This document shows positions 1 through 64,000 of a DNA stretch of 64,000 bases, piece after piece. The position numbers were made by a program, and so were the translations under genes. How positions within the stretch are numbered: position 1 is the first letter of the stretch; every line of letters starts with the position of its first letter. The notes under the pieces were generated by a model, which saw only the letters and a list, made by a program, of their open reading frames with translations, had not been told where the DNA came from and did no database searches. This DNA is from Gracilibacillus orientalis (GTDB lineage: Bacteria; Bacillota; Bacilli; Bacillales; Amphibacillaceae), in assembly GCF_900114645.1 (NCBI RefSeq), contig NZ_FOTR01000005.1, positions 186,001 through 250,000 on the forward strand, read 5' to 3'.

Positions 1-97
1 TTCTGCCTCCGCTCATTTTAGTGTCCTGATTATTAAAAATATAGAACTCATGGAACTTTTAATTTTGGATTTCCTGTCTTTTTAACAGAACAAACAC

Positions 98-383
98 TAC
101 TCTAAGCTGCGGAAAAATGCGACACTCCTGTGGGAACAGCGCGAGCTGAAGATCCACTTGGTAAAGTGCTTTTCTTTACCAAGTTAGCTGAAGTCGTGCC
201 CACGGCATAGAAAACACTACGAAAGCGTTATTTGCTTGAGTAGATGTTGCGCTTGTGCCCTTGGGTGAAAGGGAGTATTTTTCCGCAGCGACGAATTAGC
301 ACTCATCATCAATCAGAATGGGAGAAGGCCTTACTTTTCTAAATTTTCAATAGTACGCAGTTTGTATCTAATGTGAAGAATCT
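98..383. repeat. R1 dispersed repeat, copy 1
   Basis: Non-coding composite repeat. It opens with CTGCGGAAAAATGCG and closes with an inverted match ending TTTTTCCGCAGC near 294, so the ends can pair. Inside are the word ACTCCTGTGGGAACAGC and a small hairpin, ACTTGGTAAAGTG against CTTTACCAAGT. A tail carrying CAGTTTGTATCT follows near 358. The same words recur at 8270-8600 and three times in 24040-24735. Bases 1-97 hold no gene that I can see. Confidence 0.75.
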
Positions 384-449
384 TTTGATACTCATTATAC
401 AATATAATTTTTATGTACAGAAATAATTGTAAATTATGGAACGAATGAG

Positions 450-510
450 TTGAATAATCGTTAAAAATAGTATACCATATAATTATACTTTTTATACTAA
501 AAGGTATAAT
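450..510 (+). promoter_or_regulatory. sodA promoter region with 29-bp inverted repeat
   Basis: A possible sigma-A promoter is TTGAAT at 450-455, then 17 bases, then TACCAT at 473-478. Directly downstream, 482-510 is an imperfect palindrome: ATTATAC-T-TTTTA, loop TAC, TAAAA-G-GTATAAT, with one mismatched pair. Its position at the likely transcription start fits a repressor operator or a leader hairpin. It does not closely match a PerR, Fur or MntR consensus, so the factor is unknown. The promoter call is tentative. Confidence 0.4.
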
Positions 511-532
511 AAATATATTGGAGGTTTTACAT

Positions 533-1150
533 ATGGCGAACTTTACTTTACCTGAGTTAGGTTATTCGTTTGACGCTTTGGAACCGCACATTGATCAAAA
601 GACAATGGAAATTCATCACGGAAAGCATCATCAAACATACGTTACGAAACTAAATGCAGCATTAGAAGGGCACGCTTTAGCTGACAAAAGTCTTGAAGCA
701 CTTCTAGCTGACTTAAACAGCATACCTGAAAATATTCGTACTGCAGTAAGAAATAATGGTGGTGGACACTTCAACCATACGTTTTTCTGGGAAGTGATTG
801 CTCCAGGATCTAAAACAGATAAACCAGAAGGAGAATTAGCGAAAGCGATTGATGGAGCATTTGGTAGCTTTGATCAATTTAAAGAGGAATTCTCCAATGC
901 AGCAACTACTAGATTTGGTTCTGGCTGGGCTTGGTTAGTCGTAAATGCTGATGGGAAATTAGAAGTAACTAGTACTCCTAATCAAGATAATCCCATTTCA
1001 GAAGGAAAAACAGCTATTCTAGGCATCGATGTTTGGGAGCATGCGTACTACTTAAACTACCAAAACAGACGTCCTGATTATATTGCTAATTTCTATAACG
1101 TAATTAATTGGGATGTTGTTGCAGAAAAATATCTAGCAGCCGTTAAATAA
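533..1150 (+). CDS. sodA: Superoxide dismutase [Mn/Fe]
   Basis: Converts superoxide to hydrogen peroxide and oxygen in the cytoplasm, using one manganese (or iron) per subunit. The 205-residue product has the normal SodA length. It shows the N-terminal [10 protein letters not shown] segment with the first metal ligand near His28, the FNHTFFW segment in the middle, and the C-terminal DVWEHAYY motif carrying the Asp and His ligands. The start is the ATG at 533, 8 nt after GGAGG; an in-frame TTG at 518 lies upstream of that ribosome binding site and is unlikely. The gene appears monocistronic, with a terminator at 1171-1213. An inverted repeat just upstream may be an operator. Choice of metal cannot be settled from sequence alone, though the motifs favour Mn. 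Confidence 0.95.
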
Positions 1151-1170
1151 GTATTATAAGTATTTCGAGT

Positions 1171-1213
1171 AATAAGTGGGAGGGTGGTGTTTCTATCCTT
1201 CCACTTATTTTTT
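1171..1213 (+). terminator. Terminator after sodA
   Basis: AATAAGTGG at 1171-1179 pairs with CCACTTATT at 1201-1209, followed by a short T run. A short R3 repeat copy follows at about 1219-1255 (CGTCTGTAAGACTCCCA). Confidence 0.75.
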
Positions 1214-1281
1214 AATTACGGTGAACAATCGTCTGTAAGACTCCCATTGATAGAAGTCTTATTTTATAGGAGGTGTTTAGT

Positions 1282-1518
1282 GTGGCATTTGTGATAACAG
1301 CGCCTTGTGAAACAGAAAAAGCTGGAGAATGTGCAACAGTATGCCCGGTAGACTGTATTGAAGAAGGAAAAGATCAATTTTATATAGATCCTGATATTTG
1401 CATTGATTGTGGCGCATGTGTAGCCGTTTGTCCTGTTGATGCAATAGTTGAAGAATATGACATGACGGCAGATCAAGAGTCGTATCTAGAAAAGGCAGAA
1501 GCTTTTTTTGGTAATTGA
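1282..1518 (+). CDS. Seven-iron ferredoxin (3Fe-4S / 4Fe-4S)
   Basis: Small soluble electron carrier of 78 residues. The first cysteine set is C9, C17, C21 with C25 following in CPVDC; the second is C40, C43, C46, C50. The C-x7-C-x3-C-P spacing, with no C-x2-C in the first half, is the pattern of seven-iron ferredoxins such as those of Azotobacter FdI and thermophilic bacilli. In those, the first set holds a 3Fe-4S cluster and shares C25 with the 4Fe-4S site. Start chosen at GTG 1282, 8 nt after TAGGAGG; the GTG at 1273 overlaps the ribosome binding site. Flanked by terminators, so probably transcribed alone. Redox partner unknown. Confidence 0.88.
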   Translation: MAFVITAPCETEKAGECATVCPVDCIEEGKDQFYIDPDICIDCGACVAVCPVDAIVEEYDMTADQESYLEKAEAFFGN

Positions 1519-1531
1519 TCAACCTGTAAAA

Positions 1532-1563
1532 AAAGCCCTGATAATTTTAATTATCAGGGCTTT
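1532..1563 (+). terminator. Terminator after ferredoxin gene
   Basis: Perfect 14-bp stem: AAAGCCCTGATAAT pairs with ATTATCAGGGCTTT, with a loop of four bases at most. Only three T residues follow on the plus strand, so the hairpin carries most of the signal. Confidence 0.85.
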
Positions 1564-1702
1564 AAATCATTAAAACGGAGGCATATTCTCACTATTTTCG
1601 GAACTCAACATTTTGGTTGGATATCTAATTTATCGATGACAGGTAAGGACAGTAGCAGAATTTTTGTCATGTCGTTATGTTAACTTATAATTTATCTATC
1701 AA

Positions 1703-1752
1703 TAACAAAAGTGATACTTCACAGACTAATCTGTTGGTATCACTTTTTTGTT
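1703..1752. terminator. Hairpin terminator downstream of ywnB
   Basis: AACAAAAGTGATAC and GTATCACTTTTTTGTT pair across a loop of about 19 bases. The A and T tracts in the arms let it work in both directions. It lies just past the minus-strand ywnB stop codon. Confidence 0.75.
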
Positions 1753-1760
1753 ATGACAAT

Positions 1761-2399
1761 TTATTCTTTTTCTCCGACTACTGTGAAACGTTCATTAATA
1801 TGCTCTGGATTTTCGATTTCCTCCAGAATAGCTATTGCGAAATCTGCATAACTGATATAGCTTTCACCAGCACTGTTCATGATGACATTTTCTTTTCCTT
1901 TTTGATAAGAGCCAGTTCGTTTTCCTTCTGAATCAAACACCGCTGCGGGACTTAAGTGTGTCCATTTCACACCTTCTGTTTGTTTTAATTCATCTAATGC
2001 TTTTCCCATGTTAGAAGCTAATGGATAAACGAAATCAGGGAAGTCAGGTGTGTCATATAAGTGTGTCGTTTGTTCTTCATCAACGTATAAGCTACCTGCA
2101 CCGCCTACAACGATAAGGCGTGTTTCAGTCCCTTGAAAAGCCTTGATTAATACGCGATGAGAGTCGATATGCAAATGTTCTTCGCCTTGTGGGGAATTAT
2201 AAGCATTTACGACAACATCAAAATCATTAACATCCTCCGTTTGAATATCAAATATATCCTTTTTCACCACATGGACGTTTTTGTCGTCTACCTTTTCTGG
2301 ACTTCGTACAATCGCGGTAACATCATGTCCTCTGTTGAGAGCTTCTTGTGTAATTAGTTTTCCTGATTTGCCAGTTGCCCCTATAATTCCAATTTTCAT
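1761..2399 (-). CDS. ywnB: NAD(P)-binding oxidoreductase, YwnB-like
   Basis: Rossmann-fold protein of the NmrA/atypical short-chain dehydrogenase type, 212 residues. The N-terminus GIIGATGKSGKLI (residues 4-16) is the dinucleotide-binding glycine motif GxxGxxG. Relatives act as NAD(P)H-dependent reductases or redox sensors; the substrate is unknown. It lies directly downstream of an Rrf2-family regulator on the same strand, the ywnA-ywnB order known from B. subtilis. It has its own strong promoter with an operator-like palindrome over the -10 box, so it is probably the regulator's main target rather than simply an operon partner. Start ATG at 2399 follows GGGAGG. Confidence 0.8.
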   Translation of the reverse strand: MKIGIIGATGKSGKLITQEALNRGHDVTAIVRSPEKVDDKNVHVVKKDIFDIQTEDVNDFDVVVNAYNSPQGEEHLHIDSHRVLIKAFQGTETRLIVVGGAGSLYVDEEQTTHLYDTPDFPDFVYPLASNMGKALDELKQTEGVKWTHLSPAAVFDSEGKRTGSYQKGKENVIMNSAGESYISYADFAIAILEEIENPEHINERFTVVGEKE

Positions 2400-2422
2400 T
2401 TATAATTCCTCCCTTGATCATT

Positions 2423-2457
2423 TGTAACAATTATAGTTACATTTTGTTTTGAAGTCA
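2423..2457 (-). promoter_or_regulatory. ywnB promoter with candidate YwnA operator
   Basis: Read on the minus strand: TTGACT (2457-2452), exactly 17 bases, then TATAAT (2434-2429), a near-consensus sigma-A promoter. The inverted repeat TGTAAC-N7-GTTACA at 2423-2441 covers the whole -10 box. A dyad placed this way should block RNA polymerase when bound. The Rrf2 protein encoded next door is the obvious ligand, but that assignment is inferred. Confidence 0.75.
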
Positions 2458-2460
2458 AAT

Positions 2461-2491
2461 AAAAACATCCCTCTACTGTTTAGAGAGATGT
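2461..2491 (-). terminator. Terminator of ywnA
   Basis: Minus-strand hairpin ACATCTCTCT / AGAGGGATGT followed by a T run, overlapping the ywnA stop codon. It separates ywnA from the ywnB promoter. Confidence 0.75.
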
Positions 2492-2886
2492 TCGATAATA
2501 TCTGCTAATGTTTGCCTTTTTAATTCATTTTCCATAGCTTGTTGAGCTTGGGTTAAAGATGTATTCAATGTAGCTTGGATATTTCTGCCGACGTCACAAT
2601 TTGGATTTGGTTGATCGTGTATGGCAAATAACTCTTCCTCCGTTGTTACAGCTTTATATATTTCTAGTAATGTAATTTGTTGAGGTTTTTTTACAAGAGA
2701 ATAGCCAGTTACACCAGGACCACCTTTTAACAGGTTCGCTTTTTTTAATAAAGATCCAATGCGCCGAATGACAACTGGGTTTGTATTGACACTTTTCGCA
2801 ATGAAATCAGATGTTACACCCTTATCCGTTTGTGCTGAAACAAGTGAAAGGATGTGTATAGCAACAGAAAAGCGAGTGTTTATCAT
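2473..2886 (-). CDS. ywnA: Rrf2-family transcriptional regulator, YwnA-like
   Basis: Winged-helix DNA-binding protein of 137 residues. The recognition region spans about residues 20-55 (SDFIAKSVNTNPVVIRRI), followed by a wing GGPGVTGYSL (56-65), both typical of Rrf2 proteins. Iron-sulfur members such as IscR and NsrR carry three clustered cysteines. Here only one Cys is visible (C98 in NPNCDVG), so it probably does not bind a classic cluster and may sense oxidants or electrophiles by a single thiol, as YwnA relatives do. It is likely to repress ywnB through the palindrome at 2423-2441. The promoter TTGACA-17-TAAAAT lies at 2938-2910. Confidence 0.82.
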   Translation of the reverse strand: MINTRFSVAIHILSLVSAQTDKGVTSDFIAKSVNTNPVVIRRIGSLLKKANLLKGGPGVTGYSLVKKPQQITLLEIYKAVTTEEELFAIHDQPNPNCDVGRNIQATLNTSLTQAQQAMENELKRQTLADIIEHLSKQ

Positions 2887-2909
2887 TCTCGTTCACCACC
2901 ATTGATATT

Positions 2910-2938
2910 ATTTTAGTTGTAAGGGGGGAGGTTGTCAA
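2910..2938 (-). promoter_or_regulatory. ywnA promoter
   Basis: Minus-strand TTGACA at 2938-2933, 17-base spacer, TAAAAT at 2915-2910. Strong sigma-A match upstream of the ywnA start. Confidence 0.65.
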
Positions 2939-3125
2939 TCTAGCAGTCAATAGAAGGCAACTTTGATATATTTTATTTATTGCTCCCCCTTTCCTTTCTA
3001 ACTATATCACGGAACAACATGAAAAAATTACAGGAATAATGAATAAAAAGAAATGTATAAAACGGTTTATAAATATGGATAAAATGTTATAATTTGTATG
3101 ATTGATGGAAGAAGGTGTAAATAGG

Positions 3126-3692
3126 ATGTTGAAAAAAATATTCAAAAAATCGGAACCTACGCATGAGGAATTCCGTCTAGTATATGACATGTTTTATTCA
3201 AGAGTTTACCGAGATGTCTATTTCATTACGAAAGACTGTCATCTGGCTCAAGATGCTTTGCAAGAAACCTTTGTGAAAGCATATAAACATATGAACCGAT
3301 TAGAAGATAAAGAGCGGATGGGGGCATGGATTTCAACAATTGCAACAAGAACTGCTATTGATGTATTAAGAAAAAGAAAAGGAGCACGTGAAGTGCTAAC
3401 AGAGGATATTATGATACAAGAAAAAAACATGGAAGAAAAAGGTTCTGACACCTTACATATTGTAGAAGCTAATTTAGTGAGAGAAGAATTACTCGAATCA
3501 ATAAATGAGATAAGTGCAGAATATCGCGAAGTAATACTGTTACGTTATATCCATGAACTATCAATCAGAGAAATTGCACATTCATTAAATATAAACGAAT
3601 CAACTGTAAAAACAAGACTTCATCGTGCACGGAAAAAAATTAAAGAAAAGGTACAACATGATCCGAAACGGCAATGGATTGGTGGTGAATAA
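3126..3692 (+). CDS. ECF-type RNA polymerase sigma factor
   Basis: Extracytoplasmic-function sigma factor of 188 residues. Region 2 lies at about residues 18-85, with DAFQET-like text (AQDALQETFVKAYKH) and WISTIATR. Region 4 lies at about 125-180, with REVILLRYIHELSIREIA followed by the helix-turn-helix NESTVKTRLHRARKKI. Start chosen at ATG 3126, 10 nt after GAAGG; in-frame TTG 3102 and ATG 3105 would add seven or eight residues. The next gene starts 2 nt after the stop and encodes a single-span membrane protein, the usual anti-sigma arrangement. I see no clear ECF autoregulatory promoter upstream (AAC/CGT-type). The target regulon is not evident. Confidence 0.88.
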   Translation: MLKKIFKKSEPTHEEFRLVYDMFYSRVYRDVYFITKDCHLAQDALQETFVKAYKHMNRLEDKERMGAWISTIATRTAIDVLRKRKGAREVLTEDIMIQEKNMEEKGSDTLHIVEANLVREELLESINEISAEYREVILLRYIHELSIREIAHSLNINESTVKTRLHRARKKIKEKVQHDPKRQWIGGE

Positions 3693-3694
3693 TA

Positions 3695-4453
3695 ATGAGT
3701 GAAGAACATAAGTGGAAAAAATATCTTAAAGAAGATTACCACGAAGTAGAAGAATCTCCACATTCCAAGGACGAAAACTGGGAAAAAATAATAATGGAAG
3801 TATCGCAAGCCCATCAACATCAAAAAAAAATTCCGAAGAAAAGTTTGTTAGCAGTGGCTATGATTGTTGTTATTGTGATTGGCTCTGCTTTTGTTCAAAC
3901 TAATCAAATGCAAGCCTTTGATTGGTTTGTGAAAATGTTTGTCACAACAGACGGCAATACGACACAAATTAATCAAACAACAACAGAAGAAAAGGATGTC
4001 TCAACGGGAGCACTGCCTGATTTTGATAACATAACTACAGAAGAAGTCCAAGATGAGGAAAGCAAAGAAATGACGCTTGAAGAGGCGCAAGCTGATACAG
4101 ATTTTAATATTTCAACCCCCACCTACTTACCTAACAGCTACCAATTAGAATCAGTAACTATATTTTATGATAAAGCGCCAGCTACACATGTTCAAATTGA
4201 ATATGTAAACGATGGGAACGATGTAGTAACGCTTCATCAAACATATCAACCAGATGACTTTGCAGATGCCAAAGTGGTGGATAATGAGGATACCAAAATA
4301 AAAACGATAGCATTAGATGGTGGAGAGGCACGTTTGTTAGAATTTAAGGATGATGTCAGACAAATCATATGGAGCACGCCACAAATGAATTGGCTTCTAG
4401 AAGGTACCGAAAATGAAAGGAATCTTATCAAAATTGCAGAATCGATGGAATAA
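3695..4453 (+). CDS. DUF4367 membrane protein, probable anti-sigma factor
   Basis: Type II membrane protein of 252 residues. The cytoplasmic N-terminus (1-50) is acidic and helical, one membrane segment covers about 53-70 (LLAVAMIVVIVIGSAFV), and an extracellular part ends in a DUF4367-like domain (about 130-250; STPTYLPNSYQLESV). DUF4367 proteins commonly sit beside ECF sigma factors and are thought to inhibit them until an envelope signal arrives. The 2-nt gap to the sigma gene implies translational coupling. No zinc-binding HxxxCxxC anti-sigma motif is seen, so sigma binding would rely on the N-terminal helices. The function is inferred from context. Confidence 0.75.
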   Translation: MSEEHKWKKYLKEDYHEVEESPHSKDENWEKIIMEVSQAHQHQKKIPKKSLLAVAMIVVIVIGSAFVQTNQMQAFDWFVKMFVTTDGNTTQINQTTTEEKDVSTGALPDFDNITTEEVQDEESKEMTLEEAQADTDFNISTPTYLPNSYQLESVTIFYDKAPATHVQIEYVNDGNDVVTLHQTYQPDDFADAKVVDNEDTKIKTIALDGGEARLLEFKDDVRQIIWSTPQMNWLLEGTENERNLIKIAESME

Positions 4454-4495
4454 CAAAAGAGTTTCGTATCTAGTATAAGATACAAAACTCTTTTG
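4453..4495. terminator. Bidirectional terminator
   Basis: ACAAAAGAGTTTCGTATCT pairs with AGATACAAAACTCTTTTGT around a short loop, with one base offset. It lies between convergent genes and carries A/T tracts on both sides, so it probably serves both. Confidence 0.85.
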
Positions 4496-4509
4496 TGTTA
4501 GGGATAAAA

Positions 4510-4965
4510 TTAATATTTTATTCTTCCTGTGACGGAGTAAAACTGTTCGTAGTTACCGTAATGTGAAATTGCGTGGAGGGTGCGAATACGATATTCAAAC
4601 CCTTTCTCGATCCGAAAGTTGACCCTTCCGCTAACATACGAACTAGAATATTTGACAAACCTTTTGCTATTACCGGTATTCACCCATTCCCCTGTTGACT
4701 TATTTTTGACTTGTAAGTAAATGGTGCAATTAATTTGTTGAACGGATGAATAGCTAGATGTATTACAATTGCTTCCTACTGTTTGTGAATCCACTCTGCG
4801 TATGGAAGCATTCCCTTCTTTGATGTATTTAGTTGATTGGACACTGATGATATCCTCTTTAATTTGTGGGGTATTTTGCTCTGAAGCTTTCACGTCTGAA
4901 GTATAAAGAAAAAAACCAATAATGAGAAAACATGATGTTAGTAACAATTTTGCCAACATTTGCAT
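4510..4965 (-). CDS. Secreted protein of unknown function
   Basis: I do not recognise this 151-residue protein. A signal peptide is clear: a charged start, hydrophobic LLLTSCFLIIGFFLY, and a likely cleavage after VKA (about residue 26). The mature part is rich in Ser, Tyr and Asn. It has two cysteines (in SNCNTS and INCTIY) about 13 residues apart that could form a disulfide. Several aromatic beta-strand-like segments (VNFRIEKGFEYRIRTLH) suggest a small beta-sandwich. Start chosen at the ATG at 4965, 8 nt after AAAGGA; the longer ORF from 5001 would put charged residues before the signal. It is convergent with the anti-sigma gene. Confidence 0.65.
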   Translation of the reverse strand: MQMLAKLLLTSCFLIIGFFLYTSDVKASEQNTPQIKEDIISVQSTKYIKEGNASIRRVDSQTVGSNCNTSSYSSVQQINCTIYLQVKNKSTGEWVNTGNSKRFVKYSSSYVSGRVNFRIEKGFEYRIRTLHAISHYGNYEQFYSVTGRIKY

Positions 4966-5075
4966 GAAACCATTCCTTTCTAGGTTTTTTTGCTTACACA
5001 TGTTAGACGTTTGTATTAGTAAAAAGGTTGCAGAAAGATTATTGGAAGATGTTTGTGGTCTGAATTCTGTACACT

Positions 5076-5474
5076 TTATTTATCCTTTGATTGCTCAAAT
5101 GCCTTGATAAAATAAGCGGCAGGTAACAATACACCAATTGCCGCTTGAATTAGGGCGAAGAATCGGGCAGAGTTAACGGGGATCATATCTCCATAACCAA
5201 TAGTAAGGAAAGTGACACCACTAAAATATAACAGATTGCCAAAGGTATGCTCGACAGGATTATTACTCGATAATCCCTGCACAACTACAGTTTCTTGGAA
5301 TGATAAAGCATAGTATAACAAGGCAAAGCCGAACGTAACGCCAAATAATACGAAAAATAACTTTTTAAAAAGAGCAGTACTGAAATAACTTTTCTTATAG
5401 GTTTTATTCCGAAAAAAATATACTACATTGGATATGATGAAAATTGTGGCAACGATTATTAAAGCCTGTGACAT
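5076..5474 (-). CDS. Small two-TM potassium channel, LctB-like
   Basis: Membrane protein of 132 residues with a leading hydrophobic helix (about 3-20), a helix at 38-58, a pore loop and a final helix at about 104-124. The K+ selectivity filter TIGYGD is intact at residues 91-96 (FLTIGYGDMIP). No cytoplasmic RCK/TrkA domain follows, so gating by NAD or c-di-AMP through such a domain is not expected. It resembles the short Bacillus LctB channel subunit; four copies would form the pore. Start set at ATG 5474, preceded by AAAGGAGG; the longer frame to 5522 has no ribosome binding site. Probably monocistronic. Confidence 0.82.
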   Translation of the reverse strand: MSQALIIVATIFIISNVVYFFRNKTYKKSYFSTALFKKLFFVLFGVTFGFALLYYALSFQETVVVQGLSSNNPVEHTFGNLLYFSGVTFLTIGYGDMIPVNSARFFALIQAAIGVLLPAAYFIKAFEQSKDK

Positions 5475-5610
5475 TACTATACCTCCTTTACTTCCTACAT
5501 TCACTGACGAAATGTAAATCAAACCTTGCTTTTGCTCCTTCCATAAAGTAAATCATCTATTTATTTGTTATAATTAGGTGAAGGTTAGTAGAAAGGAAGT
5601 TTTATAAAAT

Positions 5611-6756
5611 ATGACGTTTGTGAATGAAGCAAAGCGTACAATTACACCAGCTTATGATCCGTGGGAAGCGTACATGGATGTTGAACAGTATGGTGAAATG
5701 ACGTTAACAAATATAGAATTTACCACCACTCATTTATGTAATATGCGCTGTGCACATTGTGCAGTAGGGTATACGTTGCGAGACAAGGATCCGGATGCAT
5801 TACCTTTTTCTTTATTGAAGCAACGATTAGATGCAATACCACATTTACGTACATTAAGCATTACAGGCGGGGAACCAATGATGTCTAAGAAATCAGTGCG
5901 AGAATATGTGGTGCCCTTACTTCGTTATGCGCATGAACGAGGAGTGCGAACACAAATTAATTCGAATTTAACACTCCCGTATTCCCGATATCAAGCAATT
6001 ATTCCTTATTTAGATGTATTACATATTTCACATAATTGGGGAACGCCGGAAGAATTTGCGGAAACAGGCTTTGCGAATATGGAGCGGAAGCCAAGTGAGG
6101 AAAATCGCAAAAAGTATTTTGAACGAATGGTCGAAAACTCACAGCGACTGGCTGCGGAAGGTGTAATGGTGTCAGCGGAAACGATGCTGAACAAACGAAC
6201 TTTTCCTTATTTAGAATCGATTCATGATCACGTGGTGGAGATGGGCTGTACCCGTCATGAAATTCATCCCATGTATCCAGTGGATTTCGCCAGTAATATG
6301 GAGACGCTCAATTTGGCGGAAATGCAGGAAGGTATTGAACGGATCCTCGATCACCGCGACGAATCGATTTGGATGTTATTTGGTACATTGCCGTTTTACC
6401 CGTGTAACAAAAATGAAAATGAACTAGCCTTGTTAAAAAGGTTATACCAAGAGAAAAATGTAACGGTTCGTAATGATCCTGATGGAAGATCTCGATTAAA
6501 TGTAAACATCTTTTCCGGGGAAGTGATAGTGACCGACTTTGGCGATGATGAAGAGCCATCACTTGGCAATATACAGAATACGCCGTTGCAAACATCCTAT
6601 GAACGCTGGATGGAATCGAAAACAGCGAAGTCATTGAATTGTCATTGTCCAACAGTTAAATGCTTAGGCCCAAATATCTTGGTTAAAAATACATATTACC
6701 AAGATGTTGATTTTACGAAAAGATCAACGAATATTACACTTTATGAAAGATCATAA
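5611..6756 (+). CDS. yfkAB: Radical SAM protein YfkAB
   Basis: Radical S-adenosylmethionine enzyme of 381 residues. The cluster motif CNMRCAHC gives Cys43, Cys47 and Cys50 for the 4Fe-4S cluster, and the SAM-binding GGEP lies near residue 92 (SITGGEPMM). The C-terminal part has further cysteines (CHCPTVKCLGPN, about 349-360) that could hold an auxiliary cluster. It matches YfkAB of Bacillus, which in B. subtilis 168 was long annotated as two genes; here it is one intact frame. The substrate is not known. Likely monocistronic, with TATAAT at 5569 about 40 bp upstream of the start. Confidence 0.88.
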   Translation: MTFVNEAKRTITPAYDPWEAYMDVEQYGEMTLTNIEFTTTHLCNMRCAHCAVGYTLRDKDPDALPFSLLKQRLDAIPHLRTLSITGGEPMMSKKSVREYVVPLLRYAHERGVRTQINSNLTLPYSRYQAIIPYLDVLHISHNWGTPEEFAETGFANMERKPSEENRKKYFERMVENSQRLAAEGVMVSAETMLNKRTFPYLESIHDHVVEMGCTRHEIHPMYPVDFASNMETLNLAEMQEGIERILDHRDESIWMLFGTLPFYPCNKNENELALLKRLYQEKNVTVRNDPDGRSRLNVNIFSGEVIVTDFGDDEEPSLGNIQNTPLQTSYERWMESKTAKSLNCHCPTVKCLGPNILVKNTYYQDVDFTKRSTNITLYERS

Positions 6757-6931
6757 AAGATCCTTAACCCCTGTGTCCATAATAGTGATTCGGTAACTAG
6801 CACTCACTATAAAGAAGATAGAAAGAAGTGCATCCATATATGGAAATTTATAGTTGTTGAAAAGCGATAAGTATGAAAAAAGACCTTAGGGATTGGTTTT
6901 TATTTATATATATGGAAAAATGATACTCTAA

Positions 6932-6977
6932 ATATGACAAATGTCATATTGAAATACTGACAACTGTGCCTTATAAA
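6932..6977 (+). promoter_or_regulatory. des promoter with candidate DesR sites
   Basis: Promoter TTGAAA (6949-6954), 17 bases, TATAAA (6972-6977). Site 1 is a perfect palindrome, ATATGACA-AA-TGTCATAT at 6932-6949, centred about 43 bp before the expected start. Site 2, TGACA-AC-TGTGC at 6958-6969, is a weaker copy 23 bp further on. Phosphorylated DesR of B. subtilis binds paired TGACA-type sites upstream of des; homology and position suggest the same here. An intergenic leader of about 50 nt follows. Confidence 0.7.
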
Positions 6978-7031
6978 AATCCTGAATTTGGCGTAAACTT
7001 TCAAATATAGAAAGCTTCGAAAGTAGGGATT

Positions 7032-8087
7032 ATGATGAGCAAACAAAAACAAGCGAAATTAAGAAAAGATGTAATGCCGTATGCAACATCGAAAACTAAG
7101 ACAAGCATGATTCAATTATTCAACACAATCCCACCATTTTTTATATTGTGGTTTTTGGCATATCAGAGTTTGTCGGTCTCCATATTCTTGAGTCTTGCTT
7201 TCTCCGTTGTTGCAGCAGGGTTCATGGTGCGAACATTCATTATTTTTCACGATTGTGCCCACCAATCCTTCTTCAAAAATAAGAAATGGAATCGTGTGAT
7301 CGGAACTATGACAGGAGTTCTCACGCATTTTGCTTTTGAAAAATGGAAAAGAGAACACGCGATTCATCATGCAACAAGCGGTAATTTAGATCAACGTGGT
7401 ATTGGTGATATTTGGGTTATGACAGTTAACGAATATGAACAAGCTAGTAAGTGGGAAAGGTTACAATATCGTTTATATCGTAATCCTTTTGTTATGTTCG
7501 GTTTAGGTCCATTTTCGTTATTCTTATATGATAATCGCTTTAATCGTAAGGATGCTCGTAAAAAAGAGCGTTGGAATACGTATTTGATCAACTTTTTATT
7601 AGTAGCGATTTATACAGTGATCGTGTTGACATTAGGATGGAAGGCAATCTTACTTGTTCAACTACCGATTGCATATGTAGCAGGCGCTCTTGGTATTTGG
7701 TTGTTTTATGTTCAGCATCAATTTGAGGATTCTTACTTTGAGAATGAATCGGATTGGGATTACGTGAAGGCTGCAGTGGACGGAAGTTCTTATTATAAGT
7801 TACCAAGATGGTTGGAATGGATGACTGGTAACATTGGTTATCACCATGTTCATCATTTAGCACCGAGAGTGCCGAACTATCATTTAGAGAAGGCACATCA
7901 GGAAACACCACCATTACAGCAGGCAACTACGATTACATTAAAGACGAGCTTAGAGTCGATTCGCTTTCGCTTATTTGATGAAGATCGGAAGATATTTATT
8001 AGTTTTAAGGAAATGAAAAAGCGCGGTAAAAAGAAATCAAATAACTCGATAACTTCGACGAAAGGCTCTCAATCGATTCGTCCCTGA
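7032..8087 (+). CDS. des: Acyl-lipid fatty acid desaturase
   Basis: Integral membrane di-iron desaturase of 351 residues. In B. subtilis, Des introduces a delta-5 double bond into phospholipid acyl chains on cooling. Three histidine boxes are present: HDCAH (73-77), HAIHH (109-113) and HHVHH (271-275), plus a further His in QHQFED near 229. Hydrophobic segments cover about 32-70 and 185-225. It is the target of the DesK/DesR pair encoded 550 bp downstream and has candidate DesR sites in its promoter. Tandem ATG codons at 7032 and 7035 are both possible starts. A terminator and an R1 repeat separate it from desK, so the kinase genes probably have their own promoter. Confidence 0.92.
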   Translation: MMSKQKQAKLRKDVMPYATSKTKTSMIQLFNTIPPFFILWFLAYQSLSVSIFLSLAFSVVAAGFMVRTFIIFHDCAHQSFFKNKKWNRVIGTMTGVLTHFAFEKWKREHAIHHATSGNLDQRGIGDIWVMTVNEYEQASKWERLQYRLYRNPFVMFGLGPFSLFLYDNRFNRKDARKKERWNTYLINFLLVAIYTVIVLTLGWKAILLVQLPIAYVAGALGIWLFYVQHQFEDSYFENESDWDYVKAAVDGSSYYKLPRWLEWMTGNIGYHHVHHLAPRVPNYHLEKAHQETPPLQQATTITLKTSLESIRFRLFDEDRKIFISFKEMKKRGKKKSNNSITSTKGSQSIRP

Positions 8088-8100
8088 TTTGGGGACGATT

Positions 8101-8157
8101 CCTCTATCACCTGTCCCATTTCTTTTTGGTACAATGTTGATAGAGGTTATTTTTTTG
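8101..8157 (+). terminator. Terminator after des
   Basis: CCTCTATCA (8101-8109) pairs with TGATAGAGG (8138-8146) across a loop of 28 bases, then TTATTTTTTT. The long loop makes it weaker than its neighbours. Confidence 0.65.
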
Positions 8158-8269
8158 AAGTAAAGTATAAACGGAGATGTCCACACAGGGACCAGAAACT
8201 AGGCACCTTCCCTAAGTAACACTCCTGAGCTTTTCTGGAAAGTAAAGAATGTATATAATTGTGCATATA

Positions 8270-8600
8270 AAACATAAACTGCGAAGTAACCTTTGGGTTC
8301 TTCCTCCCATTTTGTTGGAGATGAGTGATAGTCTAACGCTGCGGAAAAACACTCCCTTTCACCCAAAGGCGCAAGTGCAACATCTTTTTTCCGCAGCTTC
8401 ATATGGTTTTCTGATTAAGTGAGAAGAAATCCACGAGATGTATATTCATGGATTCTATCCTTTCAATCATCAGAAAATCACTATCAGCGAAGTATTCTGC
8501 CGTAGCGTATCAATGTATGTATCTTTAATCAGAATGGAAGGAATCTTCACTACAGACATTTTCGCTGGTTCGCAGTTTGTATCTAGTATGAATAAGGATC
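8270..8600. repeat. R1 dispersed repeat, copy 2
   Basis: It fills the gap between des and desK. The core 8338-8400 begins CTGCGGAAAAACACTCCC and ends TTTTTCCGCAGC, in reverse orientation to the end of copy 1. The left flank ATAAACTGCGAAGTAAC matches 24046-24063, and the stretch from AAGTGAGAAGAAATCC to CCTTTCAATCATCAG matches, inverted, 24247-24303. The right end has TAATCAGAATGG and CAGTTTGTATCT as in copy 1. No coding capacity. Confidence 0.75.
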
Positions 8601-8641
8601 GGTCGGGTTTTGTCTGGCTTATCTTAATGAGGTGGTTGTGA

Positions 8642-9775
8642 ATGAGGGATTGGTATGATATTTTTCCTCGAAATACGGGGTTGAGTTTGTATATTTGGAT
8701 TATTTTTTGTGTGTTGCCATTTTATTTTATTTTTCGTTCCACTTCCTTGTGGGAGATTGGGGCAGGAATAGCGGCGACAATGTTGTTTTTTGGCATGTAT
8801 TGGATGACATTTAATTCCCATGGTCCATTGGTATATATAGGGTTAAGCATCGAATTTGTGATTCATATTATGATGACAATCTTGTTTGGGTATGTTTATT
8901 TTGCATTGTTTTCCGCGTTTTACATAGGAAATATTCGCAGTAAAGCGGGGTTTATTACGATGTATGTCATTCACCTCGTCACCACTGTAGGTGCAATGAC
9001 AGCAGGGATTTTATTAAATTATTCCTTGTTTTTAAGTCAGATACCTTTCCTAATTATGACGATTTTAGGGGTTATATTAATCCCAATAAATCGTTATAAT
9101 CGATTTAAACAAGAAGATCTAGAAGGGCAGCTTGAGGATGCGAATCGAAAAATTGCCCAATTAGCAATTATTGAAGAGCGACATCGTATTGCAAGAGATT
9201 TACATGATACACTTGGTCAAAAGTTATCAATGATTGGCTTGAAAAGTGAATTATCTGCAAAACTTGTTGAAAAAGATCCTGAAGCAGTGAAGAAGGAGTT
9301 ACAAGATGTTCAGGATACGGCTCGGCAAGCATTAAAGGAAGTTCGTGAAATGGTTTCAGACATGAGAAGTATTCGGTTAGCGGAAGAAGTAGAACATACC
9401 AAACAGTTACTCAATGCGGCAGGGATCGAGAATGAAATTACATTCGAAGCGGATTGCGACCATCTTCCACTTTTTTTAGAAAATGTGCTAAGCATGTGTT
9501 TAAAAGAGGCAGTAACCAATGTAGTGAAGCATAGCCAAGCTGTTTCCTGCTTTATTTACATTACAGAAACGAAGCAAGCAATACAACTAGCAGTGATCGA
9601 TAATGGTGTTGGTAATAAGGGTAAGGAGAATTATGGAAATGGCTTAAAAGGAATGAAAGAACGCTTGGAATTTGTTAATGGAACGCTTGATATTAAGAGA
9701 AGAAGTGATGGTTTTGAAGTGTATATATCTGTTCCAAAAGTTTTGAGGCAGATAGAAGAGGAGGAAGAGCTGTGA
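8642..9775 (+). CDS. desK: Thermosensor histidine kinase DesK
   Basis: Membrane histidine kinase of 377 residues. About five hydrophobic segments lie between residues 14 and 150. Then comes a coiled linker (153-178) and the HisKA_3 dimerisation domain with HRIARDLHDTLGQKLS, in which His188 has the same number as the phosphorylated histidine of B. subtilis DesK. The ATP-binding domain (about 275-370) shows N and G boxes (EAVTNVVKHS, DNGVGNKG, GLKGMKERL). Known role: sense membrane thickness and order, phosphorylating DesR when the bilayer stiffens. Start ATG 8642 after GAGGTGG. Its stop overlaps the desR start, indicating coupled translation. Confidence 0.93.
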   Translation: MRDWYDIFPRNTGLSLYIWIIFCVLPFYFIFRSTSLWEIGAGIAATMLFFGMYWMTFNSHGPLVYIGLSIEFVIHIMMTILFGYVYFALFSAFYIGNIRSKAGFITMYVIHLVTTVGAMTAGILLNYSLFLSQIPFLIMTILGVILIPINRYNRFKQEDLEGQLEDANRKIAQLAIIEERHRIARDLHDTLGQKLSMIGLKSELSAKLVEKDPEAVKKELQDVQDTARQALKEVREMVSDMRSIRLAEEVEHTKQLLNAAGIENEITFEADCDHLPLFLENVLSMCLKEAVTNVVKHSQAVSCFIYITETKQAIQLAVIDNGVGNKGKENYGNGLKGMKERLEFVNGTLDIKRRSDGFEVYISVPKVLRQIEEEEEL

Positions 9776-10371
9776 TCCGAATTGTGCTTGCTGAAGATCA
9801 ACAGTTATTATTAGGTGCTCTAGGGGCTTTATTAGATTTAGAGGAAGATATGGAAGTAGTCGGAAAGGCAAATAACGGTGAAGAAGTATTAGCATTAGTA
9901 AAAAAAGAAATGCCGGATATTTGCTTAATGGATATCGAAATGCCGGTGATGACCGGACTGGATGCAGCGGAACAGATGAGAAATCACTCTTGTAAAGTGA
10001 TTATCCTTACGACTTTTGCAAGGCCTGGATATTTTGAAAGAGCCAAAAATAGCGGTGTCAGTGGTTATCTGTTAAAGGATAGTCCTAGTGAAGATTTAGT
10101 ACACACGATTCGTCAGATCATGAGAGGAAAACGAGTTTATTCACCGGAATTAATTGATCTAGCCTTTTCAGAAGAAAATCCTCTTACGAACAGAGAAATC
10201 GAAGTGATGAAATTATTAGCTGAAGGAAGAACGACAAAAAGTATCGCAAAAGAACTTTTTTTATCTAATGGAACGGTTCGGAACTATATATCGATTATAC
10301 TAGATAAATTAGAGGTGGATAATCGTATCGAAGCGATTGCAAAAATAAATGAAAAGGGATGGTTAAAATAG
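9772..10371 (+). CDS. desR: Response regulator DesR
   Basis: NarL/FixJ-type response regulator of 199 residues. The receiver domain covers about 1-118, with acidic pocket EDQ at 8-10, phospho-acceptor Asp54 (MDIEMP) and conserved Thr near 80 and Lys near 101. The LuxR-type helix-turn-helix covers about 135-195 (LTNREIEVMKLLAEG, TVRNYISIILDKL). The GTG start at 9772 overlaps the desK stop (GTGA). In B. subtilis the phosphorylated dimer activates des and is switched off by DesK phosphatase. Its likely binding sites here are at 6932-6969. Confidence 0.93.
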   Translation: MIRIVLAEDQQLLLGALGALLDLEEDMEVVGKANNGEEVLALVKKEMPDICLMDIEMPVMTGLDAAEQMRNHSCKVIILTTFARPGYFERAKNSGVSGYLLKDSPSEDLVHTIRQIMRGKRVYSPELIDLAFSEENPLTNREIEVMKLLAEGRTTKSIAKELFLSNGTVRNYISIILDKLEVDNRIEAIAKINEKGWLK

Positions 10372-10399
10372 AAACTGTTTTTTTTAGTTTCTATTTTTT
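10369..10399 (+). terminator. Terminator after desR
   Basis: TAGAAACT and AGTTTCTA form an 8-bp perfect stem with a T-rich loop, followed by six T. It overlaps the desR stop codon. Confidence 0.7.
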
Positions 10400-10469
10400 G
10401 CTTTTTTTTGTAAAAGAGCATACAATATCTTTCGTGATTAGAAATATTTTATACATAGGGAGTGAGAGA

Positions 10470-11873
10470 ATGACTACATCCGTTCAAAAGCGAGGAACTA
10501 TCGTCGCTTTGTTACTAGCTGGAGCTTTTATTGCTATACTCAATCAAACGTTAATGATAACAGCAATTCCTCCAATTATGAATGAGATGGGGATTACTGC
10601 TAATTCAGCGCAATGGTTAACCACCATTTTTATGCTAGTGAATGGTATTATGATTCCAATCAGTGCCTTTTTAATAGATCGATTTACAACGAGGCAATTA
10701 TTTATTACAGCAATGAGTGTATTTGCCCTTGGAACATTAGTGGCAGCGTTAGCTCCTAATTTTGCCATGTTATTAACTGGACGTGTGATTCAATCAGCTG
10801 GTGCTGGTGTTATGCTACCATTAATGCAAACCGTATTTCTTATGATATTCCCTGTCAATAAACGAGGATCAATAATGGGGTTAGTAGGGTTAGTTATTTC
10901 TTTTGCTCCAGCAATTGGCCCATCATTGTCAGGATGGATTACCGAGCAATATTCGTGGCGTGTTTTATTTTATATTATTTTGCCTATTGCTATTATTGAT
11001 ATTGTCATAGCCTATTTTGTTATGAAAAATGTAACCGAGGTTTCCAAGCCGAAGCTAGACATTCCATCGATTATCTTATCGTCCTTTGGTTTTGGTGGTC
11101 TGCTATATGGCTTTACAAGTGCGGGGAATAATGGTTGGAGTTCTCCGATAACTATCGTTGTACTAATTGTAGGAGTTATTTCACTGCTCTGGTTTATTTT
11201 AAGACAGTTGAAGTTGGCACACCCAATGTTAGAATTTCGTGTATTTACCTATTCGATTTTCCCATTAACGGTAACGCTTGGTATGATTGCATTTATGGGC
11301 TTAATCGCAGTGGAAACTCTTGTTCCATTGTATATGCAGGAATCAAGGGGGTTCACAGCTGTCCAATCGGGGCTGGTTATTTTACCTGGGGCGATAATCA
11401 CCGGTATTATGTCTCCGATAACGGGACGTATATTTGATAAAATTGGTGCAAGATGGCTTGCAATTGTAGGTTTTTCATTAATGACAATTGGCTCCTTCTT
11501 ATTTGCGATATTAGATGACAAAACATCCATTACTTATTTGACGGTCGTGTTTGCGATTAGGATGTTAGGTATTTCAATGGTGATGATGCCGGCTGCTACT
11601 GCTGGGTTAAATCAATTACCGAAAAGTCTAATAGCTCATGGTGCAGCCATGGATAACACGTTGCGTAACGTGTCGGCCTCTGTTGGTACTGCGATCATCG
11701 TAACGGTACTAACGCAGGCAGAATCACTTGCTAAACAAAGTGGTGAGCTGCATCCAGGGATAACAGGTGCTAATACTGCCTTTTTAGTACTTTCGATTAT
11801 CACCTTAATAGGGTTGATTTTATCCTTTTTTATTAAAAAAAGCAGACCATATGAAGAAGAAAAAGGAGATTAG
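10470..11873 (+). CDS. MFS drug-type exporter (DHA2 family)
   Basis: Major facilitator of the 14-helix EmrB/QacA (DHA2) type, 467 residues. The hydrophobic pattern covers the whole protein. The family features LNQTLMITAIPPI in helix 1, an Asp/Arg loop (DRFTTRQLF, about 65-73) and motif C-like GPSLSGWITE (near 150) mark it as a proton antiporter, probably for drugs or other amphiphiles. Start chosen at ATG 10470 after GGGAGTGAG; an upstream in-frame start at 10359 lies inside desR. It is clearly paralogous to the exporter at 35430-36917, but no TetR gene adjoins it. Substrate unknown. Confidence 0.88.
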   Translation: MTTSVQKRGTIVALLLAGAFIAILNQTLMITAIPPIMNEMGITANSAQWLTTIFMLVNGIMIPISAFLIDRFTTRQLFITAMSVFALGTLVAALAPNFAMLLTGRVIQSAGAGVMLPLMQTVFLMIFPVNKRGSIMGLVGLVISFAPAIGPSLSGWITEQYSWRVLFYIILPIAIIDIVIAYFVMKNVTEVSKPKLDIPSIILSSFGFGGLLYGFTSAGNNGWSSPITIVVLIVGVISLLWFILRQLKLAHPMLEFRVFTYSIFPLTVTLGMIAFMGLIAVETLVPLYMQESRGFTAVQSGLVILPGAIITGIMSPITGRIFDKIGARWLAIVGFSLMTIGSFLFAILDDKTSITYLTVVFAIRMLGISMVMMPAATAGLNQLPKSLIAHGAAMDNTLRNVSASVGTAIIVTVLTQAESLAKQSGELHPGITGANTAFLVLSIITLIGLILSFFIKKSRPYEEEKGD

Positions 11874-11893
11874 TTTATAACTAATCTCCTTTC
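11862..11893 (+). terminator. Terminator after the exporter gene
   Basis: AAAGGAGATTAGTT pairs with AACTAATCTCCTTT around a very short loop. It starts within the last codons of the gene. Confidence 0.85.
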
Positions 11894-11961
11894 TTTTAAT
11901 AAGTTAAGTAAAAAAATGGTGTGTAAAAGCCGGATCACTCGCCATTTATCTTCATTTTAAG

Positions 11962-12786
11962 TCAATGTCGTTTATGCTTAGGGATTGCTTGTTCAATAAA
12001 GTTATCGGCGAGTTTTCTCAATTCCTTTTTCATTGTTTCGCCTTCCATAGGTAATCCGTGACCTGCAATTATGGTATCGGGATCTAAATCTGCCAGCTTT
12101 TTAACAGATTGTTCTGCACTAAACCAGTCTTGTGTAAAATAAGCAGGTGGTCCATAAACATGCTGGAAGGGGAAAAACACTGCCCATGATGACTCCGGTT
12201 TATCTGTTGAAATCGCATCACCTGCGATTAATAAACGATCCTGTTCACGAAACAAACTGATATGACCAGGTGTATGTCCAAATGTTTCGATGTATTTCCA
12301 ATCCTTTAGGAAAGGAATAGAACCATCATTTGGCAACGCAGATACAAGTCCTTCCAAGTGTTCTGGTTTAGTTGGAAATATCGTTGATAATAAAGAGATC
12401 ATTCCCCCGCCAACGGTTGGATCGCCTGGAGGATATTCACTTTTTCCTGTGACATAGTCCATCTCATTTTCGTGGATATAAATAGGTACCTGCCAGTATT
12501 CTGCCAATTTTTTCGCAGCACCAATATGGTCAAAATGTCCGTGTGTTAATAGAATGGCCTGTGGTGGTTTGTTGCCATAACGATGTTCGCAAGCATGAAG
12601 AATCCTTTCTTGATATTTTCGAGTACCAGTATCAATTAAAACCCAATCTTCATTTGGTGTACCGATCATGACGACGTTAACAATAAGAGTTCGGTAATAT
12701 GCAATATCTGGAAGCACTTCTTCTGGTATTGCATGATCTAAATCATGTTCAAGTTCTTTCCACTTTTCAATATGTTCTTGATCCAT
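11962..12786 (-). CDS. MBL-fold metallo-hydrolase
   Basis: Metallo-beta-lactamase superfamily hydrolase of 274 residues. Zinc ligands are visible in order: THGHFDHIG (near residues 82-90), HTPGH (near 170), GDA (near 190) and GHG (near 245), a complete two-metal set. It resembles the small glyoxalase II or lactonase-like hydrolases of bacilli, but the substrate cannot be named. Start at ATG 12786, 7 nt after AAGGTGGG; the ORF can be extended to a GTG at 12798, which lies on the ribosome binding site. Stands alone and convergent with the exporter gene. Confidence 0.82.
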   Translation of the reverse strand: MDQEHIEKWKELEHDLDHAIPEEVLPDIAYYRTLIVNVVMIGTPNEDWVLIDTGTRKYQERILHACEHRYGNKPPQAILLTHGHFDHIGAAKKLAEYWQVPIYIHENEMDYVTGKSEYPPGDPTVGGGMISLLSTIFPTKPEHLEGLVSALPNDGSIPFLKDWKYIETFGHTPGHISLFREQDRLLIAGDAISTDKPESSWAVFFPFQHVYGPPAYFTQDWFSAEQSVKKLADLDPDTIIAGHGLPMEGETMKKELRKLADNFIEQAIPKHKRH

Positions 12787-12998
12787 TGTTTGTCCCACCT
12801 TATCTGAGCGTAAACTATCTATATTTTGGTATTAAATGAGCTGAATTATACTATTATCGGAAAAAATTAAAAATTACTTGTTGTTTTTGAAGTCAATAGT
12901 AAAAAGATTGGTGCCGAGCAACCAGAAAACTTCACGACAAAATTTAGCACAGATATAAGTAAAATTTATGTAAAAAATGAAAAACCCTTTCACAAGTA

Positions 12999-13026
12999 TA
13001 GACAAAATGGTAAAACATGATAAAAT
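12999..13026 (+). promoter_or_regulatory. ypjP promoter
   Basis: TAGACA (12999-13004), 16-base spacer, TAAAAT (13021-13026), 34 bp before the ypjP start. Confidence 0.55.
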
Positions 13027-13059
13027 TTTAATAAGTCGATATGAGGGAGTTCGATCGAG

Positions 13060-13665
13060 ATGAAAATGTGGATAAAAAAATTAACCGTTTTATTAGTGAC
13101 TATATTAACACTTGGCTTATATGTTCCGCCTATCTATATTGATGCTGATGTAGATGTAGGCAAAAAGGACATAGAGCCAAGTGAGGATCGAGCAAAACAA
13201 ATAGATGAAGAGGAAATAGAAGATTCGATAACAGAGAAAAATCTTGTTCTTGAAGACTCTAATCAGCTCTATCTGCAAGAATTAAACCAGCTCGCCAAAA
13301 AGCAAATGCAGGCAAAATTAGGTGCAAAAATATCTGCAAAAATCAATAACGATGTGAATCAAGTAGTTTTACCAAATCTTGAAATGGTATTAGATGAATT
13401 ATATGAAGACATTGGTGAAGAGAAAAGCCAATACTTAATGATTGCCGAAGAACCATCTGCTGGATATGGTGAGCGTATTTTTAATTTATACAATGTGAAA
13501 GAAAAACAAAATGTTGCTAAGTTTCATGTAAATCGGTTAAAGAGACCGCAAGACGGTTATTATTTTCAATTCCACTATCATCTGCAAGACGATCAATTCG
13601 AAGAACATTTGCCAATAGGAGAAGTTTATTGGGGAAGAGATACTCCACCAAAATGGATGTCGTAA
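13060..13665 (+). CDS. ypjP: YpjP family protein
   Basis: Exported or membrane-anchored protein of 201 residues with an uncleaved or cleaved signal at residues 6-26 (LTVLLVTILTLGLYVPP). The middle is acidic. The C-terminus carries the family's conserved features: PSAGYGERIFNLYN (about 133-146), DGYYFQFHYH (about 166-175) and the ending W-x-R-D-T-P-P-K-W-M-S. It matches YpjP of B. subtilis, whose role is unknown. Start ATG 13060; an ATG two codons later is also possible. Terminator directly downstream. Confidence 0.82.
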   Translation: MKMWIKKLTVLLVTILTLGLYVPPIYIDADVDVGKKDIEPSEDRAKQIDEEEIEDSITEKNLVLEDSNQLYLQELNQLAKKQMQAKLGAKISAKINNDVNQVVLPNLEMVLDELYEDIGEEKSQYLMIAEEPSAGYGERIFNLYNVKEKQNVAKFHVNRLKRPQDGYYFQFHYHLQDDQFEEHLPIGEVYWGRDTPPKWMS

Positions 13666-13671
13666 ATAGTC

Positions 13672-13712
13672 AAGATGCCTTGCTTAATTAAGTATAGAAG
13701 GCATCTTTTTTA
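13672..13712 (+). terminator. Terminator after ypjP
   Basis: AAGATGCCTT (13672-13681) pairs with AAGGCATCTT (13698-13707), followed by a T run. Confidence 0.85.
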
Positions 13713-13834
13713 ATCAAAATAGCAGAAATAAAAATATGTCAGAATTTTAAAACATTTCCCTTTATTTTAAGTCGAAATATAGGTAGAATAAGTCATATCG
13801 TGATATTTTTTCATTTAGGGAATTATATAAGAAA

Positions 13835-14042
13835 AGTGCAAAGCGCCCGTTTAGAAACGTAGCGGCTGGAGCGAATCAACTGAGATAAAGGAATCACGGT
13901 GAGCTCGCGAACCGATGATGACTTTCACCTAAAGGCATAAGCGCGACTAAGCCTCTGGTTTCACCAATCGGCAAGTCTTCTTTATCGTAGGGTGATTCGT
14001 GAAGTCGCCTAGTTTCTGGGCGTTCGGAGCTAGACACCCGCG
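13835..14042. repeat. R2 dispersed repeat, copy 1
   Basis: Non-coding block with GC content above the surroundings, between ypjP and metA. It contains long imperfect inverted segments (AATCACGGTGAGCTCGCGAACC, split here by loops, against later GGTTTCACC and GTGATTCGTGAAGTCGC) and ends GGAGCTAGACAC. The TGTCTAGCTCC word appears inverted at 18187. It occupies the place where an S-box might be expected before metA, but no SAM-riboswitch core is present. Confidence 0.6.
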
Positions 14043-14086
14043 CAAATTTTATACTTTCTGATCTTTTTAAAAAGGAGTCACAAAAA

Positions 14087-14992
14087 ATGCCTATCAAAGT
14101 GCCGGATTTATTACCAGCTAAGAGTAAATTACAAGAAGAGAATATTTTTGTTATGAATGAAAGTCGGGCATTTAAACAAGACATTCGGCCTCTTAAAATA
14201 TTGATTTTAAATTTAATGCCATTGAAGCAGCAAACAGAAACGCACTTATTACGATTATTAGGGAATAGCCCATTGCAAATTGAGGTAGGGTTATTGCATA
14301 CAAGCACACATACATCCAGCAATACTTCGCCAGAGCATTTAAAGCAATTTTATAAATCGATTGATGATGTAAAGGCCAATAAATATGATGGACTAATTAT
14401 TACTGGAGCACCAATTGAAAAATTGCCTTATGAAGAAGTGAATTACTGGGAAGAATTGTCCCAAATTATGGAGTGGAGTAAAACGAATGTAACCTCTACC
14501 CTGCATATTTGTTGGGGAGCAATGGCTGGGCTGTACTATCATTATGGTGTGGATAAGTATATTATGTCGGAAAAATTATCAGGTATTTATACACATACAA
14601 TTAATGATCCGCGAGAAAAGGTAGTCAGTGGTTTTGATGAGGAATTCTTAGTGCCTCATTCTCGTCATGCTGATATCCGAAAAGAAGACATCGAAAAAGT
14701 ACCAAATCTGAAAATAATAAGTGAATCTGAGCAAGCAAGGGTATATATGGTTGCTTCAACAGATGGGAAACAAATTTTTGTCACAGGCCACCCGGAATAT
14801 GATTCTTTAACATTAAAGAAAGAGTTTGATCGGGACACGGCAGCGGGTCTGAATCCGACGATACCGGAAAACTATTATCCGAATGATGATCCAAACCGAA
14901 CACCAAAGTTACGGTGGCGAACACATTCCAATATTTTGATATCTAATTGGTTGAATTATTATGTTTATCAAGAAACGCCCTTCGAACTGTAA
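14087..14992 (+). CDS. metA: Homoserine O-acetyltransferase (MetA family)
   Basis: First committed step of methionine synthesis: activates homoserine by acylation. 301 residues, normal for MetA. The catalytic Cys142 is in [10 protein letters not shown]; His and Glu of the triad lie in VTGHPEYDS near 235-240. Residue 111 is Glu ([13 protein letters not shown]). In MetA proteins Glu at this position marks acetyl-CoA use and Gly marks succinyl-CoA, so this should be an O-acetyltransferase despite the usual 'succinyltransferase' label. Its product could feed a sulfhydrylase or a cystathionine gamma-synthase; a member of that family is encoded at 55596. Single gene with its own terminator. Confidence 0.92.
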
Positions 14993-15003
14993 AAGACTTG
15001 CTC

Positions 15004-15058
15004 AAAAAAGCTTAAAACCTTGTTTGAAATGAAATAAACAGGTTTTAAGCTTTTTATT
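15004..15058 (+). terminator. Terminator after metA
   Basis: AAAAAGCTTAAAACCT pairs with AGGTTTTAAGCTTTTT, with an AT-rich loop. A short repeat remnant (TAATCAGAATGG, also in R1) follows at about 15141 in the gap before the next gene. Confidence 0.8.
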
Positions 15059-15176
15059 TTGAAAAGTGCACAAAAACTATAATCAGAACAGCAACTTTCG
15101 TGTGACAGTATCTTGCCGGAGCGAATCCTTGTACTCATTTTTAATCAGAATGGATAGAAAGTCACTACGAAAAATG

Positions 15177-15545
15177 TTAATGTAATTTTTGCTGGTAGTG
15201 TGCATAGGCGTCTGTAGCAAGGGTGACTGCTTGGGCGAAGGCTGCTCCTCCACCTAAGGCGGTACTAATTGCAAGAGTCTCCATTAATTCTGCTTCACTA
15301 ATTCCGTTTTCTACAGCACCTTTTGTATGATAAATAATACAATACTCATCTTGAGCATAGATACTGATCGCCAAAGCCATAAGTTGCTTTTCTTTCTTAT
15401 CGATTGCCCCTTCTTTAAATGCTTCTTCGGTAAACTCAAAATAGCCCCTTGTCACTTCAGGTAAGTATTCTTGCATTCTAGTGGTACCGCGTTTGTAATC
15501 AGAAATGGACTGATCAAAATAATTAACATGTTCATTATTTTCCAT
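15177..15545 (-). CDS. Carboxymuconolactone decarboxylase / AhpD-like protein
   Basis: Small all-helical protein of 122 residues in the AhpD-like (CMD) fold. The family motif C-x2-C-x3-H is only half present: Cys69 and His73 (EYCIIYH) are kept, but the first Cys position is Asp66. A thiol-disulfide peroxidase cycle needs both cysteines, so this is unlikely to be a classical AhpD. It could be a decarboxylase-like or hydrolytic member, or use a single thiol. Start chosen at the second of two tandem ATG codons (15545), 7 nt after AAGGTGGG; the first is at 15548. Divergent from the CDGSH gene. Confidence 0.75.
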   Translation of the reverse strand: MENNEHVNYFDQSISDYKRGTTRMQEYLPEVTRGYFEFTEEAFKEGAIDKKEKQLMALAISIYAQDEYCIIYHTKGAVENGISEAELMETLAISTALGGGAAFAQAVTLATDAYAHYQQKLH

Positions 15546-15657
15546 CATTTATCCCACCTTTCATTTTAATGTGTGAAAAAGCATAAGATTTTATACAGAG
15601 ATGATAGACAGAAGAGAATAAACTCGATAAAATCTGTAAAAGGGGGGGTAATAAAAG

Positions 15658-15870
15658 ATGAGTGAAGAGAACAATAAAGTACAACTAAAAGTAAGAGACA
15701 ATGGATCGATTTTAGTAACAGGAGATGTCGAATTAGTGGATGCGGAAGGAAATCCGTTTGAAACAAAACCAAAGTTTTCTCTGTGCCGATGTGGCGCATC
15801 CAAAAACAAACCATTCTGTGACGGATCACATAAAGAAATTGGTTTTCAAGATCAAATAAGAGCGAAATAA
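15658..15870 (+). CDS. CDGSH-type iron-sulfur protein
   Basis: Protein of 70 residues carrying one CDGSH domain. The signature runs CRCGASKNKPFCDGSH at about 43-58, giving the three Cys and one His that hold a redox-active 2Fe-2S cluster (Cys43, Cys45, Cys54, His58). Bacterial single-CDGSH proteins of this size are soluble homodimers thought to move electrons or clusters. It appears to be co-transcribed with the small membrane protein starting at 15944, with a hairpin between them. Confidence 0.88.
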   Translation: MSEENNKVQLKVRDNGSILVTGDVELVDAEGNPFETKPKFSLCRCGASKNKPFCDGSHKEIGFQDQIRAK

Positions 15871-15892
15871 GTGAGACAAGTTGTTTCACATT

Positions 15893-15933
15893 CTCTCTTG
15901 GTGGTATTACTTTAGTAACGCCACCAAGGAGAG
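15893..15933 (+). promoter_or_regulatory. Intergenic hairpin touching the next ribosome binding site
   Basis: CTCTCTTGGTGG (15893-15904) pairs with CCACCAAGGAGAG (15921-15933), with one bulge. The 3' arm runs into the AGGAG at 15932-15936 that serves the ATG at 15944. No T run follows, so it is not a normal terminator. It could limit translation of the small downstream gene or protect the upstream mRNA end. Confidence 0.55.
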
Positions 15934-15943
15934 GAGAAGAAAG

Positions 15944-16099
15944 ATGACACAAAATAAAAATGTAGAAGTAGAAAGAAAAGAGAAAAGGTCAGACTCTAGT
16001 AAAGTAGGAGTTGCTGCGATTAAATATATTACTTATTTAATCATTTTCTTTGGAATTCTATGGTTTTTGATCAACTATGTATTTGGGCAATTATTATAA
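15944..16099 (+). CDS. Small single-span membrane protein
   Basis: Protein of 51 residues. The first 24 are hydrophilic and charged, followed by one hydrophobic helix (about 27-48: IKYITYLIIFFGILWFLINYVF). Start ATG 15944 with AGGAG 7 nt before. I do not recognise the family. Its position 70 bp behind a CDGSH protein gene and ahead of a strong terminator suggests a two-gene transcript, possibly giving the iron-sulfur protein a membrane partner; this is a guess from context. Confidence 0.65.
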   Translation: MTQNKNVEVERKEKRSDSSKVGVAAIKYITYLIIFFGILWFLINYVFGQLL

Positions 16100-16114
16100 T
16101 TTTAATAGAAAAGC

Positions 16115-16146
16115 AAAAGGCACTGCCATTTCGGTTAGTGCCTTTT
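16115..16146 (+). terminator. Terminator after the small membrane gene
   Basis: AAAAGGCACT pairs with AGTGCCTTTT around a 12-base loop. Confidence 0.85.
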
Positions 16147-16154
16147 CCTATTGA

Positions 16155-16184
16155 TTGCCATTGTAGTTGAATATGATCTATAGT
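16155..16184 (+). promoter_or_regulatory. Possible manR promoter
   Basis: TTGCCA (16155-16160), 18 bases, TATAGT (16179-16184), 30 bp before the manR start. Confidence 0.4.
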
Positions 16185-16213
16185 AATGTTGAGTTGGATA
16201 TGGAGGTGATTTC

Positions 16214-18139
16214 ATGAGGAAGAGGCAACAGATTCTCTTAAGAAAATTATTGTTAGCGGATGGCCAAGTGACCTTAGTGCAAAATTTGGCTGAAGAGCTC
16301 GACTGTTCAGAGAAAACGATTCGAAATGATTTGCAAGTAGTGGAATCGTTTTTGGAAGAACAAAGTAATGGGCAATTGATAAGAAAGCCTGGTGTAGGTG
16401 TATCGGTTGAAATTTCTGAAGATGAAAAGCAGAATATTTTATCATTGATGCAGACTGATAATAATGTAAAAAGAAATGTTTTAGGTGTCGTTGAGCAAAA
16501 AGAAATATTATACCGGCTTCTTATTCATGAAAACATCTCCATTCAGCAATTAACAGACCGATACTTTGTTTCACATACTACCATAAAAAAAGTAATTGAA
16601 GAGATGGAAACGTGGTTAAAAACCAGAAATGTACAGATTCAGACCAAGCAAAAAGTTGGTATTGTAGTAAAAGCGGCAGAAAAAGATATAAGAATAGCAA
16701 TCCAACAGATCGATTATTTTAAAGAAAAGAAAGATTCATCATCTTTTTCTTTTGTGTATCAACAAGTGCAAGAACATGAACGACGAGCACTGGATCAGTC
16801 TTTATTAACGTTTATCAGTCATTATCAAATTCCTCTAACCGATGAAAGTATAAAGAGTTTAAAGATCTATATGATAGTGATGATGAAAAGATTGAAGACT
16901 AACCATATAATAGAAATAAGTAAAGATCGTGTATCTTTCATAACAAAGAAACAAGAATTTCAATGGATAGAGAAATTAGTGGAAGAATTAGAGGATATTT
17001 TTCTTATTAAAGTACCAGATCATGAAAAGGTATACTTAACCATGCAATTTCTTGGAGCGAAATTTCAGGAAAGGCATGAAGATGTATCTGCTAGCGTTGA
17101 CAAGCAAGCTGAATGGATCGCAGAAGTATTGACAAAACGTCTTAGTGTCTTAGCATTAATGCCTTTCGGTAATGATGAAACATTAAAAGAAGGATTAAAG
17201 GTCCATCTTTATTCCGTTCTCAACCGATTGACATATGAACTCCCTGTACAAAATCCGTTAGCATCGGATATAAAACAGATGTACCCGTTTATGTTCGATG
17301 CTTTAATTACAGCATTACAGGATATGGAGGAAGAATTGCCATTTAAAATTCCAGAAGATGAAGTGGCATTTTTAACATTGCACTATCAGGCGTCCGTGGA
17401 ACGAATTAGGGGTGAACGTCAGTTAAATAAAAAAATAGTAATCGTATGTCATATGGGTATTGGCGTATCAGAAATACTACGTTCAAAAATTGCTACGTCA
17501 TTCCACGAAACAGATATTATTGCGATTCTTCCACAAAACAAATTACAGACATTTTTAAAGGAGCGCTCAGTAGACTTGATTGTTTCGACTGTACCTTTAG
17601 ATGATATTGTAATCCCACATGTGACCGTTACGCCTCTGTTTAATGAGAACGATAAAAATAAACTTCGAAATGTTTTAAAAGGAAAAGTGGAGAGCCAGGG
17701 TGTAAGTGATTCTATATTAAAAAGCTATTTAAAAGAGAATTATATATTTTTACACTTAGATATAGAACATCGCTTCGAATTAATAGAGAAATTGTCAGAG
17801 AGATTAGTTCATGATGGTCTGGTAGAGACGGATTATGGGCATCAAGCACTAATCCGTGAACGGGCAGCAGCTACAGCCATTGGTGGCGGTATCGCTATCC
17901 CTCATGGTGATCCAAATTTAGTGAGAGAATCAACCATTGTAGTCGTCACGTTAAAAGAACCAATCATATGGGGAACGGAATCAGTTTCGCTAATTTTCTT
18001 CCTTGTGCTGAAACAGGAATCATCAGATAAAAGAAGAAGACTATTTCATCAGTTATCAAGATTGGCAGGAAATCCAGAGAAGGTTGCTAAAGTAACTGGT
18101 GTAACAGATATAGATGAGTTTTTAGCCATAATGGATTAA
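16214..18139 (+). CDS. manR: PRD-domain transcriptional activator, ManR-like
   Basis: PTS-controlled activator of 641 residues. Domain order: winged helix at 1-60 (CSEKTIRNDLQVVE), a second HTH-like region at about 95-140 (VSHTTIKKVIEEM), two PTS-regulation domains at about 185-285 and 295-395 (His in DHEKVYL and LTLHYQASVER), an EIIB-like domain near 405-480 (VCHMGIGVSEILRS, with Cys), and a fructose/mannitol-type EIIA domain at about 497-641 (IPHGD with the phospho-His). Size and order match ManR and LicR of B. subtilis. The fructose-type EIIBCA transporter just downstream points to ManR. It is a DNA-binding activator, not an RNA antiterminator. Start ATG 16214 after GGAGGTG. Confidence 0.85.
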   Translation: MRKRQQILLRKLLLADGQVTLVQNLAEELDCSEKTIRNDLQVVESFLEEQSNGQLIRKPGVGVSVEISEDEKQNILSLMQTDNNVKRNVLGVVEQKEILYRLLIHENISIQQLTDRYFVSHTTIKKVIEEMETWLKTRNVQIQTKQKVGIVVKAAEKDIRIAIQQIDYFKEKKDSSSFSFVYQQVQEHERRALDQSLLTFISHYQIPLTDESIKSLKIYMIVMMKRLKTNHIIEISKDRVSFITKKQEFQWIEKLVEELEDIFLIKVPDHEKVYLTMQFLGAKFQERHEDVSASVDKQAEWIAEVLTKRLSVLALMPFGNDETLKEGLKVHLYSVLNRLTYELPVQNPLASDIKQMYPFMFDALITALQDMEEELPFKIPEDEVAFLTLHYQASVERIRGERQLNKKIVIVCHMGIGVSEILRSKIATSFHETDIIAILPQNKLQTFLKERSVDLIVSTVPLDDIVIPHVTVTPLFNENDKNKLRNVLKGKVESQGVSDSILKSYLKENYIFLHLDIEHRFELIEKLSERLVHDGLVETDYGHQALIRERAAATAIGGGIAIPHGDPNLVRESTIVVVTLKEPIIWGTESVSLIFFLVLKQESSDKRRRLFHQLSRLAGNPEKVAKVTGVTDIDEFLAIMD

Positions 18140-18141
18140 AA

Positions 18142-18176
18142 AATTCTTGCAGTTCTATAAAATTGTAAGGATTTTT
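18142..18176 (+). terminator. Terminator after manR
   Basis: AAAATTCTTGCAGT pairs with ATTGTAAGGATTTTT, including G-U pairs, ending in T residues. Confidence 0.65.
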
Positions 18177-18185
18177 ATATTTATG

Positions 18186-18300
18186 CATCTGTCTAGCTCC
18201 AAGCTCGCGACTTTCTGTGACAAACGTCGGTACTATTTACGCTTTTAAGGGATTCACGCTAGAAGTGGAGAGCACGAATCACGATTATACGTTTTACTCT
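18186..18300. repeat. R2 dispersed repeat, copy 2
   Basis: Begins TGTCTAGCTCCAAGCTCGCG, inverted relative to the end of the copy at 13835-14042, and contains GGGATTCACGCTAG and GAGCACGAATCACG segments. No coding capacity. The remaining bases to 18499 hold only the leader of manP, with a poorly matched promoter (TATACT/TATAAG near 18463-18472). Confidence 0.55.
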
Positions 18301-18499
18301 GTTTTTAATATAAGTGAAACTTGCTTGTGTTACTTCTAATGGTATGTCATCCGATTAACTGGTAATGAATGGGTCTTTTTCCTTTGCACCTATGAACTAA
18401 AAAATCATTTTTGCCGGAAGTAGTGGTAAGTTTCTTTTATTTTGATTTGTCGATTTGGGGGTATACTATAAGTAATTACAATAAGGGAAGGTGTTATGT

Positions 18500-20440
18500 A
18501 TGACTAAAGTATTAGCGATTACATCTTGTCCTAATGGGATTGCGCATACGTATATGGCTGCTGAGAATTTAGAAAAAGCAGCGGACGAGATGAATATTGA
18601 TATTAAGGTAGAAACGCAAGGCTCGATTGGGGCGGAAAATGAATTGACTGCTTCTGAAATAGAAGATGCAGATGCAATAATTATTGCAGCGGATAAAGCG
18701 GTTGAAAAGTCTCGCTTTGTTGGGAAGAAATTAATTGTGGCAGGTGTTCAAGAAGGGATTCGAGAACCTAAAGACTTAATTGAAAAAGCATTAAGTGATG
18801 AAGCCTTTGTACATCAAGGAGAAGGAAATAATAAAAAAGATAAAATGCCAACTGCATCAGAAGGAACGAAGCAAAATCCAATTTATCGTCACTTAATGAA
18901 TGGTGTATCGTTTATGATACCATTTATCGTTGTCGGTGGTTTATTAATTGCAATTGCCTTAACCATCGGTGGTGAACAAAGTGAAGCCGGTATTATGATA
19001 CCTGAAGATTCACTTTGGAAAACGATAGAATCGATTGGTGCTGCAGCATTTAGCTTTATGGTACCAATTTTGGCTGGTTATATTGCTTACAGTATTGCAG
19101 ATCGTCCTGGTCTGGCTCCGGGTATGATTGGCGGTTATATTGCTGCTAATGGTAGCTTTTATGGCAGTGAAGCAAGTGCAGGTTTTCTTGGCGGTATTAT
19201 TGCAGGTTTCTTAGCAGGTTATGTGGCGTTATGGATTAAGAAAATTAAAGTGCCGAAGATGGTACAGCCCATTATGCCAATTATTATTATCCCAGTATTT
19301 TCTTCTATAATTGTAGGCCTACTTTTTGTATTATTAATTGGTGCTCCAGTAGCACAAGTATTTGAATCACTAACAGGTTGGCTTGCAGGTATGCAAGGGA
19401 CAAGCTCAATTTTATTGGCTCTCATTTTGGGTGCTATGATTTCATTTGATATGGGTGGACCGGTTAATAAAGTAGCCTTCATGTTTGGTGCTGCTATGAT
19501 CGGAGAAGGTAACTACGAAATCATGGGACCTATTGCGGTTGCAATTGCTGTACCACCAATGGGGTTAGGCTTAGCAACGATAATGTTCAAAAATAAATTC
19601 GAACAAGCACAGCAGGAAACTGGTAAGGCATCTTTAACAATGGGATTCTTCGGTATTACAGAAGGTGCAATTCCGTTTGCGGCACAGGATCCGTTACGTG
19701 TCATCCCGAGTATTATGGTCGGTTCCATGTCAGGTTCAGTTGTTGCGATGTTAGGTAATGTTGGAGACAGGGTAGCACACGGTGGACCAATTGTTGGGGT
19801 CTTAGGTGCGGTTGACAATGTCATTATGTTCTTCATTGCGATTATTGTCGGTGCGATTGTAACAGCATTTATGATTAAGCTACTAGTAAAAGATGTCGAT
19901 AACCCAGTTATGGAAGAATCAGTAGAAGAAGTAGAAGAAGAGGAGTCAAATAATACTTCTGCTACCCAATCAGTAGAACAAATAGAAAAACTGACAGATA
20001 TTACAAGTGTAGAATTGATTGATACAGATATAAAAGCAAATGACAGAGATGACGTCATTGATGAAATGATTGTAAAATTAGATGCTAATGATGTTTTAAC
20101 TTCTAAGGAAGACTTTAGAAAGGCAATATTAGATCGAGAAGCTGAGAGTTCGACAGGTATTGGTATGAATGTGGCCATCCCACATGGTAAATCAGACGCA
20201 GTAAAAGTACCACGTGTTGTGTTCGGTATTAAAAAAGAAGGAGTAGATTGGCATAGTGCAGATGATTCGCTTGCAAAGCTGATCTTTATGATTGCCGTAC
20301 CGAAACATGCAGAAGGAGATGCGCATTTAAAGATATTGCAAATGCTCTCCAGAAAATTAATGGATGATCAATATAGAGAGCAACTATTGAATGTAAAGTC
20401 AGAGGAAGAAGCATATCAATTATTAGATCAAATACAATAA
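18500..20440 (+). CDS. manP: PTS mannose transporter EIIBCA
   Basis: Phosphotransferase permease of 646 residues that imports a hexose, probably mannose, and phosphorylates it. An EIIB domain comes first (ITSCPNGIAHTYMAA; phospho-Cys10), then a membrane EIIC domain (about 125-470, with GLAPGMIGGYIA and FGITEGAIPFAAQDP), an acidic linker rich in Glu/Ser (473-500), and a C-terminal EIIA domain with the phospho-His in NVAIPHGKSD (near 558). This BCA order and the sequence match ManP. Start set at ATG 18500 with AAGGGAAGG upstream. Regulator manR lies directly upstream; no mannose-6-phosphate isomerase (manA) follows, unlike in B. subtilis. Confidence 0.9.
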   Translation: MTKVLAITSCPNGIAHTYMAAENLEKAADEMNIDIKVETQGSIGAENELTASEIEDADAIIIAADKAVEKSRFVGKKLIVAGVQEGIREPKDLIEKALSDEAFVHQGEGNNKKDKMPTASEGTKQNPIYRHLMNGVSFMIPFIVVGGLLIAIALTIGGEQSEAGIMIPEDSLWKTIESIGAAAFSFMVPILAGYIAYSIADRPGLAPGMIGGYIAANGSFYGSEASAGFLGGIIAGFLAGYVALWIKKIKVPKMVQPIMPIIIIPVFSSIIVGLLFVLLIGAPVAQVFESLTGWLAGMQGTSSILLALILGAMISFDMGGPVNKVAFMFGAAMIGEGNYEIMGPIAVAIAVPPMGLGLATIMFKNKFEQAQQETGKASLTMGFFGITEGAIPFAAQDPLRVIPSIMVGSMSGSVVAMLGNVGDRVAHGGPIVGVLGAVDNVIMFFIAIIVGAIVTAFMIKLLVKDVDNPVMEESVEEVEEEESNNTSATQSVEQIEKLTDITSVELIDTDIKANDRDDVIDEMIVKLDANDVLTSKEDFRKAILDREAESSTGIGMNVAIPHGKSDAVKVPRVVFGIKKEGVDWHSADDSLAKLIFMIAVPKHAEGDAHLKILQMLSRKLMDDQYREQLLNVKSEEEAYQLLDQIQ

Positions 20441-20446
20441 TAGCTA

Positions 20447-20484
20447 AACATCCCTTTTCCGTTTTAACTGGAAAAGGGATGTTT
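20447..20484 (+). terminator. Terminator after manP
   Basis: ACATCCCTTTTCC pairs with GGAAAAGGGATGT, followed by TTTT. An R3 repeat copy (GTGCTAATCGTCCGTAAAATCCCC) follows at about 20495-20527. Confidence 0.88.
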
Positions 20485-20613
20485 TTATTTGTTTACCACC
20501 GTGCTAATCGTCCGTAAAATCCCCACTGCTGGAAATTTCAACTTTTCTAAAGGGTGCAAAGTGGAGGCTTTTTCCTTATCAATCTGATCCAATATACCTT
20601 CATCTAAAAACCT

Positions 20614-20697
20614 TGTTAGATTACCTGACATGAAAATTGTGATGTGTAAGATTTCAGCTTAGACTATATTTAACAGTTGATGTTAATAATATTTACA
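20614..20697 (+). promoter_or_regulatory. Two GlnR/TnrA-type boxes around the amt promoter
   Basis: Box 1, TGTTAGATTACCTGACA (20614-20630), and box 2, TGTTAATAATATTTACA (20681-20697), both fit TGTNAN7TNACA exactly. Between them lies a plausible promoter, TTGTGA (20637-20642), 17 bases, TAGACT (20660-20665). Box 1 would be centred near -50, where TnrA activates nrgAB in B. subtilis; box 2 falls downstream of the start, where a repressor such as GlnR would act. Confidence 0.72.
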
Positions 20698-20714
20698 AGG
20701 AGAGGGAAAAGATT

Positions 20715-21983
20715 ATGGAAACTGTACTTATGGATAACTTATGGGTCATTATTGGTACTTTTTTAGTTTTATTAATGATAGGTGGATTTATTTTACTTGA
20801 GGCAGGTTCAACTAGAATGAAAAATGCCGGCCACATTGCAGGAAAAACAATTTTCACTATTGGAATTGGCTCATTAGTATTCTGGGCTGTCGGTTGGGGC
20901 TTTATTTATGGTGAAGGTAACTGGTTTATTGGTCTATCTGATTTCTTCTATGGTGACACATCATTTAATGAAGAAGGGTTATCACCAGCAGTTGATTTTA
21001 TTTTCCAAATGATGTTCGCACTTATTGCTTTAACTATTGCATTTGGTGGTTTTGCTGAACGTGCAAAATTATCAGCATATGTTGTATTTGCAGTGTTATT
21101 CTCAGCACTAGTTTATCCGGTTGTTGCACACTGGATCTGGGGTAGCGGTTGGTTAGCGGAACACGGTAAGCAAGACTTTGCCGGATCAACAGTTGTACAC
21201 TTAACAGGTGCCATGGCGGCATTAGCAGCAACAATTATTTTGAAACCACGTATTGGTAAATATAATAAAGATGGTTCATCTAATGAGTTAGCAGGACACA
21301 ACCAAGTATATACAGCACTAGCAGTATTACTTCTATGGGTTGGTTGGTTCGGATTTAACGGTGCAAGTACATTTGGTGTATCAGAAGCATTCTTTGGTTA
21401 TGTTATTTTAAATACACAATTAGGTGCAGCTGCTGGTGCAGTAGCGGCAATGTTATTAGTTTGGGCAATCACTGGTAAAGCAGATGTGCCAACGACATTA
21501 AACGGTGCATTAGCAGGTCTTGTAGCGATCACAGCATCTTGTGGTTTCGTTGAACCATGGGCAGCTGTAATAATTGGTGCTATTGGTGGTCTTATTGTTT
21601 ATGCTAGTATGCGATTCTTTGATCGAGCACGTATTGACGATCCGATTTTTGCATTATCAGTTCACGGTACTGTAGGTGTTTGGGGTACGATATCAACAGG
21701 TTTCTTTGCTACAGAAGCATTATCGAGCGGAGCTGATTGGGGACTACCAGGTTTATTCTACGGTGGTGGATTCGAACAATTAGGTGTTCAAATCTTAGGT
21801 GTTGTTGCATCTGGTGCTTATGCATTTGTTGTATCATTCATTATCCTTAAGGTTATGGATAAAGTAATGGGTGGATTAAGAGTTTCTGAGGAAGAAGAGA
21901 TTATCGGTCTTGACATGAGTGAACATGGTAGCTATGGTTACCCTGAGAACATTCCACACCCTGATGAACAACAGGCAAAATAA
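20715..21983 (+). CDS. amt: Ammonium transporter (Amt family)
   Basis: Trimeric ammonium channel of the Amt/Rh family, 422 residues with about 11 membrane helices. Family features: GFILLEAG near the N-terminus, FAERAKLSAYVVF, DFAGSTVVHLTGA (near 155-167), GWFGFNGAS, and LSVHGTVGVWGT with the second pore histidine (about 315). The C-terminal tail is cytoplasmic, where PII proteins bind in other bacteria. Start ATG 20715, 8 nt after AAGGAGAGGG. No signal peptide is obvious. In B. subtilis (nrgA) the next gene is PII (nrgB); here it is a DUF294 nucleotidyltransferase instead. Nitrogen control is suggested by the two upstream boxes. Confidence 0.92.
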   Translation: METVLMDNLWVIIGTFLVLLMIGGFILLEAGSTRMKNAGHIAGKTIFTIGIGSLVFWAVGWGFIYGEGNWFIGLSDFFYGDTSFNEEGLSPAVDFIFQMMFALIALTIAFGGFAERAKLSAYVVFAVLFSALVYPVVAHWIWGSGWLAEHGKQDFAGSTVVHLTGAMAALAATIILKPRIGKYNKDGSSNELAGHNQVYTALAVLLLWVGWFGFNGASTFGVSEAFFGYVILNTQLGAAAGAVAAMLLVWAITGKADVPTTLNGALAGLVAITASCGFVEPWAAVIIGAIGGLIVYASMRFFDRARIDDPIFALSVHGTVGVWGTISTGFFATEALSSGADWGLPGLFYGGGFEQLGVQILGVVASGAYAFVVSFIILKVMDKVMGGLRVSEEEEIIGLDMSEHGSYGYPENIPHPDEQQAK

Positions 21984-22018
21984 TGCAAAGTTCTTCTATA
22001 AAGGAGAGGACCTCCGTA

Positions 22019-22981
22019 ATGGGTTATGAAGACATAAAAAAATGGCGTGAACAACACATTCATGAACAAATGAATCATGAACAATTAAACAATTTTCATG
22101 ATGAACTAATGATAAAAACTGTACAATCAGCAATGGAGAAAGTTAAGGAAGAGCAGGGGAAAGTTCCTGCTCCCTTCGCTTTTTTTCTTATGGGTAGTGC
22201 AAGCAGAAGGGAACAATCGATTTGGAGTGATCAGGATCATGGCATTATTTTCGATGGTCCCAACCAACATCAAGCTTATTTTCAAAAGTTAGGAACAGAG
22301 ATTGTGGATGGCCTAGAAATAGTCGGCTATGAACGGTGTGAAGGGAAAGTAATGGCATCTGAATCACGATGGACAAAATCGGTTGATGATTGGAAACAAC
22401 AAGTCATCAACTGGCTTGATGAAGAGAGTTGGCAATCGTTACGTCATTTTTCCACTTTCTTTGATTCTCGAGTTTTACTAGGAGAAGAAAAACTTCTGAA
22501 AAATGTAAAACAAGTAACATTTTCATATATTCAAAATCATCCTAAAATAATGAATAGACTTGTGGATAATGTAGGATTTATCCGAAAAGGTGTAGGAGTA
22601 TTTGGGCAGTTATTGCCGGAACAATCTGGAACAAGAACAGGTCAGATAAATATTAAAACTATGGCACTGTTTCCGTTTGTCAACGCAATTCGACTATTAG
22701 TTTTATGCAATCAAATTATGAAGACACCAACTGTCGAAAGGTTTGCAGCACTTAAAACGAAATACTCCTTTTTAACGGAGTATCAAATACTGTTTGAAAG
22801 TTTGCTAGCTTTTAAGTTCCAGTTCACAAAAGATGCAGCCGAATATGAAGAAGTACATTATATTCCTTTGAAGAAGTTATCAAAAAAAGACAAACAGGAG
22901 TTGAAGGAATACATGAAAAAAGGTGCAGAATTGTTTGAGCGAACAAAAAATACGATAGAAAAAGAGTGTTCTAAATGGTAA
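22019..22981 (+). CDS. DUF294 putative nucleotidyltransferase
   Basis: Protein of 320 residues related to the catalytic domain of GlnD-type nucleotidyltransferases (DUF294 plus its C-terminal substrate-binding domain). The active-site pattern is GSASRREQSIWSDQDHG (about 60-76), close to the GSxGR...TDQD pattern, with both metal-binding Asp residues kept (Asp73, Asp75). Family members often carry CBS domains; none is present here. Start chosen at ATG 22019, with GGAGAGGACC before it, 35 bp after the amt stop; the longer frame from 21983 overlaps amt. It may act in nitrogen signalling because of the amt linkage, but DUF294-exonuclease pairs also occur beside other transporters, so the target is open. 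Confidence 0.75.
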   Translation: MGYEDIKKWREQHIHEQMNHEQLNNFHDELMIKTVQSAMEKVKEEQGKVPAPFAFFLMGSASRREQSIWSDQDHGIIFDGPNQHQAYFQKLGTEIVDGLEIVGYERCEGKVMASESRWTKSVDDWKQQVINWLDEESWQSLRHFSTFFDSRVLLGEEKLLKNVKQVTFSYIQNHPKIMNRLVDNVGFIRKGVGVFGQLLPEQSGTRTGQINIKTMALFPFVNAIRLLVLCNQIMKTPTVERFAALKTKYSFLTEYQILFESLLAFKFQFTKDAAEYEEVHYIPLKKLSKKDKQELKEYMKKGAELFERTKNTIEKECSKW

Positions 22982-23703
22982 TGAATCAAATGCTTCAATT
23001 TATTAAACAGATGTCAGGAAAAATGAGTGATATGAATCCTGTAACCAGTCAAACGGATGCAAGAAAGATTGCTTATATACGTAACTTACAAAGGGAATTG
23101 AAGCAAAAAGATGTGTTAAATACACCTTTTAAAGATTTAACTGTGGTCGTCTTTGATATCGAAACAACTGGCTTTTATCCTTATAGTGGCGATCGTATTC
23201 TTTCCATCGGTGCAGTGAAAATGAAGGGATCTGAAATATTAAAAGATCAGTTGTTTTATAAAACGGTTTATAGCGAATCCCCTCCTTCAGAAGAAATTGC
23301 GACTTTAACAGGGATTACCAAGACGGAGCTTAATCAAGCGGCACCTTTACCAGAAGTGTTAAGGCAATTCTTCCAATTTGTTCGTAGTGATACTTTGATT
23401 GCCCATCACTCCAGTCATGAAAAGCAATTTATGAAACAAGCTAGCTGGACTGCGTTGAAAACAAGCTTTCAGCATCGTATCATTGATACTTCTTTTTTAA
23501 CAAAAGTTGTGTCCCCTGGAGTTTCTCTTGTTACATTGGATGAGTGGTGTGATCACCATGGAGTAGATATTAGCCGTAGACACCATGCGTTATATGATGC
23601 TGCAGCAACTGCCAAGTTATGGTCGCAAAATGTAAAAAAAGTAGAAGAAATGGGTTTCACCAATTTAAAAAATATTTATACACATATTGCTAGTTTGCCT
23701 TAA
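22975..23703 (+). CDS. DnaQ-like 3'-5' exonuclease
   Basis: DEDDh exonuclease of the DNA polymerase III epsilon family, 242 residues. ExoI motif FDIETTGFYP (near 59-68, Asp60 and Glu62), ExoII with Asp in DTLIAHHSSHEKQF (the usual HNxxFD is altered to HSSHEKQF), and ExoIII HHALYDAAATAKLW (near 204-217) with the catalytic His and Asp. It lacks any helicase or polymerase domain. The ATG at 22975 overlaps the upstream stop, and a second ATG follows at 22981. DUF294 and epsilon-like exonuclease genes are a recurrent pair. Substrate unknown, presumably nucleic acid. Confidence 0.8.
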   Translation: MVMNQMLQFIKQMSGKMSDMNPVTSQTDARKIAYIRNLQRELKQKDVLNTPFKDLTVVVFDIETTGFYPYSGDRILSIGAVKMKGSEILKDQLFYKTVYSESPPSEEIATLTGITKTELNQAAPLPEVLRQFFQFVRSDTLIAHHSSHEKQFMKQASWTALKTSFQHRIIDTSFLTKVVSPGVSLVTLDEWCDHHGVDISRRHHALYDAAATAKLWSQNVKKVEEMGFTNLKNIYTHIASLP

Positions 23704-23726
23704 TTCTGAAAGGAGAGGAAAAGAAC

Positions 23727-23966
23727 GTGAATCATGACATTCCAGATCATATGGCCACCTTTCCAATTAGTGTAGTAAAAGAACTGACAAAATTAAGCGG
23801 AAGGCAAATTCGTTACTATGAAGAACAAGGATTAATCTCCCCAGCCAGAAACGATGGAAACAGAAGAATGTTTTCTTTAAAGGATATCGAACGATTAAAG
23901 AGAATTAAAGAATTAATTGATCAAGGAATTAACATTGCTGGAATCAAAGCGATGTTAAGAGATTAA
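23727..23966 (+). CDS. Short GlnR/TnrA-like MerR regulator
   Basis: Protein of 79 residues consisting almost entirely of a MerR-type winged helix. The stretch from FPISVVKELTKLSGRQIRYY through EEQGLISPARNDGNRRMFS closely follows GlnR and TnrA, including SxRQIRYYEE in the recognition helix and the wing NRRxFS. GlnR (about 135 residues) and TnrA (about 110) carry C-terminal tails that read glutamine synthetase; this protein stops right after GIKAMLRD, so that tail is absent. GTG start at 23727 with GGAGAGG upstream, 23 bp after the exonuclease gene. It may control the amt locus through the boxes at 20614-20697, either constitutively or by dimerising with GlnR/TnrA. Not frameshifted: a terminator follows directly. 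Confidence 0.78.
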   Translation: MNHDIPDHMATFPISVVKELTKLSGRQIRYYEEQGLISPARNDGNRRMFSLKDIERLKRIKELIDQGINIAGIKAMLRD

Positions 23967-23967
23967 C

Positions 23968-24013
23968 AACTCCCCCGTTTTTTTAGTAAAAAACAAACAG
24001 GGGGTTTTTTAAT
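23968..24013 (+). terminator. Terminator of the amt-locus regulator
   Basis: CTCCCCCGTTT pairs with AAACAGGGGG across an AT-rich interior, followed by TTTTTT. Confidence 0.8.
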
Positions 24014-24039
24014 GTCCAAAACCACTAACCATCCATCGT

Positions 24040-24735
24040 AGTACACATAAACTGCGCAGTAACTCTATAAAGGATTTGCTTCCTTCTTGTAGAGATTGTT
24101 ATGTCACCGCTGCGGCAGAATACTTCGCTTTCCGTGGGCACGGCATCAGCTAACTTGGTAAAGAAAATCACTTTACCAAGTGGATCTTCAGCCCGTGCTG
24201 TTCCCACAGGAGTCTGCGTATTCTGCCTACGCTGGTAAGGATTCACTGGTGATTGAAAGGATAACATCTATGGAATATACACCTTTAGGATTTCTTCTCA
24301 CTTCATTAAAAAACTACTCTAGGCTGCTGGAAAATGCGAGACTCCTGTGGGAAAGGAACAGTCTGAAGACCCCAAAGGAAGCGATTTTTGCTTTAGTAGA
24401 TGTTGCACTTGTGCCCTTGGGTGAAAGCGAGTGTTTTTCCGCAGCTTAGTATGTATTTCTTATCATGCAGGAAGAAATTCATAGAATATCATTCCATAAG
24501 TTCTTTTCTTTCGATAAACAGAACACTACGCAAAGCGGAGGCAGAATACGCAGACTTCTACAGGAACAGCGCGAGCCGAAGACCCCGCAAGAAAACGTAC
24601 TTGGTTTTCTGAGGAGGCTAAGGCCGTGCCCGTGGAAAGCGAAGTATTCTGCCGAAGCGTTTCCCAGCAATCACCATCAAAAAGGTGGAAGAGCAAATCT
24701 ACGCAATAATTTATTGCGCAGTTTGTATCTACTGG
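24040..24735. repeat. R1 dispersed repeat, cluster of three units
   Basis: Three R1 units in 700 bp. Unit a (24108-24237) is inverted: CTGCGGCAGAATACTTCGC at the left, CACAGGAGTCTGCG at the right, with the internal ACTTTACCAAGTGGATC hairpin of copy 1. Unit b (24320-24447) is forward: ACTCCTGTGGGAAAGG through CCCTTGGGTGAAAGCGAG to TTTTTCCGCAGC. Unit c (24528-24664) is forward: GCGGAGGCAGAATACGCAG to GAAGTATTCTGCCG. Flanks ATAAACTGCGCAGTAAC at the left and GCGCAGTTTGTATCTAC at the right match the other copies. ORFs through this block are chance products of the repeat. Confidence 0.78.
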
Positions 24736-24816
24736 TTAATAATATTTGTCCCTCGAAATAGCAGGTTATGAGTAACAATCTTTTAGAAAATGAACTTTCA
24801 AAAAAATAGTACCTTG

Positions 24817-24894
24817 CAATATACAGTAGTTGGTGGTATAGTTTATTCATTAAGTACTAATTGTATGCCAGTACTGTTCAATGTATAGTAGTGG
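24817..24894 (+). promoter_or_regulatory. PadR operon promoter with direct repeats
   Basis: TTGTAT, 17 bases, TATAGT (24884-24889) is a good sigma-A promoter. CAATATACAGTAGTTGG (24817-24833) and CAATGTATAGTAGTGG (24879-24894) are near-identical direct repeats; the second covers the -10 box. They may be PadR autoregulation sites, though they lack the ATGT-N8-ACAT form of some PadR operators. Confidence 0.5.
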
Positions 24895-24918
24895 TAAGAA
24901 AATCGGAGGTTAACTACC

Positions 24919-25242
24919 ATGAATATCCAATTTAAAAAAGGAGCCTTAGAGTTATGTGTGCTTGCTTTGTTAAATAAGCAAGATCATTACGGTTATGAGC
25001 TCGTCAAAAAAATATCAGATCAAATTGCTATTTCAGAAGGATCTGTATATCCCCTATTACGGAGATTGAAGAAAGAAGAGTACTTTACGACTTATTTGCA
25101 GGAATCGCAGGAAGGCCCATCACGTAAATATTACCAGCTAACGGATAAAGGAAAAGAATATCTGCATGATTTGCTCAAGGAATGGCAGTATTTCTCTGAA
25201 GGGGTAAATCATATTATTAAGGAAGGTGTTAGTAATGAATAA
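24919..25242 (+). CDS. PadR-family transcriptional regulator
   Basis: Winged-helix repressor of 107 residues: GALELCVLALLNKQDHYGYEL in the first helices (split: residues 8-28), then SEGSVYPLLRRLKKEEYF (about 40-57) and the wing GPSRKYYQLTDKGKEYL (about 67-83). The C-terminal helix is short, as in the PadR-s2 type found with DUF1700 partners. First gene of a three-gene operon with overlapping frames. PadR proteins usually repress their own operon until a ligand or partner signal acts; the inducer here is unknown. Confidence 0.88.
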   Translation: MNIQFKKGALELCVLALLNKQDHYGYELVKKISDQIAISEGSVYPLLRRLKKEEYFTTYLQESQEGPSRKYYQLTDKGKEYLHDLLKEWQYFSEGVNHIIKEGVSNE

Positions 25243-25792
25243 AAAAGAATTTATAACTAGTTTAGATACAAGATTACAAAAGCTTACTAAAGAGGAAAGA
25301 CAGGATATTTTGCAAGACTTTAATGAACACTTTGATATTGGAAAAGAGGAAGGGAAGACAGAAGAAGAAATTGCTCATTCGTTGGGATCACCCAGTCAAA
25401 TTGAGAAAGAATTATTAGCTAGTTACTATGTAGAAAAAGTGGAGTCAACTTCATCAGCAGGTAATGTATTAAAAGCTGTTTGGGCAGTTATCGGATTAAG
25501 CTTCTTCAACTTAGTAATTGTACTTGGCCCTTTTATTGCTTTAGTCAGTGTGATTGTGGCCGGATGGGTAGCAGGTGCATCATTTGTCCTGTCTCCACTA
25601 TTGTTCCTGATTAATTTAGCCGTTTTTCCTGGTACATTTGAGTTTTTTGATATGTTTTTTTCAGTTACGCTATGTGGACTCGGGTTATTAGTTGTGATTG
25701 GAATGCTTTATGTTACCCGTTTTGCAACAAAAGGGCTTATACGATATTTGAATTATAATGTAAATCTTGTTAAAGGTGGAATGAAATCATGA
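25235..25792 (+). CDS. DUF1700 (HAAS) membrane protein
   Basis: Protein of 185 residues. The cytoplasmic N-terminal domain (1-65: FITSLDTRLQKLTKEERQDI...) is the HAAS/DUF1700 helical module typically paired with PadR. Four hydrophobic segments follow (about 75-165). Start chosen at ATG 25235, 8 nt inside the end of padR, after GGAAGGTG; the extended frame from 25226 adds three residues and has no better site. The HAAS domain is thought to connect membrane state to the PadR regulator. The stop overlaps the next start (ATGA). Confidence 0.85.
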   Translation: MNKKEFITSLDTRLQKLTKEERQDILQDFNEHFDIGKEEGKTEEEIAHSLGSPSQIEKELLASYYVEKVESTSSAGNVLKAVWAVIGLSFFNLVIVLGPFIALVSVIVAGWVAGASFVLSPLLFLINLAVFPGTFEFFDMFFSVTLCGLGLLVVIGMLYVTRFATKGLIRYLNYNVNLVKGGMKS

Positions 25793-26589
25793 TAAATGTA
25801 AAGAGAATCATTATGATTGCCTGCGCGTTATTATTAGTAGGTGGAATCGGCAGTATCATGTCTTACCGTTTTTATGAGCCAGTTACCCTTGCTGTAACAA
25901 AGGAAATAGAAAGTACTGATATTACTTCCGTTGAAATCGATATGCAAAATGAAAAAGTAGAAATCATACCGACAACTGATCCGGTTCCAAAGGTTGAACT
26001 GACAGGTACAGAGGATAGTCATACTAAAAGTGAATTAGTTGTAGAGGAAAATAATAATACGTTATCAATTTATACAGAAAATGAGATGGCAAAGTGGTTT
26101 TCCTTTAATTTTTTTAATAATACACGTACATTAACAGTCTATTTACCTGAACAAGAAAAACAAAACTTAGAAGTTGAAACTAGTAATGGAAGCTTACAAG
26201 CACGAGATTTAACGGTAAATCAAGTCAATGTAGAAACAAAGAATGGCAAAGTAGAGCTTAGTGATGTTGTAGCAGACTCATATCAACTGAGGGCTTACAA
26301 TGGTAAAATTGACCTTGAAAACGTTGAGGGGGAATTGGCTGCGAGGGTAAATAACGGAGCAATTTCTCTTGTAACAGAAAATTTGGATCGTAACATTAAT
26401 TTTGAGACAGACAATGGAAGGATAAAGATTCAGAGTGAGAAAGAACCAACAAATACTGTATTTGATACATCAGTGAAGAATGGTAGAGTGAACCTGTTTG
26501 ATGACTCTGATTACAGTACAGTAATAGGCGATGGAGATAATCTGGTGAAATTAAGTACGAAAAACGGAAGTATTACCGTCAGTCAATAA
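25789..26589 (+). CDS. DUF4097 beta-helix envelope protein
   Basis: Protein of 266 residues with an N-terminal membrane anchor (about 5-22) and a DUF4097 repeat region. Repeated motifs of the form 'N-G-x-(I/V/L)-x-(L/A/V)' occur about every 20 residues (TSNGSLQARD, TKNGKVELSD, AYNGKIDLEN, VNNGAISLVT, TDNGRIKIQS, VKNGRVNLFD, TKNGSITVSQ), predicting a right-handed beta-helix outside the membrane. It completes the PadR-DUF1700-DUF4097 operon common in Firmicutes. Probably an adhesin-like or sensory envelope component; function not established. Start ATG 25789 overlaps the previous stop. Confidence 0.83.
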   Translation: MINVKRIIMIACALLLVGGIGSIMSYRFYEPVTLAVTKEIESTDITSVEIDMQNEKVEIIPTTDPVPKVELTGTEDSHTKSELVVEENNNTLSIYTENEMAKWFSFNFFNNTRTLTVYLPEQEKQNLEVETSNGSLQARDLTVNQVNVETKNGKVELSDVVADSYQLRAYNGKIDLENVEGELAARVNNGAISLVTENLDRNINFETDNGRIKIQSEKEPTNTVFDTSVKNGRVNLFDDSDYSTVIGDGDNLVKLSTKNGSITVSQ

Positions 26590-26592
26590 ATA

Positions 26593-26635
26593 AATATTCC
26601 AGGAGTGAACATATCAGTTCGCTCCTGGAATTTGC
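26593..26635. terminator. Bidirectional terminator
   Basis: ATTCCAGGAGTGAAC pairs with GTTCGCTCCTGGAAT with a 6-base loop, between convergent genes. Confidence 0.85.
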
Positions 26636-26653
26636 ATTATATATGATGTATGA

Positions 26654-27436
26654 TTACTTATTAAACAAGTCAAATACTCCGCCAATACCACCCTCGCCTT
26701 TATTTCCACCTTTCTCTGGAAGTGCAGCAAATACTTTACTTGCAAGACGACTGAATGGTAACGATTGTACCCATACAGTTCCTGGCCCTGAAAGTGTTGC
26801 AAAGAAAATCCCTTCTCCGCCGAATAATGCGGTTTTGATTCCCCCTACAAATTCAATGTTATAATCAACATCACCAGTAATAGCAACTAAACATCCTGTA
26901 TCGACACGTAATTTTTCCCCGGGTTGTAACTCACGCTTATGGATGGTACCTCCAGCATGAACAAAAGCCATGCCATCGCCTTCTAACTTTTGCATAATAA
27001 ATCCTTCTCCACCAAAGAAACCAGTGCCGATTTTCCGCTGAAATTCCACACCAATTGAAACACCTTTAGCTGCAGCTAAGAAAGCATCTTTTTGGCATAT
27101 TATTTTACCATTTAATTCACTTAAGTCCATTGGTATGATCTTGCCTGGATAAGGAGAAGCAAAGGAGACATGTTCTTTCCCTGCGCCCTGATTCGTGAAA
27201 GTCGTCATAAATAAACTTTCACCTGTAATAACTCGTTTGCCAGCACCAAGTAATTTACCGACAAGTCCTCCTTGTTTAGAGCCACCATCTCCGAAAATCG
27301 TTTCCATTTCAATGTCATTATTCATCATCATTAAACTTCCAGCTTCAGCAATCACTGTTTCCTGTGGATCTAATTCCACTTCTACAAACTGCATATCATC
27401 TCCGTGTAATGTAAAGTCAATTTCATGATTGTTCAT
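26654..27436 (-). CDS. AIM24 / TIGR00266 family protein
   Basis: Protein of 260 residues with the glycine-rich beta-structure of the AIM24 (TIGR00266) family: EAGSLMMM at 32-39, GKRVITGESLFMTTF (66-80), GFFGGEGFIMQKLEGDG (139-155), TGCLVAI (180-186) and GGEGIFFATLSGPG (211-224). It has no signal peptide or membrane segment. Bacterial members are uncharacterised; the yeast homologue is mitochondrial and supports inner-membrane organisation. The C-terminus is rich in Gly and ends in GGIGGVFDLFNK. Start ATG 27436 after AAAGGAGATGAG. No obvious operon partner. Confidence 0.82.
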   Translation of the reverse strand: MNNHEIDFTLHGDDMQFVEVELDPQETVIAEAGSLMMMNNDIEMETIFGDGGSKQGGLVGKLLGAGKRVITGESLFMTTFTNQGAGKEHVSFASPYPGKIIPMDLSELNGKIICQKDAFLAAAKGVSIGVEFQRKIGTGFFGGEGFIMQKLEGDGMAFVHAGGTIHKRELQPGEKLRVDTGCLVAITGDVDYNIEFVGGIKTALFGGEGIFFATLSGPGTVWVQSLPFSRLASKVFAALPEKGGNKGEGGIGGVFDLFNK

Positions 27437-27744
27437 GTCTACTCATCTCCTTTTTAATAGCCTATTTATATATACGTATCATATCACAAAAACGATTTGA
27501 ATTGTCAGAAAATTCTAATCGTTGTGAATAAATATTCAACCTGTTTATAAAAAAGTTGATATAATCGCGTTTCTATATATTACAAAAACATTGCAAATTT
27601 AGAGTAATTAAGGAAAATGCGGAGAATTAAAAAGAATATAAAAGAATTTCATAATATATGTTTACAAATCGAGTAAATATGGTAATATATAATTAAATTC
27701 ATTAATAAATGAAGAATTTTTTAAGGGAAAGGGGATAGTTGACT
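27437..27744. other. Intergenic region, AT-rich, no gene seen
   Basis: Very AT-rich gap between divergent genes. I see no repeat copy, riboswitch-like structure or coding frame; it presumably holds the two promoters. Confidence 0.5.
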
Positions 27745-27912
27745 ATGGTAACTTCTTTATACATGGTTTCTCTAACTATTCTACTTGCTTTTCTAGTTTT
27801 ATCTGCAGTTGAAAAAATAACGTCACGCAGAAAAAAACTAAAAGTAGAGATGAATTTAGAAACACCCAACACGCAAGTACAACCGGTTATTGCTGGTAAA
27901 AAAATGAGATAA
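27745..27912 (+). CDS. Small membrane protein, 55 residues
   Basis: Short frame starting ATG 27745, with AAAGGGGA 9 nt upstream. One hydrophobic helix (about residues 5-21: LYMVSLTILLAFLVLSA) is followed by a basic stretch (KITSRRKKLK, 24-33), so the C-terminus should be cytoplasmic, and then a polar tail ending AGKKMR. I do not recognise a family. A weak terminator follows. Support is the ribosome binding site, amino-acid composition and terminator; conservation has not been tested. Confidence 0.55.
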   Translation: MVTSLYMVSLTILLAFLVLSAVEKITSRRKKLKVEMNLETPNTQVQPVIAGKKMR

Positions 27913-27951
27913 GTAACTAGTCATCTGAAAGATAGGACTAGATGAAATAGG

Positions 27952-27986
27952 GCTTCCTGATTTTTATCCGGGAGGCTTTTTGTTTG
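27952..27986 (+). terminator. Weak terminator after the 55-residue gene
   Basis: GCTTCCTGAT and ATCCGGGAGGC form an imperfect stem with a G-U pair and a bulge, then TTTTTGTTT. Confidence 0.5.
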
Positions 27987-28019
27987 TGTTAAATTATTTT
28001 GAAAATTATTATGTGTTAG

Positions 28020-28196
28020 CTTACCGAAGTCATTAATTACAGCAGGATTAGTATTTGCAGGTATCATGTCCAGTATGGTGAATGTTTGCATCCTACTATT
28101 TGCAACGATAGGCGCCATTAGCAGGCTTAGTGCAAATTTTCAATGGGGGCTATGGGGATGTTCGTTGTTCTGTCTTTTGTAGCTAAAAAAGGATAA
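28020..28196 (+). pseudogene. Degraded C-terminal fragment of a membrane protein
   Basis: No start codon, but two overlapping frames give hydrophobic, protein-like text. Frame A reads LPKSLITAGLVFAGIMSSMV and on through VNVCILLFATIGA; frame B continues GAMGMFVVLSFVAKKG then stop, as if one frameshift near 28110-28150 joined them. A strong terminator follows at once. This looks like the tail of a lost polytopic membrane protein, perhaps a transporter. The parent family is not recognised. Confidence 0.45.
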
Positions 28197-28230
28197 AAAC
28201 CTTGATGAGGGGTTTTTATCCTTTTTTTGT
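28187..28230 (+). terminator. Strong terminator
   Basis: AAAGGATAAAAACC pairs with GGTTTTTATCCTTT and is followed by T residues. It probably belonged to the decayed gene upstream. Confidence 0.85.
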
Positions 28231-28359
28231 TAGGAGTAAATATATAATTTTTGCTCTTTCAATGGTCAGTAAAGAATTGTTGAGACAAATGGAGATAAAT
28301 CAATCAAAAGTCACCTAAGATTTACATCTAATTGAAGTAAACGGAGTAGGCATTTTCTA

Positions 28360-29154
28360 TCAAGCGTATTCCCACTCATCCTTAAGATGTAAATAAAGCA
28401 ATAACAACCATACTTCGTTACTTTTGGTGCTGTCTTGCATCTGATCTTCAATTTTCGGCAAGAGAATCTCACTGACTTGCGTCGTCAGCTCATCTTTTTC
28501 CTGTGTATCCATATGAAGGATTCGATGAACGTAGGTCTGTAAAAGACGCCAATCTTTTTGATTAAATTGTTTCAAGTGGAAGGATTCTAACTGCAAGTCC
28601 TCCTTTTGAATACCAAGTTGAACGATATGTTTTTTTAATGGAGATTGTTTGAGCGGCTTTTTCCGTCTTTCATGCACAACAATAGTTCCTGCTGTCATAT
28701 CTCCTAACCGTTTGTGTTTAGAATGGAAAAAAACTAGGATAATACCAACAGCATAAGCACCTGGCAACATATCTATTAACCTTACAAAGTTTCTAATGAT
28801 ACTTGCAAGGAATGTAATATTATGTCCATTATCCTGTATAACTCGGATGCCCAACAATCTCTTACCAATGGTTCGACCTCCCCAGAAGTATTCAAAGAAG
28901 ATGAAGTACCCAAATTGCAGTAAAAAGATCATGATGATGATAATTGCTAACATGGCACTTTCGAGATGGCCTAAAAATATATCACTCAAACTATTATTAA
29001 ACGCTAAAAATAAAAGCAATATACCCAGAAAATGAGCTAATAAAATAATTGTATAGTCAATAATATGGGCAGCAGACCTTGATCCTAAGCCAGCTAATTG
29101 AAATTGTAAAGAGACATACTCGGGTGTTTTTACCTGTAACTGTTCTTGTTCCAT
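28360..29154 (-). CDS. RDD-family membrane protein
   Basis: Protein of 264 residues. The RDD domain covers about 15-160: GLGSRSAAHIIDYTIIL (Arg then Asp in helix 1), two further membrane helices, GGRTIGKRLLGIRV (about 91-104) and GDMTAGTIVV (about 152-161). The C-terminal 100 residues are soluble and helical. RDD proteins have been linked to ion transport in some halophiles, but in this gene neighbourhood (RDD, SpoIIM-like, DUF58, MoxR) they are a standing uncharacterised membrane component. Start ATG 29154. Divergent from the SpoIIM-like gene. Confidence 0.85.
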   Translation of the reverse strand: MEQEQLQVKTPEYVSLQFQLAGLGSRSAAHIIDYTIILLAHFLGILLLFLAFNNSLSDIFLGHLESAMLAIIIIMIFLLQFGYFIFFEYFWGGRTIGKRLLGIRVIQDNGHNITFLASIIRNFVRLIDMLPGAYAVGIILVFFHSKHKRLGDMTAGTIVVHERRKKPLKQSPLKKHIVQLGIQKEDLQLESFHLKQFNQKDWRLLQTYVHRILHMDTQEKDELTTQVSEILLPKIEDQMQDSTKSNEVWLLLLYLHLKDEWEYA

Positions 29155-29246
29155 GTTTAACCCCTTTCTTATTATTTTCTAATATCAACAGCACGTATTT
29201 CTATACTGTTCATTAAGACTATTTTCCATTATAATGAAGTGAGACT

Positions 29247-29375
29247 ATGATCAGTGGGGGGGTTGACTCCCACTGATCATTAGCGAAACTTATCAGGGCG
29301 TTAGCTTCTGTTATCCCCACTTAGCTTCCTTGTGTTACTTGAAGTAGTAGGGGTCTTACAGACAGTTAGCACCGT
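29247..29375. repeat. Hairpin and R3 repeat upstream of the SpoIIM-like gene
   Basis: ATGATCAGTGGG pairs with CCCACTGATCAT (29247-29280), a 12-bp stem with no T run, then TTAGC. From about 29330 comes TACTTGAAGTAGTAGGGGTC and TTACAGACAGTTAGCACCG, which is inverted relative to the copy near 20495 and the shorter one near 1219. Confidence 0.5.
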
Positions 29376-29409
29376 GATAAAGTAAAATGCTAGTAAAAAA
29401 GGTGATTAT

Positions 29410-30378
29410 ATGCAATTAAATCAATTCATTAAACAGCACCGTCAAGATTGGGAACAATTAGAAAAGCTGATAACCCAATTACCAAAGAAAAAGACCAACG
29501 AAATCATCGAGGAGTTTCAACATACATATCAAAAAGTGGTGAGACAGTTATCTTACAGCCAGACTTATTTTCCGAATGAAGACGTGACGAATTATTTAAA
29601 TGAATTAGTCGGAAAAGCACATAATGTATTATACCAATCTCAACATTCATCATGGAAACAAGCCTATCATTTCTTTTCCAGTAAATTCGTAGGTCTACTA
29701 TTAGAACAATGGAAGGCAATTATTATTGCCTTGCTTTTATTTTGTTTTGGTGGTATTGCAAGTTTTGTAGCTGTAGTTGAAAATCCAGCTCATTTATTTG
29801 GTATTTTACCAGAAAATATGGCACAATCATTTGACCCTGAGTCACTCGGAGAAGAGCCATCCGCAGTTGATGCACCTGTTATGTCGGCGGAAATTATGGT
29901 TAATAATATGCGTGTTGCCATTCTTGCATTTGCCGGTGGTATAACGTTCGGATTACTGACTGTATATGTATTGATTTATAATGGCATTATAGTTGGCGCC
30001 ATTGCAGGACTTTTCTGGAACTATGGAAGTTCATATGTTTTTTGGGCTTATATAGTCCCACATGGAGTGATTGAATTAATCGCTATTTTTATTGCCGGTG
30101 GTGCTGGACTACTGATGGGATATAAGTTGTTTGTCCCTGGAAATTATTCGAGAGGATACCAGCTGAAGACGCAAACAGTGAGATCGGTCCAGTTGTTGTT
30201 AGGCACCATTCCTTTATTTGTAATAGCTGGTATCATCGAAGGTTTTATCACTCCTGCTGATATTTCATTAGAGATGAAATATGCTGTAGCATGTACAACA
30301 GCCATCGGCCTTGTCGCTTACATGATAATTGGTCATTATCTCTTGCGAAAGAGAGCGTTACAGCATTCCACGGTTTAA
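29410..30378 (+). CDS. SpoIIM-like (DUF95) membrane protein
   Basis: Protein of 322 residues: a soluble helical N-terminus (1-90), then about six membrane helices (99-125, 170-195, 198-215, 222-245, 255-280, 290-312). The SpoIIM/DUF95 core is visible in NNMRVAILAFAGGITFG (about 170-186) and YNGIIVGAIAGL and VPHGVIELIAIFIAGGAG (about 216-233). True SpoIIM of sporulation is shorter; this longer type is the one found beside RDD and DUF58/MoxR genes in many bacteria. Its last 21 bases overlap the end of the convergent DUF58 gene. Confidence 0.83.
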   Translation: MQLNQFIKQHRQDWEQLEKLITQLPKKKTNEIIEEFQHTYQKVVRQLSYSQTYFPNEDVTNYLNELVGKAHNVLYQSQHSSWKQAYHFFSSKFVGLLLEQWKAIIIALLLFCFGGIASFVAVVENPAHLFGILPENMAQSFDPESLGEEPSAVDAPVMSAEIMVNNMRVAILAFAGGITFGLLTVYVLIYNGIIVGAIAGLFWNYGSSYVFWAYIVPHGVIELIAIFIAGGAGLLMGYKLFVPGNYSRGYQLKTQTVRSVQLLLGTIPLFVIAGIIEGFITPADISLEMKYAVACTTAIGLVAYMIIGHYLLRKRALQHSTV

Positions 30379-31713
30379 TGTTTCGATGTAATGGGAAACA
30401 GAAGTGACTGCTAAACGTTCAGCAGGTGCTTCTAGCATGGGTAGTCCATGCTTTTTCCATTTATTGATGACTTGTTTCTGGTTGATATATTGTTTTTGTG
30501 CGATGCTTTTTTCTATTGCTGATAAGGTGCTGTCAGGCTTCGTTCTTATTTGAGCTTGTAGCAGGCGATCTTCAATGCCCAACATGACAAAAAGGTGTTT
30601 TTTTCTTATTTTCTTCATGTGAAATAGTTGATAATCTTCATTCGCAAATGTTTGTACATCACTGAAAAGTACAATCATACTTCGTTTTCGCTGGATGGAT
30701 TGAGCGTGCTGTAAGGCAAGCGGATAGTTGGATTCTTGTGCATCAACTTCTATATCATAAATCGTTTGTAAAATAGTGTCTAAATGCTCTAATCCCTTAT
30801 CACCAGGCACAACTGCTTTCATTTCTTTTGAGAAGGCTATGACGGCTACTTGATCGCCATTTTTTAGAGCTGCAGCCGCGAGCGTGATAGCTGCTTCAAC
30901 CGATTTCTCCAACCGATTTCCTTCTTCTAACTCGACTCCCATCATACGACCGCAATCAATTAAGATCGTTATGTTCTTCCCATGTTCCGGTTCATATTCG
31001 TTGGTCATCACATCTTGCAATTTGGCAGACTGACGCCAATTTATTTTTCGTGGATCGTCTCCAACAACATAATTTCTAACCTTAGAAAATTCTCCAACAC
31101 CACTGCGCATCTTTCGAATTTTTATCCCTTCATGTAATAAATATTTTTGGGCACTTTCTAAATACCTTTTTGTCTCTGAAAGGTTGGGAATGACTTTTAC
31201 CTCATGTGGTAAGTGGTAGGTCATTTGTTTTTCCCAGAGTCCCATTTTTGTCTTAAAGCGAAGATACAATTTATCTATCAGATATTTTCCTCTTATTTGC
31301 GGGAAGACCTCATACGGAATGTCAACTGTTCTCCCGCTAGGAACTTGCTGGTTGAAGGGGAAAATGGTTTGAAATGATGCCGGTATCCCATCCTTTAGTC
31401 GAACCGTAAACCTGTCATTTGTATGATTTTTAATACGAATGATCACCATTTGTTTATCATATCGTTCCATTTCATCGGCAATGGTACGATCTACATGTAT
31501 ATCTTTCTTTCTGGGAAGTAAGAAGGCATCTATGCTTAACAGACTTACCATTAGTAGAGTGGCTATACCCAGAAACAGCCATGAAAATTGCCAGAATGAT
31601 AAAATAAACATAGCTAAAATAAACAGAGCGTAATAACTTAATAGTTTATATGTAGGAATAATCCCTTTATCTCGGAACAGCAACCGATCCCACAAGCTCT
31701 TGAATCGTTTCAT
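30358..31713 (-). CDS. DUF58 (VWA-like) protein
   Basis: Protein of 451 residues. Two membrane helices near the N-terminus (about 25-60) precede a beta-rich region and the DUF58 signature (GEFSKVRNYVVGDDPRKINW, split: about 207-226). A von Willebrand A-like domain follows, with a near-MIDAS sequence DCGRMM (about 250) instead of DxSxS. Start chosen at ATG 31713, with GGAGGG 10 nt upstream, which overlaps the end of the MoxR gene by 47 nt; the ORF can extend to 31758 without a ribosome binding site. MoxR-DUF58 pairs act as AAA+ chaperone and VWA partner in assembling or activating target complexes. Confidence 0.85.
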   Translation of the reverse strand: MKRFKSLWDRLLFRDKGIIPTYKLLSYYALFILAMFILSFWQFSWLFLGIATLLMVSLLSIDAFLLPRKKDIHVDRTIADEMERYDKQMVIIRIKNHTNDRFTVRLKDGIPASFQTIFPFNQQVPSGRTVDIPYEVFPQIRGKYLIDKLYLRFKTKMGLWEKQMTYHLPHEVKVIPNLSETKRYLESAQKYLLHEGIKIRKMRSGVGEFSKVRNYVVGDDPRKINWRQSAKLQDVMTNEYEPEHGKNITILIDCGRMMGVELEEGNRLEKSVEAAITLAAAALKNGDQVAVIAFSKEMKAVVPGDKGLEHLDTILQTIYDIEVDAQESNYPLALQHAQSIQRKRSMIVLFSDVQTFANEDYQLFHMKKIRKKHLFVMLGIEDRLLQAQIRTKPDSTLSAIEKSIAQKQYINQKQVINKWKKHGLPMLEAPAERLAVTSVSHYIETLNRGML

Positions 31714-32596
31714 CGATATCAGATCCCTCCAATTCTGCATATGGAGATAGTTGAACACGATGACGTAAACTAGGAATAGCTACCGTTTTCACATCATCCG
31801 GTGTAATATAGTCACGGTCATCAAGATATGCCCAGGCTTGTGCTGTTTTTGCTATTGCGATCGCAGCACGGGTACTTGCTCCATATTGAATATGTTCCAA
31901 TTCACGTGTTTTACGAACAATCTTCATAATGTAATCAGCTATTTCGTTACTAATGTTTACTTCTTGAACACTTTTTTGGATATCTAGTAATGAATCATTG
32001 GAGAATATGGATGCTATCTCCTGTGGATTTGTTTGTTCTTTTATTACCATTTGCAAAACAGATGTTTCTTCTTCTAATGTAGGGAAATCTATCTTTAGTT
32101 TAAAGAAGAATCGGTCTTGCTGTGCTTCTGGTAACGGGTAAGTCCCTTCAAACTCGATTGGGTTTTGCGTTGCTGCAACAAAAAACAAACCTGGTAATGG
32201 ATAAGTTTCTCCTTGAATGGTAACTTGTTTTTCTTCCATTGCTTCTAAAAGAGCTGCTTGTGTTTTAGCAGGTGTTCGGTTGATTTCATCCGCCAGCAAC
32301 ACATTAGTAAAAATCGGTCCTTTTAATGTTTGAAAATCATGTTCTTTCATATTATATATAGCACTTCCAGTGATATCACTAGGCAATAAATCGGGAGTGA
32401 ATTGGACACGTTTAAAGTCACTATCTAATAGCTGGGCTAATGTTTTTACCATTTGTGTTTTGCCTGTCCCAGGCACCCCTTCTATTAATACATGACCACC
32501 AGCTAAAGCAGCGGCTAATAATAATCGTACGTTTTTCTGTTGACCAAGAATACGTTGTTCATAGTTTTCTAATAATGACGTAATCGTTGAAGTCAT
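31667..32596 (-). CDS. MoxR-type AAA+ ATPase
   Basis: AAA+ ATPase of 309 residues. Walker A GVPGTGKT at 40-47, Walker B VLLADEINR with Asp103 and Glu104, the MoxR-typical ALLEAMEEKQVT (about 114-125), sensor 1 ATQNP (near 141) and the lid domain with ARAAIAIAKTAQAWA (about 243-257). Works as a hexameric chaperone-like motor with VWA proteins. Two nt separate it from the DUF4350 stop upstream, and the DUF58 start lies within its last 47 nt, so the operon is tightly coupled. Confidence 0.92.
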   Translation of the reverse strand: MTSTITSLLENYEQRILGQQKNVRLLLAAALAGGHVLIEGVPGTGKTQMVKTLAQLLDSDFKRVQFTPDLLPSDITGSAIYNMKEHDFQTLKGPIFTNVLLADEINRTPAKTQAALLEAMEEKQVTIQGETYPLPGLFFVAATQNPIEFEGTYPLPEAQQDRFFFKLKIDFPTLEEETSVLQMVIKEQTNPQEIASIFSNDSLLDIQKSVQEVNISNEIADYIMKIVRKTRELEHIQYGASTRAAIAIAKTAQAWAYLDDRDYITPDDVKTVAIPSLRHRVQLSPYAELEGSDIDETIQELVGSVAVPR

Positions 32597-32598
32597 CG

Positions 32599-33720
32599 TT
32601 ACTCCACCTCTTCTCTTATTTTATCTATTTTTGCAGACCAGGAAAGATACTCATGTTTATTTAACGATTTCCGACTTGAAATGGTTTCAATTCCCTGGGC
32701 AATGTAATCTAATTCTTTTGCAGAAATAGAATCTATTTTTTCTTCCATTCTTGTCAATCTTTCCTTCCAACTGTGATGATAAGGTATACCGTATCGTTCT
32801 CGAATTACTTCTTTGAGATATTCGAGTTGGTATTGAAGCGATGCTTGATAATTTTTACCTTTGGATTGCCAAATAGCGAGTGCTCTTACACGTTCATTAC
32901 TCAGTCTGACCGTTTCCTCACGAACAGGATAAATTGGTCCAAAACGTTTACCTTGATTCCATAGAATAAAAATTGTAATGATGAGACCTTGAACTAATAA
33001 TACGTATGCCCAGCCAGGAAACAATTCAAAATAGGACACAAGACCGCCTGATGTAGCTAGACTATACTCATCAAAAATTACTGTCTTCGATTCTTCGAAG
33101 GGAATAAGATTAAATATAGCTGCTGTATGATCATGTTCGGTGATGTGTTCATTTGTAAGCCAGGCAGGTTCTAAAAGTACAATGAGAGAGCCTTCTCCTA
33201 CTTTTCTCTCTATTGCGAGTGCACCAGCATTATCTTCTAACAGCACAATGTCATCATCGTTTACTGTCAAGCGGAGGAAGCTGTTTTGAAGTACTTCCAA
33301 TGGTTCTCCCTGATAATCTGCTTCAGTTGTAGTTTGAGGTTCAGTGTTAAACGATTCTGTGACTGCATATTCTGTTTGCAGGTTAAAAAGTCCATCAGGG
33401 TTTTCTTTAGCAAGTACGACGGTATTGCCCTCTCGTACGTAATCGAGATAGTGATTTTCTATATTGTTATCAGAGAATACAGGTGGATTCACTAGAATTC
33501 TTAACGTTTCTTCTGTCGTCGCAGGTAATGTTTCTTCACTTGAGACATCATAATCACCTTGTTCTAAATATGTATAGATAGCCTTTAGTCCGGTAGGTGA
33601 GGGTGATTCGACAAGATAAGGAGGATACTGCTCCGATGTATTACTGGTTGAGAAAATACTGACTACGATAAGCAAAAAAAGGAATATGACTCCAATGATC
33701 CATGTTTTTTTATCAAACAT
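32599..33720 (-). CDS. DUF4350 membrane protein
   Basis: Protein of 373 residues with membrane helices at about 7-24 and 235-255 (the second LLVQGLIITIFILWNQ). Between them is an extracytoplasmic domain of alternating beta and alpha elements with SPSPTGLKAIYTYLEQ (40-55), the DUF4350 hallmark of a glutamine amidotransferase-like fold without the catalytic Cys. The C-terminal cytoplasmic part is helical. Sits between DUF4129 and MoxR genes, as usual for this operon type. Its ATG and the DUF4129 stop share one base. Confidence 0.83.
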   Translation of the reverse strand: MFDKKTWIIGVIFLFLLIVVSIFSTSNTSEQYPPYLVESPSPTGLKAIYTYLEQGDYDVSSEETLPATTEETLRILVNPPVFSDNNIENHYLDYVREGNTVVLAKENPDGLFNLQTEYAVTESFNTEPQTTTEADYQGEPLEVLQNSFLRLTVNDDDIVLLEDNAGALAIERKVGEGSLIVLLEPAWLTNEHITEHDHTAAIFNLIPFEESKTVIFDEYSLATSGGLVSYFELFPGWAYVLLVQGLIITIFILWNQGKRFGPIYPVREETVRLSNERVRALAIWQSKGKNYQASLQYQLEYLKEVIRERYGIPYHHSWKERLTRMEEKIDSISAKELDYIAQGIETISSRKSLNKHEYLSWSAKIDKIREEVE

Positions 33721-34379
33721 TATCGTTCACCTATTTCTTTCGTATCTGATTGATGCAAAATGGAATCTATCCATCTATTAATTTGAGTCTTATACGTTTG
33801 ATAATCCTCTTCTGTAATAGACTGTTCACCATATGTGACTTTTTCAAAGAATAGAGCTAAATTGTAAAAGTCTACTGCTAATGGTTTATTGGTTTGTTTT
33901 AGTTCTTCATAATAATCCCAATTCGTTTTCCATTGATTTGCTTGTAACAAACGGTATTCATGAAAAATTAACAACAACGCCAAAAACTGATGTCTGGTAG
34001 CCAGGCGGTAATCAGCTTGTATTTCATAATCTCTGGCACTCTGCAAATGATCGTCATAGTTCCAATCTAATTCATTATTTTTATTAAATGGTTGTTGATT
34101 GGAAAGTCGTCTTTTTCTTGCAGTGAACATGATCAAAGCAATAACGCCAAAAATCACTACAGCTGAAACAATCAGGACAATGAGGACGATAATCAGATTG
34201 CCAGCTGTAGAGGAAGGTTCAAAGGAATCAAACAATTTAGTGAGTATGTCACCAATCCAATTAGTTACACGATCCCATATTCTTTCTAAAAAACTGCGAT
34301 TGTCTTCATAATAGACTTGATATTCCTGTTTACTCAAAATATCGTTTAACTGCTCTTGTTCCGTTCGAATAGATGACAT
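33720..34379 (-). CDS. DUF4129 membrane protein
   Basis: Protein of 219 residues with one strong membrane helix (about 63-88: LIIVLIVLIVSAVVIFG). The soluble C-terminal DUF4129 domain (about 115-205) shows AIRLATRHQFLALLLIFHE-like text (YRLATRHQFLALLL), then ANQWKTNWDYYEEL and FYNLALFFEKVTYGE. Start chosen at ATG 34379 after AAAGGAGATTGGCG; two extra residues are possible upstream. DUF4129 is often the C-terminal domain of transglutaminase-like proteins coded beside MoxR/DUF58; here the transglutaminase part is absent. Confidence 0.82.
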   Translation of the reverse strand: MSSIRTEQEQLNDILSKQEYQVYYEDNRSFLERIWDRVTNWIGDILTKLFDSFEPSSTAGNLIIVLIVLIVSAVVIFGVIALIMFTARKRRLSNQQPFNKNNELDWNYDDHLQSARDYEIQADYRLATRHQFLALLLIFHEYRLLQANQWKTNWDYYEELKQTNKPLAVDFYNLALFFEKVTYGEQSITEEDYQTYKTQINRWIDSILHQSDTKEIGER

Positions 34380-34391
34380 CGCCAATCTCCT

Positions 34392-35309
34392 TTATGATTC
34401 TTCTGTCACTTCATATTCTTTAATCATTTCTTTCAAGTCGGTACCTTCTTGTCTAACGGAAGCGTCCAAATACATGACGGCATATCCAACCGTAAATACA
34501 ATAGATGAAATTAATGAAATGATGTTGGTTAATAAGTGGAATAACACACTGTTTCCTAAAAAGAAAAGTGGAAGTTGTAATATGCTGCTAATAATAGTAG
34601 AAATAATAAGCAACACAATCATTAATCCAAAGAATTTCCATGTTTGTTTTTTTGTTAGTTGCCAACTCTTACCTAAGCCTGGTGCGACTTTATCAAAAAG
34701 GACTGCAGGTATGTATAAACTCCATCTAATTATAAGTAGTCCTACCCCAATAAATACTCCTAAAGAGAAAAGCATGATAATGCCAAATCCGATAATAGGC
34801 ATATCCATCATCATGAGAGGCACACTAATTAAGGCAATTGCCATAAAACTCAGTAATAGTAAACCAAATAAAATAAGTGAAAAAAGCAGTGTGCTACCAA
34901 GAAGAGGCCAATACCTTGGCAGCGCTTTTCGGATCATTTTTATCGCAATCAAATTATTTCCTTCTCTTGCATATTTGACTGCCCAGGTAATAGCACCTGC
35001 GAGAACGGGTGTGGCAAAAAGGATTAATATATTTACGAAGCCGGTAAGTAAGTCCTCTTGAAAGGATGTGCTGGTGACAGACTCAGCACTTGTAAGTAAT
35101 TGGTCAATCAGGTTTTGCCCTGAGTCACCGCTAACAATGAGATCACGGCCGATCAAGCTTAAAATGAAAGCTTGGAGAGCGAATATCGGTACCATTACAA
35201 GAAAAGTAATCATAAATAAAGATTTAAAATTTGATTTAATAATGCGAAAAGTTTGATCTAAAATTTCACCAAATCCTAATGGCTTTGTTATATTTTCATT
35301 CATATCCAA
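34392..35309 (-). CDS. Polytopic membrane protein heading the MoxR operon
   Basis: Protein of 305 residues with about six membrane helices (28-52, 88-115, 133-160, 165-195, 222-245, 258-282). It resembles the glycerophosphoryl diester phosphodiesterase membrane-domain/DUF7544-like family (FGEILDQTFRIIKSNFKSL at 13-31; a helix-breaking Gly/Pro pattern near 120-210), but carries no enzymatic domain. First gene of the minus-strand operon 35309-30358. The start is uncertain: TTG 35309 lies 6 nt after AGGAGG, and ATG 35303 lies 12 nt after it. Confidence 0.68.
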   Translation of the reverse strand: MDMNENITKPLGFGEILDQTFRIIKSNFKSLFMITFLVMVPIFALQAFILSLIGRDLIVSGDSGQNLIDQLLTSAESVTSTSFQEDLLTGFVNILILFATPVLAGAITWAVKYAREGNNLIAIKMIRKALPRYWPLLGSTLLFSLILFGLLLLSFMAIALISVPLMMMDMPIIGFGIIMLFSLGVFIGVGLLIIRWSLYIPAVLFDKVAPGLGKSWQLTKKQTWKFFGLMIVLLIISTIISSILQLPLFFLGNSVLFHLLTNIISLISSIVFTVGYAVMYLDASVRQEGTDLKEMIKEYEVTEES

Positions 35310-35395
35310 TTATAACCTCCTAAATTCAATCATTCATTGCCTATTTTAACATGATTTATGATTTATGGGACAAGAATTTGAAAGGAATTGTAAAA

Positions 35396-35426
35396 AAAAG
35401 GAGGATGAACCAATGTCATCCTCCAA
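35396..35426 (-). terminator. Terminator of the TetR/MFS operon
   Basis: Minus-strand GGAGGATGACA...TCATCCTCC hairpin followed by a run of T. Confidence 0.85.
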
Positions 35427-35429
35427 TTT

Positions 35430-36917
35430 CTATACTGCTTTATTGTCTGCTTTATCATTTTGTGATTTGGTTTTCAAGAAAAATGATAAACAGAGACCGA
35501 CAATAGATAATATGGTAGCTATCCAGAATGCACTGTTGTAACCATTAATAGCAGCGCTACTGGCAATATGGTTCATAGCTTCTGCTTCTGATAAACCTTC
35601 TAATGCCGCTTGATCAGGCTGATAATTTGTTGCGGCAGAAGTCATTACAGTAATAAGTATCGCCGTTCCAATCGATGCGGATACTTGCTGCATTGTATTT
35701 GCCATGGCTGTTCCGTGTGGGTGCCATTCCGGTGGTAATTGATTTAAACCGGCTGTCATCACAGGCATCATCACTAAGGAAAGTCCAAACATACGAACTG
35801 CATAAATGATAACAAGGAAACTGTAAGCTGTATCCATTTCCAAGCTAGTAAATAGGAATGTAGTGACCGTTACAATGGCCATTCCGCTCGTTGCTAACCA
35901 TTTCGCACCAAACTTATCAAACAGCATCCCGGTAATAGGGGACATAACCCCCATCACAATCGCACCTGGAAATAGCATTAGTCCGGATTCCAAAGGAGTA
36001 AATCCTCTTGTGTTTTGCATATATAATGGCAACATTGTTTCTGCACCAATTAGTGCCATAAGCACGATCATTGTAATGATTAATGATAAGGAGAAAATCG
36101 GATATTTAAATACACGAAATTCGAGCATCGGACGTTTTAATTTCATTTGACGGATAATAAATAAGGTGATGATAATCGCACCAGCTATGATAATTGCTAC
36201 TGCTTGACTATCGATTTGAGCAGCGGCTTCTTCTCCGCCATGTCCACCAGTGATACTACTAAATCCGTATAACAAACCACCAAAGCCAAATGATGATAAC
36301 AAAATGGAAAGAATATCAATTTTGGGATAGGTCTGTTCTGTTACATTTTTGACAAAGATCGCTGCTATGATAATAGTGATAATTACGATCGGTAATACAA
36401 CGTAAAATAGCCCTCTCCAAGAGAAAAACTCTAACAGCCATCCAGAAAGAGTTGGTCCGATAGCAGGTGCAAAGGAAATAACAACTCCGGCCATCCCCAT
36501 TGCAGCCCCACGTTTTTCTACTGGAAAAATTTTTAACATGACAGTCATCATTAACGGTAACATGATACCGGAACCGGCAGCCTGGATTACCCTTGCTCCC
36601 AATAACAATTCGAATGTATGGGAAATCGATGCAACAGAGGTCCCTAATGCAAAGATACTTAAGGCAGTTATGAATAACTGCCTGGTCGTAAATCGCTCAA
36701 TTAAAAAGGCGGTTATTGGAATCATTACACCATTTGTTAATAAGAAGGCAGTGGTTAACCATTGTACTTGGCTCTCCCCAATACCAAAATCATTCATAAT
36801 ACTTGGCAATGCTGTTGCTAAAAGTGTTTCATTTAATATTCCGACAAAGGCACCAACCAGCATAGCCGCGACGATGGGTACCCTTTTTACTTCTGTCGGA
36901 TTTACATTTTGATTCAT
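35430..36917 (-). CDS. MFS drug-type exporter (DHA2 family)
   Basis: 14-helix EmrB/QacA-type exporter of 495 residues, paralogous to the one at 10470-11873 (shared RFTTRQLFITA near 66-76, FGFGGLLYGF near 208, SAPI-GPxLSGW near 155). It starts directly next to the tetR stop, with AGGGGGC inside tetR as ribosome binding site, so translation is coupled. The extra length against the paralogue is mainly a loop near 220-235 (SITGGHGGEEAAAQ) and the C-terminus. Substrate unknown; likely an amphiphilic drug or toxic metabolite that also induces the TetR protein. Confidence 0.88.
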   Translation of the reverse strand: MNQNVNPTEVKRVPIVAAMLVGAFVGILNETLLATALPSIMNDFGIGESQVQWLTTAFLLTNGVMIPITAFLIERFTTRQLFITALSIFALGTSVASISHTFELLLGARVIQAAGSGIMLPLMMTVMLKIFPVEKRGAAMGMAGVVISFAPAIGPTLSGWLLEFFSWRGLFYVVLPIVIITIIIAAIFVKNVTEQTYPKIDILSILLSSFGFGGLLYGFSSITGGHGGEEAAAQIDSQAVAIIIAGAIIITLFIIRQMKLKRPMLEFRVFKYPIFSLSLIITMIVLMALIGAETMLPLYMQNTRGFTPLESGLMLFPGAIVMGVMSPITGMLFDKFGAKWLATSGMAIVTVTTFLFTSLEMDTAYSFLVIIYAVRMFGLSLVMMPVMTAGLNQLPPEWHPHGTAMANTMQQVSASIGTAILITVMTSAATNYQPDQAALEGLSEAEAMNHIASSAAINGYNSAFWIATILSIVGLCLSFFLKTKSQNDKADNKAV

Positions 36918-37733
36918 TTAAATGCCCCCTTGTTTACACAAACGCTCTAGTCTTAATACGTCTGTCTGAATCATTTCTTCGCCTTTCAAGTAGTGTAGTG
37001 ATACTTCGGCAGTAATGGAATATGGTGAATGGTTATCAATTTCCTGTTCTATTTGTTTCACTACTTTTAAGAGCTTATCTTGATTGTGAAGCTCTTTTTG
37101 TTGAATAGTCGCTCTTAAGTCCTTTAGAACACTATCAAATGTCTCGTTTTGCGTTTCATGTAAAAATGGGTCCAAGTCATCCAGATTGTTAACAATACTA
37201 TTGATGTGATGACTAATCCATTTACTTAGTTGTTGGACGTTAAGTTGGGTTTGCTGAATAAACATATATAAATAATATTCTTTCAGCATACCTTGTAAAA
37301 TAACAACCATATCGGCAAGAAATGGTTTTACCTTCTCTCCATAACACATGTAAAACATTGCTTTATGTTTTTGTGTTAGCGTAACTTGTAGCTCATCCAT
37401 TTTTTTATTTATTTGTGGATCCTTTCTTGGTTGAAACTCATTAAACATCACTTGAATAAAAGGCTGATGTTCCATCCATGCGGTCATCTCGTGTTCTATA
37501 TACGCAGCTAGATCACGGTTTGTTTCCTCTATTTGGTGGGTGCTGTTAATAATTTTACTGTAATGTTCATCAATCATTTCCAGCATTAAATCCCGCTTAG
37601 AAGAAAAATAATTATAGAATCCGCCTTTAGAAATACCTGCCTTTTGTGCTATTTGCTGGACAGATGTTTCATTAAATCCATGATCCGAAAACAGTTTTAA
37701 AGCTGTGTTCATGATGTGCTTTTTTGTATCCAA
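36918..37733 (-). CDS. TetR-family repressor of the exporter operon
   Basis: Protein of 271 residues. N-terminal TetR helix-turn-helix: IMNTALKLFSDHGFNETSVQ (8-27) and QKAGISKGGFYNYFSSKRDL (30-49). The ligand domain is long for the family (about 210 residues more) with a helical C-terminus. Transcribed from TTGACA-17-TACAAT directly in front, with two operator palindromes between the -10 box and the gene, so it should repress itself and the exporter together. Start ATG 37733. Confidence 0.88.
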   Translation of the reverse strand: MDTKKHIMNTALKLFSDHGFNETSVQQIAQKAGISKGGFYNYFSSKRDLMLEMIDEHYSKIINSTHQIEETNRDLAAYIEHEMTAWMEHQPFIQVMFNEFQPRKDPQINKKMDELQVTLTQKHKAMFYMCYGEKVKPFLADMVVILQGMLKEYYLYMFIQQTQLNVQQLSKWISHHINSIVNNLDDLDPFLHETQNETFDSVLKDLRATIQQKELHNQDKLLKVVKQIEQEIDNHSPYSITAEVSLHYLKGEEMIQTDVLRLERLCKQGGI

Positions 37734-37745
37734 TTGATCACCTTC

Positions 37746-37816
37746 TGACTAATCGGTCACTTTAATGACTTTTGAGTCACGATAATTATTGTATTAAATA
37801 TTAGGCTTAGTGTCAA
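37746..37816 (-). promoter_or_regulatory. tetR promoter with tandem operators
   Basis: Minus strand: TTGACA (37816-37811), exactly 17 bases, TACAAT (37793-37788). Downstream are two 14-bp dyads 6 bp apart: TGACTCAAAAGTCA (37779-37766) and TGACCGATTAGTCA (37759-37746). Centre spacing is 20 bp, two helical turns, so two TetR dimers could bind the same DNA face. Confidence 0.8.
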
Positions 37817-37842
37817 CGTATAAGAACTAATCTTTACATTAA

Positions 37843-37872
37843 AAAAACAATGCTATCATTAGCATTGTTTTG
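37843..37872 (-). terminator. Terminator of pepT
   Basis: AAACAATGCTA-TCAT-TAGCATTGTTT, an 11-bp perfect stem that includes the last codons of pepT, followed on the minus strand by T residues. Confidence 0.85.
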
Positions 37873-39091
37873 CGAAGCTCTCTGCGATTTTGACAGTTGT
37901 TTCTGTAGCTTTGATCATGTTATCGACGGAAATGTATTCATATTTGCCATGGAAGTTTTCACCACCGGTAAATATATTCGGGGTTGGTAATCCCATGAAG
38001 GAAAGCTGTGAACCATCCGTTCCGCCCCGGATAGGCTGGATTAAAGGCTCTACACCGACTTCTTTCATGGCTTCTGCTGCGATATCTACAATATATTTTA
38101 CAGGTTCAATTTTTTCAGACATGTTATAGTATTGATCCTTCATTTCTAACTGGATACGATTTTCACCATAGTGACTTTGTGCATTTTCTACAATGGAAAT
38201 GATCGATTGCTTTTTCTTATTAAATTTATTCCGGTCATGATCCCGGATAATATAATACAGTTTTGCTTCTTCTACATCACCCTCGAATGAAAGTAGATGG
38301 TAAAAACCTTGATATTCTTCTGTATATTCTGGAGCTTGATCAGCAGGTAATTGTCCTTGAATCTCCATCGCTATTTTTGTAGCATGTATCATTTTTCCTT
38401 TTGCTGTACCTGGATGAACGTTGTTACCGTGCACCGTGATTTTTGCCGCTGCTGCATTAAAGTTTTCGTATTGTAATTCACCTAATGGTCCGCCGTCAAT
38501 CGTATAGGCGAGCTGGGCACCAAATTGGTTTACATCAAATTTATGAGGACCACGTCCAATTTCTTCGTCTGGTGTAAAAGCGACTCGTATTGTCCCGTGT
38601 GGGATCTCTGGATTATTAATAAGATATTCTAATGCTGTTATAATTTCTGCAATACCTGCTTTATTGTCAGCACCTAGCAATGTTGTACCATCTGTGGTTA
38701 TTAGCGTGTGATCATGGTAGTTTTCTAATGCTGGGTATTCAGTTGGTGACAGGACAATATTTTTCTCTTTATTTAATAGAATATTTTTTCCGTCATATTG
38801 TTCCACTACTTGTGGTTTGACTGCTTTACCAGTAAAGTCAGTCGCCGTATCTACATGGGCAAGAAATCCGATCACTGGAATTTCTTTATCGATGTTGCTC
38901 GGGAGAGTTGCCATCACATAGGCATTTTCATCGATAGTTACATCCTTCATGCCAATTTCTTTTAATTCTTCTACTAACAAATAAGCCAGATTCCATTGGC
39001 CATCGGTGGACGGGCAATTCGGGTTACTTTCATCGGATTATGTATCGATTTGTACATATTTACTTAGTCGATCGATTAGTTTCTGTTTCAT
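37859..39091 (-). pseudogene. pepT: Peptidase T with a premature stop at codon 18
   Basis: Tripeptide aminopeptidase of the M20 zinc family. The full frame from ATG 39091 (GGAGG 7 nt before) has 411 codons including the stop, exactly the usual PepT length. Codon 18 is TAA (39040-39038), in the context VQIDT-stop-SDES; relatives have DTQSDES, so a single CAA-to-TAA change explains it. The rest is intact: HVDTATDF near residue 78, GADNKAGI near 140, [13 protein letters not shown] near 172-184, and GGTDGSQLS near 350. A TTG at 38980 could restart translation, but would lose the first 37 residues. Either a fresh pseudogene, a suppressed or restarted gene, or a sequencing error. Confidence 0.85.
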
Positions 39092-39233
39092 GATTTGACC
39101 TCCGGTTCACGATATGAATAGTTTTACTATTAATCATATCATACTAATGCCAAAGATGATTGACGAGAGATTTTACCAGAAATTATGTATACTAGTAATA
39201 AATGATCATTAATGTAAATAAAGGAGTCAGCTT

Positions 39234-40262
39234 ATGACGGATAAAATCCATAAACGAAAAAGTGAGCACATAGAGTTAAGTTTAAAAGATGAGGCGTTAA
39301 GTGAAGGCATAACAAATGGTTTTGATCAATATCATTTTCAGCATAATGCTTTACCTGATATCGATTTTGAAGCTATTGATATATCATCCAGCTTTTTTGA
39401 CCAACCACTACGGACACCATTGTTGATTAGTTCAATGACAGGTGGTGCGGAAATGGCTGAGATGATTAATCGAAATCTGGCGATTGCAGCGGAACAACAA
39501 GGATGGATTTTTGCTTTAGGCTCAACCCGGGTGATGTTAGAAAGTGAAAAATTCCGCAAATCGTTTCAAGTAAGAGAATATGCGCCAAACACACCTATTA
39601 TTGCAAATATTGGAGCTGTACAATTGAATTATGGCGTGACAGTCGATCAAGTCAAACAGATTTTAGAGTGGACAGATGCCAATGCATTGGTATTACATTT
39701 AAATACGATTCAAGAAGTGATTCAGGTAGGTGGAGATACGAATTTCAGTAATTTGTTACCAAAGATTGAAAAGCTGATTCAATCGTTATCTGTTCCGGTG
39801 GGGGTGAAAGAAGTCGGTTTTGGAATTGACGGTAAAACGGCAAAGCGATTAACTGATATTGGTGTAGCCTTTATCGATGTTGCTGGAGCAGGAGGTACGT
39901 CATGGAGTCAAGTAGAGAAATTACGTGCCAAAGAAAAGTTAAAAAGAGAAGCAGCAGAGGCCTTCGCTAGCTGGGGGAATTCCACCGCAACTTGTTTAGA
40001 GGAGGTTGCCAGCATGATCCCTGAACAAAACATTATCGCTAGTGGTGGTATTCGTAATGGTCATCATGTCGCAAAGGCGATTGCATTAGGTGCCAATTAT
40101 GCAGGTTTCGCTAGGTCGGTTTTAAAAGAGGCAATTGATTCTGCCGAAAATGTGATAGAATGGATGCAGGTTCGTGAATTAGAATTGCAAATGGTCATGT
40201 TTGGTGTCGGTGCAGCAAACCTACAGTCATTACAAGCAACTGACCGATTACATAAAAGATAG
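39234..40262 (+). CDS. fni: Isopentenyl-diphosphate delta-isomerase, type 2
   Basis: FMN-dependent type 2 isomerase that interconverts isopentenyl and dimethylallyl diphosphate. 342 residues, a TIM-barrel of the usual length. Visible features: RKSEHIELSL (8-17; substrate-binding Arg/Lys and His), SSMTGGA (63-69), GSTRVML (near 95), HLNTIQE (near 157-163; Gln160 region), VKEVGFGI, DVAGAGGTSW (about 214-223) and SGGIRNG / FARSVL for FMN phosphate binding. The enzyme needs reduced FMN. The next gene, 12 bp on, encodes an FAD flavoprotein related to ferredoxin-NADP reductases. ATG 39234 after AAGGAG. Confidence 0.93.
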   Translation: MTDKIHKRKSEHIELSLKDEALSEGITNGFDQYHFQHNALPDIDFEAIDISSSFFDQPLRTPLLISSMTGGAEMAEMINRNLAIAAEQQGWIFALGSTRVMLESEKFRKSFQVREYAPNTPIIANIGAVQLNYGVTVDQVKQILEWTDANALVLHLNTIQEVIQVGGDTNFSNLLPKIEKLIQSLSVPVGVKEVGFGIDGKTAKRLTDIGVAFIDVAGAGGTSWSQVEKLRAKEKLKREAAEAFASWGNSTATCLEEVASMIPEQNIIASGGIRNGHHVAKAIALGANYAGFARSVLKEAIDSAENVIEWMQVRELELQMVMFGVGAANLQSLQATDRLHKR

Positions 40263-40274
40263 AGGTGTATATCC

Positions 40275-41270
40275 ATGGGGGACTATGAACTGTTTGATAT
40301 CACCATTATTGGTGGTGGGACAACAGGTCTATTCGCTACGTATTATGCAAGCATGCGTAATATGAAAGTTAAATTGTTAGAGTCTCAATCTCAATTTGGC
40401 GGTAAAGTAATGCAGTTTTTTCCTGAAAAATTAATTTATGATGTTGGGGGATACCCTGATATTTTAGGCGAAGATTTAGTAGAACAAATGATCAGCCAAG
40501 CTAATCGGCATCAACCTGTGATGTTAACTAATAGATGGATAGAAACAATTGAAAAAGAATCCGATCATTTTATTTTATATACAAGTAATGGGGAACGGCA
40601 TGCTACAAAAGCAATTTTGCTTGCTACAGGCTCAGGCACGTTCCATACGAAAACCCCTGATAATTGGGATACTTTACCTTTCCCGGAATTCCGCAAGCGT
40701 GTTGCTACTAACCTGATGAATCAGGATAAATACCATAATAAAAATGTTGTGATTACTGCTAATAATAAAGTAGGGATGGGCTGGGCATTGCATCTAAAGG
40801 AGACTGCGAAGTCTGTCACGATCGTTAATCCTGATCCGAAATTCCATCAAGTAAAGGAAGAGGATCTAAATCGATTACTAAATAGCTCTGTGCAGGTTTA
40901 TTTGGAGTCCAATATTACAGATATCGATGTGAAGGAAAATCAACTGCAATCAGTAGCGATCCATAAGAAAGAACAGGAAACTATCACTGTTAAAACAGAT
41001 GAGTTGCTTACCTATAACGGTTTGGAATTACAGGCAACCCCTCTGGATAACTGGGATGTTGCTACGTATAAAGGACGTATTTCGGTTGAAGGTGATATGG
41101 CAACTAATACACCTGGGATTTTTGCAGCGGGTGATATTGTTCAATATGAGGGCAAAACAAATTTGATTGCATCGGGTTATTCGGAAGCTATTACGGCTAT
41201 TAATAAAGCACACCTATTTATCGACCCGCGTGCTACTGAACAATTGTATAGTACAGTTCTTTACCGTTAA
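40275..41270 (+). CDS. FNR-like (thioredoxin reductase fold) flavoprotein with degenerate NADPH site
   Basis: FAD protein of 331 residues aligned with the Bacillus ferredoxin--NADP+ reductases YumC/YcgT. The FAD site is intact: GGGTTGLFATYYA (13-25), FGGKVMQFFPEKLIYD (41-56), and near the C-terminus GIFAAGDIVQYEGK. The second nucleotide-binding motif, normally GGGDSAxDWA, reads ANNKVGMGWA (162-171), and the 2'-phosphate motif HRRxxFR is replaced by NPDPKF (185-190). NADPH binding as in the family is therefore doubtful. Its 12-bp linkage to fni suggests a joint role, perhaps in flavin reduction, but the electron donor is unclear. Start ATG 40275 after GAGGTG. Confidence 0.78.
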   Translation: MGDYELFDITIIGGGTTGLFATYYASMRNMKVKLLESQSQFGGKVMQFFPEKLIYDVGGYPDILGEDLVEQMISQANRHQPVMLTNRWIETIEKESDHFILYTSNGERHATKAILLATGSGTFHTKTPDNWDTLPFPEFRKRVATNLMNQDKYHNKNVVITANNKVGMGWALHLKETAKSVTIVNPDPKFHQVKEEDLNRLLNSSVQVYLESNITDIDVKENQLQSVAIHKKEQETITVKTDELLTYNGLELQATPLDNWDVATYKGRISVEGDMATNTPGIFAAGDIVQYEGKTNLIASGYSEAITAINKAHLFIDPRATEQLYSTVLYR

Positions 41271-41280
41271 TGGAAGGGGG

Positions 41281-41808
41281 TTAATCGACCACATCTTCCG
41301 GTCTTTTCCCCCATTTTAATTCTCTTATACTTAGGCCAAAGTCCATTTGTAAGTGTGGATAATCTTTAAAACGGGTAAAATCGCCACCCCAGGAAAATCC
41401 TAAATCCTTAGCAATTTTCACCACTTCCATCCAGTCACTTTCGCCGTTTTGGTTACCGTCATATTCTAAATCCCAAATGATGTTATTTTCACTTGTTTGT
41501 AAGGCAAAATCTATAGCTAGCCCATAATTATGATAGGACTCTCCTCCTTTTGCATACGTTACAATTGTTCCTTCCGTCTCCCTTCCTTGCTGATAAATTG
41601 CATTTTGCTCTGTTGCTGAACGAAAGCTGTCAGTAATGATTATCGAAATTCCGATTTCATCTGTCTTTCTTACCAATTCTTCTTTTTTCTCTTCCACGAT
41701 TGGATGTAATTCTGTCGGCATTGGTCGATTGCTATATGTTTGATATTGAAAAAATAAGTAACAAATGACAATAATAAACAACAAGACTAAAATTGTGCGA
41801 ATTTTCAT
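41281..41808 (-). CDS. cwlK: Peptidoglycan L-Ala-D-Glu endopeptidase CwlK-like (M15)
   Basis: Cell-wall peptidase of 175 residues with an N-terminal signal anchor (5-22). Motifs of the M15C family: SFRSATEQNAIYQQGR (about 66-81), SYHNYGLAIDFAL (about 94-106; zinc His and Asp) and the C-terminal PHLQMDFG (zinc His near 156). Close in order and wording to CwlK of B. subtilis, which cuts the L-alanyl-D-glutamate bond in peptidoglycan. Start chosen at ATG 41808 after GAGGAG; the upstream extension to 41895 lacks a site. Convergent with the flavoprotein gene, 10 bp apart. Confidence 0.88.
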   Translation of the reverse strand: MKIRTILVLLFIIVICYLFFQYQTYSNRPMPTELHPIVEEKKEELVRKTDEIGISIIITDSFRSATEQNAIYQQGRETEGTIVTYAKGGESYHNYGLAIDFALQTSENNIIWDLEYDGNQNGESDWMEVVKIAKDLGFSWGGDFTRFKDYPHLQMDFGLSIRELKWGKRPEDVVD

Positions 41809-41907
41809 TTTTTTCTCCTCTATTTTTAAGTACGAATTATTCCGTATTTTATAAATATATGATACTATATCATTATTGAGATGTAGAGACATCATTTCTC
41901 AAACTAA

Positions 41908-41922
41908 ATTTTACAGAAAATT
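41908..41922 (+). promoter_or_regulatory. Candidate CodY box before ilvD
   Basis: ATTTTACAGAAAATT matches the CodY consensus AATTTTCWGAAAATT at 13 of 15 positions, 58 bp before the ilvD start. CodY control of branched-chain amino acid genes is established in Bacillus; this site is inferred. Confidence 0.55.
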
Positions 41923-41979
41923 ATAAATTGAAAGAATTCTGGTATTTAAACTAGAAAATATAGTGGGAGGCATATTGGA

Positions 41980-43671
41980 ATGGGGAAGGACTTACGTATC
42001 AAAAGTAATGTGTTTGATGATTCAAAACGCGCTCCGAACCGTGCAATGTTACGGGCTGTGGGGGTAACAGATGAAGATTTTAAAAAGCCAATGATCGGTG
42101 TAGCGAGTACATGGAGTGAGGTAACACCGTGTAACGTTCACATAGATGATCTGGCAATTAGTGCTAAAGAAGGTGCCCGAGAAGCTGGCGGTGTGCCAAT
42201 GATTTTCAATACGATCACGGTTTCAGATGGTATTTCCATGGGTACTTCGGGAATGCGTTATTCCCTTCCAAGTCGTGATGTGATTGCAGATTCGATTGAA
42301 ACAGTAGTAGGAGCAGAGAACCTCGATGGTTATGTTGCAATTGGTGGATGTGATAAGAATATTCCTGGTTGTTTAATTTCTATTGCTCGTTCTGATGTTC
42401 CAGCTGTTTTTGTATATGGTGGAACGATTTCGCCAGGATACCGAAATGGACAAAAATTAGATCTTGTATCTGTTTTTGAAGGGGTAGGTAAACACAATAA
42501 CGGTGATATCGATGATGAAGAATTAAGAGGAATTGAGTGTGCAGCATGCCCAGGAGCTGGTTCTTGCGGTGGTATGTACACAGCAAATACAATGGCAACA
42601 GCAGTAGAAGCACTTGGTATGAGTTTACCGGGAAGCTCTTCTAACCCTGCGGAATATCCTGAAAAATCACAAGATTGCCGTGAAGCAGGGGAAGCTGTTT
42701 ATAAACTTCTCGAAAAAGGTATCTATCCAAAAGATATTTTAACGAAAAAAGCATTCGAAAATGCAATAACTGCTGTAATGGCATTAGGTGGATCAACAAA
42801 TGCTGTGCTTCATTTATTAGCGATTGCTAATGCAGCAGAAGTAGATTTAACGATTGATGACTTTAATCGTATTCAAGAAAAAGTTCCTCATTTAGCAGAC
42901 TTGAAGCCGAGTGGTAAATATGTAATGGAAGATTTACATAAAATTGGTGGGGTTCCAGCTGTAATGCGTCTATTATTAGATAATGGATTCTTACATGGTG
43001 ACTGTTTAACTGTTACTGGTAAAACCATTGCAGAAAATTATGCAGATTCGGTAGTGCTTTCAGATGATCAGGACATCATTCATCCATTAAGTAATCCATA
43101 TCGTGCAGATGGACCATTAATCGTATTAAAAGGTAACCTTTCACCAAGTGGCGCAGTAGCGAAAGTGTCAGGTGTAAAAGTAAAACGTCATAGTGGGCCG
43201 GCACGTGTGTTTAATAATGAAGAAGAAGCAACAAATGCTGTAATGAATAACGAGATTAATGAAGGAGACGTGTTAATCATCCGTTACGTTGGTCCAAAAG
43301 GTGGACCAGGTATGCCAGAAATGCTTTCCATTTCTGCGATCTTAGTTGGTAAAGGATTAGGTCAGAAAGTAGCATTATTAACGGATGGTCGTTTCTCTGG
43401 TGGTACACATGGTCTGGTAGTTGGTCATATTGCCCCAGAAGCACAAACAGGTGGACCGATCGCTTTCCTAGAAGAAGGAGATATGGTAACTATCGATTCA
43501 GAGAAAAAAGAAATTTCGATGGACGTTTCTGATGAAGAATTAGAAAAACGTCGTGCTAACTGGAAAGCACCGGAGCTATACAAACGTGGTATATTAGGAA
43601 AATATGCACACAACGTATCTTGCTCATCAGAAGGTGGCGTAACAGACTTTATCAATCGAACGGATCAATAA
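41980..43671 (+). CDS. ilvD: Dihydroxy-acid dehydratase
   Basis: Iron-sulfur dehydratase of valine, leucine and isoleucine synthesis, 563 residues, full length. Visible: [11 protein letters not shown] (about 50-60, first cluster Cys), [10 protein letters not shown] (about 121-130), [16 protein letters not shown] (about 190-205), [14 protein letters not shown], and the C-terminal [19 protein letters not shown] (about 468-486) with the substrate-binding residues. It stands alone between cwlK and the ABC importer genes, away from an ilvBCN-leu operon. ATG 41980 after GTGGGAGG. Confidence 0.95.
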
Positions 43672-43684
43672 GAATAATGATTTC

Positions 43685-43722
43685 AACACGCGTTTCATCT
43701 TTGATGAGACGCGTGTTTTTTA
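43685..43722 (+). terminator. Terminator after ilvD
   Basis: AACACGCGTTTCATC pairs with GATGAGACGCGTGTT, then TTTTT. Confidence 0.9.
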
Positions 43723-43912
43723 GCATGTAGAGATAGGATGGACAAAAATGAGCGAAACGGAGAAAAGGTGTCTATGAATAGCAAGGTGAGGAACAAAAAA
43801 AGGGAATCGACAAATGTTATCCTTCACATTTTATAATCGATGAAACAGTCTAAACCCTTTTCAACAAAAGATAAATCGCAAATAAGCTATACCGAAGTTG
43901 TCGAAATTGTGC

Positions 43913-43945
43913 TATAATAAATCTTAAAAGTTTGAAAATTTCAAA
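43913..43945 (+). promoter_or_regulatory. Promoter -10 and palindromic operator before the ABC importer
   Basis: TATAAT at 43913-43918 is a clear -10 box; the -35 is not obvious. About 6 bp beyond the expected start lies the perfect palindrome TTTGAAA-A-TTTCAAA (43931-43945). No T-box core (AGGGTGGNACCGCG) is present in the leader. Confidence 0.5.
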
Positions 43946-43973
43946 TTTAAAGAAAATGGGGGAAAAGGGGATT

Positions 43974-45053
43974 ATGAAGAAAAATTTGCTTTTATTATTA
44001 ATTATTGCTTTCTTCAGTATACTTGTGTTAGCAGCATGTGGTACAAGTGACGATACAGATAATACAAATGGCGGATCGGATGCCGAAGAGACAGAGGGAG
44101 ATTCTGAAGAAGCTACGGAAGAAACGGAAGATGAAGAAGCAGTTTCTGACGATGAAGTATATCAGATTGGAGCAACACAAATTGTAGAGCATCCATCATT
44201 AGATGCTGCATATGAAGGGTTTCAGGCAGCGATTGCAGATGCTGGTTTAGAAGCAGAATATGACTTTCAATCCGCACAAAATGATCAAAATAATGCATCA
44301 ACGATTGCTAATAACTTTGTAGCAGATGGTGTTGATTTAATTTTTGCAAACTCTACTCCAAGTGCACAAAGTTCATTGCAAGCAACAAGTGATATTCCGA
44401 TTTTATTTACGTCGGTTACAGACGCAGTAGAAAGTGGTCTTGTTGAAGCATTAGATGAACCAGGTGAAAATATAACGGGAGTATTGGACTTACACCCAGA
44501 TTCTGTCTTAACAACGGTAGAATTTGTTGATAATTATTTCGAAGGAGCAACAATCGGACTTATTTATAGTGCAGGTGAAGCAAACTCTGTTGCACAAATT
44601 GAGGCAGTGAAAGAAGCGGTAGAAGGCACGAGCTTATCTACAGCAGAGGCAACTATTGGTAATTCCTCTGAAGTACAGCAAGCAACTAACTCTTTAGTTG
44701 GCGAGGCCGATGTATTCTATATCATTACTGATAATACGGTTGTCTCCGCACTAGAAGCGGTGGTAGCAGTAGCAGAAGAACAAGGTATCCCATTGATTGT
44801 AGGTGAGCCTGAATCAGTAAAGCGTGGTGGGTTTGCAACATTTGGAATTGATTACCATACAATCGGCTATCGTACAGGTGAAATGGCTGTCGAAGTGTTA
44901 ACAGGTAAAAAAACAACAGCAGATATCCCTGTGGAAGCTCCACCAAGCATGCAGTTGTTTATTAACAAAGAAGCAGCAGAAGCACAAGGTGTGGAATGGA
45001 ACGAAGATTGGGATGAAGATGCAGAATTTCTAGAAACAGTAGAAGAAGAATAA
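43974..45053 (+). CDS. ABC importer substrate-binding lipoprotein (TrpX-like)
   Basis: Lipoprotein of 359 residues: signal peptide with lipobox LAAC (Cys near residue 21), a very acidic Asp/Glu/Thr-rich linker (25-60), then a two-lobe binding domain of the PF04392 family (GATQIVEHPSLDAAYEGF, QNDQNNASTIANNFVADGVD, TSVTDAVESGLV). Together with the next two genes it matches the COG2984/COG4120/COG1101 importers, of which TrpXYZ in streptococci takes up tryptophan; the ligand here is unproven. Start ATG 43974 after AAAAGGGG. The 98-bp gap to the permease gene contains a stable hairpin. Confidence 0.85.
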   Translation: MKKNLLLLLIIAFFSILVLAACGTSDDTDNTNGGSDAEETEGDSEEATEETEDEEAVSDDEVYQIGATQIVEHPSLDAAYEGFQAAIADAGLEAEYDFQSAQNDQNNASTIANNFVADGVDLIFANSTPSAQSSLQATSDIPILFTSVTDAVESGLVEALDEPGENITGVLDLHPDSVLTTVEFVDNYFEGATIGLIYSAGEANSVAQIEAVKEAVEGTSLSTAEATIGNSSEVQQATNSLVGEADVFYIITDNTVVSALEAVVAVAEEQGIPLIVGEPESVKRGGFATFGIDYHTIGYRTGEMAVEVLTGKKTTADIPVEAPPSMQLFINKEAAEAQGVEWNEDWDEDAEFLETVEEE

Positions 45054-45063
45054 ATATCCGAAG

Positions 45064-45108
45064 AAAACCTCGACATTGCTAAAGAATGGTAGGTGTCGAG
45101 GTTTCTTA
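45064..45108 (+). promoter_or_regulatory. Intercistronic hairpin after the lipoprotein gene
   Basis: AAACCTCGACA pairs with TGTCGAGGTTT (11 bp). It lacks a full T run. Probably a partial terminator or mRNA-stabilising element that raises binding-protein output over the permease. Confidence 0.6.
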
Positions 45109-45150
45109 TCAAGAAAGTAAGGTAGTAGAAAGACAGAAAGGAAGAGTAGC

Positions 45151-46140
45151 ATGAGTGGCATCTTAATTTCCTCGTTCAGCGCAGTAGAATCTGGTATTAT
45201 CTATGCGCTGATGGCATTGGGCGTTTATCTTTCATTTCGTATTTTAGATTTCCCGGATTTAACGGTTGATGGTAGTTTTGTGACAGGAGGAGCTGTTGCA
45301 GCAATTTCGATCGTGAATGGAGTACCACCTGTATTAGCAACATTTTATGCTGTCATTGCTGGCTTTATAGCAGGTGTTGTCACAGGAATTTTGAATACGA
45401 AAGGAAAGATTAATCCATTATTATCCGGTATTTTAATGATGATTGCCTTGTATTCTATTAATCTTAGAATCATGGGCAAACCGAATGTCGCTTTACTAAA
45501 TGAACCGACAATATTTAATCAATTAGAAGGTTTTTGGGCTTCTTTAGGTATCGATAGCTTTTTAAATAGCATTCTTACTGATTTAGGTGCAGATACAGTT
45601 CCTGGGACATGGGTTGTATTAATCATCATGGTTATTATTACACTTATTATAAAATTTATTACGGATTATTTCTTGAAAACAGAAGTAGGCCTAGCTTTAC
45701 GTGCAACTGGTGATAATGAAAAAATGATTAAAAGTTTTTCTGCCAACACGGATATTCTAACCATTATCGGTTTAGGTATTTCCAATGCATTAGTTGCTTT
45801 ATCCGGAGCTTTTATCGCACAAGCTGGTGGTTTCACAGATGTTAGTATGGGTATTGGTATGATCGTAATCGGCCTTGCTTCCGTTATTATAGGGGAAGCT
45901 TTATTCGGTACAAAAAACATTGCTCGTACAACACTTGCTGTAATTGGTGGAGCGATTGTCTATCGACTAGTATTGACTTTTGCATTAAAAGTGAATTTTT
46001 TAGATACTAGTGATACGAAATTAATAACGGCAGTGATTGTTATTCTTGCACTGGTCACACCAAAACTCGTTGCCACCCAAAAAGAAGCAAAACGAATAAG
46101 GAGAAAAAGGGCAATGCTAGCTAGTGGAAAGGAGAGCTAA
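45151..46140 (+). CDS. ABC importer permease (TrpY-like)
   Basis: Membrane protein of 329 residues with about 8-9 helices, of the BPD_transp_2 type. SFRILDFPDLTVDGSFVTG (about 30-48) near the N-terminus and LRATGDNEKMIKSFSANTD (about 184-202, the coupling helix region) are typical of COG4120 permeases. The strongly basic C-terminus (RIRRKRAML) is cytoplasmic. Two bp separate it from the ATPase gene. Start ATG 45151 after AAAGGAAGAG. Confidence 0.87.
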   Translation: MSGILISSFSAVESGIIYALMALGVYLSFRILDFPDLTVDGSFVTGGAVAAISIVNGVPPVLATFYAVIAGFIAGVVTGILNTKGKINPLLSGILMMIALYSINLRIMGKPNVALLNEPTIFNQLEGFWASLGIDSFLNSILTDLGADTVPGTWVVLIIMVIITLIIKFITDYFLKTEVGLALRATGDNEKMIKSFSANTDILTIIGLGISNALVALSGAFIAQAGGFTDVSMGIGMIVIGLASVIIGEALFGTKNIARTTLAVIGGAIVYRLVLTFALKVNFLDTSDTKLITAVIVILALVTPKLVATQKEAKRIRRKRAMLASGKES

Positions 46141-46142
46141 TA

Positions 46143-46937
46143 ATGCTTAGCATGAAAGACATTGAGATAACCTTTAATGAAGGTACATTGGATGAAAAGA
46201 AAGCATTACAAGGTATCAATCTTGATATGGAAAAAGGTGACTTTGTTACGGTGATCGGGAGTAATGGTGCTGGAAAATCAACTCTAATGAACATGGTTTC
46301 CGGTTCCTTAAAGCCAGATATCGGAACGGTGAAAATTAATGATAAAAATGTTACTATGTTGCCTGAATATAAACGTTCCCAGTTTATAGGGCGAGTTTTC
46401 CAGGATCCTATGGCAGGAACAGCACCAACGATGACGATTGAAGAAAACCTAGCGATGGCATATGCCAGAAACAAAAAGCGTACGTTGAAGGTAGGGGTTA
46501 GCAAAAAGCGCAAGGCGTTATTTAAAGAACATTTAGAAACCCTTCATTTAGGACTAGAAAACAGACTGAATGCAAAAGTCGGATTGCTTTCCGGTGGGGA
46601 ACGTCAGGCGCTTTCACTATTAATGGCAACTTTTACAGAGCCGAATATATTATTGTTAGATGAGCATACAGCAGCATTAGATCCTTCACGTGCTGAATTA
46701 ATTACTAATCTTACTGGTGAAGTGGTCGAACAATTCGACTTAACTACTGTAATGGTTACACACAATATGCAACAAGCTTTAGACTTAGGTAACCGCCTGA
46801 TTATGATGGATAAGGGTCAAATTATATTAGAAGTATCTGGTCAAGAAAAACAACAGCTTACTATTGAAAAATTACTACATGAATTCCAGCGAATCCGCGG
46901 AAAACAAATGGAGAATGACCGAGCTATATTAGGTTAA
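46143..46937 (+). CDS. ABC importer ATP-binding protein (TrpZ-like)
   Basis: ATPase of 264 residues: Walker A GSNGAGKS (39-46), Q-loop in RVFQDP (about 86-91), signature LSGGERQALSLL (about 149-160), Walker B ILLLDEHTAALD (about 170-181, with His after DE as in COG1101 proteins), switch His in VMVTHNMQQAL. Third gene of the importer operon, ending at the terminator 46941-46977. Confidence 0.9.
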   Translation: MLSMKDIEITFNEGTLDEKKALQGINLDMEKGDFVTVIGSNGAGKSTLMNMVSGSLKPDIGTVKINDKNVTMLPEYKRSQFIGRVFQDPMAGTAPTMTIEENLAMAYARNKKRTLKVGVSKKRKALFKEHLETLHLGLENRLNAKVGLLSGGERQALSLLMATFTEPNILLLDEHTAALDPSRAELITNLTGEVVEQFDLTTVMVTHNMQQALDLGNRLIMMDKGQIILEVSGQEKQQLTIEKLLHEFQRIRGKQMENDRAILG

Positions 46938-46940
46938 AGT

Positions 46941-46977
46941 AAGGACAGTTACTTCCATGGAGAGTAGCTGTCCTTTC
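46941..46977 (+). terminator. Terminator of the ABC importer operon
   Basis: AAGGACAGTTACT pairs with AGTAGCTGTCCTT with one mismatched region, followed by TCTAAC; T-run is weak. Confidence 0.65.
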
Positions 46978-47080
46978 TAACAAGCTGTGTGCTTCATTCA
47001 CACAGTGGTATTTAATTGCGCAGAGGTACCTTTTAAATTAAAATAAAAACTCCTTAAATGATAGAAAGAAGGGATCACGA

Positions 47081-48268
47081 ATGAAATATGGTTTTTCAGA
47101 ACGGGTAAAATATATGAAATCATCAGCAGTACGAGATATTTTAAAAATAATCAATCAAGGTAATATTATCTCTTTTGCTGGGGGATTGCCGGAAGAAGAT
47201 TTATTTCCAGTAGAGGCTATTGATAATGCTTTCCATAGGGCGATTACGACGAATAAAAAAGCACTGCAGTACGGAGAAACAGAAGGAGTACCTCAGCTAC
47301 GGGAATTATTAGCTGAGCGTATGAAACAAAAAGGCTTACACCGCTCCGCTGATAATATTTTGATTACTTCAGGAAGTCAGCAGGCGATCGATCTTTTCTC
47401 GCGAGTAATGTTCAATAAGGGTGATGTTATCTTAACAGAAACCCCAACATATTTAGCAGCATTACAAGTATTTGAATCGTATGAAACAAATATAGTCGCA
47501 GTTGATTCCGATGATGATGGTATGGTTTTAGCTGATTTAGAAGAGAAAATTGTACAACATAAGCCCAAATGTATCTATGTAGTACCAACCTATTCCAATC
47601 CAACCGGAAAGGTATGGTCGTTAGAAAGAAGACAAAAATTACTAGAACTGGCAAACAAATATCATGTTGTTATTTTTGAAGATGATCCTTATGGAGAATT
47701 ACAATTTGATGAAAATGAAGCACCACCATCCATTGCGTCATTAGATGAAAATGAAATTGTATTATACACAAGCACCTTTTCTAAAACGGTTGTGCCTGCT
47801 GTTCGTATTGGTTGGATTGTTGGTCCACACCAAATTATTCGTATTATGGCGCAAGCTAAGCAGGCAACTGATCTTCATACTAATTCTATTAGTCAGCATG
47901 CATTGGTGCATTTATTACAAGACTTTAATATTGATGAGCACATTCAAACGATCAGAAAAACATATTATGAAAGAATGCTTGTGATGAAGCGATTATTAGA
48001 GACAGTTGATATTGAAGGATTGGAGTATATAGTACCAAAAGGTGGTATGTTCTTCTGGGTAATGTTGCCGAAACAAATTAACACAAAAGACTTATTAAAT
48101 GAAGCGGTAAAAGAAGGAGTGGCTTTTGTACCAGGAGAACCATTCTATGTATCTGACCCCGAACAGAACACACTACGCTTGAATTTTACCAACTCTGAAC
48201 CAGCACTAATTGAAGAAGGGATGAAACGTTTCGTGAAAGTACTAGAAGCTACCAACACCCTTGCTTAA
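47081..48268 (+). CDS. PLP-dependent aminotransferase (2-aminoadipate/aromatic type)
   Basis: Class I/II aminotransferase of 395 residues of the LysN/2-aminoadipate transaminase type, which often take aromatic or branched substrates. Visible: ISFAGGLPEEDLFP (30-43), LQYGETEGVPQLRELLA (about 61-77), ITSGSQQAIDLF, VPTYSNPTGKVWS (about 167-179), FEDDPYGEL and the PLP lysine in TSTFSKTVVPAVRIGW (about 227-242). C-terminal arginine in LRLNFTN. Stands alone behind the amino-acid-type importer; the substrate cannot be named. ATG 47081 after GAAAGAAGGG. Confidence 0.88.
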   Translation: MKYGFSERVKYMKSSAVRDILKIINQGNIISFAGGLPEEDLFPVEAIDNAFHRAITTNKKALQYGETEGVPQLRELLAERMKQKGLHRSADNILITSGSQQAIDLFSRVMFNKGDVILTETPTYLAALQVFESYETNIVAVDSDDDGMVLADLEEKIVQHKPKCIYVVPTYSNPTGKVWSLERRQKLLELANKYHVVIFEDDPYGELQFDENEAPPSIASLDENEIVLYTSTFSKTVVPAVRIGWIVGPHQIIRIMAQAKQATDLHTNSISQHALVHLLQDFNIDEHIQTIRKTYYERMLVMKRLLETVDIEGLEYIVPKGGMFFWVMLPKQINTKDLLNEAVKEGVAFVPGEPFYVSDPEQNTLRLNFTNSEPALIEEGMKRFVKVLEATNTLA

Positions 48269-48325
48269 AGTCCATTTAATTATGAAATGAGTTGAATCTT
48301 ACTAGAAGTAACTCATTCTGCAACT

Positions 48326-48374
48326 GGAATATGCGTGACTCCTAAGGGGGAGCAAGTATATTCCAGTTGCATGA
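48326..48374. repeat. Hairpin related to the R1 repeat ends
   Basis: GCAACTGGAATATGC...ATATTCCAGTTGC forms a 13-bp stem around GTGACTCCTAAGGGGGAGC, echoing the 'CTGGAAAATGCGAGACTCCTGTGGG' arrangement of R1 (shown here in parts). No T run; lies between convergent genes and might still end transcription. Confidence 0.5.
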
Positions 48375-48402
48375 TCAATGAGCTTCTCTTTATCTAAGCT
48401 TC

Positions 48403-48831
48403 TTATAGGCCTAGCAATTTCTTCCACCAAGCTTTTTTTTCCGAAGATTCCTTCGTTTGATCCTCTTCAGCTAACATAATATCTTCTTTGTCTACAGCAG
48501 TTTTGGCAGTCAAGACAAGACCGTAATCACTGTCAGCTTCACGATTAGATACATAAGTGTAAGGAATATGTTGTTTATTAGCAAGCTCGCGGTAAGGTTT
48601 AAAGAAACGTAAACTCATATTACCATTCATTAATATCTTAGTATCAGAAAATTGACGTATCAATTCCTCCATTTCTGATAGTCCCTTCTCACCGCGAACC
48701 TGTGACTTCGATAAGACTAATAAGACTCTCTCTCGAAAAGTCCCTAAATATTTTCGTTTTTCATCAGGATTAATTTCCTTTGCCCCATAAATGCCTTCTT
48801 GTAAATAATCATCTAATTCTTTTTTAGCCAT
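48403..48831 (-). CDS. yueI: YueI family protein (DUF1694)
   Basis: Cytoplasmic protein of 142 residues of the YueI family: N-terminal LDDYLQEGIYGAKEINPDEK (about 5-24), YLGTFRERVLLVLSKSQV (28-45), LMNGNMSLRFFKPYRELA (about 65-82) and IPYTYVSNREADSDYGLVLTA (about 87-107, split here for length) are family hallmarks. The tail is charged and ends KKAWWKKLLGL. Function unknown; in B. subtilis it is also a single small gene. Start ATG 48831 after GAGGTG. Confidence 0.82.
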   Translation of the reverse strand: MAKKELDDYLQEGIYGAKEINPDEKRKYLGTFRERVLLVLSKSQVRGEKGLSEMEELIRQFSDTKILMNGNMSLRFFKPYRELANKQHIPYTYVSNREADSDYGLVLTAKTAVDKEDIMLAEEDQTKESSEKKAWWKKLLGL

Positions 48832-48866
48832 TTTTAACACCTCATCAATAGTATATACAAAAAAGT

Positions 48867-48895
48867 AAAAGCTCCCCAAGGAAAAGGGAGCTTTT
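48867..48895 (-). terminator. Terminator of the ectABC operon
   Basis: AAAAGCTCCC pairs with GGGAGCTTTT; T-rich on the minus strand. It lies 80 bp past ectC and just upstream of yueI. Confidence 0.8.
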
Positions 48896-48975
48896 GGATA
48901 AGAAATATTTTACTTTACTATAGGAATGTCTTAAGGACTGTTAGAAAAAAGGGATAGTTTTTCTAAGCAGATTGA

Positions 48976-49362
48976 TTAATCTTCGTCTACTGGGTATACG
49001 CCATTTTCATCATGTACCTCTTTACCAGATAGAGGTGGGTTGAATACACAAACCATGCGCATATCTGTTTTTGCACGAAGTAAATGTTCATCATGTTCGT
49101 CAAGTGCATATAGCGTATCTTTTGTGATTGGCCATACTTTATTATCACTTAATGTTACAACTTCACCTTCACCTTCAATACAGTATACAGATTCAAGATG
49201 ATTTTGGTACCAAATATGAGTTTCTGTACCTGCTTTAATAATGGTATCATTAACAGAATAGCCCATACCGTCTTTTTTCATAATCAGACGACGGCTAATC
49301 CAGTTACCTCCATCAACATCATAATCAGTTCCTAGTATGTCTTCTAGTTTTACTACTTTCAT
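48976..49362 (-). CDS. ectC: L-ectoine synthase
   Basis: Cyclises N-gamma-acetyl-diaminobutyrate to ectoine, the last biosynthetic step. Cupin-fold protein of 128 residues, the usual length. Motifs: [10 protein letters not shown] (18-27), [22 protein letters not shown] (about 46-67, in parts; iron ligands Glu57 region and His/Tyr), and the C-terminal [18 protein letters not shown] (about 105-122). Start set at ATG 49362 after AGGAGG; the longer frame to 49413 is not needed. A 138-bp gap with a small hairpin separates it from ectB. No hydroxylase gene ectD follows in this window. Confidence 0.95.
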
Positions 49363-49453
49363 AATTAAATTGCCTCCTGTATTGTCTGTTTTATTTGCAC
49401 TATAATAATGCATAAACTTCTATGGATTATAGTATAAGAAAAACGAAGACTTT

Positions 49454-49471
49454 CGCCAAAAGGATTTGGCG
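49454..49471 (-). promoter_or_regulatory. Hairpin in the ectB-ectC gap
   Basis: CGCCAAA-AGGA-TTTGGCG, a 7-bp stem, followed on the minus strand by TTCGTTTTTC and a TACTATAATCC that could be an internal -10 box. The 138-bp gap is the largest within the operon. May adjust ectC expression relative to ectB. Confidence 0.4.
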
Positions 49472-49500
49472 ATAAGTCAAGTTTTTGTGCAAAACGTACC

Positions 49501-50769
49501 TTAGTTAGTAACGGGGTTCTTAACTACATCTTTTACACTTTCTTCAATAATATCCAGACCTTTTTGTAACTCATCTTTAGGTATATTTAATGGTGGGAAT
49601 AGTTTGAATACTTCATCATTTGGTCCCGCAGTTTCCATAATTAAACCTAATTCAAAGCAACGAGCTGTTATTTTCTCAGAAATTCCTTCAACTTCTGAAG
49701 CAATACCAATCATAAATCCACGACCACGAACTTCCCCTTTAATTTCAGGATAGTCTGAAACAATTTTATCTAAGAAGTTGTAGATAATTTCAGATTTTTC
49801 GTGGATTTGTTTTTCAAATGACTCATCTTTCCAATAGTCAAGTGCAGCTGTCGCTGTTACGAAAGCATGGTTATTACCGCGGAAAGTACCATTGTGTTCA
49901 CCTGGCTTCCAAATATCTAACTCAGGCTTGATCAATGTTACGGCAAGTGGTAAACCATAACCACTTAATGATTTAGATAAGCAAACAATATCTGGTTTAA
50001 TACCAGCAGCTTCGAAACTGAAGAATGAGCCAGTACGACCGATACCTGCTTGCACATCATCAATAATTAAAAGAATGCCCCAACGACGGCAAATTTCCTC
50101 AATTTGTTTTAACCAATCAAAGCGAGCAGCGTTAATACCACCTTCACCTTGAACTGTTTCTACGATCATTGCTGCAGGAATCGCAACGCCACTACCGCTA
50201 TCTTCAAGGAATCTTTCTAAATATACAATTGTATCATGATCAACATAGTTGTCATAAGCCATTGTTACAGTGTTTTGTAGTGGAATACCAGCACCTTGAC
50301 GTTTCATAGAGTTACCTGTAACAGATAGGGAACCAATAGTCATACCATGGAAACCACCTGTAAAACTGATAATATCAGTACGACCTGTTACTTTACGAGC
50401 CAATTTTAAGGCACTTTCTACTGTATTTGTTCCTGTTGGTCCAGGGAACATTACTTTATAGTCAAGATCACGTGGTTTCAAGATTACGTCATCAAACTTC
50501 TCTAAAAATTCAGCTTTTGCTGTAGAAGCCATATCTAGAGAGTGCGTAATCCCATCACTTGTGATATATTCAATTAATTTTTCTTTCATATGATCATCAT
50601 TGTGTCCATAGTTAAGTGCACCTGCACCGGAGAAGAAATCTAAATATTCATTTCCATCCTCGTCCCACATTTTGTGCTTCTTCGCCTTAGTAAATACAGT
50701 TGGGAAGTTACGAATATAAGTACGCACAACAGATTCATGATGATTGATAGTATCAAGATTTTTACTCAT
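49501..50769 (-). CDS. ectB: Diaminobutyrate--2-oxoglutarate transaminase
   Basis: Class III PLP aminotransferase of 422 residues: aspartate semialdehyde plus glutamate gives L-2,4-diaminobutyrate, the first committed step to ectoine. Visible: [14 protein letters not shown] (45-58), [18 protein letters not shown] (136-153), [13 protein letters not shown] (235-247; Asp for the PLP ring) and the PLP lysine Lys266 in [14 protein letters not shown]. The reaction is reversible in principle, so it could also feed diaminobutyrate back to aspartate semialdehyde during ectoine breakdown. Start ATG 50769 after AGGAGG-like AGGAACT. Second gene of ectABC. Confidence 0.95.
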
Positions 50770-50855
50770 CTTTTAAGTTCCTCCTAGAAATGTATTATAT
50801 ATCGAATTTATTTTCGCACTTTCTTAGTTAGAAAATACGAAATATTACGACATTA

Positions 50856-51371
50856 TTATTTGTTAATAGGCCCGACAATAAACTTTAATTCCTCTTCGTG
50901 CTCATCACCAGGGAAAACATCCTCGGTAAAAAACTCGCTTGAAGTAATTTCTGTATTAAAGTCACGAGCTATTTTCTGGAATAGAGATTGCGATGCCTTG
51001 TTGTCTGGTGTAATAGTTGCTTCGACAAACTTGATGTTCTGACACGCCTCGCTTGTTAATAAGTAATGCAACATTTTGGATGCAATACCTTTACCTCGCT
51101 GTGATGTATCAACACCAACTTGCCAAACAAATACAGCATCTGGTTTGTTTGGAGGGATAAATGCGGTAATAAAGCCAACCACTTGGTTATTTTCTTTTGC
51201 TACGACACAAGTATCACTAAAATACTCACTCATTAAAAGGTATTGGTAGGGAGAGTTTGTGTCTAATGTTGATTTTGATACTAATTCCCACATAGATGCT
51301 CCATCATTCTTTGTTGGTTTGGAGAACACAACGTCTAGGGTTGGAGCTGGATTCTGTACGTTATTAATCAC
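50856..51371 (-). CDS. ectA: L-2,4-diaminobutyrate N-gamma-acetyltransferase
   Basis: GNAT-fold acetyltransferase of 171 residues; transfers acetyl from acetyl-CoA to the gamma-amino group of diaminobutyrate. Motifs: DGASMWELVSKS (17-28), YQYLLMSEYFSDTCVVA (about 38-54), acetyl-CoA loop VDTSQRGKGIASKML (about 90-104), FVEATITPDNKASQSLFQKIA (about 117-137, in parts). The start is GTG 51371, 7 nt after AAAGGAG. First gene of the operon; possible promoter TTGCGG-17-TATTAT about 75 bp upstream. Divergent from the catabolic regulator gene 830 bp away. Confidence 0.95.
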   Translation of the reverse strand: MINNVQNPAPTLDVVFSKPTKNDGASMWELVSKSTLDTNSPYQYLLMSEYFSDTCVVAKENNQVVGFITAFIPPNKPDAVFVWQVGVDTSQRGKGIASKMLHYLLTSEACQNIKFVEATITPDNKASQSLFQKIARDFNTEITSSEFFTEDVFPGDEHEEELKFIVGPINK

Positions 51372-52204
51372 AATTTACTCCTTTCTTATTGGGCAATCGT
51401 TTATTTACACAAATCGTTACATTAAACATAATAAAGGGACTTGCAGTATTCCGCAAATCGCTTATAGCTTGATTACACTTTATAAATCTTCTTTTATTAA
51501 CTTGAGCTTCATTCAATTGGAATAACTTTATAAATCCTCCAATATTGTCATTTATCCTTACAAATGAGCAAAATTTGATCGAATTATCAAAGTATTCAGC
51601 TTATTTATTCCCGTTTTTTTTCAAAACAATCATTATTTTTTAAATAAAAAGACAATATCTAAACACAAAGTTGCCTGTCCATTTGTAATATTTTACAATC
51701 AGACTATCGATAACAACGCTGGATCTTGCAACAAATATATGGCTTTTTAATCGTCTAAAAATATTGATTTCGGTTGTTTTCATTGGATTTTGCCATTACT
51801 GCTTTTTCTGGGTAGACTGTATTTTTATTTTTATCCAAAAACACAGGTTATAAATGTAGCTTCATATTCCTGAGGATAGTGAATGAAAAGGCATATTGTA
51901 TGGTGTTTGAGCGTAAAAATAATATAACAGATTATTTGCTTTTTTGTCTCTTTTGATTGAGAAATCATCATAACAAAAATCCTTTATATGTTGTTAAACT
52001 CGGTTTTCCCGAAGCTTTCGCTGGGAATAGTTAAAAAGGAGGACTAAGTTTCTGACTTCGTTTAACAGCTCGTCCTCGACAAAGTTTCTGTTATCGTAGA
52101 CCTTATCAAACTTATAAATTTTGATAAGGCAAAAATGTCTCTTTTTTTAAAAAGCACTTATGTTTATGTGATGATGGAATTTTGTAGCAAAATGAGGTGA
52201 GGGT
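51372..52204. other. Long intergenic region between ectABC and the catabolic cluster
   Basis: No credible gene in 830 bp. It must hold the osmotically controlled ectA promoter on the minus strand. From about 51993 the DNA is rich in possible stems: TTCCC-GA-AGC-TTTC-GCT-GGGAA (about 52007-52029), GGAGGAC against GTCCTC (about 52040 and 52073), GTTAAAC against GTTTAAC (about 51994 and 52067), and CCTTATCAAA...TTTGATAAGG (about 52103-52131) followed by a T run at 52140-52147. This could be a structured leader or terminator ahead of the PucR gene, or a decayed repeat. Confidence 0.4.
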
Positions 52205-53887
52205 ATGGTTTTAACGGTGAGTACTATAATGCAAATGCCGGTGATGAAAGTTTGTGAAGTAAAGACAGGAAAACAATTGCTAGAGCAAAAGCCGATTGAA
52301 TGGGTTTCTGTTATTGAGCTCCCTGTTGAAAACTTTGTCAGAAAGAATGAGTTTGTTTTAAGTACCGGTATAGGATGCGAAGATAATCCCAACTTATTAG
52401 AATCCTTTGTGCAAGATGTCATTCAATCAGGGGTATCTGTTTTAGGTTTTGCCACAGGACGATATATTTATAATATCCCTGATCGAATTTTGGAAAAGGC
52501 AAATCAAAATGATTTAATCATCATTGACATTCCTTGGGAAGTTCGTTTTACGGATATTTGGCAATCTGTGATGGATAAAATTACAGAAGTAAAACACAAA
52601 GAACGTCAAAAGGTAGAAGATGCCAGACAAGAATTAATTAATTGTGTTCTAAAAGATAAAGGATTAGAAGAGATTGCACACACATTATATAAGCATATTA
52701 AAATTCCTGTTGCCATCACTGATTCTGAAAAAAGGTGGAGGGCATTAAAGTTTTTTAATAAAGATATTTTAGAAAATTATAGTCTCGAAGTCCAAGAAGG
52801 TCATTTACATCCGATACCACTATCTGATATAAAATTTCAAGAACATCCATTGTATTATCATATGAAAGAATACAAATTTTATAAAGATCGTTTTTTTCAG
52901 CTGCAAATTCTCAACAATCACAAGGTACAAGGGTATATTGTATTTCAGCCGAGCGATAATAAAGAGCTGACTTGGTTTGTGATGAATGTGTTAGAGCATG
53001 CATTGACAGCCTGTGCGTTATACTTTGTGAAAGAGAATGCCATTGAGTTAACCGAGATACGATTAAAGGATAATTTTGTTTTAAATTTAGCTAAAAATAA
53101 ATTGAAAATAGATCATCAACTATTAACAAAAGCACATTTATTAAGATATGATCTAAATCTTCCTTATGTTTGTATTGTCGGAGATATTAGAAATAAAGAT
53201 CTAGGATCAGATAAGCATGATACTTTAGATAACCCTTATCATTCATCATTAAGAAGCTTTAATTATTATATCCAGAAGGAAATCACCTACGCAGGTCGAC
53301 TATTTGAGCGAAAAACGATGACTACCTTTGAAAAGGGGGAAGTGATTCTTTATTTGCAAGTAGAGGATCCTTCTTATCATGATGTAGCAAATCAATTTTT
53401 AGATACGATTGAACGACGGTTAAGCCAATTGCTTTCAGATATTGATATCTCTTGGGGAATTGCACTTCAAAAAGAAAGTACGTATCCATTTTATGAAAGC
53501 TATGAAAAGGCCAAAACGGCTCTAGAAATTGGACTGCAGCATGATGGTCCTGGGAATAGAACATTTTATAGTGATACAAGAATTAATCGGCTGTTAATGG
53601 CAATATCTCAAGAAGAAAATATTCATGAGATTGTAAAAGATACATTGAGACCATTGTTAGAATACGATAAAAAGAGACAGACAGACCTCATTTTTACTTT
53701 TAAGACGTACAACAAATACAAAGGAAATGTTAGTCAAACAGCAAGAGAATTAAATTTACATCGCCAATCGTTATTGCATCGCTTGAGAAAAATAGAGTCT
53801 CTGACGCATTTATCCTTAATTGAGGCTGATGATTCTTTTTTATTAGATTTGAGTGTCCGGTTATGGATGCTGAATAAAATAAAATAA
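52205..53887 (+). CDS. PucR-family transcriptional regulator
   Basis: Regulator of 560 residues. An N-terminal PucR domain (about 5-125: STIMQMPVMKVCEVKTGKQL, ENFVRKNEFVLSTGIG, VLGFATGRYIYNIPD), a middle GAF-like region (about 160-300), and a C-terminal helix-turn-helix (about 490-555: TFKTYNKYKGNVSQTARELN, LHRQSLLHRLRKIE) of the PucR/CdaR type. PucR proteins commonly activate purine or amino-acid-derivative catabolism in response to a small ligand. Here the four genes behind it form a probable ectoine-degradation operon, so its ligand may be ectoine or a breakdown product. Start ATG 52205 after TGAGGTGAGGG. It has its own terminator, and candidate operators lie between it and the hydrolase gene. 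Confidence 0.83.
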   Translation: MVLTVSTIMQMPVMKVCEVKTGKQLLEQKPIEWVSVIELPVENFVRKNEFVLSTGIGCEDNPNLLESFVQDVIQSGVSVLGFATGRYIYNIPDRILEKANQNDLIIIDIPWEVRFTDIWQSVMDKITEVKHKERQKVEDARQELINCVLKDKGLEEIAHTLYKHIKIPVAITDSEKRWRALKFFNKDILENYSLEVQEGHLHPIPLSDIKFQEHPLYYHMKEYKFYKDRFFQLQILNNHKVQGYIVFQPSDNKELTWFVMNVLEHALTACALYFVKENAIELTEIRLKDNFVLNLAKNKLKIDHQLLTKAHLLRYDLNLPYVCIVGDIRNKDLGSDKHDTLDNPYHSSLRSFNYYIQKEITYAGRLFERKTMTTFEKGEVILYLQVEDPSYHDVANQFLDTIERRLSQLLSDIDISWGIALQKESTYPFYESYEKAKTALEIGLQHDGPGNRTFYSDTRINRLLMAISQEENIHEIVKDTLRPLLEYDKKRQTDLIFTFKTYNKYKGNVSQTARELNLHRQSLLHRLRKIESLTHLSLIEADDSFLLDLSVRLWMLNKIK

Positions 53888-53896
53888 TAGGGATGA

Positions 53897-53928
53897 CGTC
53901 TTGTTGTATAGCAGGGCGTTTTTTTATA
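53897..53928 (+). terminator. Terminator after the PucR gene
   Basis: ACGTCTTG and CAGGGCGT form a short stem with G-U pairs, followed by TTTTTTT. Confidence 0.65.
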
Positions 53929-53988
53929 GGAAAAGAAAGTGAAGAACATAGATAAGCGCAAATAATGCGATCACTTAGCCAAATTTTT

Positions 53989-54054
53989 ATTAAGTACCAA
54001 AATATAAAAGCAAAAAATCAAATTAGTACTTAAAGCCTGATTAAGTACCAAAAT
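53989..54054 (+). promoter_or_regulatory. Three-box operator array before the hydrolase gene
   Basis: ATTAAGTACCAAAAT occurs identically at 53989-54003 and 54040-54054 (51 bp apart). Between them, AATTAGTACTTAA at about 54021-54033 is an inverted, slightly altered copy (TTAAGTACTAATT when reversed). The next gene starts 290 bp further on. These are candidate sites for the PucR-type regulator encoded directly upstream. Confidence 0.6.
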
Positions 54055-54343
54055 GAAATTCAATATCTTAAATATGGAACTGAAAGAACTAAATGATAAG
54101 CGGCGATTCGTGTCACCCACTTGCTTCTAATTTGGAACTTTTTAAAAAGCATGAGTCAAATAAGGTGAGTGCAAAAGTAGCCTGTATTCCTGAATATATG
54201 GGCGTTTGTGCCTTAATTCATGTTGTATGACAGAAAACCAAAAACTTCATACAATCTGAACATTACATTTTAACCAGCTGTTTAATAAGATGAAAGTAAG
54301 AAATAACACTTTATAAAAAATTTTAGGGGGGAGGAGGGATACG

Positions 54344-55552
54344 ATGTTAGCCTTTGATATTTTAGAATATCAAAAACGTTTAACGAAGACAAAACAACAG
54401 ATGGCTGAAAGCGGGATTGAAGTGTTACTTGTAACAGACCCAGCTAATATGAATTATATATCAGGCTATGATGCTTGGTCATTCTATGTTCACCAAATGT
54501 TAATTATCATCATTGATGAACCTCAGCCAATTTGGATTGGTCGTTATCAAGATGCAAATGGCGCGAAAATTACCACATGGATTTACAACGAAAATATTAT
54601 TCCTTTCCCAGATTATTATGTGCAATCATCGATTTACCACCCAATGGATTTTATAGCAGAAATTTTAAAACAGATAGGGCAAGGAAATAGAAACATTGGT
54701 GTTGAGATGGATAATTATTATTTCACTGCCAAAGCTTATGAAAGGTTAAAGTATGGACTTCCCAATGCTACATTTAAAAATGCGGATTTATTAGTGAACT
54801 ATGTAAGGATTATCAAATCAGAGCAAGAGATTGAATATATGAAGCAGGCAGCAGAAATTGCTGATCAAGCGATGTATAAAGCAGTAGAAAGCGTACGGGT
54901 AGGGAATAGAGAGTGTGATACAGCAGCAGCAATATATCATCAAATGATTTCTGGTACGGATGATTATGGAGGTGATTATCCAGCTATTGTTCCGTTGCTT
55001 CTGTCTGGAGATAATACTGGTGCACCACATCTAACTTGGTCGGAGAGAAAATATAAAGAAGGAGAATCTGTTGTTATTGAATTAGCAGGCTGTTACAAGA
55101 GGTATCATGTACCAGTAGCTCGAACAGTATCGATAGGTAAACCTTCTATACAGCTTGAGAAAATTGCTCCGATTGTCGTTGAAGGTTTGAATGCCGTTTT
55201 AGATGCGGTAAAGCCTGGAGTCACTTGTGGAGAACTGGAAAGGTATTGGTATAACTGTCTCAAAAAATATGGAATTGAAAAAGAGGCAAGACTAGGATAT
55301 TCCGTAGGTTTAGGTTACCCGCCGGATTGGGGAGAGCATACAGCAAGCATTCGAGCAGAGGATTCAACCGTTTTACAACCAAACATGACTTTCCACCTTA
55401 TTCCGGCCTTATGGTTTGACGATTATGGAATTGAGATCAGTGAATCATTTCGAGTAACAAAAAATGGTGGTGAAACGTTCACCAAAATCCCAAGAGATTT
55501 AATTGTGCAAGATCCCTTTCCGTTTCAAGAAAAAGGCGGAATAATCAGCTAG
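54344..55552 (+). CDS. doeA: Probable ectoine hydrolase, M24 fold (DoeA/EutD-like)
   Basis: Protein of 402 residues with a creatinase N-domain (1-150) and pita-bread M24 domain (155-390). The text VTDPANMNYISGYDAWSFYVHQ (30-51, given in parts: NMNYISGYDAWSFYVHQ) and GDYPAIVPLL (210-219), HLTW and YPPDWGEHTASIR (325-337) follow ectoine hydrolase, which opens the ectoine ring to N-acetyl-diaminobutyrate. Metal ligands of M24 peptidases are lost: Glu246 replaces the first Asp, Pro257 the second, and the GHGIG histidine becomes GYSVG (318-322). That argues against an aminopeptidase and agrees with metal-free EutD. The divergent ectABC operon supports the call. ATG 54344 after GGGGGGAGGAGGG. Confidence 0.8.
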   Translation: MLAFDILEYQKRLTKTKQQMAESGIEVLLVTDPANMNYISGYDAWSFYVHQMLIIIIDEPQPIWIGRYQDANGAKITTWIYNENIIPFPDYYVQSSIYHPMDFIAEILKQIGQGNRNIGVEMDNYYFTAKAYERLKYGLPNATFKNADLLVNYVRIIKSEQEIEYMKQAAEIADQAMYKAVESVRVGNRECDTAAAIYHQMISGTDDYGGDYPAIVPLLLSGDNTGAPHLTWSERKYKEGESVVIELAGCYKRYHVPVARTVSIGKPSIQLEKIAPIVVEGLNAVLDAVKPGVTCGELERYWYNCLKKYGIEKEARLGYSVGLGYPPDWGEHTASIRAEDSTVLQPNMTFHLIPALWFDDYGIEISESFRVTKNGGETFTKIPRDLIVQDPFPFQEKGGIIS

Positions 55553-55595
55553 TTTTCCATATGATTAGATAGATTATAGATGAGGAGGGCCTAGT

Positions 55596-56795
55596 ATGAG
55601 AGATGTAAAAATGAGTACAAAAGCAGTATGGGCAGGAGAAAAAGATCAATTAGCTTTCGGAGCCACTCAAGTTCCAGTTGTGCATAGTGTATCTTTTGGT
55701 TATGACGATATGGATGAATGGTATGAAGTCGCTATCGGAAATAAAGAAGGTCATATCTACGGTCGTAATACCAATCCAACCGTTGAAGCATTTGAAGAAA
55801 AAATAAGAATTTTAGAAGGAGCAGAAGCTGCTACGAGCTTTTCGACTGGCATGGCAGCCATTAGTAATACACTCGGAACTCTATTATTTCCAGGGGATCG
55901 AATAGTTTCCATAAAAGACACTTATGGCGGAACCAATAAAATATTTACCGAATTTTTGCCAAAGCAAAAAATAGACGTAGTTTTATGCGACACAGGAGAT
56001 CATGCAGCGATTGAAAAAGAGGTAGCAAAAGGCTGTAAAGTTCTTTATTTAGAAAGTCCCACTAATCCAACAGTGAAAATAACGGATATTGAACGAATGG
56101 CGAAGGTTGGAAAAAAAGCTGGAGCTATAGTCATTGTTGATAACACATTTGCTACTCCGATAAACCAAAACCCACTTGAATTGGGAGCAGATTTAGTGAT
56201 TCATAGTGCTACTAAATTTTTAGGCGGTCATGCAGATGCATTAGGCGGCTCAGTATGTGGATCTAAAAAATTAGTAGAAAGTATTTATCATTATAGAGAA
56301 ATCAATGGAGCAACACTTGATCCAATGTCAGCCTATTTATTGCTAAGAGGCATGAAAACGCTTCAGTTGAGAATTGAAAAGCAAAGTGAGAATGCAATGG
56401 TAGTTGCTCGCTATTTGCAATCTGTTGATGCCGTTGAATCGGTATTTTACCCAGGATTAGAGGACCATCCAGGCCATGATATTGCTAAGAAACAAATGAA
56501 CGGGTTTGGCAGCATGTTAAGTTTTTCGGTAAAGGGTGGGGTGGATACACTCAGACATTTACTTCCAAAGCTAAAATATGTGAACCGTGCAGCGCATCTT
56601 GGCTCTGTTGAAACTATTGTGGGCCCCTCACGCACAACAAGTCACGTAGAATGTACACCAGAAGAAAGAGCTGCAATGGGGATACCGGAAGGGTTAATTC
56701 GATATTCAGCAGGACTGGAAGATAAGGATGACTTAATTCATGATTTAGAGCAAGCCTTTCAATCCTTGCCAGAAAGTTTATTTGTAAACAAGTAA
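55596..56795 (+). CDS. Cys/Met-metabolism PLP enzyme (cystathionine gamma-synthase family)
   Basis: PLP enzyme of 399 residues from the family of cystathionine gamma-synthase, O-acetylhomoserine sulfhydrylase and methionine gamma-lyase. YGRNTNPT at 55-62, TGMAAI near 86, DTYGGTN (108-114; active-site Tyr110), ESPTNPT near 153, and the PLP lysine Lys207 in HSATKFLGGHADALGG. These enzymes remove or replace a group on the gamma-carbon of an amino acid. In this cluster the natural candidates are diaminobutyrate or its N-gamma-acetyl form, an amide analogue of O-acetylhomoserine. A role in sulfur metabolism is the alternative. ATG 55596 after GAGGAGGG, 43 bp after the hydrolase stop. Confidence 0.85.
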   Translation: MRDVKMSTKAVWAGEKDQLAFGATQVPVVHSVSFGYDDMDEWYEVAIGNKEGHIYGRNTNPTVEAFEEKIRILEGAEAATSFSTGMAAISNTLGTLLFPGDRIVSIKDTYGGTNKIFTEFLPKQKIDVVLCDTGDHAAIEKEVAKGCKVLYLESPTNPTVKITDIERMAKVGKKAGAIVIVDNTFATPINQNPLELGADLVIHSATKFLGGHADALGGSVCGSKKLVESIYHYREINGATLDPMSAYLLLRGMKTLQLRIEKQSENAMVVARYLQSVDAVESVFYPGLEDHPGHDIAKKQMNGFGSMLSFSVKGGVDTLRHLLPKLKYVNRAAHLGSVETIVGPSRTTSHVECTPEERAAMGIPEGLIRYSAGLEDKDDLIHDLEQAFQSLPESLFVNK

Positions 56796-56840
56796 AGCAA
56801 CCACCGATTTTTCTTTAAAAAAACAATGGAGGTGATGAGA

Positions 56841-57896
56841 TTGACTATGAAGGTCGCTTTTATTGGGTTTGGCGGTGTTGGGCAGGCTTTGGCAGAGATT
56901 TTTTTGAAACAACAAAAGGGCGAAAAGCCATCGTTTGGTTTCGAGCCCGAGGTTGTCGCTGTATCCGATATTATGAAAGGATCTGTGTATCATCCAAATG
57001 GATTAAACATTGAAGAGTTGTTATCTGCCGTTAGAGATTCTGGGAGTTTAGATGCTTATCCAGATCAAACAGGACTAATTAGAGGCTGGGATAGCATGGA
57101 TACGATCAAGGATACGAATGCAGATATGATTGTTGAGGTAACGTTCACAGATGTGAAAACAGGTCAACCAGCCATTGACCATTGCCAAACAGCTTTTGAA
57201 CATAATAAAAGTGTAGTAACGACTAATAAAGGTCCTGTTGCCTTAGCTTATGATGAGCTATCAGCACTCGCTGAAAAAAACGACGTGTTCTGGGGATTTG
57301 AAGGGACGGTAATGAGCGGAACACCAGCTCTCAGATTGCCCGTTATGACGCTAGCAGGTAATGAAATAACGGAAATTAAAGGGATTCTAAATGGAACGAC
57401 TAATTATATGATTACTGAAATGGAAAAAGGTAAGACATACAAGGAAGCCTTAGAAAAAGCACAAAGCCTAGGGTTTGCAGAAGCGGATCCAGTTAGTGAC
57501 GTAGAAGGTTATGATGCGAGATATAAGACAGCGATTTTAGCGAACTATTTAATGGGTAAAAAAATAGCATCAGAAGATATTTATTGTAAGGGAATTAGCG
57601 ATTTAACATTAGAGATGGTGAAAGAAGCATTAGATGAAAATCAAAAATGGCGTCTGCTCTCGCGTTTAACCAAAAGGGAAGATGGTTCTGTTGAAGCTTC
57701 GGTTAAGCCAGAGCTGGTAGATGGTAACGATCCATTAGCTGGAGTTAATGGTCCAACAAATGCGATTGTCTATGAATGTGACTTATCCGGTCCAATTATG
57801 TTAACAGGTGCAGGGGCAGGGTTAATCGAAACAGGTTATTCACTTTTTATTGATATCATTCACTACCATAGACAAAATGCCCTAACCAAACTTTAA
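56841..57896 (+). CDS. Homoserine dehydrogenase, short form without ACT domain
   Basis: Oxidoreductase of 351 residues. NAD(P)-binding GFGGVGQAL (9-17), then the homoserine dehydrogenase signature GILNGTTNYMITEM (about 186-199) and FAEADPVSDVEGYDARYKTAILA (about 212-234, in parts; catalytic Lys in YKTAIL). Interconverts aspartate semialdehyde and homoserine. Threonine feedback needs a C-terminal ACT domain, which is absent, consistent with a catabolic role. The start is uncertain: TTG 56841 lies 8 nt after GGAGG; ATG 56847 is 14 nt after it. Tightly placed between the PLP-enzyme and dehydrogenase genes. Confidence 0.85.
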   Translation: MTMKVAFIGFGGVGQALAEIFLKQQKGEKPSFGFEPEVVAVSDIMKGSVYHPNGLNIEELLSAVRDSGSLDAYPDQTGLIRGWDSMDTIKDTNADMIVEVTFTDVKTGQPAIDHCQTAFEHNKSVVTTNKGPVALAYDELSALAEKNDVFWGFEGTVMSGTPALRLPVMTLAGNEITEIKGILNGTTNYMITEMEKGKTYKEALEKAQSLGFAEADPVSDVEGYDARYKTAILANYLMGKKIASEDIYCKGISDLTLEMVKEALDENQKWRLLSRLTKREDGSVEASVKPELVDGNDPLAGVNGPTNAIVYECDLSGPIMLTGAGAGLIETGYSLFIDIIHYHRQNALTKL

Positions 57897-57911
57897 TAGG
57901 GGGTGAATTCC

Positions 57912-59348
57912 ATGCAACTACAAGTAAAACAAGAAAAAATGTTGATTGCAGGACAATGGATAGCTGCTGAGCAAACATTTGATGTATTTGATCCGCAAGA
58001 TAATCGATTAATTGCCAAAGTACCATTAGCTACAGAAAATGATATGCTAATGGCCATTGAAAAAGCAGATGAGGCTTATCTAAACAACAAATATTGGCCA
58101 ACTTATGCAAGAATGGCTGTGCTTCAACGAGTAGCCTCTTATATAGAAGAGAATAAAGAGCGTTATGCAGAAACGATAGCATTAGAAGGAAGTAAAACAA
58201 TTCAAGAGGCTCGTGGAGAGGTGAAACGAGCGATACAAACGATTAAAATCAGCGCAGAAGAAGCGCGAAGGATAAATGGAGAAACGATTAATTTTGATCA
58301 AAGTGAAAGTGGAGAAAATAGGGTGGGCTATTATTATCGCTTTCCAGTAGGTGTGATTGGAGCTATTACCCCGTTTAATGATCCTTTAAATTTAGTAGCT
58401 CACAAGGTTGGTCCAGCGATTGCCTCTGGAAATGCGGTTATTGTCAAACCAGCATCTGATACGCCGTTGAGTGCATTGCTTTTGGCAGAAGCATTCACAA
58501 AATCTGGTTTACCTGCAGGCATGCTATCCGTTGTGACCGGATCAGGTCGAGATGTAGGCGACGTGCTCGTCACACACCCTTCCATCACAATGATTACATT
58601 TACGGGAGGGGTGGATGTTGGGAAGAAAATAGCGCATAAAGCTGGAATTAAGAAGGTAGGAATGGAGCTCGGTTCCAACTCTCCGGTTATCGTGTTAAAA
58701 GATGCAGATGTTGAAAAAGCAGTGGCGTCTTGTGTTTCAGGTGCTTTTACAGTTGCCGGCCAAAATTGTATTGGTGTCCAGCGAGTTTATGTAGAAAAGG
58801 AAGTATATGATCAATTCTTAGAGTTATATAAACACAGGACTTCTGAACTGCATTTGGGAGATAAAATGGATCCATTAACAGACATTGGCCCAATGATTAA
58901 TGAACGGGAAGCAAAAAGAGTTGAAGCATGGGTAAATCAAGCAGTAGTAGAAGGGGCAAAAATTCAAATTGGTGGAAAAAAAGAAAGAGCCTTTTATTAT
59001 CCTACTATTCTAACAGATGTCCCTAGTAATGCTGTGATTGCTCAAGAAGAAATATTTGGTCCTGTCGTACTTGTCTATTCAGTAGAGGATGTGCATCAAG
59101 CGATTGATCAGTCAAACGCTGTTGATTATGGGCTGCAAGCAGGGATATTTACCAAAGATTTGGAAAATGCATTTTTAACGATACAGGAGTTAGAAGTTGG
59201 CGGCATCATGGTGAATGATAGTAGTGATTATCGTATTGATGCTATGCCTTTTGGGGGAGTGAAACAATCGGGGTTAGGAAGAGAAGGTATCAAGTCCTCG
59301 ATTGAAGCCATGACAGAGCTAAAGGTAGTGAGCTTTAAACTAAACTAA
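57912..59348 (+). CDS. Aldehyde dehydrogenase (probable aspartate-semialdehyde to aspartate step)
   Basis: NAD(P)-dependent aldehyde dehydrogenase of 478 residues. Catalytic Cys286 (AGQNCIGVQR), general base Glu252 (MELGSNSP), oxyanion Asn156 (TPFNDPLN), cofactor loop FTGGVDVGKKI near 230-240, and the C-terminal PFGGVKQSGLGREG. It resembles the lactaldehyde/phosphonoacetaldehyde/succinate-semialdehyde group. In doe/eut clusters an enzyme of this superfamily (DoeC/Ssd) oxidises aspartate semialdehyde to aspartate; the same role is inferred here. ATG 57912, 8 nt after TAGGGGG; an in-frame GTG at 57903 overlaps that site. Last gene of the cluster, 15 bp after the previous stop. Confidence 0.87.
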   Translation: MQLQVKQEKMLIAGQWIAAEQTFDVFDPQDNRLIAKVPLATENDMLMAIEKADEAYLNNKYWPTYARMAVLQRVASYIEENKERYAETIALEGSKTIQEARGEVKRAIQTIKISAEEARRINGETINFDQSESGENRVGYYYRFPVGVIGAITPFNDPLNLVAHKVGPAIASGNAVIVKPASDTPLSALLLAEAFTKSGLPAGMLSVVTGSGRDVGDVLVTHPSITMITFTGGVDVGKKIAHKAGIKKVGMELGSNSPVIVLKDADVEKAVASCVSGAFTVAGQNCIGVQRVYVEKEVYDQFLELYKHRTSELHLGDKMDPLTDIGPMINEREAKRVEAWVNQAVVEGAKIQIGGKKERAFYYPTILTDVPSNAVIAQEEIFGPVVLVYSVEDVHQAIDQSNAVDYGLQAGIFTKDLENAFLTIQELEVGGIMVNDSSDYRIDAMPFGGVKQSGLGREGIKSSIEAMTELKVVSFKLN

Positions 59349-59456
59349 TCATTTTAAGGATAATAAGTAACGCGTTCACAGCAGTTAGCAGTTCCATTTT
59401 GGGGTTGATCCAAAGTGGTTACCCAAAAAAAGTTAGAGTTCTATTATGCGGCTGAT

Positions 59457-59508
59457 TGGCTGAGTTGAGTTCAGGATTCGATTGAACTCAACCCGGCTAA
59501 TTTTGTTT
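59457..59508 (+). terminator. Terminator of the catabolic operon
   Basis: GTTGAGTTCA pairs with TGAACTCAAC, with outer GGCTG...CGGCT pairing possible, followed by a broken T run (AATTTTGTTTTTG). Confidence 0.75.
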
Positions 59509-59553
59509 TTGATCGTTTATTGTTATACCAGTCTATACAACAGTTCTATATTG

Positions 59554-59865
59554 TTAATAATCGTTAGTTTCTTTCTTTTTACGTATCGCTTCAACATAAA
59601 AAATCACAAATATTAAACCACTATACACACCAACATCTATTTCAGCCGCAAATGACAAGATAATTAGCACTAATAAAATTCCTAAACTACCAATGACTAA
59701 TTTCCAAAAACTAAATCCTGTTCTAAAAAACAGTGCTGCATACACATAAGTTACTATTAAACCAATTGCCCATATAATATCAAAACTATTAAAGTCATTA
59801 TTAATTAACTGTACTGATAACGAAGCCACAATAACACCAAGTATAAAAGATATAACACTTTTCAT
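59554..59865 (-). CDS. Small membrane protein, four helices
   Basis: Protein of 103 residues, almost wholly hydrophobic, with about four membrane helices (4-22, 28-47, 52-72, 77-93) and a charged C-terminus (RKKKETNDY). I do not recognise the family. Start ATG 59865 after TAGGTGGA. Convergent with the catabolic operon. Nothing in the context assigns a role. Confidence 0.65.
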   Translation of the reverse strand: MKSVISFILGVIVASLSVQLINNDFNSFDIIWAIGLIVTYVYAALFFRTGFSFWKLVIGSLGILLVLIILSFAAEIDVGVYSGLIFVIFYVEAIRKKKETNDY

Positions 59866-60272
59866 AGTAAATCCACCTATTTATAATATTTTTATTTATA
59901 CCTTAATTAACATCTATTTCTCCGATTAACTCTCCATTTAATTCTTTCTGCTTCGACTTTGTTAGCAAGCCTTTCAAAGAGTTATAGAATTTCAAAAATC
60001 ATTTCATCTATTAAATAGCGTGTGATTATTTATTGCTTGTTGCCATGACTCCAACCAGCGATCCCGCTTTATGCAATGATTTTCATCAGAAAAGTAACTG
60101 CTATTTACTACTAACAACACATGAAAATTATTCTTCTCCATCCTACATTTCTTGCTGTAAAATGACAAAGAAAAGAATACTTCTCCATCTTTTTGTGCGA
60201 CAAAGAGTTATATTCCAAGATTCCCATACAAATACTCGATGACAAGTTTTTTACAATACTTGCCCATAAAAA
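59866..60272. other. Intergenic region, no gene seen
   Basis: About 400 bp between the small membrane protein gene and the catalase terminator. Short ORFs on the plus strand lack ribosome binding sites and have unlikely composition. I see no repeat copy or RNA structure. Confidence 0.5.
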
Positions 60273-60316
60273 AACACCCCCGAAAGTTAGATTCTCTACT
60301 CTAACTTTCGGGGGGA
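60273..60316 (-). terminator. Terminator of the catalase gene
   Basis: CCCCCGAAAGTTAGA pairs with TCTAACTTTCGGGGG, with T residues following on the minus strand. Very stable. Confidence 0.92.
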
Positions 60317-60334
60317 GGCTCTTTTTATTTCATA

Positions 60335-61804
60335 TTATTCTTTTACGTGTGCTGGTACTTCTACACCTAATTTCGCAGCAATTCCTTCTGCTAATTCAGG
60401 ATGTACTTTATAGAAATGTTCTAATTGGCGTTCAACAATACCTTCACGAGTTACGGCACTCATATGATCCGCAAAGTTTTGGATGAGACGCTCGCGCTCT
60501 TCATCATTCATCACATCACGGAATAACGAACGAGGCTGAGAGTAGTGATCATCATGATCATATGGAACACTGTCAGCAAATCCAGAAACATCAAATGGAT
60601 TAATTTTATTTTCTGGTGTTTCTTTTGGTGCATCACTAAAGCTGTTTGGCTCATAGTTAGGGGCACTGCCATTATTACCATCATGTCTCATTTGACCATC
60701 ACGTTGATAGTTGTTAACCGATGATTTTGCACGGTTGATTGGTAGTGTTTCATGATTTGTTCCAACACGGTAGCGATGCGCATCAGAATATGCATACAAA
60801 CGACCTTGAAGCATTTTATCTGGAGATGCTTCGATACCAGGAACAAAGTTTCCAGGTGAGAAGGCAGCTTGTTCTACTTCTGCAAAGTAATTTTCAGGAT
60901 TGCGATCTAATACCATTTTACCAACTTCAATTAGTGGATAATCATCATGTGACCATACTTTCGTTACATCAAATGGATCATAACGATAGTTTAGTGCATC
61001 TGCTTCAGGCATGATTTGAACTTTTAATGTCCAAGAAGGAAAGTTATCTTCTTCTATTGCATTAAATAGATCTTCTATATGATAGTCAGGATTTGTACCT
61101 GCAAGTTCATCCGCAACCTTAGGATCTAAGTTTTTAATACCTTGATCAGTTTTGAAATGATATTTAATATAGAAAGCTTCTCCATCTTTATTTACCCATT
61201 TAAACGTATGGCTTCCGTACCCGTTTTGATGACGATGGGTTGCTGGAATTCCACGATCAGAATGTAAAATAGTAATTTGGTGAAGTGATTCTGGTGATAG
61301 TGACCAGAAATCCCATACCGCATTTTTATCTTTTAAGTGCGTTTGCGGGTTACGTTTTTGGGTATGAATAAAGTCTGGGAATTTAATGGCATCACGAATA
61401 AAGAATACGGGTGTGTTATTTCCAACTAAATCATAGTTACCTTCATCCGTATAGAATTTAACAGCGAAACCACGAGGGTCACGTACAGTATCGGCAGAAC
61501 CTAATTCACCAGCAACAGTTGAGAAACGGATGAACATAGGTGTTGTCTTGCCAACTTCAGATAAAAAGTCTGCTTTTGTATATTTAGAAATGTCATTGGT
61601 TACTTCAAAATAGCCGTGTGCTCCGGCGCCTTTTGCATGCACAACTCTTTCTGGAACTCTTTCTCGGTTAAAGTGAGCTAGTTTTTCTAGTAAATGAACG
61701 TCTTGGATTAACGTTGGTCCTCTATGCCCTGCTGTAATGGAGTTTTGATTATCTCCAACTGGTGTACCAGAGGCAGTTGTTAGGTATTTTTTTTCTTGAC
61801 TCAT
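60335..61804 (-). CDS. katA: Heme catalase
   Basis: Monofunctional small-subunit catalase of 489 residues that breaks down hydrogen peroxide. The catalytic histidine His56 lies in [14 protein letters not shown], the distal Asn near 129 in [10 protein letters not shown], and the heme-ligand Tyr near 338 in [12 protein letters not shown]. No C-terminal flavodoxin-like domain, so it is the KatA/clade 3 type. Start chosen at ATG 61804 after GAGAGGTGC; the longer frame to 61852 has no site. A PerR-like palindrome lies at 61876-61890, fitting peroxide control. Confidence 0.95.
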
Positions 61805-61875
61805 ATATAGCACCTCTCTCTTAAAGATTTTACACTCTTTATTATAATACAAGTTTTATAAAAATCAATATTTAT

Positions 61876-61890
61876 TTAAAATAATTTTAA
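61876..61890 (-). promoter_or_regulatory. PerR-like box upstream of katA
   Basis: TTAAAATAATTTTAA is a perfect 7-1-7 palindrome matching the PerR box TTATAATNATTATAA at all but two symmetric positions. It lies about 72 bp before the katA start codon; the AT-rich leader also has TATAAT-like words. Confidence 0.55.
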
Positions 61891-62045
61891 TTAAGAAAAT
61901 GTAAAAAAAGAGAAGCAGACTATCAACGAGATAGTTGCTCTCTATGGATTGGGAAACATCCTTGGAACTTTTGTTGATTGGGGGTAACAAAAGATATGTG
62001 TAAAGGGAATGTTTCATCACTGTATGTGATTAAGTACATTATAAC

Positions 62046-62064
62046 GATAATGAGAATCATTTTC
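62046..62064 (+). promoter_or_regulatory. Fur box
   Basis: GATAATGAGAATCATTTTC matches the 19-bp Fur consensus GATAATGATAATCATTATC at 17 positions. It is 104 bp before the ABC ATPase gene at 62168, indicating iron-repressed expression of that gene and probably its neighbour. Confidence 0.78.
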
Positions 62065-62167
62065 AATATAAAAGTTCATTTTTTCAGAAAATTTTTTCTG
62101 CAAACCAAACACAAGAAATTTCAAGCTTGCGGGTGTATACTATAAAGAGATAAAGGAAGTGATATGA

Positions 62168-62944
62168 ATGGTTCTGGATTTGCAAAAAGTAGGACTAAAA
62201 AAAGAGGGAAATTGGATACTAAAAGAGATTGATTGGAAAATGAAAAAAGGAGAACACTGGACATTATTGGGTTTGAATGGGGCAGGAAAAACAGCACTTT
62301 TACATATGTTGTGTTCATACTATTTTCCAACGGAAGGCAAAGTTAAAGTCATAGGCAAGCAATTTGGAAAGGATGTACTTGGTGAACAGTTAAGACAGCA
62401 AATTGGTATTGTATCTTCCGCCTTAAAACAACGAATTTATGGTACTGATAGTGCATACCAAGTCATATTAAGTGGTGCTTTTGCTTCGATTGGTTTATAT
62501 GAAACTCCAACAGATGAGATGCGTGCCAAGGCGAAACAGTTATTGAAGGACCTTGATTGCTTTTCATATGCTAATCGTGCCTATCGAACATTGTCACAAG
62601 GTGAACAGCAACGCGTGTTAATCGGACGAGCTCTCATCAATAATCCTAAATTATTAATTTTAGACGAGCCGACAAGTGGATTAGATTTTGTTGCAAAAGA
62701 GCAATTATTAGAATCGATTGAGCAAATAAGCAGAAGCGAAAATGCGCCTTCCATTATTTATGTAACACACCATGTAGAGGAGATTTTACCAACTTTTTCG
62801 AAAACTTTACTGTTAAAAGATGGCCGTGTATTTAATCAAGGTGCAACAAAAACTATGGTCAACTCGGAAAATTTAACCGCATTTTTTGGAGTGCCAGTAG
62901 AGGTAGATTGGTCAGAGAAACGTCCAAGATTAAAAAAGATATAA
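62168..62944 (+). CDS. ABC transporter ATP-binding protein (YlmA-like), iron-regulated
   Basis: ABC ATPase of 258 residues: Walker A GLNGAGKT (35-42), signature LSQGEQQRVLIGRAL (about 140-154), Walker B LLILDEPTSGLD (about 161-172), and switch His in YVTHHVEEIL (about 196-205). It resembles YlmA and PhnC/FepC-type ATPases. No permease or binding-protein gene is adjacent; the next gene is a bile acid:sodium symporter-type carrier. The upstream Fur box points to a role under iron limitation. ATG 62168 after AAAGGAAGTGA. Confidence 0.82.
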   Translation: MVLDLQKVGLKKEGNWILKEIDWKMKKGEHWTLLGLNGAGKTALLHMLCSYYFPTEGKVKVIGKQFGKDVLGEQLRQQIGIVSSALKQRIYGTDSAYQVILSGAFASIGLYETPTDEMRAKAKQLLKDLDCFSYANRAYRTLSQGEQQRVLIGRALINNPKLLILDEPTSGLDFVAKEQLLESIEQISRSENAPSIIYVTHHVEEILPTFSKTLLLKDGRVFNQGATKTMVNSENLTAFFGVPVEVDWSEKRPRLKKI

Positions 62945-62964
62945 CACCCTAGGAGTAGACAGAG

Positions 62965-63897
62965 ATGTTAAACCGTTTAAATCAAATCTTACAAAGAATT
63001 ATGCCCTTTATAGCACCAACAAGTGTAATCATTGGTGTTTTATATGCGGATTTTTTTATTCATTTTGATAACTGGGTTATCTGGATCTTTGCATTTATGA
63101 CATTTGCAGGGAGTTTGAGCTTGAATTTTGTTGCTTTATATCGAGTGGTCGCTCATCCTTTATCGATAGTGATAGCACTTGTTATTTTACATGTTTTAAT
63201 GCCATTATGGGCGTTTCTAATAGGAAGTATCACCTTTAGTAATGATCATTTAACTGTTATTGGTTTTGTATTAGCGATGATTATTCCAACAGGTATTACA
63301 AGTTTTATTTGGGTTTCCATGAATAAAGGAAATGTTGCATTAACGCTATCCGTCATTTTGATTGATACGATTTTATCACCCTTCATTGTCCCGTTGTCTT
63401 TATCATTATTTATCGGAGCATCCGTTGATTTAGAAGTATGGTCGATGATGAAAGGTTTGTTTATCATGATCGTGATCCCCTCTATACTAGGTATGATTCT
63501 ACATGAAATGACTCGTGGAGAAATTCATGAGAAATGGAGTCCACGCTTAGCCCCTTTTTCAAAAATGGCGCTAGCGTTAGTGATTATGATTAATAGCTCA
63601 GAGGTAGCAGATTATTTATTAGATATTGATTTTCATCTTGTTAAAGTAGCCGTTACCATGTTTTTTGTAGCTGCAAGTGGATATTATTTAGCATGGATAC
63701 TGGGTAAATGGTTAAAACGGGAAAATCAAGATGTGATTTCCCTGACATTTAGCAGCGGGATGAGAAACATTAGTGCCGGAGCAGTTATAGCTGTTCAATA
63801 TTTTCCGGGGCCAGTGGCAGTACCTGTTGTTGTTGGTATGTTATTTCAACAAGTTTTAGCTTCTTTATACAGCAAATTTCTCCACAAAAGAAAATAA
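62965..63897 (+). CDS. Bile acid:sodium symporter-family carrier
   Basis: Membrane protein of 310 residues with about nine helices, of the BASS family. FAFMTFAGSLSLNFVAL (about 42-58), MIIPTGITSFIWVSMNKGNVALTLSV (about 110-135, in parts) and SLTFSSGMRNISAGAVIA (about 253-270) contain the two crossover motifs for Na+ and substrate binding. Relatives transport pantoate, pyruvate, bile acids or sulfonates; the substrate here is not predictable. It is 20 bp downstream of the Fur-linked ATPase gene and is probably co-transcribed. ATG 62965 after TAGGAGTAG. Confidence 0.82.
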   Translation: MLNRLNQILQRIMPFIAPTSVIIGVLYADFFIHFDNWVIWIFAFMTFAGSLSLNFVALYRVVAHPLSIVIALVILHVLMPLWAFLIGSITFSNDHLTVIGFVLAMIIPTGITSFIWVSMNKGNVALTLSVILIDTILSPFIVPLSLSLFIGASVDLEVWSMMKGLFIMIVIPSILGMILHEMTRGEIHEKWSPRLAPFSKMALALVIMINSSEVADYLLDIDFHLVKVAVTMFFVAASGYYLAWILGKWLKRENQDVISLTFSSGMRNISAGAVIAVQYFPGPVAVPVVVGMLFQQVLASLYSKFLHKRK

Positions 63898-63967
63898 ATA
63901 TTGTGAATTTTCTTGATAATGTTAAAATTATGTATTGAAGTAATTTTTAACGAAAGGAGGGGGACAA

Positions 63968-64000
63968 ATGACAGAAAATCAATCGCCTCAAGATAATGAA
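63968..64000 (+). CDS. Start of a gene cut by the window edge
   Basis: ATG 63968 follows AAAGGAGGGGG and opens a frame reading MTENQSPQDNE to the last base. A strong ribosome binding site supports a real start; the product cannot be identified from 11 residues. Confidence 0.6.
   Translation, partial: MTENQSPQDNE

Follow-up and report, generated by a model that had tools for sequence, protein, structure and literature searches.

Ectoine, a salt protectant of wide occurrence and an industrial product, is assumed to require a diaminobutyrate transaminase for its degradation. The locus described here lies in a window of 64,000 nucleotides from Gracilibacillus orientalis, and it raises the question of how ectoine could be converted to aspartate by a gene cluster in which no class-III aminotransferase of the DoeD/Atf type is found. 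The first-pass annotation had placed ectABC on the minus strand and pucR, an M24-fold hydrolase, a cystathionine gamma-synthase-family (CGS) PLP enzyme, an ACT-less homoserine dehydrogenase (HSD) and an aldehyde dehydrogenase (ALDH) on the plus strand; profile scores confirmed both the coordinates and the identities (Table 1). The canonical pathway of Halomonas and Ruegeria (DoeA/EutD, DoeB/EutE, DoeD/Atf, DoeC/Ssd) likewise has a DoeA-type enzyme first, an ALDH last and aspartate as the expected end product. The window differs in that it has no EutE and no class-III transaminase in the cluster, in the addition of CGS and HSD, and in its regulator, which is a PucR rather than EnuR (MocR) or EhuR.

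Table 1. Features of the ectoine locus, with coordinates in the window and the supporting profile match or motif.
Feature	Coordinates	Strand	Evidence
ectC, ectoine synthase	48976-49413	-	NF009806 195 bits > cutoff 128
ectB, diaminobutyrate--2-oxoglutarate transaminase	49501-50769	-	TIGR02407 674 bits > cutoff 552
ectA, diaminobutyrate acetyltransferase	50856-51371	-	TIGR02406 197 bits > cutoff 121
PucR-family regulator, probable regulator of the cluster	52205-53887	+	PF07905 + GGDEF_2 + HTH_30 (PF13556)
Conserved upstream element AAACTTCATACAATCTGAACATTACATT, candidate PucR operator	54242-54269	+	motif enriched upstream of M24
DoeA/EutD-type ectoine hydrolase, M24 fold	54344-55552	+	best model DoeA TIGR02993 500 bits, below cutoff 613
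CGS-family PLP enzyme, proposed diaminobutyrate gamma-lyase	55596-56795	+	NF006097 733.5 bits > cutoff 600
ACT-less HSD, proposed homoserine to aspartate semialdehyde	56826-57896	+	NF004912 416 bits > cutoff 373
ALDH, proposed aspartate semialdehyde to aspartate	57903-59348	+	PF00171 537 bits

We consider that the plus-strand genes are probably a PucR-controlled ectoine catabolism operon in which a bypass by CGS and HSD replaces the transaminase step. In the proposed route, M24 would open ectoine to N-alpha-acetyl-diaminobutyrate. L-2,4-diaminobutyrate would be released from this by a deacetylase, which in many relatives is of the M20 kind and in the window genome is presumably encoded elsewhere. 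The CGS-family enzyme would then strip the gamma-amino group and add water, giving homoserine and NH3; HSD would oxidise homoserine to aspartate semialdehyde, and ALDH would oxidise this in turn to aspartate. The two-enzyme bypass would need no amino acceptor and would substitute for the transaminase only. All substrates and products, homoserine included, are ones that we infer from sequence.

The catabolic genes are closely spaced, with gaps of 43, 30 and 6 bases between M24, CGS, HSD and ALDH in turn, and 456 bases separate pucR from M24. The three ect genes are biosynthetic neighbours outside the catabolic unit; the true start of ectC is probably about 17 codons inside the ORF, the NF009806 match starting at residue 18. 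The back-to-back arrangement with ectABC holds for the window and for three of the four further species in the genus that carry the cluster (L036, L037 and L039; not L038), but as a general trait it is mostly genus-specific, with one other case seen (L122). In a genus sample, ectC was found in 17/17 genomes and the CGS of the cluster in 5/17.

The M24 protein belongs to the DoeA/EutD type at the subfamily level only, as it misses the equivalog cutoff of TIGR02993. It shares 48-49% identity with three plasmid-encoded proteins that carry the annotation DoeA, and its closest solved structure is DoeA (6TWK, 377 bits). Aligned with two Xaa-Pro peptidases from the same genome, it reads E, P, Y, I and S (with an E after the last) at the D, D, H, E and E positions, presumably the metal ligands of M24 metallopeptidases, and these replacements are largely the same as in annotated plasmid DoeA. 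A peptidase role was rejected on the loss of these motifs, and peptide hydrolysis, which the first-pass annotation had named as a possible objection, appears improbable for this DoeA-type protein.

The CGS protein belongs to PF01053/NF006097, which is no aminotransferase family. It passes the curated cutoff of NF006097 (PRK08249, 'cystathionine gamma-synthase family protein'), a model whose name gives no definite reaction and whose members also occur outside ectoine clusters. Residues Y55, R57, Y110, D182, S204, K207 and R369, which we take to include the PLP lysine and the active-site Tyr, Arg and Asp, are kept in 54/54 aligned rows; R346 was discarded as a marker because it is non-specific.

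To describe the distribution of these genes, 71 M24 loci from 65 relatives were surveyed, and CGS was sought within 9 kb of M24. The identity thresholds (CGS at least 60%, aminotransferase at least 40%, HSD at least 45%, M20 at least 40%) were set after the first tables had been seen. CGS was found in 41/71 loci and a same-strand class-III aminotransferase in 21/71, and both together in 0/71. Cluster-type CGS (E<=1e-140) occurs in 42 of 150 genomes, the window genome included, and all 42 have M24. An order-level set gave CGS in 40/40 further loci, HSD in 34 of them and a transaminase above threshold in none. Among phylum-level M24 homologues, 0/19 loci carried CGS of the cluster type, and other gene sets were found there; as a control, M24 or HSD was present in the flanks of 0/51 loci with more distant CGS-family genes. 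HSD was found in 28 of the 71 loci, all of them with CGS.

The separation of CGS and transaminase was seen under several ways of counting, each with a P value that ignores phylogeny: with both GABA-type transaminases and opposite-strand ect genes left out, 0/41 CGS loci against 12/30 others had a transaminase (p=6.8e-6); with opposite-strand ect genes left out, 0/41 CGS loci had one (p=2.6e-11); and with adjacent biosynthetic ectB genes counted as aminotransferases, 3/41 did so (p=0.001; again L036, L037 and L039). An AT2 gene is present in 14 of the 21 transaminase loci, nine of which have AT2 alone; one example exceeds the GABA-transaminase cutoff and stands beside SSADH, so that AT2 and SSADH are possibly a separate gab operon. 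Aminotransferases below the 40% threshold near CGS were considered as counter-examples and set aside: those at L120 and L121 exceed the ornithine-transaminase cutoff, that at L069 exceeds the ArgD cutoff, and that at L250 is closest to glutamate-1-semialdehyde aminomutase, with no cutoff reached. The M24 tree implies about four switches between CGS and transaminase, with two independent pairs on well-supported branches and five on all branches; because the exclusion is phylogenetically clustered and independent pairs are few, a pair test cannot reach significance.

Plasmids of enterobacteria present the CGS gene in another setting. In 3/3 that were read, a MocR-like regulator, doeA, doeB and CGS follow in that order, with CGS directly after doeA-doeB and ehu genes beside them; 28 are listed alike. 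On the L253 plasmid the regulator matches the EhuR model (NF052286, 569 > 480) and CGS matches NF006097 (651 > 600). Five control plasmids were compared: SSADH and an aminotransferase come next after doeB in two (in one with an AsnC gene between), one has them after ehuBCDA, and neither gene appears within the 6 kb examined of the other two. We put at slightly better than even the chance that a hydrolysing L-2,4-diaminobutyrate gamma-lyase yielding homoserine is a new activity that makes ectoine use transaminase-free, and that it was swapped with a transaminase several times in the Bacillota, where PucR would act at a new upstream element, and once in a plasmid operon of EhuR-doeAB type.

The cluster HSD is 30% identical to the other HSD of the genome and is without its C-terminal extension; no ACT domain was found in it by domain search, and it keeps the TNK and EADP..DV.GYDARYK motifs. 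The ALDH exceeds no cutoff among the 25 models listed. In the ALDH tree, a fully supported branch parts the window ALDH and the ALDHs of transaminase clusters from three gab-type SSADHs, and a single subfamily is common to six transaminase-type loci without HSD and to 28 HSD loci. Since this subfamily is shared by both kinds of cluster and HSD occurs only with CGS, aspartate semialdehyde is indicated as the common intermediate. The variant route to aspartate through aspartate semialdehyde that the first-pass annotation had suggested is supported, and homoserine, which it named as a possibility, is a probable intermediate. In a rival reading, CGS is a plain gamma-eliminating lyase converting diaminobutyrate to 2-oxobutyrate and two NH3, and HSD and ALDH are otherwise employed, for example in clearing excess homoserine or aspartate semialdehyde. 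The solved structures closest to CGS by sequence are methionine gamma-lyases, which yield 2-oxo acids, and HSD is missing from 13/41 CGS loci and was not seen in the three enterobacterial plasmid stretches read; yet HSD is restricted to CGS loci (28/28), and the ALDH subfamily shared with transaminase clusters points to aspartate semialdehyde. We regard plain elimination as unlikely.

No match to EutE/DoeB (TIGR02994) was found at E<=0.01 genome-wide, and the cluster has no linked deacetylase and no recognised linked transporter. The class-III aminotransferases of the genome number four, namely EctB, one that passes the ArgD cutoff and two that pass HemL cutoffs. The first-pass observation was borne out in that the cluster holds neither EutE nor a DoeD-type transaminase; the gene at 47081-48268 reads as a class-I aminotransferase, with no NCBIfam match at E<=1e-100. 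Of the proposal that two enzymes take the place of both missing activities, the part concerning the transaminase is retained for CGS and HSD, but deacetylation looks separate, given the M20 enzymes of relatives and doeB on the plasmids. An M20 amidohydrolase is present in 29/41 CGS loci, and in 21 of the 28 loci with both CGS and HSD its gene separates the two; it is missing from 7/28 of the latter and from 13/34 in the order-level set. An alternative in which CGS acts directly on gamma-N-acetyl-diaminobutyrate, whose alpha-amine is free, and releases acetamide would make deacetylase and transaminase both needless. It is consistent with the lack of EutE, with the M20 absences and with the best genomic match to the cluster-type M20, which at E 3.6e-70 is at the level of unrelated M20s (cluster copies 4.5e-108 or better). 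However, EutD reportedly yields the alpha isomer, in which the amine is not free, CGS on the enterobacterial plasmids comes immediately after a gene annotated doeB, and M20 accompanies most CGS loci. Some transaminase loci (for example L061 and L078) likewise have no M20 nearby, so its absence does not track CGS. We consider direct use of the acetylated compound improbable. The Halomonas enzyme gives alpha and gamma isomers 2:1, according to passages of PMC5924519. Other M20 amidohydrolases in the genome, for example at L262, could serve as deacetylase; L262 itself is a weak candidate for DoeB2 (357 against a needed 550, and higher scores with two other models), and the DoeB2 model used also matches 10/14 control genomes.

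HSD is biosynthetic in most bacteria, and EctB, encoded next door in the window genus, could in principle operate in reverse. HSD might then reduce aspartate semialdehyde supplied by reversed EctB or another transaminase, and CGS make cystathionine or homocysteine, as a side branch from ectoine carbon to homoserine and methionine; text passages of PMC13188858 do describe thrA as reducing aspartate semialdehyde. This reading is slightly less probable still, as all 28 HSD loci pair the HSD with an ALDH from a single subfamily, and CGS and ectB are found together only where ectABC happens to adjoin. That the cluster degrades another compound (a peptide, canavanine or S-methylmethionine) and lies near ectABC by accident is very improbable: ectABC adjacency is mostly confined to one genus and a CGS-HSD-ALDH run stands beside S-methylmethionine-type genes in Paenibacillus with no M24 in the stretch, but M24 is of DoeA type with peptidase motifs lost, sister clusters carry EutB and EutC, and the doeA-doeB-CGS run of the enterobacterial plasmids has ehu genes and a regulator of EhuR type as neighbours.

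Given the Paenibacillus run, the CGS-HSD-ALDH unit may serve other gamma-substituted amino acids. Outside the phylum, the CGS subfamily likewise occurs without M24, 15 of the 29 matches listed having a flanking M24 (at least 42% identity; short contigs included). In favour of homoserine and aspartate on the route, the gene after the CGS-HSD-ALDH run of L123 encodes aspartate ammonia-lyase (TIGR00839, 722 > 681), and at L126 CGS is followed by threonine synthase (TIGR00260, 226 > 167). Some sister clusters have EutB (420 bits, cutoff 413) and EutC-like genes, some with an M20 amidohydrolase; the order on a Priestia megaterium plasmid is pucR-eutB-pdxS-M24-cyclodeaminase-CGS-M20-HSD-ALDH-proP, and the gene after EutC in M24-EutC loci of eight relatives is CGS in seven and M20 in one. 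CGS is unlikely to be the hydroxyectoine (EutB/EutC) step, EutB/EutC being present in 7/41 CGS loci and 4/12 loci with AT1- or EctB-like transaminases.

The proposed route through homoserine has a precedent in the canavanine gamma-lyase pathway of Pseudomonas canavaninivorans, reportedly described by Hauth et al. in 2022. There homoserine passes towards aspartate by HSD and ALDH steps, and HSD and ALDH are encoded beside the proposed lyase, CGS, in the window and in 28/41 CGS loci. The canavanine lyase is a PLP enzyme giving homoserine (passages of PMC10018355), and CGS is likened to it by its proposed reaction; the canavanine lyase's own substrate is canavanine and its leaving group hydroxyguanidine. 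Passages of PMC13188858 (April 2026) list Bacillales pucR-eutBCD-atf and abgB-thrA-adh as putative ectoine catabolism clusters, with PucR, no EutE, and the genes and order of our relatives (M24-EutC-CGS-M20-HSD-ALDH). The window has pucR, eutD, the thrA-like HSD and ALDH in order; eutB, eutC and abgB, present in many relatives, are absent from 52205-59348. In the main text of that paper 'cystathionine' occurs 0 times, and the passages give the general HSD reaction and no role for it in the route; by gene order, the published 'atf' is probably CGS. The cluster is therefore a variant of a known ectoine breakdown pathway, not wholly undescribed as first supposed. If the proposed transaminase-free role of CGS and HSD is true, many Bacillales would degrade ectoine through homoserine with no demand for 2-oxoglutarate, a function would be assigned to a gene family without a definite reaction, the label 'atf' in Bacillales should be corrected, and the cluster genes would be deletion targets against ectoine loss in producing Bacillaceae.

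Within 9 kb of M24, 39/71 loci of relatives and 36/40 order-level loci have a PucR homologue (at least 30% identity). The core of the upstream element, TTCATACA-N8-10-ATTA, has 44 matches in 4.27 Mb (111 loci, both strands), and 33 of these fall in the 71 M24 upstream regions of 260 bases. Scored on its own training sequences, the motif exceeded the shuffled 99% level in 63/72 and fell below it in nine. Among ten CGS loci outside the motif set, the element was absent from L063, L091, L102 and L105 and present in six, at -91 to -97. The whole genome contains a single perfect site, so a common operator gave no lead to the missing deacetylase: looser matches numbered 104 against 112 in the control, and a one-mismatch site adjoins small ORFs unlike pathway genes. 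PucR may bind this element, with ectoine as the presumed inducer.

The genes that the first-pass annotation had placed here were recovered by coordinates and model matches: ectABC on the minus strand and, divergent from it, a pucR regulator gene followed by genes for a DoeA/EutD-type M24-fold protein (M24), a cystathionine gamma-synthase-family PLP enzyme (CGS), an ACT-less homoserine dehydrogenase (HSD) and an aldehyde dehydrogenase (ALDH). The last four look like one operon, because the gaps between them are only 43, 30 and 6 bases. A second HSD in the genome has a C-terminal extension that this HSD lacks, and the two are 30% identical. The cluster is real and conserved across relatives. It very probably serves ectoine catabolism, as a new form of the known pathway (hydrolase, deacetylase, transaminase, dehydrogenase) with a probable bypass of the transaminase.

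Ectoine-related genes in the window
Gene	Position	Strand	Remarks
ectC, ectB, ectA	48976-51371	-	divergent from the pucR-to-ALDH genes
pucR	52205-53887	+	456 bases upstream of M24
M24	54344-55552	+	top model DoeA (TIGR02993), 500 bits, below the curated cutoff of 613
CGS	55596-56795	+	NF006097, 734 (cutoff 600)
HSD	56826-57896	+	NF004912, 416 (cutoff 373)
ALDH	57903-59348	+	aldehyde dehydrogenase gene

For Bacillales, PMC13188858 describes clusters of the form pucR-eutBCD-atf plus abgB-thrA-adh and takes them to be putative ectoine catabolism; these clusters lack eutE, and PucR is named as a possible regulator. In its main text the words "cystathionine", "Klebsiella" and "Priestia" have zero occurrences. 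Among the top-ranked papers listed from a largely open-access collection, none dealt with ectoine breakdown through homoserine.

The M24 protein shares 48-49% identity with three plasmid proteins that carry the annotation DoeA, against 24-25% with two Xaa-Pro peptidases encoded in the same genome. In the alignment, what we take to be the metal-ligand positions of these peptidases (D, D, H, E, E) are occupied by E, P, Y, I and S; the DoeA proteins compared also depart from the peptidases at these positions and have the first three replacements in common with the window protein. Among solved structures, the best sequence match is to DoeA of Halomonas (6TWK, 377 bits; top peptidase, 126 bits). 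A peptidase role was rejected, given the replaced ligands and the far closer identity and structure match to DoeA, and the protein is assigned by sequence to the ectoine-hydrolase type.

M24 homologues (E<=1e-60) were found in 66 of 150 genomes, our own included, and CGS (E<=1e-140) in 42, all within the 66. The 65 other M24-bearing genomes supplied 71 M24 loci for a survey. With identity thresholds chosen after a first look at the data, CGS was present in 41 of these loci and a same-strand class-III aminotransferase in 21, with both in none (Fisher p 2.6e-11, phylogeny ignored). HSD was present in 28, always with CGS and never with an aminotransferase. Fourteen of the 21 aminotransferase loci carry the GABA-type gene AT2, an example of which scores above the GABA-transaminase cutoff and adjoins a succinate-semialdehyde dehydrogenase (SSADH); the AT2 genes may be separate gab operons. 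When AT1- and EctB-like genes alone were counted, there were 12 transaminase loci, again none with CGS. An order-level set of 40 further loci, the most M24-similar among about 110 new matches, had CGS in all 40, HSD with ALDH in 34 and an aminotransferase over threshold in none; CGS was found in 0 of 19 phylum-level M24 loci. Mapped on the M24 tree, loci switch between CGS and aminotransferase about four times, with only two independent pairs on well-supported branches where at least 6 informative pairs would be needed, so that a phylogeny-aware test is unable to reach significance. The exclusion pattern is suggestive rather than proof. L077, L082, L084 and L089 hold second M24 copies next to EutB and EutC, with neither CGS nor transaminase; in this tree the four group together as a separate starred clade.

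The whole 4.6 Mb genome has no match to EutE (TIGR02994) at E<=0.01. Its class-III aminotransferases number four, namely EctB, ArgD and two HemL, every one above its own model cutoff; hence no DoeD-type enzyme is seen among them. EctB could in principle run in reverse as a diaminobutyrate transaminase. A gene at 47081-48268 reads as a class-I aminotransferase and has similar genes near ectC in three other loci (L036, L037, L039); it gave no NCBIfam match at E<=1e-100 and is possibly a further transaminase. As for deacetylation, an M20 amidohydrolase lies between CGS and HSD in 21 of 28 CGS+HSD loci, and the example in L040 scores 229 bits with the DoeB2 model NF038260 (cutoff 550). This cluster M20 is absent from the genus of the window and a few others (7/28 CGS+HSD loci; 13/34 in the order-level set). 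Some transaminase loci also have no such gene nearby, so the loss does not go with CGS in particular. The top match to it in our genome (E 3.6e-70) is at the level of unrelated M20s. An M20 protein encoded elsewhere in the genome (L262) scores 357 bits with DoeB2 but higher with general amidohydrolase and carboxypeptidase models, and is therefore only a weak deacetylase candidate. The first-pass annotation had CGS and HSD in place of both deacetylase and transaminase. The locus exclusion favours the transaminase half, suggestively, and the two enzymes are likely to substitute for that step; that they also stand in for the deacetylase is less favoured than an unlinked deacetylase.

Residues Y55, R57, Y110, D182, S204, K207 and R369 of CGS, presumably PLP- and carboxylate-binding by comparison with methionine gamma-lyase, are conserved in all 54 aligned rows, outgroup included, which makes a gamma-elimination/replacement enzyme plausible. 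CGS is proposed to be a diaminobutyrate gamma-lyase, by analogy with canavanine gamma-lyase, which converts canavanine to homoserine and hydroxyguanidine (PMC10018355). With HSD it would take diaminobutyrate to homoserine and on to aspartate semialdehyde, as predicted from sequence and context; homoserine as the intermediate is favoured by roughly two to one. In the original canavanine gamma-lyase study, homoserine was reportedly then handled by HSD and ALDH steps. The ALDH subfamily of the window also occurs in six transaminase-type loci without HSD (L059, L061, L078, L086, L087, L106). In the ALDH tree a fully supported branch separates these six, together with the 29 ALDHs from CGS+HSD loci (that of the window among them), from three gab-type SSADHs. 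If the transaminase clusters, like the known pathway, yield aspartate semialdehyde, CGS and HSD should reach the same aldehyde, and the common subfamily, with a last step shared by both cluster types, would fit the proposed route through homoserine.

A plasmid of Priestia megaterium NBRC 15308 carries pucR-eutB-pdxS-M24-cyclodeaminase-CGS-M20-HSD-ALDH-proP. A tblastn search with CGS against 72,556 plasmid records found 34 records at 60-80% identity; among the 33 matches listed, 5 are from Priestia and 28 from Klebsiella or Pluralibacter. The three of these 28 enterobacterial plasmids that were read all have, in this order, a MocR-like regulator, doeA, doeB and CGS, with ehuB-ehuC divergent; in the longest stretch these are joined by ehuD, ehuA, a PLP enzyme and eutC. 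In one Klebsiella/Pluralibacter plasmid locus, L253, the regulator scores 569 on the EhuR model NF052286 (cutoff 480) and CGS 651 on NF006097 (cutoff 600). Among five control plasmids with doeB, SSADH and aminotransferase genes come straight after it in Paracoccus, after an intervening AsnC gene in Leisingera and after ehuBCDA in Chelatococcus; the plasmids of Sinorhizobium and Rhizobium have neither within the 6 kb read. Compared with the controls, the enterobacterial order puts CGS behind the deacetylase, a spot often taken by ssd and atf. These Klebsiella and Pluralibacter plasmids (L253, L255, L256; IncFIB replicons) encode both uptake and breakdown of ectoine (ehu, doeA, doeB), with eutC in L253, and CGS comes immediately after doeB.

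Among 29 genomic loci with CGS at >=55%, drawn from the best 80 of at least 596 matches, 15 have M24 at >=42% in their flanks, including two Acidimicrobiales and one SUP05 gammaproteobacterium; in 51 loci whose CGS-family genes are more distant, neither M24 nor HSD occurs. In one locus (L123) an aspartate ammonia-lyase gene comes after M20-CGS-HSD-ALDH, and in another (L126) threonine synthase follows CGS. A Paenibacillus run without M24 (L125:8980-15656) has CGS-HSD-ALDH, an S-methylmethionine-permease-like gene (under cutoff) and homocysteine S-methyltransferase (over cutoff); a GntR-like gene lies upstream of it in the opposite orientation. This run counts against a CGS unit exclusive to ectoine, and the unit may also serve S-methylmethionine. 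A Haladaptatus plasmid (L254) carries an archaeal M24 homologue (56% identity) near D-2-hydroxyacid dehydrogenase, amidohydrolase and threonine ammonia-lyase genes, a layout resembling the HPR-M20-EutB arrangement of some Bacillota loci.

A strongly conserved 28-base element lies at 54242-54269 and recurs in many loci, roughly 75-100 bases upstream of where M24 starts. The pattern TTCATACA-N8-10-ATTA has 44 matches in 4.27 Mb, 33 of them inside the 71 M24 upstreams of 260 bases, and 63 of 72 M24 upstreams score above the shuffled 99% level with the motif, which was trained on these same upstreams. Outside the motif set, 6 of 10 CGS loci have the element, at -91 to -97; its left half is found at -93 to -111 in 3 of the 4 transaminase loci where pucR lies no more than 9 kb away, and the element is absent from all 14 gab-type loci. 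The perfect match is unique in our genome; looser matches do not exceed the control in frequency. The element is a candidate PucR operator. In 14 of the 71 loci a TnrA-type gene is found near pucR, no more than 9 kb from M24, with the L040 copy above the NF053740 cutoff, which hints at nitrogen control of the cluster.
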